Of a stretch of DNA of 64,000 nt, positions 1 through 64,000 are shown piece after piece. The notes under the pieces are model-generated. The model did no database searches. It was not told where the DNA came from and was given only the letters and a program-made list of their open reading frames with translations. Within the stretch, counting starts at the first letter, position 1. Each line of letters opens with the position of its first letter. Source of the DNA: Bacteroidetes bacterium SW_9_63_38 (GTDB lineage: Bacteria; Bacteroidota; Rhodothermia; Rhodothermales; Salinibacteraceae); NCBI GenBank assembly GCA_003022435.1, contig PXUA01000002.1, positions 1 through 64,000 of the forward strand, given 5' to 3'. The translations under genes were made by a program, and so were the position numbers.

Positions 1-94
1 ATCGAGCTTTGGACGGACCTCGTCCGTCCATACCTCAAGCTGGAGCTTGGAGCAATAGCAAACTGCTTTCCCCAAAAGATCGTTTGAAGCTGCA
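1..94 (-). mobile_element. MITE copy 1, cut by window start
   Basis: This is the last 94 bp of a 120-bp element that is present in full at 2676-2795 and 31616-31735. It ends in the inverted terminus TTGAAGCTGCA at 84-94 and is followed by CTAG (95-98), the same 4-bp target duplication seen at the 31.6-kb copy. It contains the internal hairpin GGACGGAC-CTC-GTCCGTCC. No coding capacity is visible. Confidence 0.8.
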
Positions 95-136
95 CTAGGG
101 CGGGAAATAGTGTACTTGCTTTCTCACGGATCGGTA
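95..136 (-). repeat. Right end of a TACCGATCCGTGAG-type inverted-end element
   Basis: These bases are the near-exact reverse complement of the left end of the element at 31574-31885, including the terminus CTCACGGATCGGTA. The MITE at 1-94 sits inside it at the same CTAG site as in the 31.6-kb copy, so the two composites are related by descent or transposed together. The left part lies outside the window. Confidence 0.75.
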
Positions 137-299
137 TGCACGGAGCGCAGATGCTTTTCCACTCCACCCGCGCAAGCAAAAGGATGTTCGTCGAGAGAGC
201 ATGGAGACCTGAACAAGAATCTGTGGATTGCCGTTTCATTTTGTAATCGATCCCGTGTTTGCGCCCGCCATCCGTCCCCATTCGTCGGGACTCCCTACA

Positions 300-611
300 G
301 TCGTCCGGTGTCAATCCGGTGAGGGTTGGCGCGATGCAACCGTTTTCACCCCAAAACCGTCTCCCCAACGGCATGCATTGGGGCACGTGTTCTCCACGCC
401 TCAAGTAACCGTCCGGGGAATGGCGAGGCTCGAACCGGCGGCGTACCGCACGGAACGAGAGGCTTCCTCGCGAATTGTGCGCGGATAGACGAGTAGTGTC
501 TCCCGCCGATGGGCACCTTGCCCCCCGGCCCCGTAGGAGACGTGGTCCGACGCCCGGATCAAAACTGCCGCGTCTCCGACCGCAGCCGGTTTTCGGGGCC
601 GCTTTTTTTAC
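300..611 (+). other. Structured non-coding leader ahead of sucB, ending in a terminator-like hairpin
   Basis: No convincing gene lies between 137 and 735. The stretch has several GC hairpins: CCGCAC 446-451 with GTGCGCGG 477-484, enclosing GAGG-CTT-CCTC at 459-469, and GTCTCC 498-503 with GGAGAC 536-541. GGAGACG 536-542 could instead pair with CGTCTCC 571-577, which makes two mutually exclusive folds. A short imperfect GC stem (about 583-602) followed by a run of seven T (603-609) then looks like a weak terminator. It could be an attenuator or a small RNA. I do not recognise tmRNA, RNase P, SRP or a known riboswitch in it. Confidence 0.3.
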
Positions 612-735
612 CGGATCCGGTTCCGTACGTTAAAGGAGCCGGAGGGGACGGTCCCTGACATCCAGGCTGGGCCCGCGCGCAACGCCTCTCGTATTCGATG
701 CACATTCCACCGACGCTGAACGAGCGGACTGACTT

Positions 736-2622
736 ATGGCGCAGGTTGACGTTGAGATGCCCAAGATGGGCGAGAGCATTACCGAAGGCACCGTGATCGA
801 GTGGCACAAGCAGCCCGGCGACCGGGTGGAGCAGGACGAGATCCTGCTGGAGATCGGCACCGACAAGGTGGACACGGAGGTCCCGTCGCCGACTGCGGGG
901 GTGCTCACCGAACACTTGGTCGAGATGGGCGACACGGTAGAGGTGGGCACCGTCATTGCCCGCGTCGAGACGGAGGCCGACGAGGCCGTCGTCAGTGACG
1001 CCGCGGACGCGCCCCCCGCGGCGGAGACCGACGCGGCGGAGACCGACGCGGCGGAGACCGACGCGGCCGCTGACGCCCCGTCCGAGCCCCCTTCCGGTGA
1101 CGACGCGGCGCCCGCAGACGCGGAGGCCGATGCCGGCGACGAGCCGGGCGCGGACACGCCCAGCGAGGGCGTCGAGGTGGTGATGCCCAAGATGGGCGAA
1201 AGCATTACCGAAGGCACGGTCATCGCCTGGCACAAGGACATCGGCGACGAGGTGCACGTCGACGAAACCATCCTCGAAATCGGCACCGACAAGGTGGACA
1301 CGGAAGTGCCGTCGCCCGCCGCGGGGGTGCTCGCGGAAAAGCGGGTGGAAGAAGGCGAAACTGTCGAAGTAGGCACGGTGATCGCCCTCCTGACGGCCGA
1401 CGCCGCGGCGGAGGCGGGCGAGGTGCCGTCCCCCGAGCCGTCCGGTGAAGAGTCCGCCGGCGAGGACGCCGATCTGCCGTCGTCCGCACCGTCCGGTGAC
1501 GGGGCTGTGTCAGAATCCCGTGATGACACTGTGTCCGAACCCGGCGAGGACACGGGTTCGGAGCCCAGCGGGACGGATGCCCCGGCCGAGCCCATCAAGC
1601 GGCGCGGCTCGGACGGCCGGTTCTACTCTCCTCTTGTGCGGTCGATTGCGAAGGAGGAGGGCCTGAGCATGAGCGAACTTGAATCGATCGACGGCTCCGG
1701 CCGCGAGGGTCGCGTGACGAAAGAAGATGTCCTCGCCTATCTTGAGGACCGCGAGGAGGCCCCGAGCGAGGCCCCCCGCACCACGCCCGACGCTCCGCCG
1801 CAGCCGCCGCCCTCCAGCCTGCCGGCCGCCCAGACCGCCCGCGCCAACTACTCGGTCCGGGAGGGCCCCAGCGAGGACGAGCTGAAGCAACAGTACGGCG
1901 ATCGCATCGAGGTCCACCCGATGGACCGCATGCGCAAGATTACGGCCGAGCACATGGTGCGCTCGAAGGCCACCGCGGCCCATGTCACCTCCTTCGCCGA
2001 AGCCGACGTGACCGGCCTCGTCCGCTTCCGCGAAAAGAACAAGGAAGAATTTATGGAGCGGGAGGGCGTGAAGCTCACGTACACGCCCTTCTTCGTGAAG
2101 GCCACCGTCGAGGCCCTGCGCGAGCACCCGCTGCTCAATGCCAGCGTCGAGGGCGACAAGGTGGTCATCAAAAAGGACTACCACGTCGGCGTGGCCGTCG
2201 CCATCGGCAACAAGGGCCTGCTGGCCCCCGTGGTCCGCGACGCGGGCGACTACAGCGTCACCGGTCTCGCCCGCAAAGCCGCCAACATGGCCGAGCGTGC
2301 CCGCAACAAAGAGCTGCAACCCGATGAACTGCAGGGCGGCACCTTCACCGTGACCAACATCGGCGCCCTGGGCTCGCTCATGGGCACGCCCATCATCAAC
2401 CAGCCGCAGGTGGGCATCCTGGCCACCGGCGCCATCAAGAAGCGACCCGTCGTCGTCGAGGACGACGACCGGGGCGACGCCATCTCGGTGCGCCACATGA
2501 TGTATCTCTCCCTCAGCTACGACCACAGAATCATCGACGGCGCCATGGGCTCCAGCTTCCTGCGGCGGGTGGTCAAGGAGTTGGAATCCTTCTCCGAGGA
2601 CGATCCTCTCTATAAAACCTGA
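736..2622 (+). CDS. sucB: Dihydrolipoyl acyltransferase, E2 of a 2-oxoacid dehydrogenase complex
   Basis: E2 core enzyme that carries the acyl group on a lipoyl arm and transfers it to CoA; the cytosolic complex is most likely 2-oxoglutarate dehydrogenase, with a branched-chain complex as the alternative. Of 628 aa, residues 3-76 and about 150-222 are two lipoyl domains, each with the lipoylation motif GTDKVDTEVPSP. They are joined by Ala/Asp/Glu-rich linkers containing a short repeated AETDA stretch. A peripheral-subunit-binding domain lies at about 295-338 (RFYSPLVRSIAKEEG). The C-terminal catalytic domain has the active-site His motif SYDHRIIDGAMG. The start is ATG with no Shine-Dalgarno. 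The linkers are very acidic, fitting a halophile. E1 and E3 genes are not in the window. The product is certain as an E2; the substrate is inferred. Confidence 0.9.
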   Translation: MAQVDVEMPKMGESITEGTVIEWHKQPGDRVEQDEILLEIGTDKVDTEVPSPTAGVLTEHLVEMGDTVEVGTVIARVETEADEAVVSDAADAPPAAETDAAETDAAETDAAADAPSEPPSGDDAAPADAEADAGDEPGADTPSEGVEVVMPKMGESITEGTVIAWHKDIGDEVHVDETILEIGTDKVDTEVPSPAAGVLAEKRVEEGETVEVGTVIALLTADAAAEAGEVPSPEPSGEESAGEDADLPSSAPSGDGAVSESRDDTVSEPGEDTGSEPSGTDAPAEPIKRRGSDGRFYSPLVRSIAKEEGLSMSELESIDGSGREGRVTKEDVLAYLEDREEAPSEAPRTTPDAPPQPPPSSLPAAQTARANYSVREGPSEDELKQQYGDRIEVHPMDRMRKITAEHMVRSKATAAHVTSFAEADVTGLVRFREKNKEEFMEREGVKLTYTPFFVKATVEALREHPLLNASVEGDKVVIKKDYHVGVAVAIGNKGLLAPVVRDAGDYSVTGLARKAANMAERARNKELQPDELQGGTFTVTNIGALGSLMGTPIINQPQVGILATGAIKKRPVVVEDDDRGDAISVRHMMYLSLSYDHRIIDGAMGSSFLRRVVKELESFSEDDPLYKT

Positions 2623-2650
2623 CCGGTTCCGTTCCGTCCCGGGGCCCACT

Positions 2651-2877
2651 TACTGATACGTAAATGGGTTCTTAATGCAGCTTCAACTGGTCCGTTGTGC
2701 AATCGAGCTTTGGACGGACCTCGTCCGTCCATACCTCAAGCTGGAGCTTGGAGCAATAGCAAACTGCTTTCCCCAAAAGATCGTTTGAAGCTGCATTCAA
2801 AACGACTTCTGCTGATAACACAACACGGTCCTCCTTGAACGGAGGGTGTTGTTCACCTACCCGTGCACGGATCAGTA
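2651..2877 (+). repeat. TACTGATACGTGAA-type inverted-end element interrupted by a MITE
   Basis: The outer sequence starts TACTGATACGTAAATGGG and ends CCGTGCACGGATCAGTA. Both ends match the uninterrupted 104-bp element at 44469-44572. The 120-bp MITE (2676-2795) sits after TTAA, a site still intact in the 44.5-kb copy. The element lies between the sucB stop codon and its terminator, so it is probably transcribed with sucB. Confidence 0.8.
2676..2795 (+). mobile_element. 120-bp MITE, copy 2
   Basis: Ends are TGCAGCTTCAA and TTGAAGCTGCA, an 11-bp perfect inverted repeat. The flanks TTAA (2672-2675) and TTCA (2796-2799) look like a slightly decayed 4-bp target duplication. The element has an internal hairpin GGACGGAC-CTC-GTCCGTCC and no open frame of note. 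It is nearly identical to copies at 1-94 and 31616-31735. It must be moved by a transposase encoded elsewhere; the family is not identified. Confidence 0.85.
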
Positions 2878-2880
2878 GAA

Positions 2881-2912
2881 GGGCCGACACCCCTCTCCGT
2901 GTCGGCCCTTTT
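2881..2912 (+). terminator. Rho-independent terminator of sucB
   Basis: A perfect 10-bp stem, GGGCCGACAC with GTGTCGGCCC, encloses an 8-nt loop and is followed by TTTT. It lies 259 bp after the sucB stop because the composite repeat was inserted between gene and terminator. Confidence 0.85.
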
Positions 2913-3058
2913 CCGTCTTGTAGGGGGCGTATGGAATGCCGCTCTTTGCCCCTCTCCCCGCCCCCCCTCAAACAGCCGCCCGGATCTTCGCCCCCGGGCA
3001 GCGGTTGTCGTGACGAGTCCTCGGGTCACCATCCGTCCGGAACCGCCCCCTTGTCCCT

Positions 3059-4006
3059 ATGTCCGACGACGCCTCCCCCCCGCCCGAGCCGCTGACCCTC
3101 TCGCTCCGGGAGCTGCGCGACCACCTGCAGGCCTTCCAGGACGACTACCTGGCCGATAAGAGCGACGAAACGGTGGGCACCTACCGCCGCTCGCTCAACA
3201 GCTTCGAGAAGTGGTTCGTGAGCACAAACGACTTTGCGTTTACGGAGGACGACGTGCACCGGTACAAGACGTACCTCATGGAGGAGCGCGACCTGAGCCA
3301 GGTCTCGGTGTCGACCTACCTGACGGCCCTGCGGCGCTTCTGCCAGTACCTCACCGACATCGGCAAGCTCGACGAGAACCCCGCCACCGCCGTCAAGGGC
3401 AACCGGCGCCCGGACACCCACTCCCGCTCGGTCCTCACCGAACAGGACATCGAGAAGCTGGAGGAGGTTCTGGGCACGGCCACCCAGATCGACAAGCGCG
3501 ACACCGCCATCGTGTCGCTGATGCTGTACGCCGGGCTCAGCGAGATCGAGATTGTGCGCGCCGACGTGGAGGACCTGGAGCACACGCTCATGGGCCCGGT
3601 GCTGCGCGTGCAGAGCAAGGGCCGCACCGTGAAGGACCAGGAGGCCCCGCTCGACGAGCCGGTCGTGGAGGCCGTCGACGCCTACCTCGACACGCGCGAC
3701 GACGTGCACCCCGAGGATCCCCTCTTCGTCTCCCACGGCCACCGCTCGGACGGCGAGCGCCTCAAAACGCGCTCCGTCCGCAGCCGCATCAACGGCTACC
3801 TCAAGGAGGCGGGCATCAAGCGCAAGGGCGTGACGCCCCACAGCCTCACCCACACCGCGGCCCTCATCTGGCTCAACGACGGCATGCCGATCGACGAGGT
3901 GAAGCAGCGCATGCGCCACGGCACGCTCGACACCACAATGATCTACTACAAGAAGCAGGGCCTCCTGAAACGAGACCCGGAGGAAATCGAAGAATTAATG
4001 TCATAG
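3059..4006 (+). CDS. Tyrosine-recombinase-like protein lacking both catalytic arginines
   Basis: The fold is that of the XerC/XerD phage-integrase family: an N-terminal SAM-like DNA-binding domain (about 18-110) and a C-terminal catalytic-type domain (about 122-305); 315 aa is a normal length. The catalytic set is broken. The first arginine, normally in GLR..E, is Ser161 (AGLSEIEIV). The second, normally in HxLRH, is Thr264 (HSLTH). Lys187, His261, His287 and the tyrosine region MIYYK (Y296/Y297) remain. Strand cleavage normally needs both arginines, so the protein is probably a non-catalytic DNA-binding paralogue, though it is otherwise intact and uninterrupted. No integrated element or attachment repeats are seen beside it. 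It starts at ATG without a clear ribosome site. Confidence 0.85.
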   Translation: MSDDASPPPEPLTLSLRELRDHLQAFQDDYLADKSDETVGTYRRSLNSFEKWFVSTNDFAFTEDDVHRYKTYLMEERDLSQVSVSTYLTALRRFCQYLTDIGKLDENPATAVKGNRRPDTHSRSVLTEQDIEKLEEVLGTATQIDKRDTAIVSLMLYAGLSEIEIVRADVEDLEHTLMGPVLRVQSKGRTVKDQEAPLDEPVVEAVDAYLDTRDDVHPEDPLFVSHGHRSDGERLKTRSVRSRINGYLKEAGIKRKGVTPHSLTHTAALIWLNDGMPIDEVKQRMRHGTLDTTMIYYKKQGLLKRDPEEIEELMS

Positions 4007-4069
4007 GTACCTCCCTGCGCAGATCGTCGTACGAGTAGCAGCCAGAAATGACGCTAAGAGAACAAGGAA

Positions 4070-4903
4070 TCAAGCAAACACCTCCGCGGGGACGCCATTT
4101 GGCATTTCGTCCCACGTCCGTCCCTTCAAGTCACGCCCATTCTCTTTCTTGTTGACCCCTCCCCATTGCTTGAAGAAGAACGGGACGTTCGCCTCCTCAC
4201 ACTGGTCTTTGATGTCAACGACCCACTCCTCCTTCATCGCGCGGGCCCCCGTCCTGGACTCGCCCCCAACAATTACCCAGTCGATTCCGCTCAGCGTTAG
4301 ATTCGGCAGAGGCCCCAAAAGCGGTTCAAGCGACAGAAATCGAACCGCCGCCGGGATGCCTCTCAGATCGTCAATTCGGTGGGGGACCTCCTGCGCTTCC
4401 ACACTCGTTCCGAGCCAGACATTCTCGGGAGGAAAGCCAAAATCAGCATTTTCCCCGGCAACCTCTTTGAGAGCAGCCGGCCATCGACGTTCGGACAGTT
4501 CGCTTCCTGCCTCCATGTATTCCCGCATCCGCTCGGGGCGCTTCGTCAAGATCTGAAAGACGTGGCGCGTTGCAGCGGCCATGACCGCGAAGACCTTGTC
4601 GATAAATGAGGTAGAAACCGACGGATGAAAAAGATCACTCATGGAGTCAACGAACACGAGACGGGGCTTCCGCCAGTGGAGCGGCTGGGGTAGGCGACCG
4701 TCGTGCTGATGAACGACGCCGGTCCAATCGGTGTCTCCCTCCGCCCGGCGCGTCGTTCCATCGTATCCCGTCCCCATTCCATCGAACCGACGCGCCAATC
4801 GCATTGCGTAGCAGTTATCACAGCCGTCAGACACCCGACTGCACCCCGTCGTCGGGTTCCAGGTGGCGTCTGTCCATTCAATGCCTGAACTGTCGTTGGC
4901 CAT
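4070..4903 (-). CDS. DUF5131 (phage Gp37/Gp68-like) family protein
   Basis: This 277-aa protein matches the Gp37/Gp68 family: the N-terminus IEWTDATWNPTTGC, followed by VSDGCDNCYA, gives the three-cysteine pattern C21, C28 and C31. Other family features are LVFVDSMSDLFHP, FQILTKRPERM, VWLGTSVE and FLSLEPLLGP. The cysteine cluster suggests metal or Fe-S binding, but the biochemical role is unknown. Relatives often sit beside a three-Cys-motif partner protein (TcmP); none is present here, and the upstream neighbour is a decayed type IIG restriction gene. The region 3.0-6.0 kb may be what is left of a defence or mobile cluster; that is inference. Confidence 0.8.
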   Translation of the reverse strand: MANDSSGIEWTDATWNPTTGCSRVSDGCDNCYAMRLARRFDGMGTGYDGTTRRAEGDTDWTGVVHQHDGRLPQPLHWRKPRLVFVDSMSDLFHPSVSTSFIDKVFAVMAAATRHVFQILTKRPERMREYMEAGSELSERRWPAALKEVAGENADFGFPPENVWLGTSVEAQEVPHRIDDLRGIPAAVRFLSLEPLLGPLPNLTLSGIDWVIVGGESRTGARAMKEEWVVDIKDQCEEANVPFFFKQWGGVNKKENGRDLKGRTWDEMPNGVPAEVFA

Positions 4904-4958
4904 ACCAGACTAAAACATGTCTAAAACATGTACTCCTGTTGCTGAAGCGCTTCGATTT

Positions 4959-5951
4959 TCAAGGTTCCAAAATGTCGTTGGCAATATCCACAGCTGTCGG
5001 GGCTCCCTTCGGATTGCCCGCCGCAAAACAGAGAAGACACGTTGGATTGCCCTGGGAGTTGTAAAGCGGACGCGGATTCGGCGCGACCGCTGTAAATTCG
5101 TCTTCCAGACGCTCCACGTAGGCGCGGGGCGTGAAGTGGGCGCCCAGCTTGTGCCGCTCGCGGGGGTCGAGCGCCCGCTCCAGCAGCGTCCCGAAAATCG
5201 CGGGCTCCACCTCCGACCAGTCCCCCCGACAGCTGTCGGGACTTGATTGGCAACTCCAGTTGCGTCTCGGAGACGGGCAGCGCTTCGGGATCCTCGAAGA
5301 GGGTGCCGTTGAACGCGCGCACGTCCTTCATGATGGCGCTCTCGAACCCGCCCTCGTCCATCGTGGCCCACAGGCTGCGCAGGGCCTTGGGAAAGGCGTC
5401 GAGCCGCCCGCGGCACTGTTCCAGCAGCTCGGTGAAGGAGCGGAGCGGCAGCAGCTCCACGTCCTCCGCAAACACGGTAAACAGGCACCGCATGAGGAAG
5501 CCAGCCACGCGGTCGGGGTCGTGCTCTTCTTCGAGCGAGGCGACCACTTTGGCCAGGTTTTCGGCGAGGGCGCGGGTAACGCGGGTCGACCGCCTCGTGG
5601 GATCCAGCGAGAGCGAGTCGGCAAAGACGGCCCGCAGGCGGTCCCGGACCTCGGGGTCGCGCAGGTCGTCCAGGAAGATGCGGTGGCGGTGGGCGCGTCG
5701 CTGTCCTGCTTGGCCTCCAGGACGAAGCAGCCGCGCGTGCAGAGGTCAATGTACCCGTGGCTGCGGTCCGACGGGTCGGGGTAGTCCACGCGCCGTTCGA
5801 AGACGTAGGCGTTGGTGCGCGTGTCGGGGCCGGCGGGGTCGGGGGGATCGAGGTCCAGCAGGTCGCAGAACTCGGAGAAGAAGAGCTGCTGGTTGCCGTG
5901 CTCGGAGGCGCCGGACGCGGTCCAGCGCTCGATGAAGGCGTCGACGGTCAT
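4959..5951 (-). pseudogene. Type IIG restriction-modification enzyme (MmeI/YeeA-like), truncated and frameshifted
   Basis: It starts at ATG 5951 with an MmeI-type N-terminal domain (FIERW..SG.SE, then GYIDLCTRGCFVLEAKQ). The frame breaks near 5690 and resumes as HRIFLDDLRDPEVR through FLMRCLFTVFAEDVELLP. It breaks again at 5225-5243, where a CCCGACAGCTGTCGGG palindrome separates LELPIK from [20 protein letters not shown]. The entry to the methylase domain, [14 protein letters not shown], is visible. The product then runs into unrelated sequence and stops, so the SAM motifs and the specificity domain are gone. Intact relatives are about 900-1000 aa; here fewer than 330 codons remain and a segment after EAKQ also looks deleted. 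No function is expected. Confidence 0.8.
5225..5240. repeat. CCCGACAGCTGTCGGG palindrome at a frameshift
   Basis: A perfect 16-bp palindrome inside the restriction-modification pseudogene, exactly where its frame changes. Related copies occur at about 4989-5003 (half-degenerate), 18904-18921, 45406-45417 (partial), 63083-63098 and 63754-63769. Confidence 0.7.
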
Positions 5952-6211
5952 GGGCAACGGCAGAAGTGAAGAAAACAACTGGACGGGCCCCAAAGGTAAG
6001 CATTGATCCCAAGACTCCAAATGCCGGATGCCGCTCCGTGCGGACGGGGAGAATGTGGTCTCTTTGTAACGTTGCTTCCGGGCTACACGAGTGCAAGACC
6101 ACCGATGCGAGCAGTGCATTCCAACAACCGTGGACTCCCGGCAGCGGCGCACTGCCGTCCCCGTTACCGCCCACGGCGATCAGCCTTCTTTTCGACCGTC
6201 TTCTCCGCGTC

Positions 6212-8095
6212 ATGGCCTCCTCCGACCTCCCCCCCCTCGACGACACCAGTGAGCGCCAGGCGGCTCTGCGGCGCTACCACGTCCTCGATACGGCCCCGGA
6301 GAAGAAGTTTGACCGGATCACGGGCATGGCCGCGAAAGTCTGCGACGTGCCCGCGGCGCTCATTACGCTGATCGACGAGGAACGGCAGTGGTTCAAGTCG
6401 TGCTTCGGGTTCGACCAGCGGCAAACCGACCTCGACGTGTCGTTTTGCGTCTACGCCGTGGACGCGGGGAACACGCTGGTGGTGGAGGACGCCACGAACG
6501 ATCCGCGCTTCCAGGACAATCCCCTCGTCACCGGCCCGCCGCACATCCGCTTTTACGCCGGCGCTCCGCTCACCACGCCCAACGGCATCCACATCGGCAC
6601 GCTCTGCATTATCGACTACGAAACGCGCACGTTCGACGCCGCCCAGCGCGAGATTCTGGAGAACCTAGCCGACATGGTCGTCGAACAGTCCGAGCTCCGG
6701 AGCGCCGAACGACAGATCCGGCAACTGGTGGGCGAGAATCCCCAGCCGATGTACGTTGTCACGCAGACCGGCGGCCGCCTCCTCGACGCCAATTTGGCGG
6801 CGAGCGAGCTGTACGGCTACGAGCCGGCGGTGCTTTCGTCCATGACGACGGACGCCCTGCTGGCGCCCCCGTCCGTACAGCCGTCTCGGGAGACGCTGTC
6901 GATCCATGAGGACGCCGACGGGGCCCCACTCCCGGTCCGCGTGCGTACCGAGGATATTCTGTACGACGGGCATCAGGCCACACTGGTCGTGCCCCAGCCC
7001 CTCACCGACGACACCGACACGACGGTGTTCTTCCGCGCCGACCGGGACGGCACCGTGCAGTCGCTGGGCCCGGCGTGGACCGAGGTGACGGGTCGGCCGC
7101 CGGGGGAGACCGTGGGAACTCCCCTCTCGGACCTCGTGGTCGCGGCGGACCGGGCGGCCCTGGACTCGGCCCTCTCGGCCCTCCACGAGGAGCAGGCCGA
7201 CGTTCGGCACCACGTGGCGTCCTTCCGGACCGCCAACGGCCGGCGCGACCTGGCCCTCCGGGCACAACTGGTCCAGGCGGCGGAAGACGCGTCTATCGGA
7301 ATCGTGGGGACGCTCAGCCCCGTCTCGGGGGAGGTCCCGCGGTCCGACAATGCCGCAAACGAGACGGCCGACGCCCCGGCGACGCTGCCCTCTGCCCCCG
7401 ACCCACCGACGCCATCGGCGTCGGTGTCCACGGAGGATGCGTCCGGCACCGATGACGTGGACGACGACTCCGAGGCATGCAACGTCTTCTCTCCCAGCCT
7501 GCCCGACTTTCAGAACCCGGACGAGGCTGCCGCGGCCGAGACGGCCGCAAACGGGGTGGACGCGGGTGGCTCTGCCCCGGCGCAGGGGCCTGCGCCTCCC
7601 GACGACGCGGCGACCGACCCAATGCCGGAGGCCTTCAGCCTGACGGCTCACCTGCACGCGCTCGTAGACGACCACACCGACGCCCCCGCCCACGACCAGC
7701 TGTACATCCAACGCTCCCTCCCCGACAGCTCTTGTCCGGTGCGGCTCGATCCGTCGATCGTGGACAGCCTGATTGGGACCCTCCTCGACAATGCTCTCAC
7801 CCACACCGAGAAGGGCTCCGTCACCATCGGGATGACCGTCGACGACGAGGAGGAGGTGCACATTGAAGTCGTCGATACGGGCACGGGGGTCGAGGAGCGG
7901 TTCATGCAGGTCTACATGGACGCGGCAAATCCGTCTGCCTCGCCGGACAACCTGCAGCGCGTCCATCGGCTCGCCGAACGAATCGGCGGCTCCTTAAATA
8001 TGGAGGACGCGACCGCCGGCACTCGCTTTCAGCTCACCCTGCCGCGCTCGTCGGCAGGGACCCCCTCCGACGCCGCCTCGCCGGAACCCGAGTAG
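6212..8095 (+). CDS. GAF-PAS-PAS sensor protein with histidine-kinase-type ATPase domain but no clear phosphoacceptor domain
   Basis: Probable cytoplasmic signal sensor of 627 aa. An N-terminal GAF domain (about 20-155; RYHVLDTAPEKKFDR, FYAGAPLTTPNGIHIGTLC) is followed by two PAS-like segments (about 165-275 and 285-400). Then comes a long acidic, low-complexity linker and a C-terminal HATPase_c domain with N-box LLDNALTHT, G1 box DTGTGV and AGTRFQLTLP near the end. I cannot find an H-box dimerisation/phosphoacceptor helix between the second PAS and the ATPase, so it may be an ATPase-only or highly diverged kinase. No membrane segment and no adjacent response regulator are seen. ATG 6212 is chosen because homology begins right there; a longer frame from 5966 would overlap the upstream pseudogene's promoter side. 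Confidence 0.8.
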   Translation: MASSDLPPLDDTSERQAALRRYHVLDTAPEKKFDRITGMAAKVCDVPAALITLIDEERQWFKSCFGFDQRQTDLDVSFCVYAVDAGNTLVVEDATNDPRFQDNPLVTGPPHIRFYAGAPLTTPNGIHIGTLCIIDYETRTFDAAQREILENLADMVVEQSELRSAERQIRQLVGENPQPMYVVTQTGGRLLDANLAASELYGYEPAVLSSMTTDALLAPPSVQPSRETLSIHEDADGAPLPVRVRTEDILYDGHQATLVVPQPLTDDTDTTVFFRADRDGTVQSLGPAWTEVTGRPPGETVGTPLSDLVVAADRAALDSALSALHEEQADVRHHVASFRTANGRRDLALRAQLVQAAEDASIGIVGTLSPVSGEVPRSDNAANETADAPATLPSAPDPPTPSASVSTEDASGTDDVDDDSEACNVFSPSLPDFQNPDEAAAAETAANGVDAGGSAPAQGPAPPDDAATDPMPEAFSLTAHLHALVDDHTDAPAHDQLYIQRSLPDSSCPVRLDPSIVDSLIGTLLDNALTHTEKGSVTIGMTVDDEEEVHIEVVDTGTGVEERFMQVYMDAANPSASPDNLQRVHRLAERIGGSLNMEDATAGTRFQLTLPRSSAGTPSDAASPEPE

Positions 8096-8249
8096 GGGGA
8101 CGGTTTCGTTTCCAGATCGCGGACGGCACTCCCGATCCGTGGAGCCCCCCGGTCCTCCCTTCCCCGAAAGCCCGAGGACCTCAGATCGACGGGGCCGAAT
8201 GCACGCAGCAAGAACGTCCCTTCCGAGCTGCGTGTCCGACTCGCCCCCA

Positions 8250-8410
8250 AGGACCGCTGCATCTTACTCTGTGACAAGCACGGGAGAGCGGGGAAGCACA
8301 GCGTCCCGGCTTCCATGCCTCCAGACATCCGTTCATTTCGGGCAGATTGGTCGATGAACGACAAAAGCGCCTCCTGCTTTCCTGAAGCCTTTCGACATGC
8401 GATTGCTGCC
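8250..8410 (+). repeat. About 160-bp dispersed repeat, copy A
   Basis: Aligns along its length with 18455-18612 and, over its first third, with 43774-43830. Shared blocks include GGAAGCACAGCGTCC-type sequence and an exact CCGTTCATTTCGGGCA (8329-8344 and 18543-18558). Non-coding; it lies between the sensor gene and secA. Confidence 0.65.
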
Positions 8411-8513
8411 GACTCTCCTTCTCGACTTGACGGCCCGAAAGCCTCCCCTGCGTCCGCACCGTCCCTCCCCACCGCACGATCAGTATGGCCCTTTCGGGAA
8501 CCGCCCCCCCCCG

Positions 8514-8669
8514 GTACTCGGCCTGCTGCTAACAATGGTGGATCGGGACCCCGACGAAAGCATCGTCCTCTCTCGGGTCCGCGATCACTACGGCGAAGAG
8601 GTGTTCGCCCCCGAAATCCGTACTGATCCCGCCCTCCTCTTGACCCGTTTCGTGCCGGCCGCTGCCTGA
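8514..8669 (+). pseudogene. Possible ParA-like ATPase remnant
   Basis: The frame reads PVLGLLLTMVDRDPDES then VLSRVRDHYGEEVFAPEIRTD and stops at 8669. This order resembles the C-terminal part of ParA/Soj-type partition ATPases (a GVLLTM strand, then a helix and VF...IR). No Walker A motif or upstream part can be found, so it is a fragment or chance resemblance. The rest of 8096-8964 holds only repeat copy A and the secA leader. Confidence 0.3.
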
Positions 8670-8964
8670 AAAAGCAGATGAGTCTCTCTCGTGCAGGCGG
8701 ACCGGCCCCTTAGCTCCACCGCTCACGGGAACGCACGCTCAGAGACTGCGTGCCACCCATCATGCCTTGTGCGGCCGCACCCAACGCGCCGCAGCGGCCT
8801 TTCGTCTCCGTTCTTCTTCGGAAGGCCCCGGGACCGATCACGGAGCATCCCCAACCGTCGGCCTCCTCCTGCCTCGTGCCGGAGCGACGTGCCGAGAACG
8901 GAAACGGGCCGATCCCTCCGTCGCGACCCCTCGTCGCCTTTCGTACGCACGACGACAGCACCCT

Positions 8965-11900
8965 ATGTTTGAGTGGCTGAAAAACCTCTTCGGCGATGCC
9001 AACCAGCGCGAGCTGGACAAGCTCTGGCCCGTCGTCGAAGAGATCAACGAGCACTACGAGGAGCTTCAGGACCTGACCGACGACGAGCTCCGCGCGAAAA
9101 CCGACAAATTCAAGGCCGAGATCCAGGAGGCCGTGGCCGAGATCGAGGCGCGGCAGGACGAGATCGAGGAGCGCCTCAGCAAGGCCCCGGCCCCGCAGGC
9201 CCCCGTCGGCGGCGACGGGCAAGTGGCCGATGCGGATTTTGAGCCACTGTCCCTCGACGAGCGCGACGCCCTCTACGACGAGCACGACGAGCTGGAGGAG
9301 GAGTGGCAGGACACCGTCGAGGACATCCTCTGGGACCTGCTTCCGGAGGCGTTCGCCGTCATCAAGGAAACGTGCCGCCGCATGCTGGGCGAGACCTGGA
9401 CGGCCGGCGGCTCGAAGGTCGAGTGGGAAATGGTGCCGTACGACGTGCAGCTCCTCGGGGCTGTGGTCCTGCACCAGGGCCGCATCGGTGAGATGAAAAC
9501 CGGGGAGGGCAAGACTCTGGCGGCCGTGATGCCGCTGTACCTCAACGCCCTCGCGGGCCGCGGTTGCCACCTCGTCACGGTGAATGACTACCTGGCGAAG
9601 CGGGATACGGAGTGGATGGGCCCCATCTACGAATTCCACGGCCTCACGGTCGACTGCGTCAACCGCTACGATCCGCACACCCCCGGCCGCAAGGAGGCCT
9701 ACGAGGCCGACATCACGTACGGCACCAACAACGAATTCGGGTTCGACCATCTGCGCGACAACTCGTTTGTGGTGCGGCCCGAACAGCTTATGCAGCGGGA
9801 CCACCACTTCGCCATTATCGATGAGATCGACTCGGTCCTCATCGACGAGGCCCGCACGCCGCTCATCATCAGCGGCCCGGTGCCCGATCAGGAAAACGAC
9901 CAGTACCAGGACCTCCGCGACCCGGTCGAGCAGCTGGTCAACGCCCAGCGCAAGCTGGTGCGCTCTCTCGTGAAGGACGCCCGCGAGCACTTGGAGAAAA
10001 AGGAGGAGCTGGAGGAGGCCGACGAGTCCCGGGAGGCACAGGTCCACAAGGACGAGGCAGGACTGGCCCTGCTCCGCGCCTCGCGCGGCTACCCCAAGAA
10101 CCGGCAGCTCCAGAAGCTTCTCAACGAGCCCGGCATGGAGCGCCTCCGACAGAAGACGGAGAACTTCTACCTCCAGGAAAACGCCAAACGCATGCCGGAG
10201 GTCGACGAGAAGCTTTACTTCTCCGTCGACGAGAAGAAGCAGTCCATCGAGATGACGGAGAAGGGGCAGGAGTACATCGCGAAGGTGATGGACGAGACCG
10301 CCGAGATGTTCGTCCTCCCCGTCGTGGGCGACCAGGTGGCCGAACTCGAGGAGGAGCATAAGGAGCAGGTGGCCGCGCTGGAGGAAGAGGTGAAAGAGCG
10401 AGACGACCTCTCCGAGGAGGAGCGCGAGGAGAAGTACCTGGAGCAGAAACGCGAGCTGGAGAAGGAGCTGCAGGAGCAGAAGCGCGAGGTCTACAACGCG
10501 TATTCGGAGCGGGCCGAGCGCGTCCATGCCATCGAGCAGCTCTTGAAGGCCTACACGCTCTATGAGCGCGACACGGAATACATCGTCGAGGAGGGCAAGG
10601 TGCAGATCGTCGACGAGCACACCGGCCGCGTCATGGAGGGGCGCCGCTACTCGGAGGGCCTGCACGAGGCGCTGGAGGCGAAGGAGGAGGTCGAGATTCA
10701 AAACGCAACGCAGACCTACGCGACGATCACGCTCCAGAACTACTTCCGGATGTACGACAAGCTGTCCGGCATGACCGGGACGGCGGAGACGGAGTCGGAA
10801 GAGTTCCGCGAGATCTACGACCTGGACGTGGTGGTGGTGCCGACCCACGAGCCGGTGCGGCGCGACGACAAGGATGACCTCGTCTTCCAGACGAAGCGCG
10901 AGAAGTACAGCGCCGTTCTCGAGAAGGTCAAGGAGTACAACCAGCGCGGCCAGCCGGTGCTCGTGGGTTCGGCCTCGGTGGAGGTGTCCGAGACCCTGAG
11001 CCGCATGCTGGAGCGAGAGGGCATTCCCCACAATGTGCTCAACGCCAAGCAGGACCGCGCCAAGAAGGAGGCCGACATTGTGGCCGAGGCCGGGCAGAAA
11101 GGGGCGGTCACGATTGCAACCAACATGGCCGGGCGCGGGACCGACATTCAGATTAGCGACGAGGTGCGCGAGCTCGGGGGGCTCGCCATCATTGGCTCCG
11201 AGCGGCACGAGAGCCGCCGCATCGACCTCCAGCTCCGCGGCCGCGCCGGTCGTCAGGGCGACCCGGGCGAGAGCCAGTTCTACGTCTCCCTCGAAGACGA
11301 GCTCATGCGCCTCTTCGGTTCCGACCGCGTGGCGAAGGTCATGGACAGCATGGGCATCGAGGAGGGCGAGGTCATCACGCACCCGTGGATCAACAAGAGC
11401 ATCAAGCGGGCGCAGTCGAAGGTGGAGCAGAACAACTTCTCGATCCGGAAGCGCCAGCTCGAATACGACGACGTGCTCAACGCCCAGCGGGAGGTCATCT
11501 ACAAGCGCCGCCGGGAGGCCCTCACCGGCGAGCGGTTCCACGGCCAGGTCCTCAACATGCTCTACGAGTTCATTGAGGCCGTGGTGGAGCGCCACTACCC
11601 ACAGGGCAACCTCGCGGGCCTGCAGGAAGATCTGCTGCGCTACCTCGCCTTCGAACCGGAGATGGGCCGTGAGAAATTCGTTCAACTCGGCGAAGAGGGC
11701 GTGGTCGACCACGTCTACGACCTCGCCACCGACTACTACACCCAGAAGCGCCAGTCGATTGCCCAGCCGTTCCACCAGACGCTACGCGAGCTGAAGCGCG
11801 AGCAGGGCGACAACATGATCGAGCGCGTGTTTGTCGACTTTACCGACGGACAGGAGCTGCTGCGCGCCGTGGCGGGCGTGGACGAAGCCCTCGAAAGCAA

Positions 11901-12441
11901 CGGCCAGGAGATCAACGAGGCGCTGGAGCGGACCGCTATGCTCCAGACCATCGACGAGAAGTGGACCGAGCACCTCCGCGAGCTCGACGAACTCAAGGAG
12001 GGCATCGGCCTGCGCTCGTTCGGGCGCAAGGACCCGGTCGTCGAGTACAAGATGGAGGCGTTCGACCTCTTTGCCGAAATGATGAAGGACATCGGCCGCG
12101 AGGTCGTATCCACGGTCTTCCGCGCCGGGCCGGTGGTCGAGGACGAGGTGCAGACCGAAGGCGAGGGGCCGGAGGGCCGCCTCGACGCGCGCAGTGCTCA
12201 GACCCAGCACGACTCCGCACAGCCGGACTACTCGGTCCAGACGGAGGGGGACGGGGCCCAGCAGGGGGGCGCCGCCGAGCGCGACCCGACCACCGAGAAG
12301 CAGGAGCCGGTCCAGGTCGCCGACGAGCCCGGGCGCAACGAGTACGTGACCGTCCGCAACAACGCCAACGGCGAGACGACGGAGATGAAGTGGAAGTACG
12401 CGAAGAAGAAGATTAAGCAGGGCTGGACCCTGATCTCTTGA
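8965..12441 (+). CDS. secA: Preprotein translocase ATPase SecA
   Basis: Motor ATPase that drives preproteins through SecYEG at the inner membrane. The protein has 1158 aa, larger than E. coli SecA (901), owing to acidic coiled-coil insertions (EELEEADESREAQ, and long E/K/R stretches around residues 450-520). Visible motifs are Walker A GRIGEMKTGEGKT, DEIDSVLIDEARTPLIISG, TNMAGRGTDIQ and QLRGRAGRQGDPG. The C-terminus has no CxCxSGx8CH zinc motif and ends instead GRNEYVTVRNNANGE..MKWKYAKKKIKQGW, which as I recall resembles SecA tails of other Bacteroidota. ATG 8965 gives the canonical N-terminus MFEWLKNLFGDANQREL. It appears monocistronic. Confidence 0.97.
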   Translation: MFEWLKNLFGDANQRELDKLWPVVEEINEHYEELQDLTDDELRAKTDKFKAEIQEAVAEIEARQDEIEERLSKAPAPQAPVGGDGQVADADFEPLSLDERDALYDEHDELEEEWQDTVEDILWDLLPEAFAVIKETCRRMLGETWTAGGSKVEWEMVPYDVQLLGAVVLHQGRIGEMKTGEGKTLAAVMPLYLNALAGRGCHLVTVNDYLAKRDTEWMGPIYEFHGLTVDCVNRYDPHTPGRKEAYEADITYGTNNEFGFDHLRDNSFVVRPEQLMQRDHHFAIIDEIDSVLIDEARTPLIISGPVPDQENDQYQDLRDPVEQLVNAQRKLVRSLVKDAREHLEKKEELEEADESREAQVHKDEAGLALLRASRGYPKNRQLQKLLNEPGMERLRQKTENFYLQENAKRMPEVDEKLYFSVDEKKQSIEMTEKGQEYIAKVMDETAEMFVLPVVGDQVAELEEEHKEQVAALEEEVKERDDLSEEEREEKYLEQKRELEKELQEQKREVYNAYSERAERVHAIEQLLKAYTLYERDTEYIVEEGKVQIVDEHTGRVMEGRRYSEGLHEALEAKEEVEIQNATQTYATITLQNYFRMYDKLSGMTGTAETESEEFREIYDLDVVVVPTHEPVRRDDKDDLVFQTKREKYSAVLEKVKEYNQRGQPVLVGSASVEVSETLSRMLEREGIPHNVLNAKQDRAKKEADIVAEAGQKGAVTIATNMAGRGTDIQISDEVRELGGLAIIGSERHESRRIDLQLRGRAGRQGDPGESQFYVSLEDELMRLFGSDRVAKVMDSMGIEEGEVITHPWINKSIKRAQSKVEQNNFSIRKRQLEYDDVLNAQREVIYKRRREALTGERFHGQVLNMLYEFIEAVVERHYPQGNLAGLQEDLLRYLAFEPEMGREKFVQLGEEGVVDHVYDLATDYYTQKRQSIAQPFHQTLRELKREQGDNMIERVFVDFTDGQELLRAVAGVDEALESNGQEINEALERTAMLQTIDEKWTEHLRELDELKEGIGLRSFGRKDPVVEYKMEAFDLFAEMMKDIGREVVSTVFRAGPVVEDEVQTEGEGPEGRLDARSAQTQHDSAQPDYSVQTEGDGAQQGGAAERDPTTEKQEPVQVADEPGRNEYVTVRNNANGETTEMKWKYAKKKIKQGWTLIS

Positions 12442-12547
12442 ACACTCCCCTCTGCCCGTCCTTTCCCCATGTTGCCTCTCCCATCGTCGTCGCTCCTCTT
12501 TTCGAATGGCAAATTTCGGATGTCGAGTGCAGCGAGGTGGCCCCCTC

Positions 12548-12582
12548 ATTCGCGATTCGAAACTCGAAACTCGCAATTGACC
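12548..12582 (+). repeat. Period-7 degenerate tandem repeat before recN
   Basis: Five successive heptads (attcgcg, attcgaa, actcgaa, actcgca, attgacc) end one base before the recN ATG. A weaker continuation of the same period can be followed back to about 12500. Confidence 0.7.
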
Positions 12583-12583
12583 G

Positions 12584-14326
12584 ATGTTGCAGTCGCTCTA
12601 CGTTCGGGACTACGCCCTGATTGAGGAACTGGAGCTGGAGTTTGAGAGCGGGCTCAACATCATCACGGGGGCGACGGGCGCCGGGAAGTCGATCCTGATC
12701 GGAGCGATGAGCATGATCCTGGGCGAGCGCGCCAACACCGACGTGGTGCGCGAGGACGCACCAAAGGCGGTGGTCGAGGGCATCTTCAACGACGCCGACA
12801 CGGAGCGCATCCGGTCGGTGCTGGAAGACAATGCGATCGAGACCGCCCCCCTCCCGCGCGTCATCCTGCGCCGCAAGATCACCGAGCGCGGCAGCCGTGG
12901 CTTCATCAACGACACCCCCGCCACGCTTGACGTGATGCGGGCCGTCGCCGCCGAACTCATCGACCTGCACGGCCAGCACGAGCATCAGAGCCTCCTCCGC
13001 ACCGAAACCCACCTGCGCCTGCTCGACAGCTTCGGCGGCCTGGGCGGCCTCGTGGAGAACTACCAGGAGAAGCGGGCCCGTGTGGCGGAGCTGGTGGAGG
13101 AGCGCGAAGCCCTGGCCGACCGCGAACGCGAACTGCGCCAGCAGAAGGAGCTCTACGAGTTTCAGATCGAGGAGATCGACGAGGTCAACCCGCAGCCGGG
13201 CGAAGAAGAGGACTTAGAGGCTGAGCGCCGCGTCCTCGAAAACGCCGAACAGCTCTACGCGTCCACACAGGGCCTCTACGAGATGCTGTTTGAAGATGAA
13301 AACGCCGTTCACGATCAGCTCGTGGTGGCCCGCAACAACCTCCAGGACCTCGCCCGCATCGACGACGTGTTCGAGGAGCACGTCGACGAGATCGAAAGTG
13401 CCCAGATTATCGTCAGCGAGCTCGCCAACTTCCTCCAGGACTACAACGCCCACATCGAGTTCGACCCGCAGCGCCTGGAGGACATCCGCGAGCGGATCAC
13501 GGAGCTCGAGAAGCTGAAGCGCAAGTACGGCGGCACGCTCGAAGCCGTCCTCGGACACAGAGAGGAGATCGGCGAGCAGTACGAGCTTGCGCAGGACTTT
13601 GAGGGCAACCTGGAACGGCTCGACGACGAAATTGAGGAGGCCCAGGCCGAGCTCACGGATGTGGCCCTCCGGCTCTCGTCAAAGCGCAAGGAGGTCGCCG
13701 AACGCATCGAGGACGCCATCCTCGATGAGCTTGCCACCCTCGGCATGCCCGACAGCCAGTTCGAGGTCCGGTTCACGCGGCGGGAGGACGACGACGGGTG
13801 GATCCGCGCCGACCGGAGTTCGGCGGAGGGCGTTGCGGAGGACGATACACGCTACCGCGCCTACCAGAAGGGCGTCGATCAGGTCGAGTTCTACATCTCC
13901 ACGAACGTGGGCGTCTCCCCCATGCCGCTGGCCGAGGTGGCCTCCGGCGGCGAGATCAGCCGCATCATGCTCGCCCTCAAGACGATTCTCGCCAAGAGCG
14001 AGCGGCTGCCCATTCTCGTGTTCGACGAGATCGACGTGGGCATCTCCGGCGACATGGCGCGCCGCGTGGGCGAGAGCATGCACAACCTCGCCCGCTACCA
14101 CCAGATCATCACCATCACGCACCTGCCGCAAATCGCTGCGCTGGGGGACTGTCACTTCAAGGTCGAAAAGGTGGTCGAAAACGGCACCACCAAGACCCAG
14201 ATCCGTCCCCTCAACGAAGACGAGCAAGCCACGCAGGTCGCCTCCCTCATCAGCGGCGAGGAGATCACCGACGCTGCCCTGGAGAATGCCCGCCAGCTCA
14301 TGGCCGCCGGCGAACGGGAAGAGTAG
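12584..14326 (+). CDS. recN: DNA repair protein RecN
   Basis: SMC-like ATPase acting in recombinational double-strand-break repair. Its 580 aa is typical. The Walker A motif ITGATGAGKSILIGAMSMILGE lies near residues 29-50. A long coiled coil (about 155-365) flanks a hinge-like region, then come the ABC signature VASGGEISRIMLALK and Walker B LPILVFDEIDVGISGDMA. ITITHLPQIAALGD is diagnostic of RecN. The ATG immediately follows the period-7 repeat. The gene ends 109 bp before the convergent lysine aminotransferase, with a long hairpin between them. Confidence 0.97.
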   Translation: MLQSLYVRDYALIEELELEFESGLNIITGATGAGKSILIGAMSMILGERANTDVVREDAPKAVVEGIFNDADTERIRSVLEDNAIETAPLPRVILRRKITERGSRGFINDTPATLDVMRAVAAELIDLHGQHEHQSLLRTETHLRLLDSFGGLGGLVENYQEKRARVAELVEEREALADRERELRQQKELYEFQIEEIDEVNPQPGEEEDLEAERRVLENAEQLYASTQGLYEMLFEDENAVHDQLVVARNNLQDLARIDDVFEEHVDEIESAQIIVSELANFLQDYNAHIEFDPQRLEDIRERITELEKLKRKYGGTLEAVLGHREEIGEQYELAQDFEGNLERLDDEIEEAQAELTDVALRLSSKRKEVAERIEDAILDELATLGMPDSQFEVRFTRREDDDGWIRADRSSAEGVAEDDTRYRAYQKGVDQVEFYISTNVGVSPMPLAEVASGGEISRIMLALKTILAKSERLPILVFDEIDVGISGDMARRVGESMHNLARYHQIITITHLPQIAALGDCHFKVEKVVENGTTKTQIRPLNEDEQATQVASLISGEEITDAALENARQLMAAGEREE

Positions 14327-14332
14327 TGGCCT

Positions 14333-14383
14333 GGATGCTTGGAAGCGTGGATGCCCAGGGAGCGTCCATGCCTCCAGGCGTCC
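14333..14383. terminator. Long hairpin between convergent recN and lat
   Basis: 22 bases at 14333-14354 pair with 14362-14383 across a 7-nt loop, with one mismatch and several G-T pairs. TGGA and TCCA recur every 8 bp in the two arms. It has no strong T-run, so it may be a bidirectional terminator or an inserted palindromic repeat. The right arm resembles part of the repeats at 8250 and 18455. Confidence 0.5.
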
Positions 14384-14435
14384 CTTCCTCCACGCCTTCA
14401 TCAAGTCAGGGGAGGCACAGGGTCATGATGCTGCC

Positions 14436-15800
14436 TCATCGTTTCCCCGCACGCCCGCCCGCCACCGCATCGATCGCCCGCCGCAGGCACGCAATCCCCT
14501 CGTCCACTTCGTCTTCGGTAATCGTGAGCGGCGTCCGGAAGCGGATGCTCCGCGTCCCGCAGCCCAGCAGGATCGCCCCCTCCTCGTAGGTCTGCTGCTT
14601 CACCCGGTTGCGCATCTCGGCGCTCGGCAGGTCGAACGCACACATCAGCCCTTTCCCCCGCGGGTTCGTCACCGCCTCGAACTCCTCGCGCAGCTCATAA
14701 AGCCGATTCTGCAGGTGCTGGCCCACCGTCCCCGCGTGCGCCACGAGGTCGTCCTCCTCTATGATTTCGAGAATGCGGTCGAAGCGCACCATGTCTACGA
14801 TGTTGCCGCCCCAGGTGGACCCCAGCCGACTGGGCACCTGAAAAACGTGATCGTCCACCTCGTCGATCTTCTCCCCAGCCAGGATGCCGCATACCTGCGA
14901 CTTCTTGCCGAACGCCAGGAGGTCGGGCCGCACGCCGAGAGCCTGGTGCGCCCAGAACTGCCCCGTGATGCCGACGCCGCTTTGCACCTCGTCGAAGATG
15001 AGGAGCGCGTCGTTCTCGTGGGCCAGGGCCTTGAGCCGGTGCAGGAACGACGGACGGAAGTGATTGTCGCCCCCTTCCCCCTGAATCGGCTCCAGCAGCA
15101 CCGCCGCAATCTGATCCTCCCGCTCGTGAAAATAGCGCTTGGCCTGGTCGAGCGCCTCTTGCTCCTCGGCGGCCACCCGGTCCACCTCCTCACTATCCAG
15201 CGGAAAGCGCACCGCTGGGTTCGTGATGCGGGGCCAGTCGAACTGCGGAAAGTGCATCGTCTTCCGCGGGTCCGGCGAGTCGGTGAGCGACATCGTGTAC
15301 CCCGTGCGGCCATGGAACGCCTGGTCCAGATGCAGCACCTGATGGCCCACCTCGCGCCGGTAGCCCTTCTGGTAGTTTGTGCGCACCTTCCAGTCGAACG
15401 CCGTCTTCAGCGCGTTCTCGATGGCGAGCGCCCCACCGGAGATGAAGAAGGTGTACGGCAGATACTCCGGCATTCCTACCCGCTCGAACGTATCCACAAA
15501 CCGCGCCATGTGCCCGGTCATCACGTCGGAGTTGGTGACCTTGTTGAGCGCGGCGTCCGTGAGCCGCTCCATAAACGCCTCGTCCCCCGTCATCTTCGGA
15601 TGGTTCATCCCCAGTGGACTGGAGGCGTAGAAGCCGAACAGGTCGATAAAGGTGCGCCCGCTGTTCTCGTCGTGCAGGTGCACCCCCCGACTCTCATCCA
15701 TGTCGAGCACGAGCGGCATCATGCCTTTCGTGAGCAAATGCCGCGACAACACCTCGCGAATCCGCGACGGCGCAATGGAATGGGAGGAGACCGCCTCCAT
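14436..15800 (-). CDS. lat: L-lysine 6-aminotransferase
   Basis: PLP-dependent class III aminotransferase that converts lysine and 2-oxoglutarate to 2-aminoadipate semialdehyde (piperideine-6-carboxylate) and glutamate. The 454 aa match the Lat subfamily length. Motifs include YASSPLGMNHP, FFISGGALAIENALKTAFDWK, FHGRTGYTMSLTDS and IFDEVQSGVG. The PLP lysine lies in LLAFGKKSQVCGI, followed by STWGGNIVDMVR. The enzyme may serve lysine catabolism or 2-aminoadipate/osmolyte supply; no partner semialdehyde dehydrogenase is nearby. ATG at 15800 is the only plausible start. The gene is convergent with recN. Confidence 0.9.
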   Translation of the reverse strand: MEAVSSHSIAPSRIREVLSRHLLTKGMMPLVLDMDESRGVHLHDENSGRTFIDLFGFYASSPLGMNHPKMTGDEAFMERLTDAALNKVTNSDVMTGHMARFVDTFERVGMPEYLPYTFFISGGALAIENALKTAFDWKVRTNYQKGYRREVGHQVLHLDQAFHGRTGYTMSLTDSPDPRKTMHFPQFDWPRITNPAVRFPLDSEEVDRVAAEEQEALDQAKRYFHEREDQIAAVLLEPIQGEGGDNHFRPSFLHRLKALAHENDALLIFDEVQSGVGITGQFWAHQALGVRPDLLAFGKKSQVCGILAGEKIDEVDDHVFQVPSRLGSTWGGNIVDMVRFDRILEIIEEDDLVAHAGTVGQHLQNRLYELREEFEAVTNPRGKGLMCAFDLPSAEMRNRVKQQTYEEGAILLGCGTRSIRFRTPLTITEDEVDEGIACLRRAIDAVAGGRAGKR

Positions 15801-15862
15801 ACGGATCGACGTGCTTGCGGAAAAATTCTAGGTGGAGGACTAATGATATTCTTTTCCCCCGC

Positions 15863-16432
15863 TCACCGTTTCCGTCCTCCATCACACAGCGTGCTTCTCT
15901 CGTTGGCCCCATTTCCGAAGCCCTCCGGCTCCCCCTTCAGCTTCTCCTCTGGCAGCCACGCCCACTCCAGCTCGCTGGACACGAGTGTCTTGTCCGCCTC
16001 CGGCGCCGTGAGAACCACGTCGACCGTCATGCGGCCAATCGGACTGGACTGGATGTGCTCGGACTCGTCGGTGGACAGGACCGCCTCAGCCTGCACGGCC
16101 TGCTGCGCATAACGGTCAAACGACACCTCCATCGTGCGGAGCAGCGGCGCTGATTCCGGCGGCACGTTCAGAGCCACAACGAGGCCGGACGCCGTCTCCG
16201 CAAGCAGCGCCAGCGCGGCGGCGTGCATCCCGCCGAGATGATTCTGTACCCCTTCTCGGTTGCTCAACCGAACGGCCACGCGCGTCGGCGTGTAGGCCTC
16301 AATGTAGCACCCCGCCGTGTCGACGAACGGGATGACCGCCCCAACGGCCCGTGTGACGAGCGGCTTTCGCAAAGAGGTCGACAGATCGGCGTACCGGTCC
16401 GAAATCTCGGCAAACGGGTTGGTCGGAGCCAT
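15863..16432 (-). CDS. DUF4442 hotdog-fold protein, putative thioesterase
   Basis: A 189-aa protein with the DUF4442 pattern: an N-terminal helix, then GAVIPFVDTAGCYIEAYTPTRVAVRL, and NHLGGMHAAALALLAETASG, the conserved hotdog helix. Members are thought to be acyl-CoA thioesterase-like, but the substrate is unknown. It is divergent from the hotdog gene at 16692, sharing a 259-bp AT-rich intergenic region, so the two related folds may be co-regulated. The tail after WLPEEKLKGE is low-complexity. Confidence 0.75.
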   Translation of the reverse strand: MAPTNPFAEISDRYADLSTSLRKPLVTRAVGAVIPFVDTAGCYIEAYTPTRVAVRLSNREGVQNHLGGMHAAALALLAETASGLVVALNVPPESAPLLRTMEVSFDRYAQQAVQAEAVLSTDESEHIQSSPIGRMTVDVVLTAPEADKTLVSSELEWAWLPEEKLKGEPEGFGNGANERSTLCDGGRKR

Positions 16433-16577
16433 GTCGGGATCGAACGGTGAGAAAACAGTGTCATTATGGAGAAAGAAATTCTCGTTTATTGCCCAAGATG
16501 GACGATTCTATAATATAGATTCGCAATTTGGAACTAATTTTTAGCTTTTCTGAAAAAATCCCCCGGACGCAAGGTGT

Positions 16578-16610
16578 TTTGAAGGATTGTAGTAAAGAAT
16601 TTTATTTTCG
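16578..16610 (+). promoter_or_regulatory. Putative Bacteroidota-type promoter in an AT-rich divergent region
   Basis: TTTG at 16578-16581 and TATTTTCG at 16603-16610, 21 bp apart, resemble the Bacteroidota consensus TTTG-N19-21-TAnnTTTG. The whole 16465-16620 stretch is unusually AT-rich for this window and separates two divergent genes. A single near-match, so tentative. Confidence 0.3.
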
Positions 16611-16691
16611 AAGAACGTGTACGGGTGCCCCTCGTTATGTGAGCCCGCTCTTTTCCGTTACCCCTCTGACAACCTCGAAGGGATTCGCGTT

Positions 16692-17231
16692 ATGACCCGT
16701 TCATCCTACACGGAGACGGCACTGGAGGAGTTGGAGCGTCTCATTGTTGAGGAGATGCCCATCACACAGCACCTCGAGTTTTCGCTTGAGGCGGATGAGG
16801 ACGGTCGTGTCCACGCCTCGGCCCCCCTCCAACCCAATGCCAACCACATGGGCAGCGCGTTCGGCGGCAGCCTGAGCATGCTGGCCACGGTTACGGGCTG
16901 GGCGATGATGCATCAGGTCGTCGAGGATGCGATGGAGGACATGAAGCGCCGCGTGGAGGTCATGATTCAGGAAAGCGACATCGAGTACCTCCGGCCGGTG
17001 TACGAAAACATCTCGGTTATCTGTGAGCGGCCCGATGAGGATGCGATCGAGCGGTTCGAGCGGATGATGGAGCGCTGGGGCCGGGCGCGCCTGGAGCTAA
17101 AATGCAAGATCGACGCTGCCGGCGAACGCGCCGTGACATTCATGGGGAAGTACGTCGCCATGGCAAAGGGTGAGGAGCACGGCGACGGGGCCCCGGGCTT
17201 TCACGATGATGCTCCGAGCGGAAAGTTATAG
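16692..17231 (+). CDS. YiiD C-terminal-like hotdog thioesterase
   Basis: A 179-aa protein with the hotdog motif NANHMGSAFGGSLSMLATVTGWAMMH, followed by VEVMIQESDIEYLRPV, the pattern of the putative thioesterase domain found at the C-terminus of YiiD. It probably hydrolyses an acyl-thioester; the substrate is not known. ATG 16692 gives MTRSSYTETALEELE; an upstream TTG-type extension to 16617 lacks family similarity. It overlaps the convergent GNAT gene by 6 bp at the 3' end. Confidence 0.7.
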   Translation: MTRSSYTETALEELERLIVEEMPITQHLEFSLEADEDGRVHASAPLQPNANHMGSAFGGSLSMLATVTGWAMMHQVVEDAMEDMKRRVEVMIQESDIEYLRPVYENISVICERPDEDAIERFERMMERWGRARLELKCKIDAAGERAVTFMGKYVAMAKGEEHGDGAPGFHDDAPSGKL

Positions 17232-17684
17232 CATCTCCCCGTAGAGTCGATAGGGCGCCTCTGTCATGCCAAGGGCCTTGTAGGTTTTCTGTGCGCCCTC
17301 GTTGCCCCGCTCTACGTAGAGGCGGATCCCACACACGTCCTCGTCGTCCCGGGCTCGTCGGCGAACGGCCCGGTGCAGCGCCTGGTAGACGCCCTTTCGA
17401 CGGTCCGCCGGGCGTACGTACACGCTCTGCAGCCACCAGAAGGCGCCGTTCCGCCAGTCGCTCCACTCGGAGATGACCATGAGGCTTCCGACGACGCATC
17501 CCCCTCGTTCAGCCACCAGGTAGAACCCGCGGGTGGGCTTATCGAAGACGGCCTCAACCCCGCCGCGTACTGTCTCCGCGTCCAGGGTCTTGTCTTCTGT
17601 TTCCTCAGCGAGACGCTGGTTGAACCGGACTAGGGTCTCCACGTCGATGCGCGCAGCGGCGCGAACAGAGATATCGTCGGGCAC
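17226..17684 (-). CDS. GNAT-family N-acetyltransferase
   Basis: A 152-aa single GNAT domain that would transfer acetyl from acetyl-CoA to an unknown amine. Visible motifs are strand 4, FWWLQSVYVRPADRRKGVYQALHRAV (acetyl-CoA loop V.P..R.KG), and motif B, RLYVERGNEGAQKTYKALGM. The start appears to be GTG at 17684, giving MPDDISVRAA. A period-7 tandem repeat sits just upstream of it. The neighbours do not reveal the substrate. Confidence 0.85.
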   Translation of the reverse strand: MPDDISVRAAARIDVETLVRFNQRLAEETEDKTLDAETVRGGVEAVFDKPTRGFYLVAERGGCVVGSLMVISEWSDWRNGAFWWLQSVYVRPADRRKGVYQALHRAVRRRARDDEDVCGIRLYVERGNEGAQKTYKALGMTEAPYRLYGEML

Positions 17685-17690
17685 GGAGGT

Positions 17691-17725
17691 GTGATGCGTG
17701 AGTCGTGATGCGTGAATCGTGCAGG
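17691..17725 (-). repeat. Period-7 tandem repeat before the GNAT gene
   Basis: On the + strand the heptads are gtgatgc, gtgagtc, gtgatgc, gtgaatc, gtgcagg. Read in the gene's direction they end 6 bp before its GTG start. Same period and position as the repeats before recN, pheT and hrpB. Confidence 0.65.
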
Positions 17726-17772
17726 TCCGTTCCGGCCGGACGCTACTCCTGCTCTCTATTGTCCGTCCCGAT

Positions 17773-18441
17773 TCAGACCGACCGGCGGCTCAGCTTGTGC
17801 GCCTGTCGGGTCGGTTCCGGAATCTTGTAGCGGGGACTGCAGTCGAGCGTGAGCCGCACGGCGTCGTCCAGCGTACGGCGGTGGCCGACGCTCACGTAGA
17901 CGGGGTTTACGTCGGTCCGCGTCCGCAGAACAGTGCCGATGGGGTCGCCATCGTCCACCATCGGCACTCGACTTCCCTTCTCCGCGTCAAGCGCTCCGTC
18001 CGGCTCGCCCACCAGGATGGACTTGGCCACCCCGAGCGTCGGCCGGTCCAGCAGCACGCCGAGGTGACACGCAAAGCCGAACCGGCGCGGATGGGCGCGG
18101 CCATGGCTATCGGTCATCAACACATCGGGCGTCACGGACAGTTGCTCCAGCGCGGGGAGCACGGGCGGCGTCTCGCGGAAGCTAAGCAGTCCCGGCACGT
18201 ATGGAAACGGCACCTCGCACCGGCAAACGGCCTCGTCCACAACCGCCAGGTCCGGAAGCGAGAGGACAACCACCGCCGCCTGCGCCGTGTCGTCGCGGAT
18301 GCTCACGTCGATGCCCGCCACCGTCTCCGCATCTCCCTGTAGCGGCGTCTCCTCGACCTCGTCCACCAGCCGCCGCTGGATGGCTTTCGCCTCGTCGGTC
18401 GACACGTCCCACGCGTGCTCATGCTGAAGCGACAGTGCCAT
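17773..18441 (-). CDS. nfi: Endonuclease V
   Basis: Deoxyinosine 3'-endonuclease that nicks near deaminated bases in alternative excision repair. The 222 aa are typical. Diagnostic motifs are AGIDVSIRD (metal-binding Asp), PYVPGLLSFRETP with the base-wedge PYxP, DSHGRAHPRRFGFACHLGVLLDRPTLGVAKS, and SVGHRRTLDDAV. ATG at 18441. It stands alone, with repeat copy B directly upstream, so its promoter may overlap that repeat. Confidence 0.92.
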   Translation of the reverse strand: MALSLQHEHAWDVSTDEAKAIQRRLVDEVEETPLQGDAETVAGIDVSIRDDTAQAAVVVLSLPDLAVVDEAVCRCEVPFPYVPGLLSFRETPPVLPALEQLSVTPDVLMTDSHGRAHPRRFGFACHLGVLLDRPTLGVAKSILVGEPDGALDAEKGSRVPMVDDGDPIGTVLRTRTDVNPVYVSVGHRRTLDDAVRLTLDCSPRYKIPEPTRQAHKLSRRSV

Positions 18442-18454
18442 TGCTGAGTCTCTT

Positions 18455-18612
18455 AAGGCAATTGATCTTGCTCTATGATGATGAGCACAGGAAAGCGGTA
18501 GTGCACAGCGTCCGTGCTCCCAGCTTCCAGGCCTCCAGGCGCCCGTTCATTTCGGGCAATTGGGCTGATCAGCGGCGAGATTGTCTCCGGACATCTACCA
18601 ACATGCAACCGC
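18455..18612 (+). repeat. About 160-bp dispersed repeat, copy B
   Basis: Begins AAGGCAATTGATCTTGCTCT and runs to ACATGCAACC. It aligns with copy A (8250-8410) and with the shorter copy C (43774-43830). It contains a short period-7 run (CCAGCTT, CCAGGCC). Non-coding, upstream of endonuclease V. Confidence 0.65.
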
Positions 18613-18679
18613 CCTTCTGCTCGCCCTATTGAAGCGCCAACCCGCCCCGGAGATCCGTCCCCGATGGCCCATCGGCTCG

Positions 18680-18714
18680 GCAAAACGCCCAACGCCCAAC
18701 CCGCAACCCAGAAC
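18680..18714 (+). repeat. Period-7 tandem repeat ahead of tRNA-Val
   Basis: Heptads gcaaaac, gcccaac, gcccaac, ccgcaac, ccagaac. The same heptad type recurs before hrpB at 62473-62507. Confidence 0.65.
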
Positions 18715-18813
18715 GGTAAAAGTTTCAGTGAATCGAAGCAAACCGGAATCCTGATCGCATCGCGGGCATTGACACGTTATCCCAAACGGAGCACGGTCTC
18801 CGGCTCCGACACT

Positions 18814-18887
18814 GGGTCCATAGCTCAGTTGGTTAGAGCGCTACGTTGACATCGTAGAGGTCAGTGGTTCGAGTCCACTTGGACCCA
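18814..18887 (+). tRNA. tRNA-Val (GAC)
   Basis: A complete cloverleaf: acceptor GGGTCCA/TGGACCC, D-arm GCTC/GAGC, anticodon stem CTACG/CGTAG with loop TTGACAT (anticodon GAC, valine), T-arm AGTGG-TTCGAGT-CCACT, discriminator A. CCA is not encoded in full (ACG follows). A terminator hairpin lies 5 bp downstream. Confidence 0.97.
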
Positions 18888-18892
18888 CGGTC

Positions 18893-18936
18893 GCCGCACT
18901 CAGTACCGACAGCTGTCGGTACGAGGCGGCTTTTTT
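18893..18936 (+). terminator. tRNA-Val terminator carrying the CCGACAGCTGTCGG palindrome
   Basis: GCCGC (18893-18897) pairs with GCGGC (18926-18930), followed by TTTTTT. Nested inside is an 18-bp perfect palindrome TACCGACAGCTGTCGGTA (18904-18921), a copy of the repeat palindrome found in several genes here. Confidence 0.8.
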
Positions 18937-18987
18937 GTTGTTCGGCCCCGCGCGTGTGGTTGCGCTCACCCATCCTCCACGTTCCCC

Positions 18988-20964
<1,977 letters not shown>

Positions 20965-21030
20965 TTTGCCCGCCCACACATGCCTCTAATTCAGCTCCTC
21001 TTTACTGAAACCTCATAGGAGGCTTTGCGT

Positions 21031-21666
21031 GTGCACTGTATCCCTAGTCTGGACCGCCGGGGATTTTTACTACATTGCTCTTTTTCGTTCCGGTCCGACA
21101 ACCCCTCTGATTTCGAGTTCTCCACTCAACAACCCCCCTACACAGCTATCGCTGACGTCGATAAACTTCGTGTGAATGAAGAAATTCGTGCCGACGAGGT
21201 ACGGGTCGTGGAGCCGGATGGCGACCACGCTGTCGTCCCCGTCGAAGAAGCCCTCGACCGAGCCCGCGAGCACGACCTCGACCTCGTCGAGATTGCGCCG
21301 GACGCCGACCCGCCGGTCTGCAAGGTCCTCGACTACGGCAAGTACCGCTACGAGAAGCAAAAGGAGGAAAAGCGGCGCCGGAAAAAGTCGAAGTCCATGG
21401 AGATGAAGGAGCTTCGCTTCCGGCCCCGGACGGAAGAGCACGATTTCAACTTCAAGGCGGATCACGCCCGCGAATTTCTGGAGGACGGCAACAAGGTAAA
21501 GGCGTACGTGCAGTTCCGAGGGCGAGACATCGTCTACAAGGATCAGGGCATGGATCTTCTGCGCCGCCTCATCGAGCAGCTCCAGGACGTGGCTCGCATC
21601 GACCAGTCCCCCCAGATGGAAAACCGCCGGATGACAACCATCCTGGCTCCGCACAAGAATAAGTAG
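21031..21666 (+). CDS. infC: Translation initiation factor IF-3
   Basis: Binds the 30S subunit and controls start-codon choice and subunit splitting. The IF-3 core begins at [14 protein letters not shown] and includes [39 protein letters not shown] and [11 protein letters not shown] at the end. No ATG lies in a sensible place. I chose GTG 21031 because AGGAGG (21017-21022) sits 8 nt before it, one of the few good Shine-Dalgarno sites in the window; this adds about 40 residues before the core. Alternatives are TTG 21025, or an AUC-type start near 21147 as in other bacteria where IF-3 autoregulates through a rare start. Confidence 0.9.
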
Positions 21667-21839
21667 GGGTGCGTGATGACGGTGGACGGAGATCACGAGT
21701 CCTTCCTCACGTATCACACGTCCCCGAACGTGCGTTCCCCGTGAAGGGGCGCCGTGGAGGAACGTCCCTCAGCATGTCTCATATCCGAGCATCCGGTTTG
21801 CTTGTCCTTTCGCACAACTCTGCCTCGGGGTGGTGTATT

Positions 21840-22037
21840 ATGCCTAAGATGAAATCACACAGCGGCGCGAAGAAGCGCTTTAAGGAGACCGCAAACGGCA
21901 AGATCATGCGGAAGAAGGCCAATAAGGCCCATCTTCTTACCAAGAAGAGCCCGAAACGCAAGCGCCAACTCCGCAAGAGCGTCGTCGTAGACCACAAGGC
22001 TGATCGGGACCGCATCAAGCGGATGCTGTCGACCTAG
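21840..22037 (+). CDS. rpmI: 50S ribosomal protein L35
   Basis: A 65-aa very basic protein, [21 protein letters not shown] and following, typical L35. ATG 21840. The 173 bp between infC and rpmI contains inverted CAC/GTG-rich short repeats but no gene. It lies between infC and rplT as in most bacteria. Confidence 0.97.
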
Positions 22038-22086
22038 CTGTGAGGTCCCTCCGCCGATGGCCTGCGGGGTGTTTCCTGATTCTTTG

Positions 22087-22116
22087 CGGGCGGCAGGTTG
22101 AACGCCTGTCCGCCCG
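22087..22116 (+). promoter_or_regulatory. Strong hairpin between rpmI and rplT
   Basis: CGGGCGGCAGG (22087-22097) pairs with CCTG-T-CCGCCCG (22105-22116), an 11-bp stem with one bulged T and a 7-nt loop, followed by TTTG only. It could be a weak terminator, a processing site or a target of L20 autoregulation; L20 represses its own operon through RNA structures in other bacteria. Confidence 0.45.
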
Positions 22117-22166
22117 TTTGCTACGTTTCTTACTTCGAGCTCTTGAACTAAGACTGACGTTCCTCT

Positions 22167-22514
22167 ATGCCGCGCGCAACGAACAAGCCGGCCACCCGCC
22201 GTCGCCGCAAGAAAATTTTGAACAAGGCGAAGGGCTACTGGGGCCGTCGCAGCAAGGTGTACAAGGTGGCGAAGCACGCCGTTGAGAAGGGCCTGCAGTA
22301 CGCATACCGCGACCGTCGCCAGAAAAAGCGTCGGTTCCGTCGCCTGTGGATTACCCGTATCAACGCGGCCACCCGACAGCACGACGTGAGCTACTCCCAG
22401 TTCATGGGGCAGTATCGGAAGTCGGACCTCGACATGAACCGAAAGGTTCTGGCCGACCTCGCCGTCCACGACCCGGACGCGTTCGAGGAGATCGTTGACC
22501 ACGTGATGGCATAG
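22167..22514 (+). CDS. rplT: 50S ribosomal protein L20
   Basis: 115 aa; [35 protein letters not shown] and [13 protein letters not shown] are canonical L20. It acts in 50S assembly and in many bacteria as translational repressor of the infC-rpmI-rplT mRNA. ATG 22167. A terminator lies 180 bp downstream. Confidence 0.98.
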
Positions 22515-22697
22515 TCGTGATGCGTGTCGTCACGCGCGATGCGTACTTCAGAGTCCTTCACGGCCCACGCCTCACAGCTCCCGCCGCTCCGGTCGTGCGC
22601 TGTCGTTCCGACCTCGCCCCCTCGGTTGCTATCCCCCTTCCTCTTCGTGGATCTGCAGGGACACTGACTGCTGTCGAACGACGTTGCTGGTGACTGC

Positions 22698-22734
22698 ATC
22701 CCGCCTCTTCCTCACGGGCTTGGCGGGATTTTTT
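22698..22734 (+). terminator. Rho-independent terminator after rplT
   Basis: ATCCCGCC (22698-22705) pairs with GGCGGGAT (22722-22729), then a run of T to 22734. It separates the ribosomal-protein unit from pheS. The rest of 22515-22909 shows a weak period-7 pattern near 22515-22549 and no gene. Confidence 0.8.
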
Positions 22735-22909
22735 GTTGGACCGCACAACGTTCTCGCGTTCAACGTCTACCGCTGGAACGTTCTTCGGGAGCTTTACTCA
22801 TGCAGGGCACTCCTCTTCTTCAGCATCCCGCTCTCCTCGAACGGGGACCGTACTGCAACACCCAGGGCCCACCCCCGTCGAACCCGCAATCCTCAACCCG
22901 TACTCCCTC

Positions 22910-23926
22910 ATGCCCGACGACATTGACGAGCTTCGCACCCAGATTGAAGCTGAATCGATCGAGAGCGCGGAGGAGGCTGAGGCCTTCCGCATCAAGTATC
23001 TCGGTCGCAACCAGGGGGCCATCCCGGATCTGTTCGACCAGATCGGGGAGCTGCCGCCCGAGGAGCGTCCGGAGTTCGGCAAACGCCTGAATGCGCTGAA
23101 GGAATTTGCGCAGGAGCGGCTCGACGAGGCCAAGGCGCGCCTGGAACGGGAAGAGCAGTCAGGCGGGGCCGACGTGGACCTCACCCTCCCGGGCCGCCGC
23201 GGCTTTCGGGGATCGACGCATCCGCTCACGCAGACCACGGAGGAGATCCTGCGCATCCTGCACGGGCTCGGCTTTTCAACCTACGAGGGCCCGGAAATTG
23301 AGACCGACTGGCACAACTTCTCGGCGCTCAACTTCCCCCCGGATCACCCGGCCCGCGACATGCAGGACACCTTTTTCCTGCAGGACGAAGACGACGCCTC
23401 TGCGGACGCACCAACGGTCCTCCGCACCCACACCTCCCCCGGCCAAATCCGGATTATGGAAGAGCAGGCGCCGCCGATTCGGGTGGCCGTTCCGGGCCGT
23501 GTGTACCGCAACGAGGCGATTTCGTACAAGTCCTTCTGCCTCTTCCATCAGGTGGAGCTGCTGTACGTGGACGAGGACGTGACGATGGCCCAGCTCAAAC
23601 AGGTGCTCTACAGCATCGCCCGCGCCCTCTTCGGCGACGACGTGACGCTGCGGTTCCGCCCCAGCTACTTCCCGTTCACGGAGCCGAGTGCCGAGGTCGA
23701 CGTGTGGTGGGCCGATGACGAGTCCGAGGACGGCGGACAGTGGATGGAAATCCTGGGCTGCGGCATGGTGCACCCCAATGTCTTCGATGCGGTGGGGGTG
23801 GATACGGAGCGGTACACCGGCTACGCCGTCGGAATGGGTGTGGAGCGCATGGCCATGCTTCGCCACGGCATCGACGACATCCGCGTCTTCTACGAGAACG
23901 ATGTCCGCTTCCTTGACCAGTTCTGA
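22910..23926 (+). CDS. pheS: Phenylalanyl-tRNA synthetase alpha subunit
   Basis: Catalytic subunit of the alpha2-beta2 enzyme charging tRNA-Phe. It has 338 aa with an N-terminal coiled coil (about 1-85). Motif-2-like region [12 protein letters not shown] is followed by [25 protein letters not shown] and [19 protein letters not shown]. Motif 3 is [25 protein letters not shown] 22910 gives [13 protein letters not shown]; longer readings to 22733 would pass through the terminator. pheT is not adjacent: 884 bp holding a repeat element and a four-helix-bundle gene separate them. Confidence 0.97.
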
Positions 23927-23928
23927 CA

Positions 23929-23956
23929 GTTGCGAGGTGCGAGTGCCGAATTGCGA
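23929..23956 (+). repeat. Period-7 tandem repeat after pheS
   Basis: Heptads gttgcga, ggtgcga, gtgccga, attgcga start 2 bp after the pheS stop. Confidence 0.65.
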
Positions 23957-24031
23957 ATGTACTGGCCCAGATAGGCAAACAATTTCCTCCGTGTGGGGAA
24001 GACCATGTTGTGCTGTCACAGAGATTGTGTT

Positions 24032-24313
24032 TACCGATACGTGAATAGGTTTCCACCGATCTGTGTGCCTTTTCGAGATTAATTACCGGACCGGATTTTC
24101 TGTGCCGTTCGTCTTCCGATCGGCCTTGAAGAGACGAGCGTAGCGACTCATGAAATAAATCGGCGTCTCGGAGAGCTGTGAGAGAGGGAATCTCAGATTC
24201 CCAGGATTCAGAATCTCCAGAAATCCAGGATTCCCAGGATCTAGAATCTCCAGCAATCTGGGATTCCCAAGCTATGGCGGAAAATGGCTTAAGCACTTTC
24301 TCACGGATCGGCA
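24032..24313 (+). repeat. TACCGATACGTGAAT inverted-end element between pheS and pheT
   Basis: Left end TACCGATACGTGAATAGG, right end TTTCTCACGGATCGGCA. It is related in inverse orientation to 31574-31885 at both ends and in the interior but lacks the MITE. Two 33-bp tandem units (24194-24226 and 24227-24259, beginning GATTCCCAGGAT) lie inside. No protein is encoded. Confidence 0.75.
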
Positions 24314-24363
24314 GAAACCCGCTCACGTCTCCGCAAGATGGAAATGCAATCCAAAAAGTGATG

Positions 24364-24711
24364 TTATCTGTTCTTCCGAGCTGTCTTTTTGGAGGCCACG
24401 ATCATCGATGCCAACTGATGCGCCTCATTTCGTAGTTCGGTCCCCGCATCGCTCGCCCCGATGTCGAGTTCATCGAGGAGTTCCAGCCAGAATTGGGATT
24501 CGTCGGCTTCCTCTTCAACCAAGGCCAACTTTGCAATGAAATCTTTTCGGGATCGCGCATGACAAGCCGCACGGTAGTTGGCGCCGACCGATGTAGCGGA
24601 CCGGAGCAACTGATCTCGAATGACCCGGCACTCTGCAGTGTCCGGGAGCGTCTTGCAAAAGTGAACCACGTTCAGAGCAAATCGCTTCGTTCGATCACGG
24701 AGGTCAGACAT
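24364..24711 (-). CDS. Four-helix-bundle protein of the 23S rRNA intervening-sequence family
   Basis: 115 aa. The pattern LRDRTKRFALNVVHFCKTLP, RDQLLRSATSVGANYRAACHARSRKDFIAKLALVEEEADESQFWLELL fits the small helical proteins first seen inside 23S rRNA intervening sequences. The function is unknown. It lies between pheS and pheT, opposite in strand and 51 bp from the repeat element, so the pair may have entered together and split the usual pheST unit. ATG 24711. Confidence 0.85.
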   Translation of the reverse strand: MSDLRDRTKRFALNVVHFCKTLPDTAECRVIRDQLLRSATSVGANYRAACHARSRKDFIAKLALVEEEADESQFWLELLDELDIGASDAGTELRNEAHQLASMIVASKKTARKNR

Positions 24712-24781
24712 GGGAACACGAGAAGAAAATGATGAGAACGAGGCCGTGTATTAGACACATGCAGCCCGCCGGTATAACGAC

Positions 24782-24809
24782 ATTCGCCACTCGAAACTCG
24801 AAATTCGAA
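24782..24809 (+). repeat. Period-7 tandem repeat before pheT
   Basis: Heptads attcgcc, actcgaa, actcgaa, attcgaa end one base before the pheT ATG. The sequence and its placement are almost the same as those before recN. Confidence 0.75.
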
Positions 24810-24810
24810 A

Positions 24811-27303
24811 ATGAAGCTGAGTTATCGCTGGTTGAGTCAGTACGTCGCCCCCAACTGGAGCCCGGAGGCCCTGGTCGAAGAGCTGACGATGGCCGGACTG
24901 GAAGTCGAAACGGTCACGCCCATCGGACAGTCTCTCGACGGCGTGGTCGTGGGACGCATCGAAGCGGTCCGTGAGCACCCGAACGCCGACCGGCTTGTGC
25001 TCTGCGACGTGGACCTCGGGGACGGCGCCCCGGTGCAGATTGCCTGCGGCGCGCCGAACGTGGAGGCGGGACAGAAGGCCTCTGTCGCGACCGTGGGCAC
25101 GACCCTGTCGCTCCCCAACTCCGACGACCCGGACGAGCGACAGGAAATTACCGTTGAGGCCCGCGAGATGCGCGGGGAAGCCTCGCGCGGCATGATCTGC
25201 GCCGAAGACGAGCTCGGCCTCTCCGACGACCACTCCGGCATCATGGTGCTAGACGAGGACGCCCCCGTGGGCCTCCCCCTCACGGAGTACCTGAGCGCCC
25301 ATGACATCGCGCCCGAAGACGCGGTGCTCGACATCGAACTGACCCCCAACCGCTCCGATGCCGCCAGCCACATCGGCGTGGCCCGCGACGTGGCCGCCCT
25401 GGCCGACGCGTCTGTGGAGCGGCCGGAGGTCTCGGTGCCGGAAGCCGGCGGTCCCGCGGCCGACGCGGTCACGGTCGACATTCAGGACGAGGAGGGCTGC
25501 CCGCGCTACGTGGCCATGCTCGTGAAGGATGTCGACGTGCAGCCGTCACCGCTCTGGCTCCGCCGGCGCCTCTCGGCCATCGGCCTGCAGCCGCGCAACC
25601 ACGTGGTGGATGTCACAAACTTCGTGCTCCACGAGTGCGGCCAGCCGCTCCACGCCTTTGACCGCGCCGAGATCGCCAACGACACGATCCGCGTCCGCCG
25701 TACCGACGGCGAAACCGACTTCACGACGCTCGACGACCAGACGCGCACGCTCCCGGACGACACGCTCCTCATCTGCGACGCCGAGCGCCCGGTGGCCGTC
25801 GCCGGCATCATGGGCGGGGCGAACTCGGAGGTGAGTGCCGACACGACCAACGTTGTCATCGAGAGCGCCTACTTCGATCCATCCTCAATCCGCCGGACGG
25901 CCAAGGCCCTCGACGTGCAGACCGACTCCTCCTACCGCTTCGAGCGCGGGGTGGACCGCGCCGGACAGGAGTGGGCCGCCGCCCGTGCCGCTGAGCTCAT
26001 CGCCACCCTCGGGGACGGCACGGTCGTCCCCGGCATGGTCGACGAGCATCCGACGCCCCCGTCCCCCCCCACCGTCACGCTGCGCCCGGACCGTCTGGAG
26101 CAGGTGCTCGGCATGGAGATCCCGACCGGCGAGGTGACACGCCTGCTCACCGCCATCGGGGTCGAGATTGACGCGCAGGATGACGGCCTCCACTGCACCG
26201 TCCCGACGTGGCGCCCGGACATCTCCATCGAGGAGGACCTGATTGAGGAAGTGGCGCGCCTGCACGGCTACGACCAGATTCCGGAGCCGGAGCGCGTGCC
26301 CGTGCCCAGCCGCACGCCCGAGCACCAGCCCGGGACTGTGCTGGAGCGCCAAACGCACGATCTGCTCCGCGGGCGCGGCTACCGCGAGATCTACACCAAC
26401 AGCATGCTGCGCACCGACCGCGCCGAGCGTTTCAACGTCCCCCCGGCGGGCAGCGACAAGGCCCCGGTCGTGGAGACGAAAAATCCGATCTCGGAAGAGA
26501 TGGCCGCCCTGCGGCCCCGCCTCCTCCCCGGCGCCCTCGACGTGATGCAGCACAACCGCAACCACGGCCAGGATGCCCTCCGCCTCTTTGAGTTCGGCCA
26601 CGTGTACCGCCGCGCCCAGGAGCACGAAGCCTCTATCGTCCCCGGCTATGCCGAACACCCGGCGCTCCTCCTCGCCGTAAGCGGCCCCCACGCCCCCACC
26701 GGCTGGGACACCGACCCGCGCGATGCGGACCTCTTCGACCTAAAAGGCCTCGTCGAAACCCTCCTGGACGACCTCCGTGTGCCTGAACTGAACCTTACGC
26801 CGCGCGACGTGTCTTCCTCAAACGGACGGGTGCCCATCACCCAGCACCAGATCGACGTAACGGTCGGCGAGACTGCGCTCGGCACCCTCGCACAGGTCAC
26901 CCCCGACGTGGCCGCGGACTTCGACCTCGACGACCACCCGGTCTTCGTGGCCGAGTTTCACTGGGAGCGCCTCGCCGCGGCCGCCGCCACGGACGGAGCC
27001 CGTACCTACACCCCGGTCAGCCGCTTCCCCGTCGTGGACCGCGACCTCGCCGTGCTCGTGCACGCCGAGCAGCCCGTCGGCCCCATGCAGAACACCATCC
27101 GCGAGACCGGGGCGCCCCTGCTCCGCCGCGTCGACGTGTTCGATGTCTACCAGGGCGAAGGCATCGAGGACGACGCCAAGAGCGTGGCCTTCACGCTCCG
27201 CTTCGGCGCCGACCGCACGCTGACCGACGACGAGGTCGACGCCCAAATCGACGCCATTACCGACGCCCTGGACCGCGAGCACAACGCTTCGCTTCGCCAG
27301 TGA
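24811..27303 (+). CDS. pheT: Phenylalanyl-tRNA synthetase beta subunit
   Basis: 830 aa, full length. An N-terminal tRNA-binding (EMAP/OB) domain (about 40-150) is followed by B3/B4 editing-type domains (RNHVVDVTNFVLHECGQPLHAFD), B5 domain, catalytic-like core (RDLLRGRGYREIYTNSM region) and C-terminal ferredoxin-like anticodon-binding domain (about 735-830). It acts with PheS. ATG 24811 follows directly on a period-7 repeat. No usual promoter element is obvious in the 99 bp upstream. Confidence 0.97.
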   Translation: MKLSYRWLSQYVAPNWSPEALVEELTMAGLEVETVTPIGQSLDGVVVGRIEAVREHPNADRLVLCDVDLGDGAPVQIACGAPNVEAGQKASVATVGTTLSLPNSDDPDERQEITVEAREMRGEASRGMICAEDELGLSDDHSGIMVLDEDAPVGLPLTEYLSAHDIAPEDAVLDIELTPNRSDAASHIGVARDVAALADASVERPEVSVPEAGGPAADAVTVDIQDEEGCPRYVAMLVKDVDVQPSPLWLRRRLSAIGLQPRNHVVDVTNFVLHECGQPLHAFDRAEIANDTIRVRRTDGETDFTTLDDQTRTLPDDTLLICDAERPVAVAGIMGGANSEVSADTTNVVIESAYFDPSSIRRTAKALDVQTDSSYRFERGVDRAGQEWAAARAAELIATLGDGTVVPGMVDEHPTPPSPPTVTLRPDRLEQVLGMEIPTGEVTRLLTAIGVEIDAQDDGLHCTVPTWRPDISIEEDLIEEVARLHGYDQIPEPERVPVPSRTPEHQPGTVLERQTHDLLRGRGYREIYTNSMLRTDRAERFNVPPAGSDKAPVVETKNPISEEMAALRPRLLPGALDVMQHNRNHGQDALRLFEFGHVYRRAQEHEASIVPGYAEHPALLLAVSGPHAPTGWDTDPRDADLFDLKGLVETLLDDLRVPELNLTPRDVSSSNGRVPITQHQIDVTVGETALGTLAQVTPDVAADFDLDDHPVFVAEFHWERLAAAAATDGARTYTPVSRFPVVDRDLAVLVHAEQPVGPMQNTIRETGAPLLRRVDVFDVYQGEGIEDDAKSVAFTLRFGADRTLTDDEVDAQIDAITDALDREHNASLRQ

Positions 27304-27313
27304 CATCTTTCCC

Positions 27314-28165
27314 ATGATCCAGCGCCGGACGCTCTTCCTTCTCGCGGCCGGTCTCGGCCTGCTGCTCCTGCTCAACGGCTGCGACAGCCAGTCGGCCAAC
27401 AATTCTTCGGCCGACAACCGGTTTTCCCTCACCGTCCAGGTGGAGGACGCCTCCGGGGCCCCAATCGAAGGCGCCCGCGCCGGCGTACGTCCCTGTTATC
27501 GGCTTGGCGAGGGGCTCGACTGCGGCCCTGGCCTCCGTCGTTCCACCCAACTCTCTGGGACCTCGGACGCGGAAGCGACCCGAACAGCCTCACAGCATCC
27601 AACGCGTTCGGACCCAGTGTTCAGGCCTCCGTACCCGAACCCGATGGTGACCCGAGCGACGTTTGAAGTCGCCGTCCCCAATCCGTCCCTCATCCGGTCC
27701 ACCCTCCATACCCTCGACGGCACAGTGGTGGACACGGTCGCAAATACGTCCGTTGAGCAGAATCGTCTATACCGATTTGGGCTCTCCCCCGACGGACTCT
27801 CCTCGGGGCTGTACGAGCAACGATCGCAGATCCGTGTTGATGGAACCGTGACCGCCCGGGATACGAATTACGTCGCGCTGCAACGAGAGGGCCCGAGCCG
27901 TCCGCCGTTCGGCCCGGCGGGAACGGCATCCCTCGGCGAAACGGGCCCCGACGACACCGTCATTACAAAGAACCGCGCTCATTTTCCGAACCCCTACGCC
28001 CTTCCGACAGTCAAGATTCGCGACGAAACCGGAGTGGCCCTGGGCACCCTGCAGGTGGCCGCCTCCGTCCAGTTTGTCGTTGAGAAAGATCTGCACGCGG
28101 AAGAGGTGGGCTTTCTCCGCGCCGTGAGGATAGACACGGATGCAGTGACGCTCACTCTCCCTTAG
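27314..28165 (+). CDS. Putative lipoprotein with FlgD/T9SS-like beta domain
   Basis: 283 aa. The N-terminus has a lipoprotein signal peptide (RRTLFLLAAGLGLLLLLNGC, lipobox Cys23), so it is predicted to be anchored to a membrane on the outer side. A middle segment (PPYPNPMVTRATFEVAVPNPS, then GTVVDTVAN and LSSGLYEQR) resembles the FlgD-like Ig fold common in sorting domains of this phylum, but here it is internal. A second PNPYALPTVKIRDETGVALGTL stretch is weakly similar. The function is unknown. It starts 10 bp after pheT and may be co-transcribed with it. Confidence 0.7.
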   Translation: MIQRRTLFLLAAGLGLLLLLNGCDSQSANNSSADNRFSLTVQVEDASGAPIEGARAGVRPCYRLGEGLDCGPGLRRSTQLSGTSDAEATRTASQHPTRSDPVFRPPYPNPMVTRATFEVAVPNPSLIRSTLHTLDGTVVDTVANTSVEQNRLYRFGLSPDGLSSGLYEQRSQIRVDGTVTARDTNYVALQREGPSRPPFGPAGTASLGETGPDDTVITKNRAHFPNPYALPTVKIRDETGVALGTLQVAASVQFVVEKDLHAEEVGFLRAVRIDTDAVTLTLP

Positions 28166-28268
28166 GCGCAACTCGCCCACCGGTCGCCCGTTTTTCCGTC
28201 GTCCACCGCCGGTCGCTCTCGTCCAGCGGACTGCGCCAATCCCCCCGCCCCGCCTCCTCCATGCCCTC

Positions 28269-28337
28269 ATGATCAAGCGCTGGATGTACCCCTACATTGT
28301 CATCGCAATCCTTGTGATCGTGATGTGGCTCTCGTGA
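28269..28337 (+). CDS. 22-aa single-pass membrane microprotein (predicted)
   Basis: ATG to TGA encodes 22 residues: a basic start (MIKRWMYPY) followed by an all-hydrophobic stretch IVIAILVIVMWLS. Codons are GC-biased except in the hydrophobic run. It lies 103 bp after the lipoprotein gene. An out-of-frame three-codon ORF (ATG at 28261) overlaps its start. Small membrane peptides of this shape are real in many bacteria, but one this short could be chance. Confidence 0.35.
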   Translation: MIKRWMYPYIVIAILVIVMWLS

Positions 28338-28582
28338 CCTCCCGTCTCGCGCTCTGTCCTGCCCTCTGTCCTGGGCTGATGTCAGAGAGCGTAGTGGGGA
28401 AGAAGTCCTCGTCTGGAAGTAGAAAATACCTTGACGGTCGCCTCGTGCCTTGAGTTGTCGGCGTCTATTGCCTATCGTACCTCAAGCATTACTTTAAAAG
28501 TATCGCTTGAGCCGCCTCGCACTTCCGAAATTCGGTCGCTGCGTGCCCGGCTTCTACCCGTGCACCCGTTCCGTTTCTCGTC

Positions 28583-28999
28583 ATGGCCGACGCGTCTACA
28601 CCGCTGCCGGGGTCGACCCCCGCCTCTCCGGTCCCTAACTCGGTTGTGGAGGCTGCGTCCCCCGCCGAGGAGCAGGACCCCGATCCTGTTCCGGAGCTGG
28701 ACCTTCCGGAGACCGTGCCCGATGTCCACCGGGACGTGGTCCGACGCCTCCACCGCAAGATCCAGGCGGCCGTCTCAACCATCGAGGCCCTCCGTACCGA
28801 AAACGAGCGGCTCCGGGAGCGAGTCGAGGAGCTTGAGGCTGAACCGGAGTTCCCGGACAATGAAACCGTCTTTGCTCTCGACGACGACCCCGAGGATGTG
28901 CGTGAGCAGATCACCCAGTTTATCAACACGATCGACACGTACCTGGAAACCACCGTCTCAACAGAAGCTGAGGCGGCTCCCGACGATCCGGACCTCTAA
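28583..28999 (+). CDS. Conserved-position coiled-coil protein upstream of zapA
   Basis: 138 aa, not a recognised family. A Pro/Glu-rich N-terminus is followed by a heptad coiled coil (about 47-90; VVRRLHRKIQAAVSTIEALR...ERLRERVEELEAE) and an acidic C-terminal part with a second amphipathic helix (VREQITQFINTIDTYLETT). It lies 39 bp before zapA, so the two are probably translated from one mRNA. By position and shape it may be a divisome coiled-coil partner; that is inference. Confidence 0.6.
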   Translation: MADASTPLPGSTPASPVPNSVVEAASPAEEQDPDPVPELDLPETVPDVHRDVVRRLHRKIQAAVSTIEALRTENERLRERVEELEAEPEFPDNETVFALDDDPEDVREQITQFINTIDTYLETTVSTEAEAAPDDPDL

Positions 29000-29038
29000 C
29001 CCTCACTTCTTCACCGGCCGGTCTCCCAATCTCTGCTC

Positions 29039-29344
29039 ATGCCCGACGATTCCCAGACAAAATCCATCCGCGTCCACATCCTGGGCCGCGAGTACGCCCT
29101 GCGCGTGCAGGAAGACGACGAGGCCTTCACCCGTGAAATGGCGTCGTTCGTCAACGCCCGCATGGAGCAGTTCCGCGATGCCCATCCCGAGCAGGCCGAG
29201 CTGACCACTGCCGTCATCACGGCCCTCGCCCTCGCCGAAGAGCTCCAGACGGCGAAGGAAAGCCAGGCTGACGGCACCGACGCGCTCAACGAGGAGCTCG
29301 ACCGGCTTGCCAAGCAACTGGGACGAGCCGTCAACGACGAATGA
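29039..29344 (+). CDS. zapA: Cell division protein ZapA
   Basis: 101 aa. SIRVHILGREYALRV followed by a long helix with MASFVNARMEQFRDAHPEQAELTTAVITALALAEELQTAK is the ZapA pattern: a small beta domain and a tetramerising coiled coil that bundles FtsZ filaments at midcell. ATG 29039. The 142 bp before the next gene holds no recognisable RNA. Confidence 0.85.
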   Translation: MPDDSQTKSIRVHILGREYALRVQEDDEAFTREMASFVNARMEQFRDAHPEQAELTTAVITALALAEELQTAKESQADGTDALNEELDRLAKQLGRAVNDE

Positions 29345-29486
29345 CCCCTGAGGCGATGTGAGCACTTGGAACGTCAGCGAATTTTGGGGGCGTTGCACCT
29401 GAATCGACGCAACGTTCTCTGGCGTCGACCGTGGCATTTCTTCCGTTTGATGTCCGGTCCTAGGTGTAGTACGCCTCCCGTCTTTC

Positions 29487-31499
29487 ATGATCAATCTTGA
29501 CAACGTTTCGGTTCAATTTGGGGACGAGACGCTCTTTGAGAACCTGTCGTGGTCGATTACGCCCGACGGCCACCGGATCGGCCTCGTGGGCCCGAACGGG
29601 GCCGGCAAGACCACCCTTCTCAAAATTATCGCGGGCCGGATGACGCCGGACAGCGGCACGGTCACACAGACGGGCGCGTCCGTGGGCTATCTGGAGCAGG
29701 ACGTGCAGGAGCTTCCGGAGGACCGCACGGTGCGGGACGAAGCCCTCCGTGCCTTCGACGACGTCCTCGCGCTCGAAGACAAGGAAAAAGAGATCACCGA
29801 GCGCCTGGACGCCCTCGACCATGAGAGCGACGAGCACGACAAGCTGCTCGACAAGCTCCACCGGGTACAGGAAGAATTGAACAAGCACGAGTCGCACCGC
29901 ATCCGGCCGCGGACGGAGGCGACGCTCACCGGTCTCGGCTTTGCCCCCGACGCACTCGCCCGTCCGCTCCACACCTTCTCCGGCGGCTGGCGCGTGCGCG
30001 CGGCCCTGGCCCGTCTCCTCCTCCAGGAGCCCGACATCCTGCTCCTCGACGAGCCGACCAACCACCTTGACATCGAGAGCATCGACTGGCTGGAGGACTA
30101 CCTGAGCGACTATCCCGGCACCGTCATCCTGGTGAGCCACGACCGCTACGTGCTGGATCGCATGGTCACATCCACCGCCGAGATCACGCGGGGGCGCCTG
30201 CTGCACTACGACGGCAACTATTCGCACTACCTCCAGGCCCGCGAGGAGCGGTACAAGCGCTGGCAGCGCGAGTACGAGAACCAGCAGAAGCGGATCAAGG
30301 AGGTCGAGGAATTCATCTCCAAGTTTCGCTACAACGCGTCCCGCGCCAGCCAGGTGCAGAGCCGGATCAAGAAGCTGGAGAAGATGGAGCGGATCCCGCC
30401 GCCCCCGGACAACGAGTCGGAGATCCAGTTCGAGTTTTCCGATCCGCCCCGCTCCGGCGCCGTCGTCCTGGAGCTGTCCCGCTTCAGCAAAACCTACGAG
30501 ACCGCGACCGGTGCCGAGCACGTGTTCACCGACGCCGGGCCGCTCACCATTGAGCGCGGCGACAAGATCGCGATGGTCGGTCCCAACGGGGCTGGCAAAT
30601 CGACGCTGGCCCGTATTATCCGGGGCGTCGAGTCGTTTCAGGGCGAACAGGAGTTGGGCCACAAGGTGAACATGTCGTTCTACGCCCAGCATCAGTCCGA
30701 CATGCTAGACGCCGACCAGACGGTGTTCGACGCCGTTCGGGAGGTCGCCCCGGATCGGTCCAAAACCGAGCTACGAAATCTCTTGGGCACCTTTCTCTTT
30801 ACCGACGACGACGCGTTCAAATCCATTGGCGTGCTCTCCGGCGGCGAGAAAAGCCGCGTGGCCTTGGCCCGCACGCTCCTCTCGACGGCTAATTTTCTGA
30901 TTCTCGACGAGCCGACCAACCACCTCGACATTCAGTCGAAGGAGGTGCTCATCGAGGCGCTGCGGCAGTACGAGGGCACGTTCGTCCTGGTGAGCCACGA
31001 CCGGCACGTGCTCGACGCCGTCGCCGAAAAGATGTGGCGCGTGGGGGGCGGCACCGTGCGCACCTTCCTCGGCAACTACTCCGACTTCCGCTGGCAGGTG
31101 GAGGAGGGCTCCGCCCGGCCGCTCGAAGGCACGACCGCAGCTGCTTCTTCAACGCCCGAAACGCCTCCCTCCGAAAACGGGCACGACGCCTCCGCCTCTC
31201 CCTCCGACGAGTCCAACTCGTCCCCCACGTCCGATGCCCTCGAAGACGGCCGCTTTGCCGACCTCAACTCCTACCAGCTCAAGCAGGAGCTGGAAGAGAC
31301 CGAAGCCGCAATCATGGAAAAGGAGGAGCGCCAAGAAGAATTGAAGGCTGCCATGGCCAACCCCGACGCGTACGAGGGGGACGGGGTGGAGGCCCGCGAG
31401 CTGTCCGACGAGTATAATGCGCTCAAGAAGGAGCTGTCGTCGCTCTACGAAACGTGGGAAGTGCTCACTGAACACGTCATGGCCCTCAAAGGCGACTGA
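29487..31499 (+). CDS. ABC-F family ATPase (ribosome-associated type)
   Basis: 670 aa with two ABC domains and no membrane segments. Domain 1 has GPNGAGKTT (about 34), FSGGWRVRAALARLLLQEPDILLLDEPTNHLD; domain 2 has GPNGAGKST (about 370), LSGGEKSRVALARTLL and LDEPTNHLD. An interdomain linker (YKRWQREYENQQKRIKEVEEFI) and a C-terminal coiled coil (about 585-665), preceded by a Ser/Pro-rich spacer, are present. This layout is that of Uup/YdiF-like ABC-F proteins, which act on the ribosome rather than in transport. Antibiotic protection cannot be judged from sequence. Confidence 0.92.
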   Translation: MINLDNVSVQFGDETLFENLSWSITPDGHRIGLVGPNGAGKTTLLKIIAGRMTPDSGTVTQTGASVGYLEQDVQELPEDRTVRDEALRAFDDVLALEDKEKEITERLDALDHESDEHDKLLDKLHRVQEELNKHESHRIRPRTEATLTGLGFAPDALARPLHTFSGGWRVRAALARLLLQEPDILLLDEPTNHLDIESIDWLEDYLSDYPGTVILVSHDRYVLDRMVTSTAEITRGRLLHYDGNYSHYLQAREERYKRWQREYENQQKRIKEVEEFISKFRYNASRASQVQSRIKKLEKMERIPPPPDNESEIQFEFSDPPRSGAVVLELSRFSKTYETATGAEHVFTDAGPLTIERGDKIAMVGPNGAGKSTLARIIRGVESFQGEQELGHKVNMSFYAQHQSDMLDADQTVFDAVREVAPDRSKTELRNLLGTFLFTDDDAFKSIGVLSGGEKSRVALARTLLSTANFLILDEPTNHLDIQSKEVLIEALRQYEGTFVLVSHDRHVLDAVAEKMWRVGGGTVRTFLGNYSDFRWQVEEGSARPLEGTTAAASSTPETPPSENGHDASASPSDESNSSPTSDALEDGRFADLNSYQLKQELEETEAAIMEKEERQEELKAAMANPDAYEGDGVEARELSDEYNALKKELSSLYETWEVLTEHVMALKGD

Positions 31500-31573
31500 A
31501 GAGGCAGCTCGGAACGCGTTGTGCCCGCTGTTGAGGGTATACGCATCCACTTCTAGTCATCGGGACCGGCTCC

Positions 31574-31885
31574 TACCGATCCGTGAGAAAGTAAGTACAC
31601 TATTCCCCGCCCTAGTGCAGCTTCAAACGATCTTTTGGGGAAAGCAGTTTGCTATTGCTCCACGCTCCAGCTTGAGGTATGGACGGACGAGGTCCGTCCA
31701 AAGCTCGATTGCACAACGGACCAGTTGAAGCTGCACTAGCTTGGGAATCCTAGATTTCTGGAGATTCTGAATCCTGGGAATCCTAGATTCCCGGGACCGT
31801 GTACAGCCTCAAGCAGAGGCGGGGTTGACCGATCTAGGAAATCTGAGATTTCCAGGATCGGTGGAAACTCATTCACGTATCGGTA
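31574..31885 (+). repeat. 312-bp TACCGATCCGTGAG inverted-end element containing a MITE
   Basis: Left end TACCGATCCGTGAGAAAG, right end TTCACGTATCGGTA. The outer element is the inverse counterpart of the one at 24032-24313, and its left end matches 95-136. The MITE at 31616-31735 interrupts it with a perfect CTAG duplication. The interval 31886-32217 that follows holds no gene I can support. Confidence 0.8.
31616..31735 (-). mobile_element. 120-bp MITE, copy 3, with CTAG target duplication
   Basis: Perfect 11-bp terminal inverted repeat (TGCAGCTTCAA/TTGAAGCTGCA), flanked by CTAG at 31612-31615 and 31736-31739. It has the same length (120 bp) and is nearly identical to 2676-2795 in reverse orientation. 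Confidence 0.9.
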
Positions 31886-32217
31886 TTGTCGTTCCAACCG
31901 CTTTGGGATATCCGGACGTGATCCAGGAACTCTGGAGTCCCGACGTCGTCGATCCAGCTGAATGCGGAGACCCCCCAACGCGTCCCCCGTCATTCAGTCC
32001 CCGTGATTTGGGGTTGCCTCATTTTTTCTCCTGTCCGCCATCATCCGCAACGCTGGAAGCGGTTTCCACACCATTACGACTCTGGCCCTTCCGGACGCGC
32101 CCTTTTTCTGTAACATGTGCGTAATGGTACGCAGGATATTCGGCACCCGCTCTTCTATCTTTTTCTTCCTCCTGTTGCTCTGTTCGTTGTTTTTCTCCAA
32201 ACCGATCCGATACTCTC

Positions 32218-32631
32218 ATGTCCGATCGTTCTCCACACTCATTTCGACAAATTGCCGATGTTCTTGGTGAAAGTCTCAAGACAGCGTTCGACGAGGTCTG
32301 TCCGGAACGGTACGGAACAATCCTGAACATCAGGCGCATCGACGAGCCGCTGAATTCTTCTGCAGTATCGTTCGAAGTTGTGGGAGCTGGGCAGGTCTCT
32401 CTTCAAATCGATGTCACCATGTCGCACGTCGGGGGCAACGTCTACGACATCATTACCCAGGTCGAAGATGGTCCCGAACGGTGCTTCACGTACAGCGAGC
32501 CAGGCGCCTCCGGCTCCTCGCTCTCCATTGCCCCGTATCTCGGCAGAAAAATTGCCCGTCACCTCCTTGATGAGGTTGAGCAGCAACTCGGAAGGGCCCT
32601 GCTTCGGAATCAGAGGGTCTTGGACGCCTGA
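32218..32631 (+). CDS. Hypothetical protein
   Basis: 137 aa, no family recognised. Predicted alpha+beta, with an N-terminal helix (FRQIADVLGESLKTAFDEV), several beta strands (LQIDVTMSHVGGNVYDIITQV) and a C-terminal helix (LGRKIARHLLDEVEQQL). Mildly acidic, no signal peptide, no membrane segment. ATG 32218. It is convergent with the ribonucleotide reductase gene; a long hairpin lies between them. Confidence 0.55.
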   Translation: MSDRSPHSFRQIADVLGESLKTAFDEVCPERYGTILNIRRIDEPLNSSAVSFEVVGAGQVSLQIDVTMSHVGGNVYDIITQVEDGPERCFTYSEPGASGSSLSIAPYLGRKIARHLLDEVEQQLGRALLRNQRVLDA

Positions 32632-32804
32632 TCCGACGACGGGCACGTCTTTGTCAAGGATAGCCTTCTCAATCGTTCTCCGGCCGCCTTTCCGATGCAG
32701 GTCCGCGTCTTTCCTTCGGAGTCCCTGACCTGACGCGGTAGGGCATTGAATTTCTGCTCGGCCCATTTGAGCGTACCGTGGTGCGGATACATGGCCAATA
32801 CAGA

Positions 32805-32841
32805 ATCCGTAGCGTCGTTGGACGCCAACGACGCTACGGAT
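32805..32841. repeat. 17-bp perfect inverted repeat between convergent genes
   Basis: ATCCGTAGCGTCGTTGG and its exact reverse complement are separated by 3 nt (ACG). No T-run follows on either strand, so if it terminates transcription it does so without a U-tract. It lies 36 bp from the end of nrdJ. Confidence 0.75.
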
Positions 32842-32876
32842 GTGCATGGCCCAGCATGAAGCGCCCGAATGCGGCG

Positions 32877-35800
32877 TTAGCTGCAGCGGGAGTGGCCGCA
32901 GTCCGCGCACATCATGCAGCCCTCGACGTGGCGCACGTTGGAGGAACCGCACTTGTCGCAGGTCACCTCGTGGTCGTCGGCGTGCGCCGCCAGGGCCTTT
33001 GCCATGGCCTGGCCAAAGGACGCGATGGAGCCCTCTGCCTTCTCCAGTTGCTCAACGAGGAAGTCCACCTTCGAGCCGTGCCGGAGCGCCGTAGACACGA
33101 GCCGCGTTTCGGCCCGGGCTTCGTCCGATGGCATGTGGCTGGTGATGTCCTCGATCACGACATCGCCCTCAGGCGTGAGCAGCGAGTAGTGGCGGCTCTT
33201 GTTCTTGCTGATAACGCCCTCGTTGATCCGCTCAGCAGGATCGCCGAAGAGGGGCGCCTCGCCGTCGGCGTTGAAGGCAAAGACCTCGTACGGGTTGTCG
33301 TCGAGGAAGCCAACGAGCACCGTCCAGTGGTCACCACGGTAGCGCACGCGGTGCACGGCGCAGGACAGCTCGTCCGGACGATCCGGCGCCTCAGTGCGCG
33401 GCAGCCCGTCGTCCTCGTCCTCATCATCGCCGGACAGCACCGCGCTCATCGTTCCGGCGCGGTACGTGGTGACGCCCTTGATGGAGCCCGTCTCCCAGGC
33501 CTTCCGGTAGAGGTCCTTGAAGTCCTCGAAGGGGTAGTCCTGCGGGATGTTGACCGTGTTGTGAGACACGATGTTGCCAACTCGATAGCTGTGGGTGTCG
33601 GCAACCTCCACGTCGTACACGGCCTTTCGGCCGATATCGCGAACCTCAGTGACGTTTGCCCATCCGAGCGTGTCGTCATAGCCCACACCGAGAGCGTCGA
33701 GCGCAGACTTCTGTACAGCGCTCGATGTCTTCAGACTCCGTCGCAGATTTCGACGACCAATGTAGTCGGGATGGTCGGTCGCGGGAAGCTCCATGTGTCG
33801 CTCCGGATGCTGCACACGGCGCTTCTCGGTTCCAAACGCCCGCGCATCGCATTCACGCTTGTGCGTCTCTACGGGACACAGAAGATCGTTCTGAAGGTAG
33901 GCCCGAACGCTGAACACGGTCTCGTTTTCTGCATCCGTCTTCGAGACGTCTTTTTCCCGAAGATGAACGCGCACGCCGAGTTCAGCAAGAAGGTGGGCCG
34001 CAGCGTCACGCAGGGACTGCGAGTACCCCTCGTAGACCGTCGTCAGGCGCTCCGACTGCGTCGTGTCGACATATCCGTCCAGCGTCAGTCCTTCCAAGAA
34101 GGCTTTCTTGACATCGGTCGGAGAACGGAAAAGGGCCTCCGGCGGCGCCTTTTCCGAAGCCCCCTCTCCGTATTGCTCCCGGAAGTACTGAGCGAGCGGA
34201 CGCGAATGCACTTCGTGCGTTCGAACTCCCGCTCGACGATCCGTCTGGGTCTTGCAGTCTCCAAACCATTCGTCGAGCAATCCAGAGGCAGTGCGCCGAA
34301 CGTCCTCGTCCTTCTCATGAAGTCGAATGGAGTTCTTATTAGCCGACCCGTCGGCAAACCACATTCCCAGAAACCGGGCGAATGCCTCGGTCAGATGCGA
34401 GGGAAAAGCTCGCGAGATCGCGTTCGTGAAGTCCGGCTGCGGCAGGGGTTGAAGCTGGAGATCCGTATCGACGGGGGCGTGGTTGATCGCAATGTGCTCC
34501 CCGTTCTCCAATTCGGAGGCCTGCTTCCACCCCGACGGCGTCAGCAACTTGTGGGTATGGCTGCACTGAATGGTCTCTCCAGTGCTCGTCGCAACTTCGA
34601 CACAGGGCTTTTCCCCGCCGTAATACGCCTTTGTGACGGGCTTCATGTTTCCCTGTCCATCGGAGGCCTTCGCCTCGATGGCCGGGTCGGAGAAGGTATC
34701 CGGGGCCTGTTCTCCGTCGTAAAACTCCTCGACCCGCACCGGACCGCGAGAGGTTTGAATGCGCGTCCCCTCTACCACACATTTGCTCATCGAAGAGTCG
34801 ATGAACGGCGCCAGGGCCTCCATCTGCCGCAGGTGATCGTCCACGTCGAGGTCACGGGTCGTCACCGCCCAGTCGGCATCCGCGTTCCACTCGGCCCGCT
34901 CCTTCATGTGGCGGACGGCGTAGTCCTCGACCTGCTCGTCCTTACAGATGCCACGGGTCGGGTGAATCTGCCACTGGGTATAGCCCTCATCCGCGCACCG
35001 CAGCACCACCTCGTCGCCCTGCTCCTCGGCCGTCCAGCTGGTGCCGTCGGCGTTGGCGGTATCCCCGGCGGAGTAGGCCCGTGGCGACATCTCCGGCGCC
35101 GTCACCTCGTCGGGCAGGGCCGGCTGCTCGGACGTGCGGATGTAGCTGTGCATGAACACCGGCTCGATGCCGCTCGACGGCGCATTGGCGAGCGTCGAGG
35201 TGTTGCCGGTCGGCTGGATGGACAGCAGGTGCGAGTTACGGAGCCCGAGGTCCCCGATCATTTCCTTGGTCTCGTCGGAAAGCCGCTGCACGAACGGGTT
35301 CGACAGGTACTCGTCCTTATCGAAGAGCGGGAACGGCTCTTTCTCCTCTGCGAGCCGGGCGCTGGCCTGGTAGGCCTTGTTGGCGAGGTGCTGCTGAAAC
35401 TTGCGCATCACCTGCACACCCTCCTCCGAGCCGTAGCGCTTCTGCATCATCATCAGCGCCGAGCCGTCGCCGAAGTGGCCGAGCCCGATGCGACGCTTCT
35501 GCTGCAGGTTCCAGCGCTGCTCCTCCAGCGGGACGTAGCTCAGGTCGTTGACGTTGTCGAGGAAGCGGACCGCCGACGGAATGAGCTCGTCCAGCAGGTC
35601 GTAGTTGATCTCCTTCTTGTCGGCGTCGACGAACTGCGTGAGGTTGAAGTTGCCCAGGAGGCAGACGCCGCCGACCGGGAGGACCTGTTCGCCGCAGCCT
35701 CGCTGCACGTAGCCCGATGTAATCCAGGTGTCACTTTTCTCACAGTAGAGGTCGTACACGTCTGCGGTGCCCGCCTCTTCAATCGACTCAATCTTCGCCC

Positions 35801-37943
35801 ACCAGTAGTTGCCGCGCTCCGACCGGAGGGAGGAAGTAGTCTCCGGGCTGCTGAGAAGGAAATCCGTCTGTGCTTGCAACAGGCGTTCTCCCTTCTCCGG
35901 ATGAATCTCTTCGAGGCGGCTGTGCCGGGCAAAATTGCGCAGCGATTCCCCGCTTACCTGCGCTGTGTACTTCGTGTGGTTCCCCTCCACGCGGCGGCCG
36001 TTGATCGTCGACTTCGGTGGACTGCTTTCTGTGATTGTAGCGTGCGCGCCGAATGAGAGCATCATCTGACGGAAATTCCGCGCAAGCTCCTCCGACGTGG
36101 TCGTGAACCGAAGCTGGGGATGATTGCTCTTCAGGTTCATGTTGCCGTCGGAGGCAATCAATCCGTCGAGCACGCCCAGCATTTCGGACCGCGTCATCGA
36201 CGCAACATCCACTGTCTTCGACGGAGCCTTCGCCTGGTCCAGCGCCAGATCGTCGACGAGATCTTCGGCCTCGGTCACCCAGATCTTTACGGCTTGGCCT
36301 TCCGAAGCTGTGTCGAGGCGGGGAGCGGCGTCGAAGAGGCTCCGGACGTTTTCGTTGTAGGCCGTGTCGGACGCGGAACTGCTAATTGCCAACGCGTCCC
36401 TGTTATGGGAGTCGAGCGCTTCCTCCGTGTAGCATCCATCCCCTACCAGCACGCCCTTCCTCAAGCCGCGCTCGTACGCGGACTCGTCGAGATCCAGCGG
36501 CCGGTGGTTTCCGCGTACGCGGATCGCGGCGCCCTCTCCAATCTCGTCGAGACGCTTGTCCGTGACCGCCTTGTCGCCGGGCTCCTTCACGTGGTAGCGA
36601 TGCGCCGCCGTCACCAGTTGCTCGCCTCCGTCACTGAAGGAGACACGATACACCGGGTAGTCGCGGTGGACCTCAATCTCATCGACCGGCTCGTGACCAA
36701 TCGTCGTGAGAATCTCGTCCCCAACGGAGACGTTTTCGACGCGCTCATATCCATCGGGGGTATTCACGAGCGTGCCCTCTGCGACGCACGGATTGGTCGC
36801 ATTGATGTGCTCGGTGTAGTTGAGGTTGTTCTCCCGGTTGATGGTGTCGATGAAAATGACGCCGGGCTCGTTGCGGTTGTAAGTGGAATCCATGACGAGA
36901 TCCCAGATCTCCCGGGCGTCGTAGATGGCCTTTTCTCCCGAACGCTTTCGGGACGGGTCGCGCCACGTCTTGACGGTGCCGCCCTTCTCCTGGTACGCCT
37001 TGATGTCGCCGTCCCAGTGCTCGCGGTAGAACTCCGGCTCGCCCTCAAAGTCCGGGAAGCGGAGGGCCCACTCGTCGTCGTTGGCCACCGCCTCCATAAA
37101 CTCATCGGAGACGAGGATAGACATGTTGAACTTGTGCAGGCGCCCCGGCTCCTGCTTGGCCTTGATGAACTCAATGATGTCCGGGTGCCACACGCCCATC
37201 GTCACCATCTGGGCGCCCTTGCGGATCTTGTCCTTCACGTCGTCGCGGTCGGACTGGAGGCCGGAGCCGGCGACGATGGTCGCGGCTTGCTCGTTCCAGA
37301 CGTCCAGCATCTGCACGGCGCCCGGCGTCATGGAGCCGACTCCGCCGATGCGGGAGCCGCGCGGTCGCATGACGTGCGCGCAGAACCCGTAGCCGCCCTC
37401 GCTCGCCAGAATCTTGGCCTGGCGCGTAAGCTCGGCCTGGATCTCGTCCATCGAGTCCTGGTCGTAACCTTGAAACCCCGATACGAAACAGTTTATCAAA
37501 GTTGCTTTGCCGAGCGACGTGCCGGCGTTGGCGAAGATGCGCCCGCCCGGCGTAAAGGGAAATGGGCCGGTTGAGAGTCCCTGCCCGCTCAGCAGTTGGT
37601 AAAATTTCTTCGTCCAGTGCCCCTCGTCCGCCTCGACCGACGCGAGGTGGCGGGCATTCCGGTACCAACTGTCCGGCACGTGGGTGTCGGTGCCGTACTG
37701 ATAATTCTGTTCGTAGACCTCCTCCGAGATCGCCGTTTCGAAGATGTCGGCGTTCGTGCGATCATCGTCGATCTGATCGCTCTGGTCAATGTGGTACTGC
37801 CCATCCGGCACGTCGGCTGCCGGCGCCATGGCGAGCGCTCCGTCGCCGCGCCCGTTGGGCGAGGGCGGAGCGGCCTCGGAGGCAGACTCGGATGTATCGT
37901 TCGCCGGAGAGGAAGGGGACTTGGACATATTGGCTGTGTTCAT
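32877..37943 (-). CDS. nrdJ: Adenosylcobalamin-dependent ribonucleotide reductase (class II) with two inteins
   Basis: Reduces ribonucleotides to deoxyribonucleotides using coenzyme B12. The precursor is 1688 aa; removing inteins of 364 and 408 aa leaves about 916, normal for NrdJ. Extein motifs are FTPGGRIFANAGT, INCFVSGFQG, EGGYGFCAHVMRPRG, NATNPCGEQ (catalytic loop, split by intein 1), PTGNTSTLANAPSSGIEPVF, DSSMSKTVN (split by intein 2), KGVTTYRAGT and a C-terminal cysteine cluster, CDKCGSSNV..CMMCADCG. ATG 37943 is preferred; the frame extends to GTG 37967, adding only FFFLGYK-like leader. The N-terminal 50 residues are Ser/Asp-rich. The gene is essential in many relatives, so splicing of both inteins matters. 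The upstream stretch 37944-38336 holds nothing recognisable. Confidence 0.95.
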   Translation of the reverse strand: MNTANMSKSPSSPANDTSESASEAAPPSPNGRGDGALAMAPAADVPDGQYHIDQSDQIDDDRTNADIFETAISEEVYEQNYQYGTDTHVPDSWYRNARHLASVEADEGHWTKKFYQLLSGQGLSTGPFPFTPGGRIFANAGTSLGKATLINCFVSGFQGYDQDSMDEIQAELTRQAKILASEGGYGFCAHVMRPRGSRIGGVGSMTPGAVQMLDVWNEQAATIVAGSGLQSDRDDVKDKIRKGAQMVTMGVWHPDIIEFIKAKQEPGRLHKFNMSILVSDEFMEAVANDDEWALRFPDFEGEPEFYREHWDGDIKAYQEKGGTVKTWRDPSRKRSGEKAIYDAREIWDLVMDSTYNRNEPGVIFIDTINRENNLNYTEHINATNPCVAEGTLVNTPDGYERVENVSVGDEILTTIGHEPVDEIEVHRDYPVYRVSFSDGGEQLVTAAHRYHVKEPGDKAVTDKRLDEIGEGAAIRVRGNHRPLDLDESAYERGLRKGVLVGDGCYTEEALDSHNRDALAISSSASDTAYNENVRSLFDAAPRLDTASEGQAVKIWVTEAEDLVDDLALDQAKAPSKTVDVASMTRSEMLGVLDGLIASDGNMNLKSNHPQLRFTTTSEELARNFRQMMLSFGAHATITESSPPKSTINGRRVEGNHTKYTAQVSGESLRNFARHSRLEEIHPEKGERLLQAQTDFLLSSPETTSSLRSERGNYWWAKIESIEEAGTADVYDLYCEKSDTWITSGYVQRGCGEQVLPVGGVCLLGNFNLTQFVDADKKEINYDLLDELIPSAVRFLDNVNDLSYVPLEEQRWNLQQKRRIGLGHFGDGSALMMMQKRYGSEEGVQVMRKFQQHLANKAYQASARLAEEKEPFPLFDKDEYLSNPFVQRLSDETKEMIGDLGLRNSHLLSIQPTGNTSTLANAPSSGIEPVFMHSYIRTSEQPALPDEVTAPEMSPRAYSAGDTANADGTSWTAEEQGDEVVLRCADEGYTQWQIHPTRGICKDEQVEDYAVRHMKERAEWNADADWAVTTRDLDVDDHLRQMEALAPFIDSSMSKCVVEGTRIQTSRGPVRVEEFYDGEQAPDTFSDPAIEAKASDGQGNMKPVTKAYYGGEKPCVEVATSTGETIQCSHTHKLLTPSGWKQASELENGEHIAINHAPVDTDLQLQPLPQPDFTNAISRAFPSHLTEAFARFLGMWFADGSANKNSIRLHEKDEDVRRTASGLLDEWFGDCKTQTDRRAGVRTHEVHSRPLAQYFREQYGEGASEKAPPEALFRSPTDVKKAFLEGLTLDGYVDTTQSERLTTVYEGYSQSLRDAAAHLLAELGVRVHLREKDVSKTDAENETVFSVRAYLQNDLLCPVETHKRECDARAFGTEKRRVQHPERHMELPATDHPDYIGRRNLRRSLKTSSAVQKSALDALGVGYDDTLGWANVTEVRDIGRKAVYDVEVADTHSYRVGNIVSHNTVNIPQDYPFEDFKDLYRKAWETGSIKGVTTYRAGTMSAVLSGDDEDEDDGLPRTEAPDRPDELSCAVHRVRYRGDHWTVLVGFLDDNPYEVFAFNADGEAPLFGDPAERINEGVISKNKSRHYSLLTPEGDVVIEDITSHMPSDEARAETRLVSTALRHGSKVDFLVEQLEKAEGSIASFGQAMAKALAAHADDHEVTCDKCGSSNVRHVEGCMMCADCGHSRCS
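33558..34781 (-). other. Intein 2 of NrdJ, canonical, with LAGLIDADG endonuclease
   Basis: A 408-aa insertion between DSSMSK and TVNIPQ. It begins CVVEGTRIQTSRGPVRVEEF, has block B CSHTHKLLTPSGW, endonuclease motifs FLGMWFADGSAN and FLEGLTLDGYVD, and ends THSYRVGNIVSHN before Thr+1. All splicing residues (Cys1, block-B His, His-Asn, Thr+1) are present, so it should splice. Confidence 0.93.
35697..36788 (-). other. Intein 1 of NrdJ, with LAGLIDADG endonuclease and a non-canonical Arg-Gly end
   Basis: A 364-aa insertion between NATNP and CGEQ. Splicing block A begins with Cys1 (CVAEGTLVNTPDGYERV). Block B has the HRYH region (LVTAAHRYHVKEPG). Two dodecapeptide endonuclease motifs are visible (RKGVLVGDGCY and LLDGLIASDGNM-like). 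The C-terminal block reads DTWITSGYVQRG before Cys+1. Canonical inteins end His-Asn, and Asn cyclisation releases the intein; here these positions are Arg-Gly. Its C-terminal quarter also contains an in-frame copy of a short dispersed repeat (35814-35851). Confidence 0.85.
35814..35851 (+). repeat. Short ACTACTTCCTC-core repeat inside intein 1
   Basis: 38 bp matching 44745-44782 at 34 of 38 positions, including 24 identical bases (35828-35851 and 44759-44782). On the coding strand it reads LLSSPETTSSLRSERGN in frame. It is the only copy I find in an open frame, and it appears tolerated within the intein. Confidence 0.7.
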
Positions 37944-38336
37944 TTTGTAGCCGAGAAAGAAAAACACCGTCGAACCCTCTGTGCCTCACGAAGACGAGGC
38001 GTGGGAGAGACGAGAACACCTGCGCCGGCCTCTCATGCAGCGCCGCCACGCCTGCTGGATCGTCGGACGCCTCGCAACGACCCGCCCCGTACGTCGAGGC
38101 CCTGTTCGAACGCGAGGGAGATGTAGACGAGGTCCCGAGACGGCCGAGCGCTCCCCACCCCCTGCAAGCGGCGTGTGGCCAGAACCGACGTTCCGCTCAA
38201 ATAGATACAGCGCGCCGCCAGGAGTATCAACAATTTCTATCCACATTCCGTCAACAGGCGGTCCGGGCTCTTCCCGCGTTTTACCCGATTCCGCCCTATT
38301 TTTCCCGTTGACAATAACGGAGACAAACGAGGCATC

Positions 38337-38738
38337 CTATTCGTCATCGGCGATGACCTCGTCGGGGCGAACGTCCCACATGAGCATCGTTTCGATGTCC
38401 ACGTAATCCTCTTCCCCGATATCATCTGTGAACCGATAGTCGCCGTAGGTGCTCCGCTCGAAGGGCGGCAGCAGCTCCCACTCGGTCTCCTGGCGATCCA
38501 CAAAGTGCTCCGGGAAGGGATTTTCCTCATCGTAGTTCGGGTGGTATGAGGCATACGTCTTTCGAGCCTCGTACAGCGCGGCGCGGCGCGCGCCCGCCTT
38601 CGTCGAGCTCTCGCCCTCCACGCTGAACGGAGAGATCGTGATCGTGGCCGTCATGAAGCCGTCTTCGTCCTCGTGGTAGGACGGACGCATGACTTCAAAG
38701 TCGCTGGGATCGGGATATGCACTGCTTTCGTCGGGCAT
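38337..38738 (-). CDS. Hypothetical acidic protein
   Basis: 133 aa from ATG 38738 (MPDESSAYPDPSDFEVMRPSYHEDED). Very acidic and rich in Tyr and Glu, with a beta-like stretch FMTATITISPFSVEGESSTKAGARRAALYEARK. No known domain, signal or membrane segment. A longer non-ATG extension to 38798 is possible. The 373 bp upstream to 39111 holds no gene I can support. Confidence 0.5.
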   Translation of the reverse strand: MPDESSAYPDPSDFEVMRPSYHEDEDGFMTATITISPFSVEGESSTKAGARRAALYEARKTYASYHPNYDEENPFPEHFVDRQETEWELLPPFERSTYGDYRFTDDIGEEDYVDIETMLMWDVRPDEVIADDE

Positions 38739-39111
38739 ACCGGTACAGAAGATGGTTGTAGAGACAATGCGGACTGCGCCCATGCACATCTCTCGCATGA
38801 ACCTCGTTCGACGACGGGACTGCCCTCCGCCTCGCGACTTTCTCTAAACAGAAACGCCACGTTCAAGATTCTGGGATTCTGCGCCCAGAGGTGCTTCTGT
38901 GTAGAATTCGCACGAGATCTCTTGTGGACAACGCCGTGGATAACATCGGTGCTCGCTCCACGGAGTTTGTTCGAAGACTCCAATAACAGAAACACAAGCA
39001 CCACATTCCGCCGTCTGCCGCCACAATCCATCGAGCACTGTACTTCCGTTATTCAGCTCCGTCCTCTCATCCACAACGGCCGATCGTGGATGATACGACG
39101 GGATCCGCAGG

Positions 39112-40548
39112 CTACTCGTCACCGCCCCCAAGCAAAATAATTTTGTCCCGAAGCGCCGGGTCGGTCACCTCTTCGAGCGCGTTCCGGGTGTCGACGATGG
39201 CGTTGGCACGCTCCGCAATGACGTGCGAATCGAAGGCGTCGTGATCGGTGACGATCACCGTGGCGTCGTGTGCCTCCAGCGTCTCCGGCGTCAGTTCCGC
39301 ACGTGGAACGTCCATCGTCGTTTGCTCCGTCCCATTCACGTGATATTCCGGCACGTGCGGATCGTGGTACCGAATCGTGTCGATGCCCTTTTCTTGAAGC
39401 TGTCGGATAATGGGTCCGGCGGGCGAGTGGCGCGTGTCGTCCACGTTCCGCTTGAAGGCCACCCCGAGCACGAGGACGCTGGCGTTGGAAAGCTGCACCG
39501 GCTGCCGGGCAATGGCCTCGATAATGGACTCGGCCACGTAGAAGGGCATTCCCTCGTTGATGCGGGCCGAGAGGGTGATGAAGCTGGTTTCGAAGTCGTG
39601 CTTGCGCGCGAGCCAGGAGAGGTAGTGCGGATCGATCGGAATGCAGTGCCCCCCCAGGCCGGGCCCGGGATAGAACGGCATAAACCCGAAGGGCTTCGTG
39701 GACGCGGCCTGCACAACTTCCCACATCGACACCTCACCGATCCGGTCGCAAAGCTGCGCGAGTTCGTTGACGAGCGCGATGTTGACGGAGCGAAAGATGT
39801 TTTCGAGAAGCTTCTCCATCTCCGACACCTTCGGATTGGAGACGGCGTGCACCTCACTCACAATTTGTTCGAGGGCCTTCTTGGTGAGGTGCGTACAGGC
39901 CTCCGTGACGCCGCCTGCCACAATCGGCGTGTTGGCCGTCGTGTACTCCTCGTTGCCGGGATCAATCCGCTCCGGGCTGTGCGCGAGGAAATAGTCCTCG
40001 CCGAGAGTCAGTCCTTTCTTCTGGGCCGCCTCCTCCAGAATGGGCTGCACAACGCCCCCTGTGGTGTCCGGATAGGTAGTACTTTTGAGGACGACGAGTT
40101 GACCGGGCCGCAGATGCTCGGCAATCGAGGCCGTAGCCCCTTCGATGTAGGAGGTATCCGGCTCATTCGTGTCCGTCACCGGTGTCGGCACGCAAATAAA
40201 GAAGACATCGATGTCGCCGCTGTCGGCATACGTAGCAGTGCTCTCCAGCACCTCGTCCTGCACGAGGCATCGTACCCGCGCGTCGTCCAGATCATCGAGG
40301 TAGTTGTCCCCCGCATTCAGTTGGCCGACTCGCTCCTCATCCAGGTCGATGCCTATCGTCGAAAAGCCCTGATCGGCGTATTCTACGGCGAGGGGCAGCC
40401 CCACATACCCAAGCCCGACAACGCCGATGGTCGCCGTCTTCGTCTCTAGGCGGCGCGCCAGCTGTTGGGCCGCCGGGGACTGGTCAACGTCCTCCGGCAC
40501 AGCCCCGTTCGTGGCAAGCGACGAAGCAAAAGCAGTGTCAAAATCCAT
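39112..40548 (-). CDS. UDP-N-acetylhexosamine 6-dehydrogenase (nucleotide-sugar dehydrogenase)
   Basis: NAD-dependent oxidation of a UDP-amino sugar at C6 to the uronic acid, supplying the polysaccharide locus. 478 aa. The NAD-binding motif VGLGYVGLPLAVEYA is at about 44-58. Other features are FICVPTPV, LKSTTYPDTTGG, HSPERIDPGN, the EKLLENIFRSVNIALVNELA helix, and the catalytic Cys in GPGLGGHCIPIDPHYLSW. The C-terminal domain has GVAFKRNVDDTRHSP. This is the WbpA/VipA/TviB-like subfamily rather than plain UDP-glucose dehydrogenase. An N-terminal 35-residue extension precedes the Rossmann fold. ATG 40548. It is the last gene of the locus in the direction of transcription. Confidence 0.9.
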   Translation of the reverse strand: MDFDTAFASSLATNGAVPEDVDQSPAAQQLARRLETKTATIGVVGLGYVGLPLAVEYADQGFSTIGIDLDEERVGQLNAGDNYLDDLDDARVRCLVQDEVLESTATYADSGDIDVFFICVPTPVTDTNEPDTSYIEGATASIAEHLRPGQLVVLKSTTYPDTTGGVVQPILEEAAQKKGLTLGEDYFLAHSPERIDPGNEEYTTANTPIVAGGVTEACTHLTKKALEQIVSEVHAVSNPKVSEMEKLLENIFRSVNIALVNELAQLCDRIGEVSMWEVVQAASTKPFGFMPFYPGPGLGGHCIPIDPHYLSWLARKHDFETSFITLSARINEGMPFYVAESIIEAIARQPVQLSNASVLVLGVAFKRNVDDTRHSPAGPIIRQLQEKGIDTIRYHDPHVPEYHVNGTEQTTMDVPRAELTPETLEAHDATVIVTDHDAFDSHVIAERANAIVDTRNALEEVTDPALRDKIILLGGGDE

Positions 40549-40602
40549 GAGGTCTCGCTGTGAACGGAGTAGAGTGCTCGCATCTTTAGCGTGAGGGGCG
40601 CC

Positions 40603-42501
40603 TCAGCCCTGCACAACCAGTTCGGCGCCGTCCGTGGGGACCGTCGCGTGGTCGGCCCGCAGGGGCTCCACCGTTACGTCGAACTCGGTGCAGGGGATCC
40701 CGACTTCTCGACACCGACGGCGAACAGCCCGCCGTCGCTCCGTCGGCATGGTTGCCGTGGTGACGATCACCTCGTCCACGTCCCTATCGTCGCACACCTG
40801 AAGGAGGTCCTTCCCGGTGCCGTGTACCGTCACACCCTGGATCGTCTGATTTTGCTTCATCGGATCATCATCGATGAAGCCAACGGGCTGCCGGTCGAGG
40901 ATTGGATTTCGCCGAAGCTCCCGGAGAGTCAACACGCCTGCGTCGCCCGCCCCGTACAGGAGCACACGGCGGCCGTCGTCTCGATTCGCTGCAAAATACT
41001 GACGAAGGCCCCGAAATCCAAAGCGGACGCCCACAACGGCGAACGTGACGAGCATCCAGTCGATGACGAGGACCGACACAGACACGGCCGCCACGCCCTG
41101 AAGCAGTGCGCAGACGCCGTACGCGGCACCTCCTCCCAGCAGCGTGGCCGCCACGGTGCGGACGAGCTCGGGCGTTCCGGCGTGACGCCAGATGCCTCGA
41201 TACAGGCCCATCGCGTAAAAGACAAGCACCTTGGCCCCCACAACCAGCGGCAAGACCTCCATCATACGCGCCTCCTGGGCACCCGTGAGGCCACTCTCGT
41301 ACCGCAGATAGTGAGCGATGACGAACGCGGCCCCGACCAACAACACATCGGCAGACAGGCCGCCGCCCACCTTCCACCGGTTTCCGAACACCCGGTACAG
41401 CGCTCGCAGGACGCGCCCGGCCCCCGGCGTCGAGGACGACGTCTCTTCAGATGGTGGGCCTCGATAAACATTCGCCTGAGCGACATGAATGCCGAACATT
41501 GTCAGACCAATGCCCACGAACACGCTCAGGGCGTAGAACAACGCGACGTCCACAAAAAGCACCAGAAGCGCCAGCGTGCCTGATCCGAGACTCAGCGCGT
41601 ACAGCATCAGCACCGCGTGCTGCTCCGACAGCCCCAGAAAGACCAGTCGGTGCGACGTATGGTCCTGCCCGCCCTGCGAGACCGGACGCCCCGCCATCTT
41701 CCGCATGAGCGTGACGAGCGTGGTATCGAGAATAGGCACGGCCATGACGGCCAGGGGAACTAGCCCGACCGCCACCGGCCCGCCGACCTCAGGCTGTTGC
41801 TGAATAATAAGTGCAAGCGACGCAATCGAGAAGCCGAGGAAGAGGCTTCCGCAATCGCCCATGAAGATGCGGGCCGGATTGAAATTGAACGCGAGAAAGC
41901 CGAGCGCCGCGCCGACGACGACGCCCCCCACCACCACGGCCGTCGTACTGCCCGTAACCCCCGCAAAGACCGTCATCACGAGCGCGGCGATCCCGGCCAC
42001 TCCGGCCGCGAGGCCGTCCATGTTGTCGAGCAGATTCACGGCGTTTGTGATGCCCACCACCCAGAGCAACGTGAGCGGCAGAGACACCCACGCGGGCCAG
42101 TGTGCTCCAAACGCATAGCCGTCGTACAGGAGCAGCCCCGTCGCCACCACCTGCGCCGCCAGCTTGGCGGACGGACGGATGTGGGCCAGGTCGTCGATCG
42201 TCCCTACGACAAACATCAGGGTCGCCCCCCCCCAGATGGCCCAGACCTCCGCAATCGATGCCACCGCCAGCAGGCCCGCCGTCGCCGCCGCGTAGATGGC
42301 AATGCCTCCCATGAGGCAGGTGGGACACCCGTGCCAGCGATCCTCCCGCGGATAAGCCACCCACTCCAGTCGGCGCGCCGCCCACATCACGAGCGGCGTA
42401 CACAAAAGCACCCCGAGGGCGGACACGAAAAGAGCTCCGCCAATACTCGCAAATCCAAGTTGTTGCAATGACGCCATACGCACACTGAGATTTGTTAACA
42501 T
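40603..42501 (-). CDS. Fusion: WecA-type glycosyl-1-phosphate transferase plus PglF/CapD-like N-terminal region
   Basis: Probable initiator of polysaccharide synthesis, loading a sugar-1-phosphate onto undecaprenyl phosphate in the inner membrane. 632 aa. Residues about 1-340 are a multi-pass transferase with DRWHGCPTCLMGG, FVVGTIDDLAHIRPSAKL, NLLDNMDGLAAG, IFMGDCGSLFLGF and the cytoplasmic His loop GGQDHTSHRL. Residues about 375-500 are another set of membrane helices; residues about 505-625 form a Rossmann-like domain (VLLYGAGDAGVLTLRELRRNP, VGFIDDDP), as in the N-terminal half of CapD/PglF dehydratases. The catalytic SDR domain of those enzymes is absent, so the second half may be regulatory or scaffolding. 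ATG 42501; ATG 42477 is possible. Confidence 0.85.
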   Translation of the reverse strand: MLTNLSVRMASLQQLGFASIGGALFVSALGVLLCTPLVMWAARRLEWVAYPREDRWHGCPTCLMGGIAIYAAATAGLLAVASIAEVWAIWGGATLMFVVGTIDDLAHIRPSAKLAAQVVATGLLLYDGYAFGAHWPAWVSLPLTLLWVVGITNAVNLLDNMDGLAAGVAGIAALVMTVFAGVTGSTTAVVVGGVVVGAALGFLAFNFNPARIFMGDCGSLFLGFSIASLALIIQQQPEVGGPVAVGLVPLAVMAVPILDTTLVTLMRKMAGRPVSQGGQDHTSHRLVFLGLSEQHAVLMLYALSLGSGTLALLVLFVDVALFYALSVFVGIGLTMFGIHVAQANVYRGPPSEETSSSTPGAGRVLRALYRVFGNRWKVGGGLSADVLLVGAAFVIAHYLRYESGLTGAQEARMMEVLPLVVGAKVLVFYAMGLYRGIWRHAGTPELVRTVAATLLGGGAAYGVCALLQGVAAVSVSVLVIDWMLVTFAVVGVRFGFRGLRQYFAANRDDGRRVLLYGAGDAGVLTLRELRRNPILDRQPVGFIDDDPMKQNQTIQGVTVHGTGKDLLQVCDDRDVDEVIVTTATMPTERRRAVRRRCREVGIPCTEFDVTVEPLRADHATVPTDGAELVVQG

Positions 42502-42602
42502 GATTGATGCACTACGCCATCTCGAAGGAGCCCAAGAAGCTGAAACAGTGTCACGAGAGAGAGCCCGTGGTTCAAGAGAACGGCTATTGAGATGGGACTA
42601 GT

Positions 42603-43634
42603 CTACTGCTCCAAAGCGGGATCAGATGGCTTCTGCTTCTCCTGCCCGCCTCCATCCGAAGCGACATTCATTTCCGCAACCACGTCCCGCAAAATATCTT
42701 CCAACGAGTGGGACGGGGCAAAATCGACAGTATCTTGCAGTTTCGTAATATCCGGCGTCCGTCGCCTCATATCCTCAAACCCCGGGCCGTACACCTCGTC
42801 GTACGGCACGTGTGTAATGGTGGACGACGATCCTACCCGATTCTTTACGCGCTCGGCCAGACGATTAATCGATACTTCCTCCGGACGCCCGACGTTGAAC
42901 ACCTCACCCTCGGCCGCCGGTTCGTTCAGAAGCCGCCGGACCGCCCGCACGGCATCGTGCACGTGCGTGAAGCACCGCGTCTGGGTCCCGTCGCCGTACA
43001 CCTGAATGGGCCGCTCCTCAAGAGCACGCTCCACAAAATTCGGAATCACCATCCCGTACCGGCTGCTCTGCCCCGGCCCGACGGTGTTGAAGAAGCGAAC
43101 GCAGATGACAGGAAGGTCGTATTCATCATAGTAGGCCTGGGCCAAAAACTCATCCATGGCCTTCGAGCACGCGTAGGCCCAGCGCCGCTTGCTCGTCGTC
43201 CCCAGCGTCCAGTCGCCGTCTTCGCTCAGCGCGTCGAGCGACGGGTTCGTCTGCATCGCCTTGCCGTAGATTTCCGAGGTCGACGCCAGGAGCGTCTTCT
43301 TGTCGTGGTAGCGGGCCATCTGTAGCACATTTTCCGTGCCGCCGACATTCGTCTGGATCGTCTCGACGGGCTTCTCCATGACCCGTTTTACCCCCACCGC
43401 GGCGGCCAGATGCACGATGCGATCACAGGACTCCACGCACTGCTCCAGCGTGTGCTCGTTGAGGACGTTTCCGATGGTCAGCGTGAACGCATCGTCCCCG
43501 GTCCACTGCTGCACGTTGTCGCGGCGGCCCGTCGACAAATTGTCGAGCACGTGCACCTCGTGCCCGTCATCCAGAAGACATTTTGTCAAGTGACTACCGA
43601 TAAAGCCAGCGCCGCCGGTGATGAGGTAACGCAT
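42603..43634 (-). CDS. NAD-dependent epimerase/dehydratase
   Basis: Extended short-chain dehydrogenase acting on a nucleotide sugar. 343 aa, GGAGFIGSHL at residues 7-16, active site STSEIYG and YACSK (Tyr-x3-Lys), substrate-side motif RFFNTVGPGQSSRYGMVIPNFV. The sequence is closest in feel to UDP-glucuronate decarboxylase or UDP-glucose 4-epimerase-like enzymes; the exact product cannot be fixed. The C-terminal 20 residues are hydrophilic low-complexity. It lies 101 bp upstream of the initiating transferase gene. Confidence 0.85.
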   Translation of the reverse strand: MRYLITGGAGFIGSHLTKCLLDDGHEVHVLDNLSTGRRDNVQQWTGDDAFTLTIGNVLNEHTLEQCVESCDRIVHLAAAVGVKRVMEKPVETIQTNVGGTENVLQMARYHDKKTLLASTSEIYGKAMQTNPSLDALSEDGDWTLGTTSKRRWAYACSKAMDEFLAQAYYDEYDLPVICVRFFNTVGPGQSSRYGMVIPNFVERALEERPIQVYGDGTQTRCFTHVHDAVRAVRRLLNEPAAEGEVFNVGRPEEVSINRLAERVKNRVGSSSTITHVPYDEVYGPGFEDMRRRTPDITKLQDTVDFAPSHSLEDILRDVVAEMNVASDGGGQEKQKPSDPALEQ

Positions 43635-43773
43635 GCGAGAAAGTGGCCCTGGGCGCTGAAGACTGCGTCAAGAAATATTTTGTAACACCATCCACATAGT
43701 AGGCGACAGCGCTCAAAAACGGAAACACAGGCCGCGGACATTCACAGAGGATCTAACTCTGCCCTCCTTCAAG

Positions 43774-43830
43774 AAGACAATTTCATCTTTCTCTACGATA
43801 GGTACAGGAGAGCGGTAGCGCACAGCGTTC
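43774..43830 (+). repeat. Dispersed repeat copy C, truncated, overlapping the DUF5615 3' end
   Basis: Begins AAGACAATTTCATCTTTCTCT and runs through ACAGGAGAGCGGTAGCGCAC, aligned with the first third of copies at 18455 and 8250. It replaces the C-terminal coding part of the DUF5615 gene and supplies its stop codon. Confidence 0.6.
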
Positions 43831-43992
43831 TTGGACTGTCGCCAACGCGAGCTGCTCCGCATCGCTCGTACCCAGCATCCCTTCCTCGTGCGCTGTACGG
43901 ACACCGTACTCGTGTCCCTGAAGAATATCGGCAACCCGCACCGAAACGTCTTCGTCCAGATAGAGCTTGGCAAAGAGGCGTGGTGCATCCAT
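43783..43992 (-). pseudogene. DUF5615 PIN-like toxin, C-terminally truncated
   Basis: 69 codons from ATG 43992: LYLDEDVSVRVADILQGHEYGVRTAHEEGMLGTSDAEQLALAT is the N-terminal half of the DUF5615 (PIN-like) domain, with the first acidic pair of the active site (DED). The second half, which carries the remaining acidic residues and the T..D-F strand, is missing, replaced by repeat copy C. It follows a DUF433 gene, its usual antitoxin partner. Probably inactive. Confidence 0.7.
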
Positions 43993-44009
43993 GGACCTTC
44001 CCACTAGGA

Positions 44010-44327
44010 CTACGAGACATTTCCGCTGCTGAGATTCTGGGCGAGCTCTTCGCCCGAGCAAGCCGTCCCGACTCGGTCCGCTGAGATCTGATTGCGCTCA
44101 GTGGATGTGTTAATTTCTTCCTGATGATCGCTGTAATACGTGAGCGCAGCAAAGACGTGCGAAAGCGTCAAATGAGGCAGATCCCGCGGAATCTCTTCGG
44201 GCACGGTCCCTGCCCGCCACACCTCAACGATAGCGCGAACGGGCGTGCGCGTCCCTTCGATGATCGGCTCTCCACTGAGCACGTCATCGCGACGGGTGAT
44301 GTATTTGTATTGTGTGGCCTGTGCCAT
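44010..44327 (-). CDS. DUF433 family antitoxin-like protein
   Basis: 105 aa from ATG 44327. ITRRDDVLSGEPIIEGTRTPVRAIVEVWRAGTVPEEIPRDLPHLTLSHVFAALTYYSDHQEEI is a complete DUF433 domain, a helix-turn-helix-like fold that represses its own operon and pairs with DUF5615/PIN-like toxins. The extra C-terminal 30 residues look like read-through into non-coding sequence. Its toxin partner, 17 bp downstream, is truncated, leaving an orphan antitoxin. Confidence 0.8.
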   Translation of the reverse strand: MAQATQYKYITRRDDVLSGEPIIEGTRTPVRAIVEVWRAGTVPEEIPRDLPHLTLSHVFAALTYYSDHQEEINTSTERNQISADRVGTACSGEELAQNLSSGNVS

Positions 44328-44468
44328 GGACAGGACCTGCTGCTTCACTTTATGAATCGCTACCTTTTAGACGGGGACTTTCTGGGTGAGTTGCAATCCG
44401 TCTCTCCTCGTTTCCCAGATGTCGTCTTGATCGCCCCACCCTCCCTCCCGCCTCGACCCGGTAGCGCT

Positions 44469-44572
44469 TACTGATACGTGAATGGGTTCTTAAAGACGAT
44501 TCCGACCAGTAGCGGACCACGGTGCTCCCCGTAGGAGAGAATAAAGTTTACCTACCCGTGCACGGATCAGTA
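44469..44572 (+). repeat. 104-bp TACTGATACGTGAAT inverted-end element, uninterrupted
   Basis: Left end TACTGATACGTGAATGGG, right end CCCGTGCACGGATCAGTA. The flanking bases extend the inverted repeat (GCT before, AGC after). It is the empty-site counterpart of the composite at 2651-2877. Confidence 0.8.
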
Positions 44573-44744
44573 AGCCCCCACACTTGCCCATTCTCCACTC
44601 TCACGCCCCCACGCCCCGAGTCACACCTCCAGCACCGGCCGGTCCGCATGATAGTCTTTCATCCAGTCGGCAAAGACCTGCGGGCCTTCCTCGATCGGGG
44701 TCTCCGGCGCCCAGTCCAACAGGGCCTTCGCCTTCGAAATGTCG

Positions 44745-44783
44745 GCGCCCCGACCAACGGGAGGAAGTAGTCTCCGGGCTGCG
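44745..44783 (+). repeat. Short ACTACTTCCTC-core repeat, insert 1
   Basis: Reads GCGCCCCGACC...GGCTGCG. GCG borders both sides of the insert, and the uninterrupted paralogue has a single GCG here. It matches the copy in intein 1 at 34 of 38 positions. Confidence 0.75.
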
Positions 44784-44817
44784 TACATGCGTTCTACATC
44801 GCCGGGCTGCGTGGGGA

Positions 44818-44887
44818 GCACTCTAAAAGTACCTCCTCGTTTCACTCGGGGTGCACTCTAAAAGTACTTCCTCGTTTCACTCGGGGC
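44818..44887 (+). repeat. Two tandem 35-bp units with TACYTCCTC core
   Basis: Units 44818-44852 and 44853-44887 differ at two positions (CCTC/TTCC-type change and the last base). Each begins GCACTCTAAAAGTAC and ends TTTCACTCGGGG. Absent from the intact paralogue. Confidence 0.85.
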
Positions 44888-44966
44888 GCTGTTCGATCTC
44901 CGGCGTAATGTCCATCGCATCGGCAGTGCCGGAAATGAGGTCCTTGAGCTGCGTCGTCTCCGAGCC

Positions 44967-45021
44967 TCAGCCCAGGACTACTTCCTCCTTGGCACTCTCC
45001 CGAGTGCCTGCGTCAGGGCGC
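44967..45021 (+). repeat. Short ACTACTTCCTC-core repeat, insert 3
   Basis: Contains CAGCCCAGGACTACTTCCTC, then a small hairpin GGCACTC-TCCC-GAGTGCC, then a GGGCGC end. The paralogue reads straight through. Confidence 0.75.
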
Positions 45022-45093
45022 CCAGGTTGATAATCTCGTACTCCGGCTCGTCCAGCGAAGTCGTTCGGTGGAGGCTTCGCACAATCCCGTCGC

Positions 45094-45192
45094 TACCGAT
45101 CCGTGAAGCAAACCATGATGAAAATTACTGCTTATATGAAGCACGGTCCCCCTCTCTGCGAAAGTCTCTTCAACGTTTACGACGGATCGGTA
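45094..45192 (+). repeat. 99-bp TACCGATCCGTGAA inverted-end element
   Basis: Left end TACCGATCCGTGAAG, right end GACGGATCGGTA. It interrupts the epimerase pseudogene at a point where the paralogue is continuous. The interior is unlike the 104-bp element; only the ends are shared. Confidence 0.75.
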
Positions 45193-45281
45193 CTGTCGGC
45201 CACGTAGGTGTAGTCGCGGCGCGAGGTGCCGTCGCCGTACATCGTGATGGGCTGGTCCGTCAGCAACTGGCGGGCGAACTT

Positions 45282-45383
45282 GCGCCCCAAGAGCACTTCC
45301 TCGCTGGAGATCTGGGATCTCCTCGCTCAGGGCGCAGCCCAAGACTACTTCCTCGCTGGAGATCTGGGATCTCCTCGCTCAGG
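45282..45383 (+). repeat. Two tandem ACTACTTCCTC-core units with internal palindrome
   Basis: Units 45282-45331 and 45332-45383. Each carries CACTTCCTC or CTACTTCCTC, then GCTGGAGATCTGGGATCTCC (an inverted repeat around GATCTGGGATC), then CTCGCTCAGG. Absent from the intact paralogue. Confidence 0.85.
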
Positions 45384-45472
45384 GCGCTGCGGGGGCCGCA
45401 TCCGCGACGGCTGTCGGGATACTTCTTCCCTCCGGTCGGGGCGTAGACGGTGAAGAAACGCAGGCAGTGGAT

Positions 45473-45575
45473 CCACCAATCCGTGAAGGAGCTTCAAGCT
45501 TCCGGGGGTCGTTCTTATCGGGACGCGGTCCCTCTCAGTCGGATTGATACGAAAATGTGCTTGGTTACGGATTGG
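45473..45575 (+). repeat. 103-bp CACCAATCCGTGAA inverted-end element
   Basis: Left end CACCAATCCGTGAAGG, right end GGTTACGGATTGGTG. It is a variant-ended member of the family, inserted in the epimerase pseudogene between blocks that are adjacent in the paralogue. Confidence 0.7.
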
Positions 45576-45806
45576 TGCTGTTGTAGAGGTGGTGAAACGT
45601 GTGGGCCAGCAGCTCGCCGGACCGCTTCGTCGCCGCGTAGGGCGAGATGGGGGGTTCCCCCCGATCGTTCTCCAGGAAAACGGGACCATGTCCGTGCTGC
45701 CGCAGACAAACGAGGAGGGGTTTGGTTGGATAAGTCGACGCACTCTTTGGCACCTTCCAACATCGACTGCATTCCGTCAACGGTGCAAGAAATGAACATC
45801 CGTGTT

Positions 45807-46256
45807 CTACTCTTCTCCGGATGTCCCGTCCGCTTCCATCAATGTGATCTCTATACCAAACTCGTCTCCGGCGTCCGCCATTCCATGATCGGCAGTCAAC
45901 ACCGGAAGATTGCGGCCGTCGGCCGCAGCAAGACGCAATGCATCCAGGGTCCGAAGCGCGGTCTCGTTCGCCGCCATCCATTGTCGAGCCCGAACGTACT
46001 CGTCCTGTTCAATCGGCACGATCTCGTACAGTCCCCTTCGCACATGTGTGCGGAAGAGATTTTGCACGCGTTCGGCATCGTTGGCCGACAACTCTCGTCG
46101 CCGCGTCTTTTTCGCCAACGCCGAATGCAGCTCGACATCGGTGAGCCGACTGATGACCGGCGGGCGGAGCCGACGGAGATGCTGTTCTGCCTGCTCACTC
46201 AACGGTTCAGGACAGTAATATGCAGCCAGGATACTGGTATCAACGTATCGGGTCAA
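45807..46256 (-). CDS. PIN-domain toxin (VapC-like)
   Basis: 149 aa. The PIN nuclease pattern is visible: YVDTSIL (Asp6), DVELHSAL (Glu42), [12 protein letters not shown] (Asp105) and LTADHGMA (Asp123), a complete acidic set for a Mg-dependent RNase. The start is TTG at 46256, overlapping the stop of the antitoxin gene by a few bases, so translation is probably coupled. It is the intact toxin in this decay zone, unlike the DUF5615 gene nearby. The RNA target is unknown. Confidence 0.85.
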
Positions 46257-46492
46257 TATCTTTCGTCGTCTCGGCGGCGTTGCACGTTTTCACGGAGCGG
46301 AGCTCCCTCCACTTGCAGTTCTTCCCTCCACTCGCTGAGGGATGGTAGTGTGTTCCCGTCCGTTCCCTCCGTTGGATGAAGGCGAATCGGAGGGCGACCG
46401 GACCGGGTAATAAGAATCGTTTCCCCCTTCTCCGCACGATCAAGGAGACTCTCAAGACAGCCTTGCGCCTCTTGAACAGGGATCTGTGTCAT
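46253..46492 (-). CDS. Phd/RelB-type antitoxin
   Basis: 79 aa from ATG 46492. IPVQEAQGCLESLLDRAEKGETILITRSGRPPIRLHP is the Phd/YefM-like DNA-binding N-terminal domain; the C-terminal part (SLSEWREELQVEGAPLRENV) would bind and block the toxin. It overlaps the PIN toxin gene start. It likely represses its own promoter in the 131 bp downstream of the epimerase gene end. Confidence 0.8.
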   Translation of the reverse strand: MTQIPVQEAQGCLESLLDRAEKGETILITRSGRPPIRLHPTEGTDGNTLPSLSEWREELQVEGAPLRENVQRRRDDERY

Positions 46493-46623
46493 AACAGCCT
46501 TCGATAATCAATTCGCTGCCCCTCTTCCTACGATTTTCTCTCTTCAAGAGAGTAGGTATTCGGCGTAAACCTACAAGACTATATCGACCAAACGTCCATT
46601 TGCTCCACGCGTGTCCCAAATGG

Positions 46624-47607
46624 CTACACCTCCAGCACCGGCCGATCCGCGTAGTAGGACTTGACCCAGTCCGCAAACTTTTGGAGACCCTCGTCAATAG
46701 TGGTGTCCGGCACCCAATCGAGCAGATCGCGGGCCTTCGAAATGTCCGCGTAGGTGCGTTCAACATCGCCGGGCTGGGTCGGCAACTGCTTGATCTCAGG
46801 CTCGATGCCCATCGCGTCCCCGATCCCCGCAATCAGGTCTTTGAGCTGCGTGGTCTCCGATCCGCCGAGGTTGATGATCTCGTACTCGGGGTCGTCGAGG
46901 GATGTCGCGCGGTGGAGACTCTTTACGATGCCGTCGACGATGTCGTCGACGAACGTGTAGTCGCGACGCGAGGTGCCGTCGCCGTACATCGTGATGGGCT
47001 GATCCGTGAGGAGCTGCCGGGCAAACTTGTGGATCGCCAGGTCCGGCCGCTGACGGGGGCCGTACACGGTGAAGAAGCGCAGGCAGTGGGTCGTGATGTC
47101 ATAGAGGTGGTGGAACGTGTGCGCCAGCAGCTCGCCGGATCGCTTCGTGGCGGCGTAGGGCGAGATGGGGTGCTCGACCCGGTCGTCCTCCGCGAAGGGC
47201 ACCGTGTCGTTGTTGCCGTAGACCGACGAGGAGGAGCCGTAGATGAACGTGTCGATGCCCAGCTCCTGGGCGACCTCCAACATCGACTGCGTGCCGCCGA
47301 CGTTCGTGCGCTCGTAGGCCACCGGCGTCTCGATGGACGGCCGCACGCCCGCCTTCGCGGCGAGGTGGACGATCGCGTCCACGTTCCGGGCGTGCAGGGC
47401 GTGCAGGATGGCGTCGGTGTTGCAGATGTCGGTCTCGATGAGCGTGAATCGATCCCGTGGAAAATCTTCAATCCCCTCCTCCTTGATGGCACGTGGATAA
47501 AACGGATCGAAGTTGTCTATAGCCGTGACACGGTGGCCGTCGTTCAGAAGGCGACGACACAGATGCCCGCCGATGAAGCCGGCCCCGCCGGTGACGCAAA
47601 CGTGCAT
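46624..47607 (-). CDS. NAD-dependent epimerase (UDP-glucuronate/UDP-glucose 4-epimerase-like)
   Basis: 327 aa from ATG 47607 ([21 protein letters not shown]). The NAD motif [34 protein letters not shown] and YAATK (catalytic Tyr-x3-Lys), followed by [19 protein letters not shown], point to the UDP-glucuronate 4-epimerase branch; the exact substrate is uncertain. It is the intact paralogue of the pseudogene at 44621-45783 and provides the reference for mapping its inserts. The C-terminus ends PVLEV in both. Confidence 0.88.
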
Positions 47608-47661
47608 AAGTGGATTGAAATGGGTTGGGCAAACATGACGAAAGGACCTGACGAACAAAGT

Positions 47662-48000
47662 CTATGCGACGGCCGGGAGGGATTCCCCGTATTCGTGATG
47701 AAGATGCCACTCCACCGTCTTCCGGAGCGCCTCCTCATTGGAAACCGGCTGCTCGAACCCTTCGTCGCGAATCTTGCTCGCGTCGAAGTTCGTCGAACGG
47801 TTAAATTTCTCGATGCGGGCGGCGGTGATGGGAAATGAGCAAAGCGAATTCACACCAGTAAAGTCGATGCCCGTGAGGTCCGCTGGTGAAATCGGGGACC
47901 GCGGCGATGGGCGACGCCACACTTAACGGGATGTGCCGCAAGGGAGGCGTTCGACCGAGCATCTCGTAGATGGCTGATGGATAAGCCGATTGGAACCTGG
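47662..48000 (-). pseudogene. Remnant of another NAD-dependent epimerase/dehydratase, C-terminal part
   Basis: One frame (from about 48000) reads AYPSAIYEMLGRTPPLRHIPLSVA. After a frame change near 47880 another reads ARIEKFNRSTNFDASKIRDEGFEQPVSNEEALRKTVEWHLHHE. Together these are the C-terminal quarter of an extended SDR enzyme (a FD.SKI..LGF..P.S.EE.L..TV.W pattern). No N-terminal part or active site remains. Confidence 0.65.
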
Positions 48001-48023
48001 AGAGAAAGTAAAGAGATACAGAT

Positions 48024-49175
48024 TTACGCTCTTTTCTCTACCCCATTGGACTCCAGGAGCTCATCGTACACGTCCATCGTATCTTGAACGACACGTTCTA
48101 AAGAGAATTCGTCTTCGACGAGCCGTCGCCCGTACGCTCCCATTTCAGTACGTTCTTCGGGACTTGAGATTACTTCTCTCAGTGCTACAGCGAGAGATTC
48201 CGAATCCTTCGGTGGGACGAGACACCCATTTTTCCCATCGTGAACAATTTCTCTGCAGCCCGGCATATCCGTCGTAACGATGGGTCGCTCACAGGCCGCA
48301 GCCTCAATGAGCACTTTGGGAACACCTTCCCGGTAGTAGGAAGGCAAGCACACGATGTGGGTATTTGCAAAAACGGAGGGCATATCCTCCTGAAACCCCC
48401 ACCACTCGACCGGCCCTTCTTCGTCCCAGGCCTTCAGTTGATCTTCGGGTACGGCATTGGGATTGAGGGGATCGCTTTTGCCAACGAGAGCAAACCGTGC
48501 ATCGATACCCTTCTGCTTCAAGAGACGCGCCGCTTCGACAAATTCCCTCACGCCTTTGTCCCAAACGAGCCGCGAGGCGAGAATGACAATAGGTGGTCCC
48601 TCCGACTGCGGCGCAGACTCGAAGGTGCTCACATCAACGCCTGATCCTTTGATGAGGCGCACCTGATCCCGATTTAGTACTCCCCGTTCCACGAACTCGT
48701 CAATGTTATCAGGATTCTGGAAAATAGTGCGCGAATGGGGATGACCAAAACCGAATCGTGCGATCTGAAAGACGATCCAGCGCACGAGTCGAATTTTAGG
48801 AGTTTCAGATGAGAAGAGGTGGCCAAGGCCGGTGAAAGCGTTCACAACACGAGGAATCCGAGCGATACGGGCGGCAATGCCCCCGTAGAGTATGCCCTTG
48901 AAGGCAATGTGATGGACCAATCTCGGTCGAACTTCACGATAGAGCTGTACGAGATGAATCAGTGTCCGGAGTTCTTGAATAGGATTCAGGCTTTTGCCCT
49001 CAAGCTCCAATTCGTGCCAAACCAGACCCTCTGATTTCAAATTGGACACATATGGATCTCGCGGGGTAGCAACATGAACCTCCAAGCCACACTCCTGAGC
49101 CGCATGCGCAATAGGCATACGGTGCGAAAAAAAGAACTCAGCCCGATTCGCAACAAAGAGGACTTTTTTTCTCAC
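48024..49175 (-). CDS. Glycosyltransferase, GT4 family
   Basis: 383 aa. Predicted GT-B fold retaining transferase that adds a sugar to the lipid-linked chain at the cytoplasmic face. The N-terminal half has NRAEFFFSHRMPIAHAAQECG and VVNAFTGLGHLFSS; the C-terminal half has ILASRLVWDKGVREFVEAARLL and the EGVPKVLIEAAACERPIVTTDMPGCREIV nucleotide-sugar site (E-x7-E). Similar to the WcaA/PglA-type hexosaminyl transferases. The start seems to be GTG 49175 (MRKKVLFVAN). Confidence 0.88.
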   Translation of the reverse strand: MRKKVLFVANRAEFFFSHRMPIAHAAQECGLEVHVATPRDPYVSNLKSEGLVWHELELEGKSLNPIQELRTLIHLVQLYREVRPRLVHHIAFKGILYGGIAARIARIPRVVNAFTGLGHLFSSETPKIRLVRWIVFQIARFGFGHPHSRTIFQNPDNIDEFVERGVLNRDQVRLIKGSGVDVSTFESAPQSEGPPIVILASRLVWDKGVREFVEAARLLKQKGIDARFALVGKSDPLNPNAVPEDQLKAWDEEGPVEWWGFQEDMPSVFANTHIVCLPSYYREGVPKVLIEAAACERPIVTTDMPGCREIVHDGKNGCLVPPKDSESLAVALREVISSPEERTEMGAYGRRLVEDEFSLERVVQDTMDVYDELLESNGVEKRA

Positions 49176-49233
49176 AGCAAATTAGTGTTGACTCGATAAA
49201 GTGGACAGTCGCTTTTGCCAGGATATTCCGCTC

Positions 49234-49481
49234 CTACTTCATCTGACGCAGCTTCTTGAGCAGCTCGCGAAGCTCTTTCCGCCCATCGGTGGAGTGCCCC
49301 TCAGTGCTTTTAGCCTTATCTCGATCAGCTTGTTTTACCCAACTTCGAATGGTCGGCTCGGTTGGCTTGAACTCCGCGGCCAGATCCGCAGGCGTTCGCC
49401 CGTTCCAAACAATCTTGCCAGCCTAATCTCTAAGTTTCCGCGTGTACAGTAGACATGTTCTTCGTATGGTCGAGAAGGCAT
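49234..49481 (-). pseudogene. IS3-family OrfA transposase remnant
   Basis: A MPSRPYEEHV start (ATG 49481) is followed by a frameshift. The second frame reads NGRTPADLAAEFKPTEPTIRSWVKQADRD, then KELRELLKKLRQMK and a TAG at 49234. This is the helix-turn-helix and leucine-zipper OrfA of the IS3 group. OrfB with the DDE domain is absent, and no insertion-sequence ends were found. Confidence 0.75.
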
Positions 49482-49523
49482 GATTACCATGGAGTGCGTT
49501 TCGTCATTTTTGCACAAGTAAGT

Positions 49524-50675
49524 TTAAACCAAGAGATAAACATTATCAAATACTTCCTCATACAAGTCTACTACCTCCGGTAGTGAGTAATTTTCTTTCA
49601 TATAAGACCTTCCTTCTTTTCCCAAATTGGTACGACAAAATTCATTTAAGGCAAGCTTCTCAACGATAGACGTAAGGTTTTCCATAGAGCCAGCTCGCAT
49701 TCCGCCTATCTCATTTTCAAGAAGCCCATCAAGATCAAAGTAAAGCGAGACGACAGGTGTCTCGTAACGCCAAGCCTCAAGGAAAGTATTAGGAAAACCC
49801 TCATATTCGGAGGTGTTGACAAGCAGTTTTGCCGTTCTGTAGTACCCATGCACTTTATCCGGATCAACTTCCCCTTTAAACTCCAGATTTTCTACCATAT
49901 ATGCTTTCTGCCGCAATTTATCGTGAACATTTTCTTTTCCTTCAATCGGCTGCGAGATCATCGTGAAGTTAATATCTGGAAGGCGCTTCGCAAGCTCAAT
50001 AAAAAGATTCGGGTTCTTCTTTTTCGGATCACTGCTACCAACCCACAAAACGTGGCCTCTATCTTCTGGGGGATGCAGTTCACCAGCATCAGGTAGGTCG
50101 TAGCCATTTGGTATTTGAAACGCCTCAACTCCAAAATTCTCCATCAGAAGGAAGCTTTGGCACTCAGTTTGTGTGATTACTGCGTCCGCACCGCTGACTG
50201 CAAGACTGTAAAACGGCAAGAAGAAAGCAGGGTACCGATTCTTCAGGTATGAGAAGTCTACATCTGAGTCGTTGGCAACTCGGAAGACGAATCGGGCCCG
50301 AAGAGTCTTACAAATCAGGAAAGTGGCTGCTGCTAAACGTGGTGCGCCGCGTACAACATACACGTCGGAAGATAAATTCACCATTGCTGAGAAAAGCCCG
50401 TATAAAGACTTTATAATTGACGGTATACCAGATATACTTCCCGAAACACCCTCTACTAGCTTAATGCCATCTACTACGTTTGTATCCTTACCGTTATAAT
50501 TATCCACAATAGCTGAGATATCATAACCCCTATCAGACATTTCACTGTACACCATGCTTTGCTGACGCTGTGCCCCGCCAGCACTTGCCGTTGAATTTTT
50601 TATCAAGTATGCAGTAACTTTTGGTGACACTACGCATATTTCTAAATTACGTTTTGGACTATTCTCGGCTTCCAT
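49524..50675 (-). CDS. Glycosyltransferase, GT4 family
   Basis: 383 aa with a GT-B layout: ASAGGAQRQQSMVYSEMSDRGYDIS early, IPNGYDLPD, HVLWVGSSDPKKKNPNLFIELAKRLP, and the donor site EGFPNTFLEAWRYETPVVSLYFDLDGLL. AT-rich compared with the housekeeping genes, as are its upstream neighbours, suggesting a transferred block. Its start overlaps the 3' end of the polymerase gene by 17 bp. ATG 50675. Confidence 0.87.
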   Translation of the reverse strand: MEAENSPKRNLEICVVSPKVTAYLIKNSTASAGGAQRQQSMVYSEMSDRGYDISAIVDNYNGKDTNVVDGIKLVEGVSGSISGIPSIIKSLYGLFSAMVNLSSDVYVVRGAPRLAAATFLICKTLRARFVFRVANDSDVDFSYLKNRYPAFFLPFYSLAVSGADAVITQTECQSFLLMENFGVEAFQIPNGYDLPDAGELHPPEDRGHVLWVGSSDPKKKNPNLFIELAKRLPDINFTMISQPIEGKENVHDKLRQKAYMVENLEFKGEVDPDKVHGYYRTAKLLVNTSEYEGFPNTFLEAWRYETPVVSLYFDLDGLLENEIGGMRAGSMENLTSIVEKLALNEFCRTNLGKEGRSYMKENYSLPEVVDLYEEVFDNVYLLV

Positions 50676-51963
50676 ATTTATACACCACTTTGTTTATAGA
50701 ACAGCATAAAATAAAATACACAATACCGGACCCTATTCCACCAAGACCCACCATATACCTATCCTCAAAACCCTGACCGATAAAGACTGCTATTATTGAA
50801 GAGGCTAAAAAAGCTTCCACCTTAAATTCGCTTTCTCTACTTCTTAACAAGACTAGTTTGGACACTATTGTATAAAATAAAAGAATCGGCAAAGAAAGTA
50901 CCACCAAAAAACCAAATACCCCAACTTCGCTTAGTAGTCTTACATATAAGTTATGTGGGGAAGTTGCAGTTTTTGGTCCACCTTTTTGAGATATCAAATC
51001 TGTGCTATTCCACCATCCCGCATGACCTGTAAGAGGCGCTTCGATAAAATACGGCCATACGTCTTTCCATGCTCGGAGACGGGTTTGAAGTCCACTCTCA
51101 CCGCTGAGTCGCTGTTCAACTTTTTGTAAGTCCCGCAAAATATAAACTGTTTCCTTAAAAGCAGGCATAGCTGGTAAAATTGACAGACACAAGATTCCAG
51201 CGGCTGCCATTTTTCTCAGAAATCCCAATTGTATTCTCCCGCGCAGAAAACGTGATAGGTGGAGAGCACCTATGATCCCAAAATACATAAAATACAGAGA
51301 TGCAAAGGTAAGGATGACGCTCCTGGAGAGGCTCCACGCAAGAACAATAAAGGCAATAACATATAGGGCTTTTTCTCTTTTTTTCCACAATTTATTTTTC
51401 AGCGCGGAATAATGTGCCCAGAAGATAGCGAAGAAGGCCAAAAAGGCAACTTGGTTGGGATTGCTTCCACCACTCATCCGGACCCCACCGACTCCAGCAG
51501 CCCATTCCGGAATCGTCAGTTGGCCAAGTAGCAGGATTACAAGTAGTGCGAGCAAGCTGTACGTGAGTGGGCTCCCACTTCGCATCTCCGTTTGTTCCAT
51601 TACCCGCAACGCCTGCCAGAAAAAGATGATTGATAGTGCTAGGATCCCGATAGACAATATTGCTCGGGAGATCGAGTAGGCGGGACGCAGGGAGTTCAGA
51701 TTAGCTACGACCAGTAGCACCAGAGATACGGCAACATAAACGTAGAACAGTCGCAGGCGAGTCGGGAAAAGCCCAAAAGGCTTCCGGGCTACAGACCGAC
51801 TGAAGAGGTATCCCCCTCCGATGACAAGAATTCCCAGAGGAATAAGTGTCGCTCCTGGTACTATCTTTTCAACCTCATTAGTTTTTGCAGCATATCCTAC
51901 CACAAAGTATGCTGACAGCAGCAAGACAATGCTGCTTTTCGGGTTAAACTTTACATTGACCAT
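50659..51963 (-). CDS. O-antigen polymerase/ligase-like membrane protein (Wzy-type)
   Basis: 434 aa with about 11 hydrophobic segments. A long periplasmic loop between late helices contains ETVYILRDLQKVEQRLSGESGLQTRLRAWKDVWPYFIEAPLTGHAGWWNS and SPHNLYVRLLSEVGVFGF, the O-antigen-ligase (Wzy_C) signature with the conserved R..W and H.......G pattern. It probably polymerises repeat units of the polysaccharide. AT-rich, low codon bias. ATG 51963. Confidence 0.85.
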   Translation of the reverse strand: MVNVKFNPKSSIVLLLSAYFVVGYAAKTNEVEKIVPGATLIPLGILVIGGGYLFSRSVARKPFGLFPTRLRLFYVYVAVSLVLLVVANLNSLRPAYSISRAILSIGILALSIIFFWQALRVMEQTEMRSGSPLTYSLLALLVILLLGQLTIPEWAAGVGGVRMSGGSNPNQVAFLAFFAIFWAHYSALKNKLWKKREKALYVIAFIVLAWSLSRSVILTFASLYFMYFGIIGALHLSRFLRGRIQLGFLRKMAAAGILCLSILPAMPAFKETVYILRDLQKVEQRLSGESGLQTRLRAWKDVWPYFIEAPLTGHAGWWNSTDLISQKGGPKTATSPHNLYVRLLSEVGVFGFLVVLSLPILLFYTIVSKLVLLRSRESEFKVEAFLASSIIAVFIGQGFEDRYMVGLGGIGSGIVYFILCCSINKVVYKYGSRE

Positions 51964-51980
51964 CTAAAACTTATGACGTA

Positions 51981-53057
51981 TCAGTTCTCTAAAAGGACTT
52001 CAAGATACTGGTCCGCAATCTTCCCAACCGAAAAGTCTTTCGCTCTCTCAATAAGCCGATCAGATTCAACCGGAGGGTCGTTGAGGGTTTCGAGCACTGC
52101 TTCGGCAAGTGCCTTTTCATCGCCCACGGGGACCAAGTGCCCCCACTTGCCGCCCTCCAAAATCTCTGCAGGTCCGCTCGGACAATCTGTGGAAACAACA
52201 GGCGTCCCACAGGCCATCGCCTCGACCAGCACATTGCCAAAGCCTTCCCAACGAGACGAAAGAACAAATACAGATGCCGCGTCCATATGTCCGAACGGAT
52301 CCTCTACAAATCCAGGCATATACACATCTTCCCACACCCCTAAGTCTCTAGCCAGTTCCTCGAGATTTTCGCGTTCTTCTCCTTCCCCCAGAATAATTAG
52401 ATCAGCCTCTATTTCTCTATCAATAGTTTCAAATGCGCTTATCAAAACTGAGAAACCCTTTTGTCTTACTAGCCTTCCGGCAGATACTATTTTACGTCCA
52501 TCTGTTTTGTTTTCTGCTTTATTTCTATCTCTTATTTTTACCGGGTTATATACCGTCGAAACTTTACTATCTTTTACTTTTATATTTTCTACTATATCTT
52601 TATATAGACCCTCCGATATACCAACTATTTCGTCAGCATAGGTGTAAGCAGGAAAAGACATCCAACGAATAATTCGTTCTTTAATCGACTTACCTTCCGC
52701 GTCTGGTCCGGACAAGGAATTTGTTTCCCTCATTACTAAACGGGCATCACTTCCTGCAAATAGGTGGGCAGTGGCTGCAACAACATTCGCATACGCCAGG
52801 GTTGAGAGCACACCGTCCAGCTTCTCCCTCCGAAGATACTGAACAAGTCCAGCAAGACTAGTGAGTGCCCGTGAAACTCCGAGGTCGACAACTCTCACCT
52901 CTGAACGAATGTCACTTCGGAAGGGCCCCTCGCAGTTTGCAACGACTAGGTCAGTGTCGATCCCTCTACCTGCGAACTCATTGGCGAGCGTCACCATCAC
53001 CCGCTGTGCTCCTCCTCCATTGAGATTCGGGACAAATAGTGCAATTTGCTTGCTCAT
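51981..53057 (-). CDS. Glycosyltransferase, GT4 family
   Basis: 358 aa. NLNGGGAQRVMVTLANEFAGRG (acceptor-side loop), STLAYANVVAATAHLFAG, VSAGRLVRQKGFSVLISAFETI and SRWEGFGNVLVEAMACGTPVVSTDCPSGPAEIL (donor-side E-x7-E) define a GT4 enzyme like those that add hexoses in capsule or O-antigen clusters. ATG 53057. It sits 18 bp upstream of the polymerase gene start, so the two are probably co-transcribed. Confidence 0.9.
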   Translation of the reverse strand: MSKQIALFVPNLNGGGAQRVMVTLANEFAGRGIDTDLVVANCEGPFRSDIRSEVRVVDLGVSRALTSLAGLVQYLRREKLDGVLSTLAYANVVAATAHLFAGSDARLVMRETNSLSGPDAEGKSIKERIIRWMSFPAYTYADEIVGISEGLYKDIVENIKVKDSKVSTVYNPVKIRDRNKAENKTDGRKIVSAGRLVRQKGFSVLISAFETIDREIEADLIILGEGEERENLEELARDLGVWEDVYMPGFVEDPFGHMDAASVFVLSSRWEGFGNVLVEAMACGTPVVSTDCPSGPAEILEGGKWGHLVPVGDEKALAEAVLETLNDPPVESDRLIERAKDFSVGKIADQYLEVLLEN

Positions 53058-53108
53058 TCGAGGTTTGACATTCGGCTTCAGGTTGGAAACTTATCAGTCG
53101 CTCTATCT

Positions 53109-54275
53109 TCAGCTCAACGCCAGGCCGTAGTGTTTTGCAACTCGGTTCATCAGCCGATCCACCTCTACATCAAGGGCATGTGAGGTTGCATATTCATATC
53201 CGTTCTGCACCAGACGCTCACGGAGTTCAGGATCCTGCATGACCCGTGATATCTTCTGAGCAATGTCTTCAACGCTATATGGATCACATAGAATCCCATT
53301 CACACCGTCCTCAATCACTGACGGAATTCCTCCTGCGTCCGAAGCGACAACTGGCACCGAGCACGCCATGGCTTCTAGCAAAACTTTTCCCTGACGCTCT
53401 TCAAGTGACGGTAGAACTAACACATCTCCCCCGAGAAAGCGTGATTCGATCAGCTTTCTATTCTGGATCTGACCGGGAAACTCTATCGATGCATCAAGTG
53501 AGTTAGCCAATTGCTCAAGTTCCGTTCGCAGTTTTCCGCTTCCAATTACGGTACACCGAATTGAGCGGTCCCGTGTGTGTAACTTGTCGACGGCCCGGAT
53601 CAATCGGCGTAGGTTCTTTACTGGAGAAAGGCGTCCTGCAAAAACGACATGGAAGGGCTCTTTTCCCCTTTCAACGTCTTTTTTATTCAACGGAGGCATT
53701 TCATCTTTTTGTAGCGTTGTTTTGACCCACTGTGTCCATGGTCCATAGCTTCTCATAAACATATCTCCAGTAACAAATACGGGCACATCTTTACATAAAA
53801 ATTTAATGAGGGGGTAAAGGCAGTGCGTGTTTATGTAATACTTGACTGTCTTCGCCAGCTTACTGTAACTTCTTCGAAGAACGTTACCTGCTCGATCCGT
53901 GTCGAGCGAGGCAAACATTCGCTTGCCGCCGAGACGAGCTAGAAGCATCCCGAGAACTCCAACATCATTGGGGCCCATGCAGTAGACAATATCTGACTCT
54001 CTAATCACCCCCCACATGATACTAGCAACCTCTGGTAAATTATTCAGAAGCTCCCCACGGCCTTGGAAAGCGGGTAGCGGTGTAACCTCAATATTATCTC
54101 TGTAAGCCTCCCCCTGTCCTCCTCCGTCTTCGGCAACTGGGACACAAAGATTGACGGAGCAGTAGTGGCGAGCGATCTCATTGGTGAGATTCTGGAACCC
54201 CCCCTTTACTTTAAATCCGTACTTCTCTCTTACATGATACTTGTGTGATAGTATTGCTACCTTTCTTTCAATCAT
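53109..54275 (-). CDS. Glycosyltransferase, GT4 family
   Basis: 388 aa from ATG 54275 (MIERKVAILSHKYHVREKYG); the frame is open to a TTG at 54287. Features: GGFQNLTNEIARHY, VVFAGRLSPVKNLRRLIRAVDKL, and SLEERQGKVLLEAMACSVPVVASDAGGIPSVI with the donor-site Glu pair. Its start overlaps the 3' end of the methyltransferase gene by 8 bp, so translation is likely coupled. Confidence 0.88.
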   Translation of the reverse strand: MIERKVAILSHKYHVREKYGFKVKGGFQNLTNEIARHYCSVNLCVPVAEDGGGQGEAYRDNIEVTPLPAFQGRGELLNNLPEVASIMWGVIRESDIVYCMGPNDVGVLGMLLARLGGKRMFASLDTDRAGNVLRRSYSKLAKTVKYYINTHCLYPLIKFLCKDVPVFVTGDMFMRSYGPWTQWVKTTLQKDEMPPLNKKDVERGKEPFHVVFAGRLSPVKNLRRLIRAVDKLHTRDRSIRCTVIGSGKLRTELEQLANSLDASIEFPGQIQNRKLIESRFLGGDVLVLPSLEERQGKVLLEAMACSVPVVASDAGGIPSVIEDGVNGILCDPYSVEDIAQKISRVMQDPELRERLVQNGYEYATSHALDVEVDRLMNRVAKHYGLALS

Positions 54276-54963
54276 TTTTACTTGCAACTATGAATATCCA
54301 TTTTGACAACAAGCGGGGTAATTTTTTCATTATGCTTACATAACCTGGTATTACTTTGCGCATTCTAATTCCTCCCTCTGCAAACTGGTTTTTTATATCA
54401 AATTTATTTTCTTCAACCATAGAAGGAAAAGAGTCCCAGTCGAAAAACTTGATATGTCCCCCAACCAACGAGACATCAGATGTGGGACTCCCTTGAATCA
54501 TTCTCAATCGCTGTATGAGCCTATACTCATTCGGAACAGAAGCAATAAGCAAGCCACCAGGTTGTAGCCATCGATTGATCTCTTCTAGAGCACCTGCAGG
54601 ATCGTATAGATGCTCAAGGACTTCCAAACATACAACCGCATCAACAGTCTCGTCATCGATACTATCCACCCCTTTTTCCAAGTCCCCTTCTTCGGCTGGT
54701 ATCCCTTCAGCCTTTAGGTCCCGTACTACATCCGGAATCGCTTCAATCCCCAATGTCTTGCTGTACCCTTCTTCCATTAGCCTCCTGAGTAATATTCCAT
54801 AGCCGCACCCAACATCCACAATTCGGCTCTCTCTATCTAGCCCTCTTTTCTTCAACAAGTTTAGAACCACTTCTGCCCGGTGTTTGCTGGCTTTTGTATC
54901 CCCTTTCAAAGATTGCTTATAGTTATCGGGTACCCTAGTGCCCTCTTCTTCAGGTATGCTCAT
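54268..54963 (-). CDS. Class I SAM-dependent methyltransferase
   Basis: 231 aa. Motif I IVDVGCGYGILLRRLMEEGY, motif II GIEAIPDVV, then VDAVVCLEVLEHLYDPAGALEEINRWLQPGGLLIASVPNEY is the UbiG/Methyltransf_11-23 pattern. In this context it probably methylates a sugar or the chain end. Its ATG (54963) overlaps the ABC transporter stop (ATGA arrangement at 54960-54963), so it is translationally coupled. Confidence 0.88.
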   Translation of the reverse strand: MSIPEEEGTRVPDNYKQSLKGDTKASKHRAEVVLNLLKKRGLDRESRIVDVGCGYGILLRRLMEEGYSKTLGIEAIPDVVRDLKAEGIPAEEGDLEKGVDSIDDETVDAVVCLEVLEHLYDPAGALEEINRWLQPGGLLIASVPNEYRLIQRLRMIQGSPTSDVSLVGGHIKFFDWDSFPSMVEENKFDIKNQFAEGGIRMRKVIPGYVSIMKKLPRLLSKWIFIVASKND

Positions 54964-56777
54964 GGGTTTGTAGCTTCCGTCATTCGTATGAAGCGATCAT
55001 TATTTATCTTAAGCTTCTCGTAAGCCCCCTCGCCAACCTTCTGGCCATCCTCTAACATGACGATGTTATCAGCCTGCTTTACCGTACTTAGTCGGTGAGC
55101 AATCATGAGCATGGTATGATTGCCTTCCAATGCATAGATTGCCTCCATCACGCTCGCTTCTGTCGCCTGGTCAAGCGCGCTCGTTGCCTCGTCGAAGACA
55201 AGCACCGACGGACGGTGGTAAAGCGCTCGTGCAATGCCGATGCGCTGCCGCTGCCCACCAGAGAGTTTTACGCCTTGCTCACCCGCGACAGTATTCCACT
55301 GATCCGGGAGCTCGCTGGTAATAAAATCATTAATTTGGGCCCGGCGCGCAGCGTCCCGAACAGCGTCCATGTCGATCTCTTCTTCCGTGACGCCGAAGGC
55401 AATATTCCGCGCCACGGTATCGTCCGCCAGGTAAATCTGCTGCGGGACGTAGCCAATGTCCTGCTGCCATCTTCGGATGGTACTGTCCCTTTGAATCGGC
55501 GTGCCATCAACGGAAATCGTCCCCTGCTGCGGACGAAGGAGACCCAAGATGAGATCAACCGTTGTCGTTTTTCCAGAACCCGTCTGGCCCACGAATCCTA
55601 CTGTGGTGTTTGCCGGAATCTCGAGTGAGAGCTCCCGAATAGCTAGCTCTTCGGTCCCGGGATAGGTGAACGAAAGCTCGTCCAGTACAAGCCGGTCGTC
55701 CAGCGTCAGCGGTGCCTCGCTCGCGACCAACGCGCCATTCGGCGAGATATGCGGCCTCTGCTCGGCGCGCTTCTGCAGGTCCTCATGGATTTTCTTTAAC
55801 GCGGCGATGTTAAATCGTGCGCTGGCAATCCCTTTAAATCCCTGCTGGAGCGCCGGCATGAGACGATAGCCCGCAAAGGCATAGAGTCCCAGCATTGGTA
55901 TAACCTGCCCGATATTCTCCCGCATGACAATCAGGTAGACCGCAATAAGAATAATCCCACCGAAGGCCACTGCTTCCAAAATGTACCTTGGAGCTCTCCG
56001 GATAATTTTATAGCGTGCTTGATAACGCGAGTACCATTTCGAAGGGTCGTTGTATTGCTCCAGAAAGGCGTCTTCCTTACCACGAAGCTTAACCTCTTTG
56101 ATTCCGCCAAACGCTTCGCTCACAAATTGGTAGCGCTGGGTATTCGTCTCTACGCGCTTCTCGCCGTAAGCATCGAGCCGGCTCTTCACGACGAAGTAGA
56201 TTCCTGTGTAGGCAAGGCCAAGAATGGCAGCAACCATCAGCGCAACCGCCGGATCAACAAAGACAAGAAACCCAAGGATAAATAGTGCTACGACGCACTT
56301 CGCCCCCCCTTTCAACCCCGGTATGAGCATCGTATTTACAATTTCTTTTACCTCCTCCAGGATGTTCTTGCCAAGCTCGGCACTGTTGCGCGTGAGGAAG
56401 TATTCGTACGGGCGGTAGAGGTAGCTGCGCAGAAGACGGCGCGATAGGTTGTGGTTGCGCCCCCATGCGTAACGGTAGAGTGCCCACGTGGTGAAGACGA
56501 TGAAAGCGTTGCTAATCACGAGCGCCAGAAGCGCCCCCAGCCCCAGCGCAATGAGAAACGTGTTGGTGTCGGCAAAGCCCAGGGTCTCGAAGACCCAGCT
56601 CAGATACGGGTTCTCGTGCACGGTCGCCGGGTCGGCCGCGACCGAGAGGAACGGCATAATTGAAGCCACACTCACCACCTCCAGCCCCGCCATCACGAGA
56701 ACACCACAGAAGAGAAGGTACAGGTTTCGCCGCTCGCGAGGCGTAAGAAGGTCGAAAAACGTCTTGATAATTTCCAT
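54960..56777 (-). CDS. ABC transporter, fused permease and ATPase (PglK/MsbA-like flippase)
   Basis: 605 aa half-transporter. The N-terminal part (about 1-310) has six membrane helices; the C-terminal ATPase has Walker A GQTGSGKTTTVDLILGLL, signature LSGGQRQRIGIARALYHRPSVLVFDEATSALD and the H-loop IAHRLSTVKQ. In glycan loci such proteins flip lipid-linked oligosaccharide across the inner membrane, as PglK does. Here it coexists with Wzy- and Wzz-like genes, so it probably replaces Wzx. ATG 56777 is preferred over TTG 56783. It shows GC content intermediate between the AT-rich GT block and the exporter genes. Confidence 0.9.
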   Translation of the reverse strand: MEIIKTFFDLLTPRERRNLYLLFCGVLVMAGLEVVSVASIMPFLSVAADPATVHENPYLSWVFETLGFADTNTFLIALGLGALLALVISNAFIVFTTWALYRYAWGRNHNLSRRLLRSYLYRPYEYFLTRNSAELGKNILEEVKEIVNTMLIPGLKGGAKCVVALFILGFLVFVDPAVALMVAAILGLAYTGIYFVVKSRLDAYGEKRVETNTQRYQFVSEAFGGIKEVKLRGKEDAFLEQYNDPSKWYSRYQARYKIIRRAPRYILEAVAFGGIILIAVYLIVMRENIGQVIPMLGLYAFAGYRLMPALQQGFKGIASARFNIAALKKIHEDLQKRAEQRPHISPNGALVASEAPLTLDDRLVLDELSFTYPGTEELAIRELSLEIPANTTVGFVGQTGSGKTTTVDLILGLLRPQQGTISVDGTPIQRDSTIRRWQQDIGYVPQQIYLADDTVARNIAFGVTEEEIDMDAVRDAARRAQINDFITSELPDQWNTVAGEQGVKLSGGQRQRIGIARALYHRPSVLVFDEATSALDQATEASVMEAIYALEGNHTMLMIAHRLSTVKQADNIVMLEDGQKVGEGAYEKLKINNDRFIRMTEATNP

Positions 56778-56835
56778 CTTCAAATCCGGAAATAGGGAGT
56801 TACATCGTCGGACGCACGAGAGGAGTACCTTGAAA

Positions 56836-58092
56836 TCACCCGACTGGCTTCTCTCCTCGCCAGCGCGCCGGAATCAGGCGTTCGCGGATCTCAGTGAGCT
56901 TCTCCTGCTCCTCCTCGTTCTTATCGGCGTTTTCGACGGAGGCCTTTACGAACGCTCCCATCAACCCTGAGAAGGCTCCGAAAACGACGGAAAGCAGAAC
57001 AATTAGGGTCCGTTTCGGCGCACTCCGATTCGTCGGCGGCACCGGCTCTTCCACCACCGTTACCACCGGCTGCCGCTGCTGTAGATCCAGTCGCGTCTGC
57101 GTGAGCTGGCTCTGCAGCTCGCTGTAGAGCTGCTCCTTGAAGCTCACCTGCCGCTGGAGGCGATCCCGACGAAACTGCAAGGTGGCCGTCGTCGGGTTCT
57201 GGTTCCGCTCCAAAAACTGCGCCAGCCGGTCTTCGGCCACCTCCAGCTCCTGCTCGGCCTCCTCGAAGCGCCCCTCCACAAACTGCAACTGCTCCCGCAC
57301 CTTCTCCGTCCGGATCGTGCGTACCCGCGTCGTGAAATGATCGAGAAAGCTCTCCGCAAGGGACGATGCAAGTTGGGGCCCACCCGCCGTCACCGCAATC
57401 GTCATGAGACCTGTTTCCTGACTCACCGTTGCTGCAATTCTCTCCTCGATGGACTCCAGAGCCTCGTCCTCTTCCTCACTGGGAATGAGCGGTTGTCCGG
57501 CTTCGGCGGTCCCAGCCGGAGCAGGAGCCCGGGACGCCTCCGTCACCTTCTCTTTGAGCGTCCATGGAAGCTTGACTGTGTAATTTAGAATCGTCCCCAG
57601 AATCCCCGGCGGCCGATTCACGTAGTCGACATACGTCATTGGCCGCTCGGCGTCCGGAAAGCGAAACGTGTCCCGAACCACGGCGAGCCGAACGGCCCGT
57701 CCCTTCAATACCTCCGGAAACGCTTGCGGACCGAGTCCCCCGGATGCCCCCCCCAGAATCCCGGAGATCGCGCCCCCCGCCAGTCCGCCAGCAATCCCTC
57801 CCAGTCCACTCGGCAAATCCGGTCCCTTGCTTTTCGCCTCCCGCGCCACCTTCGTCTCCGACGTATACTCCAGCGGCGCCAGCACCGAATACGTCACACC
57901 CAGCAACGTAAAGACAAGCACCGTCCGCAGGATGAGGGTCTTGTTTCGCGCCAGGACAAGCAGAATATCCAGCAGGGACACCTCGTCCTCCCTGGCCGGT
58001 GTCTCGGGGCCGGACGGCTCTCCGAAGTCCGGCGCACCGTCGCCCGGCGGCGACCCGGTCGGCTCGTCTGTCGAATCGGCGGCGTCACTCAT
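56836..58092 (-). CDS. Wzz/GumC-like chain-length or co-polymerase protein
   Basis: 418 aa inner-membrane protein. An acidic cytoplasmic N-terminus with a Pro/Asp-rich stretch is followed by a first membrane helix (LILRTVLVFTLLGVTYSVLAPLEYTSETKVARE). The periplasmic part is Gly/Ala-rich (ISGILGGASGGLGPQAFPEVLKGRAVRL) and coiled coil (about 255-340). A PPTNRSAPKR proline segment precedes the second helix (LIVLLSVVFGAFSGLMGAFV). This is the Wzz domain layout without the C-terminal tyrosine-kinase domain. It works with the SLBB exporter encoded 55 bp upstream. ATG 58092 is preferred over TTG 58104. Confidence 0.85.
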   Translation of the reverse strand: MSDAADSTDEPTGSPPGDGAPDFGEPSGPETPAREDEVSLLDILLVLARNKTLILRTVLVFTLLGVTYSVLAPLEYTSETKVAREAKSKGPDLPSGLGGIAGGLAGGAISGILGGASGGLGPQAFPEVLKGRAVRLAVVRDTFRFPDAERPMTYVDYVNRPPGILGTILNYTVKLPWTLKEKVTEASRAPAPAGTAEAGQPLIPSEEEDEALESIEERIAATVSQETGLMTIAVTAGGPQLASSLAESFLDHFTTRVRTIRTEKVREQLQFVEGRFEEAEQELEVAEDRLAQFLERNQNPTTATLQFRRDRLQRQVSFKEQLYSELQSQLTQTRLDLQQRQPVVTVVEEPVPPTNRSAPKRTLIVLLSVVFGAFSGLMGAFVKASVENADKNEEEQEKLTEIRERLIPARWRGEKPVG

Positions 58093-58146
58093 AGCAAGAC
58101 TCAAATCTGATGGTGTCGAGGAGCGCAGTCCCCACCCCGCGACTGC

Positions 58147-61100
58147 CTAGTTCAACACCTGCGTCACCAGCACCAGCAGCGTCACGGCGCTCGACAGGAT
58201 CTGCGTGCTGGTCGACGCGATCTGGGCGTACTGCGCGATACTGCGGTCCGTCTCCTCTTCCTTCGTCACCCGAATCACCGCCCCGTCGTCTACCTCGGGC
58301 GTCCGCCGGAACCAGCCGGTGTCGACCCGAAACGTCGCGCCCGACGCCTGCGTGATCAGGGTCGTCTCGGTGTTCTTCCGCGTGCCGCCCGCCCGGTCCA
58401 GGTAGTATTCGACGCGCCGACCGTCCTCATGTTTGATGAGGCCCTCGTTGGCCACGTTGCCGCGCACGGCCACCGTGTTCGGCTGCGTCGGAATCACAAT
58501 CTCGTCCCCGGGTCGTAGGATTACATCTTCCTCCGGATCCCCCTGCGTGGCTTGTTTCATCTCCACAATGACCTGCTCCCCGTCCCGCGTGAGGCGCCCC
58601 CCCTTCAGGTAGCCGGTCGGCAGGATGCCGCCGCTCCGGTCGATGAGGTTCGACAGCCGCTCGTTATCGCGCAGCAGCGTGTACTCGCCCGGGTAGCGCA
58701 CCTCGCCCTGAACGGTCACCGTCTCCTGCGGCTGAAAGGACGGATCTTTGCGGACGTAGACCTGGTCACGGTGCCGCAATTTGAAGTCCGCCGCCGCCTC
58801 CAGGGCCGCCGTGGTGTCTTCCACCGAGAAGTTCACGCCCTTCGGGCTCAGTTCTTCGTCCACAAGCGACACCGGAATCGTCTTCGCCCGGAGCCCTTCC
58901 TCATCTCGCTTCTCCACCATCCGAGTCACTTCCACCTCCCGTAAAGACGCCCCCTCCGCGAAGCCGTTGGCCTGGAGGAGCAGGTCCTTGAGCGTCATGT
59001 TGTCGCGGAACGTGTACTTTCCGCCGCTCTCGACGGCCCCGCTGATCTTCACGAACTGCCCGTCGAGCCGATCGACCGTGGCCGGGTAAATGCGGACCTC
59101 GTCGCCGGGCCGGAGCTCGCGCGTCGACATCTCGCCGCCGGCCAGGGCATCGCCGAGGTGGAAGGGAATCACCCGCTTCTCGTCGCCGTCCTTCGAGGTC
59201 CGAAACAGATCGGCGCGCCCGAGGAAGACCTCCTTCAGGTACTGCTCGTCGGTGAGCCCGCCGCCCTTGATCAGAAGGTCGCGGACAGTCATGCCCTTCC
59301 GGTAGCGATACCGCCCCGGCGTCCGCACCTTTCCGGAGATACGCACGAACCGGTCCGCCTCCATCTCCTGGACCGAGGCGATGTGCAAACTGTCCCCCGG
59401 CTGGAGGACCACGTTTTCCTGCGGCGCGTCGTCCATCACAGCGTTCAGGTCGAGCGCCTGCGTCGTCTGGTCGAGCGAATCGTCGATCCGGATGAGGTCC
59501 GCCTGTTCGCGGTAGGCGTCGCCGCGAAGGCCGTCGGCCGCGTCGATAAGGTCCTTTACGGTCCGGACGCCGCCGCCGAGCTCGTACTGCCCGGGCTGGA
59601 AGACGGCGCCTCGCACCTCGACGGCCTCAATCTGCGCCTGCACGGCCGGCGACTGCGCCTCCGCCACCGATAAAATACGCACCCGATCCCCGTCGGCCAG
59701 CTTCACCGGGACCGAGTCGGAGCGCACGTCCTGCAGGCTCACGTCGATGACCTTTCGGGCCACCGAGGGCTCCTCTCGTTCGTCGAACGGCACGATGCGC
59801 TCGATCTGAAATCGCTTGGCGTAGGCCTCCGCCTCTAATCCCCCCGCGTATTCGAGGAGATCCTGGACCGTCTCCCCCTCCGTCATTTCGTAGTAGGCCG
59901 GGCGCTTGACGGCGCCGCGGATCGCCACCGTCTTCCCCCGGGGCGGAACGAACACGTAGTCGTTGCTCTGGAGTTGCACTGAGTTGGGGCTGTACCCCTC
60001 CATGAGGTAGTCGTACAGGTCCACGGTCGAGACCACCTCTCCATCCCGGATCACCCGGATGTTGCGGAGCGACCCCCGCTTCAAGGGCCCGCCGACGCTG
60101 TAGAGCGCGTTGAAGACGGTGGCGTAGCTACTCACCGTGTACCCGCCGGGCTGCGGCACCTCCCCGAGCACGAACACGCGCGACGGCTGGATGCGCGTCA
60201 GCGTAAGGTCCATGAATACCGTCTGCGGCTCGCTCGTCAACCCCGAGTAGCTGCGCGACAGCCACGTCTTCATCTCTTGGCGGAGCGTGTCGAGGCGCTT
60301 GCCCGCCACCGTAAACTGGCCGACATTCGGCACGGTGACCCGTCCCTCCCGATCCACCGGAAGCTCGTACGCAAACTCAGCCCCGCCCCAGACCGTAAGC
60401 CGAAGCTCGTCGTCCGGACCCACGACGTAGCTGCCGTCGGCCGGCCCTGTCGCCTCGGGAACGAAGGCCTCCGGAATGGTCTCAAACGTGTCGTAGCCGA
60501 AGTACGTCAGCTCCTTCCGGGGTTGCTCGGACTGCCGGTTTTTTTCCTTCGGGCGAATCGTGAATTGCCGCCCGGTCGGGAGCGTAACGGTCGTGTCGGC
60601 GGTCGTCACCGTCGCGTAGAGGTCCCAGGTGCCCGGGTTCGTGTCCTGCGGAACGGTGGTATACCCCCGCCACTGGCCGTCCTGTGTGGTCCCCTGCGTC
60701 CGGCTAATGCTGCGCAATGCCGCCGAATCGCCGTCCGCGGTAAGAAAGCCGAGTTCAACGTCCGTAATCCGAGACCGGCTCTGCAGCGGCACCACCGCCT
60801 TCACGTCCACGGGCAACTGCCGGACCGACAAGCTCCCCGGCTCAATCCTCGGAGTTCCTGCCACCACGGGAGTCAGCGGAAGCGCCGCCACCGAGTCCGG
60901 CACCTCCGGTCCGCCGGCGCCCGTCGTTCGCACGCCCGTTCGCTGTCCGCCGGCGGCTCCAGCAGCTTGCATGAGCGCCTGAATGCGCGCCTCCGGCACC
61001 CCGAGTTCCCGCGCCCGCTGCGCCGCCTGCTGGGGATTGGACGGGTCGATGCCGAGCTGCTGCATCTGCTGACGCGCCTGCTCCAGCGTCATGCCCCGCT

Positions 61101-61212
61101 TGTCAAGCTCCTGCTGCACGGCGTCGGGCACCTCTTGCCCCACGGCCGGCCCGACGGGAAGCATCAGCAGGGCCGTGACACACAGACACAGAATGGCACC
61201 GAGGCGTCGCAT
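58147..61212 (-). CDS. Polysaccharide export protein with multiple SLBB domains (Wza-like)
   Basis: 1021 aa, far larger than Wza (about 380). Signal peptide MRRLGAILCLCVTALLMLP...VGQ. A helical N-terminal region rich in Gln/Arg (RARELGVPEARIQALMQAAG) is followed by a Poly_export domain (about 260-345; YVVGPDDELRLTVWGGAEFAYELPVDREGRVTVPNVG). After it come six or seven SLBB domains, recognisable by repeated V.V.G.V..PG.Y......TV.DLI..AGG and LRPGDEV.I units. The C-terminus ends in a hydrophobic segment (ILSSAVTLLVLVTQVL), possibly an outer-membrane anchor. It would form the periplasm-spanning exit channel. First gene of the - strand polysaccharide locus. Confidence 0.92.
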   Translation of the reverse strand: MRRLGAILCLCVTALLMLPVGPAVGQEVPDAVQQELDKRGMTLEQARQQMQQLGIDPSNPQQAAQRARELGVPEARIQALMQAAGAAGGQRTGVRTTGAGGPEVPDSVAALPLTPVVAGTPRIEPGSLSVRQLPVDVKAVVPLQSRSRITDVELGFLTADGDSAALRSISRTQGTTQDGQWRGYTTVPQDTNPGTWDLYATVTTADTTVTLPTGRQFTIRPKEKNRQSEQPRKELTYFGYDTFETIPEAFVPEATGPADGSYVVGPDDELRLTVWGGAEFAYELPVDREGRVTVPNVGQFTVAGKRLDTLRQEMKTWLSRSYSGLTSEPQTVFMDLTLTRIQPSRVFVLGEVPQPGGYTVSSYATVFNALYSVGGPLKRGSLRNIRVIRDGEVVSTVDLYDYLMEGYSPNSVQLQSNDYVFVPPRGKTVAIRGAVKRPAYYEMTEGETVQDLLEYAGGLEAEAYAKRFQIERIVPFDEREEPSVARKVIDVSLQDVRSDSVPVKLADGDRVRILSVAEAQSPAVQAQIEAVEVRGAVFQPGQYELGGGVRTVKDLIDAADGLRGDAYREQADLIRIDDSLDQTTQALDLNAVMDDAPQENVVLQPGDSLHIASVQEMEADRFVRISGKVRTPGRYRYRKGMTVRDLLIKGGGLTDEQYLKEVFLGRADLFRTSKDGDEKRVIPFHLGDALAGGEMSTRELRPGDEVRIYPATVDRLDGQFVKISGAVESGGKYTFRDNMTLKDLLLQANGFAEGASLREVEVTRMVEKRDEEGLRAKTIPVSLVDEELSPKGVNFSVEDTTAALEAAADFKLRHRDQVYVRKDPSFQPQETVTVQGEVRYPGEYTLLRDNERLSNLIDRSGGILPTGYLKGGRLTRDGEQVIVEMKQATQGDPEEDVILRPGDEIVIPTQPNTVAVRGNVANEGLIKHEDGRRVEYYLDRAGGTRKNTETTLITQASGATFRVDTGWFRRTPEVDDGAVIRVTKEEETDRSIAQYAQIASTSTQILSSAVTLLVLVTQVLN

Positions 61213-61628
61213 GAAGCGGACAAAAGCCTACGAAGAAGACACAGAACCTGCCTGCGGAGGCACGCGGGGAGGACAGAATTTTCACGCAGAGACAGATTGC
61301 TGTTACGACCAGTTTACTTGGTAACGCCCACACAGGGAAAACGCGAGTCGGATCGATCCATCCCGATCTGACTTATTCAAATCTTCGCTGGGGCTGCGGA
61401 CGGCGCCCCCCGCCTTCGTGGAGCCCCTCAAGAGCCTCACGACTGTTTGCCTCCCCCCCTGGCTCGCCAACCGTTCGAGGCACGGTGGAGAATATTGTCG
61501 TCCCCATGTTTCTCGTCTTGAAGAACACGCTGTACCGCCCCGAGACGCGCGTCTACATCGCCACCGGTACGCTAGTGATCCCCCCACTCGGCGGGCCGAC
61601 GGCAAATCGGTACCCCCAATCCGCGCCG

Positions 61629-62181
61629 TCATTCGTCGGGGTGATTCTGGATGTACCGCCGGACCGCCCGAAATGCCCGACGGGTGCGGATGATTTTATC
61701 GTAGAACCGGGATTGCCATTCGAAATCGGTCTTGCCGTGTCGCCGGATTTGTTTGGTGCACACCGATTTGTATTGCCCGATGATGGCGCCCAACGAATGG
61801 GCGTGCAACCGAAAATCACCGTCGGATGCGGTTCCCGTTGCATCCGTAGTCTCGGCGAGACGAATCTACGCCGTGACCATCGATGGTATCATTCCGATCA
61901 TAAAACGGCGATTCCGTCGTGATGCCCATCAATCCATGGACATGGTCCGGCATCACGACCCACGCGTCCAACCGCACGTACGATCGCACCACAGGCGTCC
62001 GTTGCCATTCCCACGCGGCCACACATCCGGCTCGCGACAACCCGATGATGCCGTTCCGGACCCGACCAAAAAACGGACGTCGATGTTCGGTGCAGATGGT
62101 CACAAAATACCACGCCGCCCGTCGGTACTCCCAGTCGTCGTGACGGATGGTGCCGGGTCGGTATCCCTTGTATCGTGTCAT
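61629..62181 (-). pseudogene. REP-associated tyrosine transposase (RAYT, Y1/IS200-like), frameshifted
   Basis: From ATG 62181: MTRYKGYRPGTIRHDDWEYR, AWYFVTICTEHRRPFFGRV, then WVVMPDHVHGLMGI with the HUH metal site (His-Val-His). The frame stops near 61815. The continuation in another frame reads HSLGAIIGQYKSVCTKQIRR (the catalytic-tyrosine helix), then FYDKIIRTRRAFRAVRRYIQNHPDE and a stop at 61629. All catalytic parts are present but in two frames. It is either a recent pseudogene or, less likely, decoded by frameshifting. REP-like hairpins lie directly upstream. The interval 61213-61628 before it holds no gene I can support. Confidence 0.85.
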
Positions 62182-62212
62182 GGCGGAATGGGGAGAGGGG
62201 GCCGAAAGGGGT

Positions 62213-62236
62213 GGGTCGAATAGACACATTCGACCC
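62213..62236. repeat. REP-like hairpin 1 beside RAYT
   Basis: GGGTCGAA and TTCGACCC, an 8-bp perfect inverted repeat with an 8-nt loop, 32 bp upstream of the RAYT start. RAYT enzymes act on such flanking palindromes in other genomes. Confidence 0.55.
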
Positions 62237-62246
62237 GGTAAACGTA

Positions 62247-62268
62247 ATGCCGGAATCGAAACCGGCAT
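62247..62268. repeat. REP-like hairpin 2 beside RAYT
   Basis: ATGCCGG and CCGGCAT around an 8-nt loop, 10 bp from hairpin 1. The two form a head-to-tail hairpin pair. The rest of 62269-62472 holds nothing recognisable. Confidence 0.5.
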
Positions 62269-62472
62269 CTGCCGTGACGGACGTTGCATCCTAATAGATC
62301 TGTGCACGACACACGCTCCCATACCCCGGTCAGAACCGAACAATCCGCGGCACACGAGCCTCCGTCGCTCGACTCGACCTCCGACCGACGGAGGCCCCCC
62401 GCTGAAACCCATCCCTCCCGCCGCGTCTACAACGCCCGACAGGTTCGCCCCGCTTCCCTCCGGTGCCCCGAC

Positions 62473-62507
62473 GCGCAACGCTTGACGCAGAACGCCCAAC
62501 GCAGAAC
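62473..62507 (+). repeat. Period-7 tandem repeat before hrpB
   Basis: Heptads gcgcaac, gcttgac, gcagaac, gcccaac, gcagaac end 4 bp before the hrpB ATG. Confidence 0.75.
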
Positions 62508-62511
62508 CAGG

Positions 62512-64000
62512 ATGCCAATCCTCCCCATCGACGACGTGCTGCCGGACCTGAAAGCCGCCCTCCGCGACGCCCCGGAGGCGGTGCTGCAGGCCCCCACCGG
62601 TGCCGGCAAGACCACCCGCGTGCCGCCGGCGCTGCTGGGCGAAAACTGGCTCGGCGACGACACAATCCTCATGCTGGAGCCGCGGCGGCTGGCCGCCCGC
62701 TCCGCCGCCCGCTTCATGGCGAAACAGATGGGCGAGGATCCGGGCCAGACGGTCGGTTATCGGGTCCGCATGGACACCCAGGTGAGCGCACAGACTCGGA
62801 TCGAGGTCGTGACGGAAGGGGTGCTCACGCGCATGCTGCAGGACGACCCTGCCCTTGAAGGCATCGGCGCCGTCCTGTTCGACGAATTCCATGAGCGCAA
62901 CCTGCAGGCCGATCTCGGCCTCGCCCTCACCCTCCAAACGCGGGAAGTACTGCGCCCCGAGCTTCGCGTCCTCGTGATGAGCGCCACCCTCGACACGGGT
63001 CCAATTGCCGAATTACTCGACGCGCCACTGATTGGAAGCGAGGGCCGGAGCTACCCCGTCGACGTCCACTACCGCGCCCGTCCCGACAGCCGTCGGGACC
63101 GGATCGAGCCCGCCGTCGCGACGAAGGTGCAGGAGGCGCTGGGCGAAACGGACGGGGACGTGCTCGTCTTCCTCCCCGGCGCGGGCGAGATCCGCCGCAC
63201 CAAATCGCGCCTGGAGGACACCGTGCCGGACGACGTGGACCTGTATCCCCTCTTCGGCAACCTGCCGCCCAAAAAGCAGGATCAGGCCGTCGAACCAAGT
63301 CCGGATGGGCGCAGGAAGGTCGTGATTGCCACCGACATCGCCGAGACGAGCCTCACCATCGAGGGCGTGCGCGTGGTGGTCGACAGCGGCCTCCGCCGCG
63401 CGCCCCGATTTGACGCCGCTAGCGGCATGACCCGCCTCGAAACGGTCAAGATCTCGCAGGCCTCCGCCGACCAGCGCACGGGCCGGGCGGGCCGCGTGGC
63501 GCCGGGCACCTGCTACCGCCTCTGGACCGAGCGCACGCACCATCACCTCGACCGCCATACGCCGCCGGAAATCGAGAACGCCGACCTCGCCTCCCTCGCC
63601 CTGGAGCTGGCCGCGTGGGGCACCCCCGACCCCGCCGATCTCCAGTGGCTCGACCCGCCCCCCGCCGACGCCCTCGACCGCGCGCAGTGGCTGCTGCGGC
63701 GGCTCGGCGCTACCGATGAGGACGGCACGATCACCGACCACGGGTGCGAGATGTCCCGACAACTGTCGGGACTCCACCCGCGCCTCGCGCACATGCTCAT
63801 CAACGCCCAAACGCTCGACCATGGCGGCCTGGCCTGCGACCTCGCCGCCCTCCTCAGCGAGCGCGACATTTTCAAGGGCCAGGGCGAGGCCCCGGACGTC
63901 GACCTGCGCCTCCGCCTCGAAGCGCTCCATCGCCTCCGCCGCGGCGACCGCCCCACCCCCGACCACGCCCGCAACTACGTCGTCCCCTACGGCCCCCGAC
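62512..64000 (+). CDS. hrpB: ATP-dependent RNA helicase HrpB-like, 3' end outside the window
   Basis: The first 496 codons of a DEAH-box helicase; HrpB proteins are usually about 800-850 aa. Motif I APTGAGKTTRVP, Ia MLEPRRLAARSAARFMA, motif II DEFHER, motif III MSATLDTG, then VLVFLPGAGEIRR, motif V ATDIAETSLTIEGV and motif VI QRTGRAGRVAPG. An HA2 domain begins near residue 360. The cellular substrate of HrpB is not established. The frame is intact although two CCGAC..GTCGG palindromes lie in it, coding ARPDSRRDR and SRQLSG. ATG 62512 follows a period-7 repeat. Confidence 0.92.
   Translation, partial: MPILPIDDVLPDLKAALRDAPEAVLQAPTGAGKTTRVPPALLGENWLGDDTILMLEPRRLAARSAARFMAKQMGEDPGQTVGYRVRMDTQVSAQTRIEVVTEGVLTRMLQDDPALEGIGAVLFDEFHERNLQADLGLALTLQTREVLRPELRVLVMSATLDTGPIAELLDAPLIGSEGRSYPVDVHYRARPDSRRDRIEPAVATKVQEALGETDGDVLVFLPGAGEIRRTKSRLEDTVPDDVDLYPLFGNLPPKKQDQAVEPSPDGRRKVVIATDIAETSLTIEGVRVVVDSGLRRAPRFDAASGMTRLETVKISQASADQRTGRAGRVAPGTCYRLWTERTHHHLDRHTPPEIENADLASLALELAAWGTPDPADLQWLDPPPADALDRAQWLLRRLGATDEDGTITDHGCEMSRQLSGLHPRLAHMLINAQTLDHGGLACDLAALLSERDIFKGQGEAPDVDLRLRLEALHRLRRGDRPTPDHARNYVVPYGPR
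63083..63098. repeat. CCCGACAGCCGTCGGG palindrome inside hrpB
   Basis: One mismatch from the perfect CCCGACAGCTGTCGGG. It encodes part of ARPDSRRDR, in frame, in the loop between motif III and motif IV of the helicase. Confidence 0.65.
63754..63769. repeat. CCCGACAACTGTCGGG palindrome inside hrpB
   Basis: One mismatch from the perfect palindrome. It reads SRQLSG in the helicase frame, the same peptide the palindrome gives in the type IIG pseudogene at 5225-5240. Confidence 0.65.

Follow-up and report, generated by a model that had tools for sequence, protein, structure and literature searches.

The window (the whole stretch of 64,000 nucleotides of DNA that was analysed) contains two copies of what reads from its sequence as a gene for an NAD-dependent epimerase. 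One, at 46624-47607 on the minus strand, is intact by its open reading frame and by alignment and provides the empty-site reference; the other, at 44624-45783 on the minus strand, is a decayed pseudogene. Global alignment of positions 44601-45800 with the intact paralogue identifies seven insert sites in the pseudogene, and once the inserts are removed, 649 bases align at 79% identity, with 10 runs of gaps. Family A repeats occupy five of these sites, and family B inserts, which have inverted ends, occupy the other two. The first-pass annotation had described at least seven inserts, made up of core repeats and inverted-end elements and read as one repeat record. The seven sites, the coordinates, the unit sizes and the tandem pairs agree with the alignment (a unit given as about 51 bp measures 52 bp) and both kinds of insert are present, but the core is no more than a linker within a structured 35-nt unit, and the inverted-end inserts come from a different family. 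Its reading of the inserts as tiny mobile repeats from a family not yet described applies to five of the seven sites.

Insert i1 (44745-44780, plus strand) is a single 36-nt unit composed of GCGCCCCGA, a first hairpin (H1) CCAACGG, GAGGAAGT, and a second hairpin (H2) AGTCTCCGGGCT. The remaining family A inserts are on the minus strand: i2 (44820-44889) is a tandem pair of 35-nt units (44820-44854 and 44855-44889) with H1 GTGAAAC; i3 (about 44969-45021) is a 53-nt unit with a long H1 hairpin, GGCACTC...GAGTGCC; i5 (45284-45387) is a tandem pair whose units are 52 bp instead of 35 because H1 is long, with the extension GGAGATCCCAGATCTCC; and i6 (45400-45444) is a 45-nt unit in which H2 is enlarged by a CGACAGCCGTCG-type hairpin. 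The boundaries, claimed to be mostly readable, can be read against the paralogue at i1, i2, i3 and i6, but the i5 junction is not clean, with about 20 bp of paralogue sequence absent beside the insert. We note that the loop of the i5 H1 stem has opposite orientations in another genome of the genus, G007 (locus L099, TGG), and in the window's own genome, G000 (45284-45387, CCA), as if the hairpin had flipped.

With at most one mismatch, ACTACTTCCTC occurs eight times in the window against 0.68 expected, and five of the eight occurrences lie within units. A search of genome and relatives, as the first-pass annotation had proposed, finds matches to the insert stretches elsewhere in G000 (including stretches 92-95% identical to i5) and in each of the 13 genomes of the genus; the copies found elsewhere in G000 and in related species are those of family A. 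In the same search the family B inserts have no match elsewhere in their own genome. These are i4 (45095-45191, 97 bp, terminal inverted repeat ACCGATCCGT / ACGGATCGGT) and i7 (45475-45576, 102 bp, terminal inverted repeat ACCAATCCGT / ACGGATTGGT), neither assigned a strand; at roughly 100 bp each they are the inserts that resemble prokaryotic MITEs. Elsewhere in the window, positions 1-136 and 31574-31709 are inverted copies of 136 nt that are 98% identical, and at 24034-24311 and 31574-31885 there are stretches of about 280-310 bp which, like i4, end in TACCGATCCGTGA-like inverted repeats. These stretches and the 136-nt copies probably constitute a separate MITE family.

Structure of the family A unit

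Extraction of 96 units from the window and other genome stretches yields a single grammar: GCGCCCYGA, the variable hairpin H1, GARGAAGT, and the hairpin H2, after which comes either a flanking G or the GCGCCC of the next unit. H1 ranges from 7 to 32 nt, and H2 usually has 4 bp and a 3-nt loop. The shortest hairpins give a unit of 35 nt and 35-36 nt is typical, with longer units where a hairpin is enlarged; the class with H2 AGTCTCCGGGCT is 36 nt long. Copies are single or arranged in head-to-tail arrays, within which the units are often alike. A CRISPR array was considered and rejected, as the units abut directly with no spacers and the variable part is a hairpin with matching arms. A reading as structured RNA of an Rfam family was rejected as well, since ten loci searched against Rfam give no match above the gathering threshold; one chance-level match falls in the pseudogene.

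The stems of both hairpins show compensatory changes. Among 37 distinct 35-mers, whose linkers are invariant because they were the basis of selection, standard pairs fill 96.8% of the cells of the six hairpin pairs, and both sides have changed in 40 cells compared with 14.5 in shuffles, a count reached by none of 500. Pairing falls to 45-54% when the partners are slid by one column, and the first pair of H1 is C-G in 12 units, G-C in 12 and A-T in nine. Two of the five measures are less extreme, the number of pairs with double changes and the number of further pair types being matched by 22 and 19 of the 500 shuffles. Minimum-energy folds of four units, whether as DNA or as RNA, are no better than those of shuffles. 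Long uninterrupted stems are found in 11 of 22 long H1 hairpins of the Salinibacter set, against a shuffle mean of 10.6, and in 32 of 46 in the set of tandem loci, against 24.1.

G.T pairs exceed A.C pairs in distinct H2 hairpins both in the Salinibacter set (52 versus 14) and in the tandem loci, which include those of proteobacteria and Salinivenus (33 versus 4), and the strand that reads GCGCCC therefore looks like the one that folds. The short H1 hairpins share this polarity of strand: among 32 distinct forms of 7-8 nt both pairs form in 30, and 25 have a GN(N)A loop on the GCGCCC strand while none has one on the opposite strand. The commonest of them (CCGAAGG, ACGAAGT and GCGAAGC) resemble the ultrastable DNA mini-hairpin d(GCGAAGC), and the GNNA loops have a pyrimidine at position 3 in eight of 13 distinct cases. 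Such DNA mini-hairpins, in which a GNA or GNNA loop is combined with two or more G-C pairs, are described as ultrastable, with the GCGAAGC fragment melting at 78 C (PMC4686876). The loop type of H1 points to single-stranded DNA.

The outer two pairs of H2 bring a tetranucleotide, GTN1N2, together with the unit's final dinucleotide, and the two vary together. Among 156 distinct units GTAG is paired with a CT end in 42 of 43, GTAC with GT in 47 of 53, and GTGC with GT or GC in all 46, although this tabulation favours agreement, as it keeps only units with at least three of the four H2 pairs (189 of 202 rows, 13 being dropped). The TnpA_REP enzymes of E. coli and S. maltophilia are reported to cut at CT, and with the Marinomonas enzyme a change of GTAG to GTAC moved cutting to GA and GT (PMC8266576). 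The likeness between the guide and end code of family A and that of TnpA_REP suggests a mechanism of the Y1/HUH type.

The left flank of the units has no motif. On the right, the first base after array-terminal units (n=63) is G in 53, and GC follows in 31; with array-internal junctions counted in, GC stands to the right of 154 of 189 units. In IS200/IS605 elements the target lies on the other side.

Filled and empty sites in related genomes

Twelve element-bearing segments were compared with eight genomes, and seven loci were aligned between species. A unit in IleRS is present in G000 and G008, and the gene is exactly 36 bp shorter in G001, G002, G004, G005, G006 and G007. The PGI unit of G004 has empty counterparts in five genomes, the transketolase unit of G001 has one (G004), that of the glycogen debranching enzyme (GDE) in G011 has two (G001 and G004), and the MenE unit of G008 has three (G002, G006 and G005). 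A helicase gene has two units in G005, one in G006 and none in G002, G007 or G004; and a penicillin-binding protein gene has a complex array in G001 and none in G007. Beyond these seven loci, tsaE has three units in G005 and none in G006, G008, G002, G001 or G004. The differences extend to close relatives, as G005 and G006 are 95-96% identical in three compared segments and differ at tsaE (three units and none) and in the helicase gene (two and one). The gene names are mostly supported by Pfam, with IleRS and MenE being sequence readings within broader Pfam families and pdxH assigned by eye; the frames and peptides, the gene-end contexts (lysS) and the tsaE comparison were also read by eye.

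The search for filled and empty sites in relatives that had been proposed for this region thus recovers orthologous sites that differ in both the presence and the number of units, and the exact 36-bp differences suggest that the family is mobile. Its standing as a mobile structured repeat family is well supported. Local duplication was also considered for the inserts, and was rejected because copies are dispersed in all 13 genomes of the genus and orthologous empty sites exist. At these sites insertion is in front of a G, often GC, and any target duplication is at most 2 bp, a length at which it is indistinguishable from the unit's own first bases.

With the 36-nt form a gene gains 12 codons without a change of frame. 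Six of the seven aligned genes carry a 36-nt unit within an open frame, tsaE also has 36-nt units, and the inserted peptide differs according to the frame in which the unit is read. A sixth family A site in the window is of this type, a 36-nt unit at 35814-35849 (plus strand) in frame in a ribonucleotide reductase ORF, where it lies after a LAGLIDADG match. This ORF (32880-37985, minus strand) encodes 1702 aa, and its matches to LAGLIDADG, Hint and intein-splicing domains fall into two distinct regions, which suggests two inteins. The proposal that the inserts accumulate only under relaxed selection is contradicted by the 36-nt copies in frame inside conserved enzymes.

At the tsaE junction GCGCCC is also present in four of five species that lack a unit, and the same is true of several species at a gene read as a membrane fusion protein, so that insertion there would spare the end of the protein. 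The native GCGCCC at a gene end may be a tolerated target, with no function implied. At the membrane fusion protein locus and at a prs-like locus, the opening half of H1 is similar to the native end of the gene.

The pseudogene itself has a history that can be followed in relatives. The same decayed gene in G001 has the i1, i2 and i3 sites filled, with a single unit at i2 and a different internal hairpin at i1, and the i2 site in G010 also holds a single unit; in G002 and G005 there is also a decayed second copy, whose units lie at different places. At the shared sites the linkers are kept and the hairpins differ, with both arms changed in match at i2. The density of inserts had been attributed to a landing preference or to active movement; it is at least partly a matter of age and long exposure, because i1, i2 and i3 are common to G001, and i2 also to G010.

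Distribution and candidate enzymes

A pattern for single units has most matches in G000 (39) and from 3 to 28 in each of the other 12 genomes of the genus (counts cover all 13, individual positions those through G008). The same pattern has 28 matches in 41 genomes of the order outside the genus, about 0.7 per genome, and G002, G009, G011 and G012, with three to four matches each, are therefore barely above background. Three identical matches of the 36-nt type are present on contigs C360, C383 and C427 of G326, a genome of another family in the same order; they may be real, and they possibly reflect transfer or contamination.

The tandem pattern is more restricted. In a phylum sample of 296 genomes it is found in all four genomes of the genus and in none of the 292 others, and a wider collection of genome contigs has 49 tandem loci, of which four (L118, L130, L135 and L149) look like chance and are left out as members. 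The hosts among the Bacteroidota are Salinibacter altiplanensis AN15, Salinivenus lutea, Salinivenus iranica and halophilic Bacteroidetes MAGs. Salinivenus lutea and S. iranica are G004 and G003 of the genus set, and the rows for G025 and G026 are not independent, as these are the same or nearly the same genomes as G004 and G003. Occurrence in Beta- and Gammaproteobacteria is patchy (Rhodocyclaceae, Accumulibacter and Propionivibrio MAGs, and Gammaproteobacteria MAGs), and there are two MAGs from Clostridia (one Clostridia, one Oscillospiraceae), where contamination of the MAGs is possible. Several proteobacterial genomes have mostly one or two types of H1, with the linkers unchanged, and a Thiohalobacter MAG has 16 nearly identical copies. 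Thirteen of the 49 tandem loci, from proteobacteria and from the Bacteroidetes/Salinivenus group, share a position, the 3' end of what by eye reads as lysS.

Among the various contexts in G000, we note that the intergenic units at L066, L067, L069, L070, L072, L073, L074, L076 and L078 lie inside runs of ACGCAATACGCATCACG-like short repeats, which seem to act as a landing ground. At L042 and L044, and partly at L038, L041 and L043, there is a dispersed repeat of up to about 250 bp with a 52-nt unit near one end. Replication strand shows no bias, with 15 versus 13 loci in three genomes, in a tally made by hand in which arrays are counted once, one background-like match in G006 is omitted, and the origin is assumed to be at one of two DnaA-like genes per genome. 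Viral contigs (searched with three patterns), plasmids and phages (one query each), with the BLAST low-complexity filter on, gave no family A match, and carriage by a virus or plasmid has no support from these searches.

None of the candidate enzymes checked, Y1 and RAYT, tracks the elements. PF01797 (Y1) is present in six of the 13 genomes of the genus and absent from G001, G005 and G007, and it is found in eight of 12 additional genomes that bear elements, a set in which G026 duplicates G003. Several proteobacterial hosts have PF01797 matches, some of them in long frames that could be RAYTs. G000 contains a RAYT-like tyrosine transposase gene (L079, G000:C1:71065-71643), whose protein has a match in that genome alone among the 13. 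The Y1 and RAYT genes that were fetched have no clear unit nearby (within about 1.5 kb for the Y1 genes of the genus) and only a few weak, mismatched matches. One of the unit-like sequences, at L060:2227 in G012 (GCGCCCTGACCGCAGG...), is degenerate and lies about 400 bp from a Y1 gene, and is not a clear unit. A resident Y1 or RAYT as the mover is not supported, given this patchy presence and the lack of a clear unit near the genes fetched.

Known elements and a possible mechanism

Double-hairpin elements (DHE) of Allomyces mitochondrial DNA were reportedly described by Paquin in 2000. In architecture, which is all that is compared here, they share with family A two adjacent hairpins and the lack of target duplication, and mitochondrial DHE more generally are alike in having short hairpins, tandem copies and a scattered distribution between close relatives (PMC2800124, PMC2670323); for the Allomyces elements no flanking duplication is reported (PMC2800124). 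Family A differs in being on bacterial chromosomes, in having linkers that are fixed across distant phyla, and in having a mini-hairpin as H1 and in-frame forms. Rickettsia palindromic elements (RPE) resemble family A in their in-frame insertion into unrelated genes (PMC10969869), a feature found here in the conserved genes for IleRS, PGI, transketolase, helicase, GDE, MenE and tsaE. RPEs are about 150 bp long (PMC10969869), however, whereas family A is 36 bp, has two separate small covarying hairpins, and is also intergenic and tandem. Prokaryotic MITEs are likewise non-autonomous, dispersed and small (PMC10969869), but their terminal inverted repeats and target-site duplication fail for family A, which has no terminal inverted repeat in the MITE sense and an overlap of at most 2 bp. 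The PARCEL repeats, one of which is described in Salinibacter, are a different 75-nt coding repeat.

The IS200/IS605 elements share hairpins, the absence of target duplication and, apparently, a guide-like pairing to the cut site (PMC8266576, with some features as generally known). Unlike them, family A is only 35 nt long and is without a transposase gene and without a target motif on the left flank. GTN1N2 pairs with the terminal dinucleotide, which may be its cleavage site, but the target side differs, and a Y1 gene with the same ends is not seen, given the distribution of Y1 genes described above. REP/REPIN sequences and their associated RAYTs (PMC3733652, PMC8266576) are similar in having short hairpin repeats, a guide tetranucleotide beside the stem, and the CT ends seen in the GTAG class. 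Family A differs in having two hairpins per unit, direct arrays and clean insertion into coding genes, and 12 of the 13 genomes of the genus have no RAYT-like match. Two further features of REP/REPINs fail: the tetranucleotide is GTAG (or CGTC) in REPs, whereas GTAG accounts for 43 of 156 distinct units and GTAC and GTGC for 53 and 46, and REPINs are mostly inverted dimers, whereas family A arrays are head-to-tail. Since it lacks tested defining features of REPs, MITEs and RPEs, family A is not filed under any of them. Searches of open-licence PMC papers, including one with six 15-base strings of the units, give no prior description.

A plausible scenario, to which we give about an even chance, is that the inserts at the five sites are minimal non-autonomous mobile elements of 35-36 nt that are moved as folded single-stranded DNA by a nuclease of the HUH type. 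The element would fold on the GCGCCC strand, with H1 forming a DNA mini-hairpin with a loop of the C-GNA-G or C-GNNA-G type, and with the outer pairs of H2 (GTN1N2 and the last two bases) acting as guide and cleavage site, as in TnpA_REP and the Y1/HUH enzymes of the IS608 type. A putative trans-acting nuclease would cut after the terminal dinucleotide and insert the piece before a G, and copies that are in frame, or that precede a native GCGCCC at a gene end, would be tolerated and persist. A single-strand DNA mechanism, though unproven, is the best reading of these patterns. With a little less assurance, the elements may represent a class of transposon of about 35 nt that consists only of an ultrastable mini-hairpin of the d(GCGAAGC) type and a guide-to-end hairpin, moves in trans as folded single-stranded DNA, enters essential genes in frame and has passed between distant phyla.

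An unlikely alternative is that family A belongs with the REP/REPIN repeats and was moved by a RAYT (TnpA_REP) since lost from most of these genomes. It would account for the GTAG-like tetranucleotide beside the stem with its CT end (in 42 of the 43 distinct GTAG units), for the RAYT-like gene in the genome with most pattern matches, and for PF01797 in several proteobacterial hosts, some of which possibly represents RAYTs; most units, however, have GTAC or GTGC, the arrays are direct repeats with no inverted pairs, the RAYT-like protein occurs in one of 13 genomes, and the Y1 and RAYT genes fetched lack a clear unit nearby. We regard as rather less likely again a spread that needs no enzyme of its own, in which replication would slip and switch template at stable single-strand hairpins, using short GC microhomology. 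Head-to-tail arrays of varying unit number, the resemblance of units within an array and the G or GC junction all fit template switching, but exact 36-bp insertions in unrelated genes, and ends and linkers that are fixed across distant phyla, are hard to obtain without a specific mechanism.

Insertion through an RNA intermediate by reverse transcription, which would make family A a minute retroelement, is improbable. The wobble polarity fits RNA as well (as G.U), as does the lack of target duplication. RNA GNRA loops disfavour a pyrimidine at the third position and 2-bp stems are weak in RNA, however, whereas the short H1 loops are of the DNA type, GNA/GNNA, with a pyrimidine allowed at position 3. 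It is highly improbable that the units are sites with a conserved function (as terminators, mRNA stabilisers or nucleoid sites) that multiplied by local duplication and do not move, for although several arrays lie just past gene ends, including the 13 tandem loci at the lysS-read 3' end, units occur in either orientation, are found in a pseudogene, and interrupt enzyme genes in frame at positions that are cleanly empty in sister species.

If movement as folded single-stranded DNA is correct, family A would be nearly as small as a mobile DNA element can get, with a mobility that could be read from clean filled and empty sites in conserved genes. It would provide a natural use for the GNA/GNNA DNA mini-hairpin that is known from test-tube work, and a bacterial counterpart of the mitochondrial double-hairpin elements. 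The pairing of guide and end makes a specific enzymatic prediction, and the 36-nt form would be a system for adding peptides to conserved enzymes through in-frame insertions of 12 codons.
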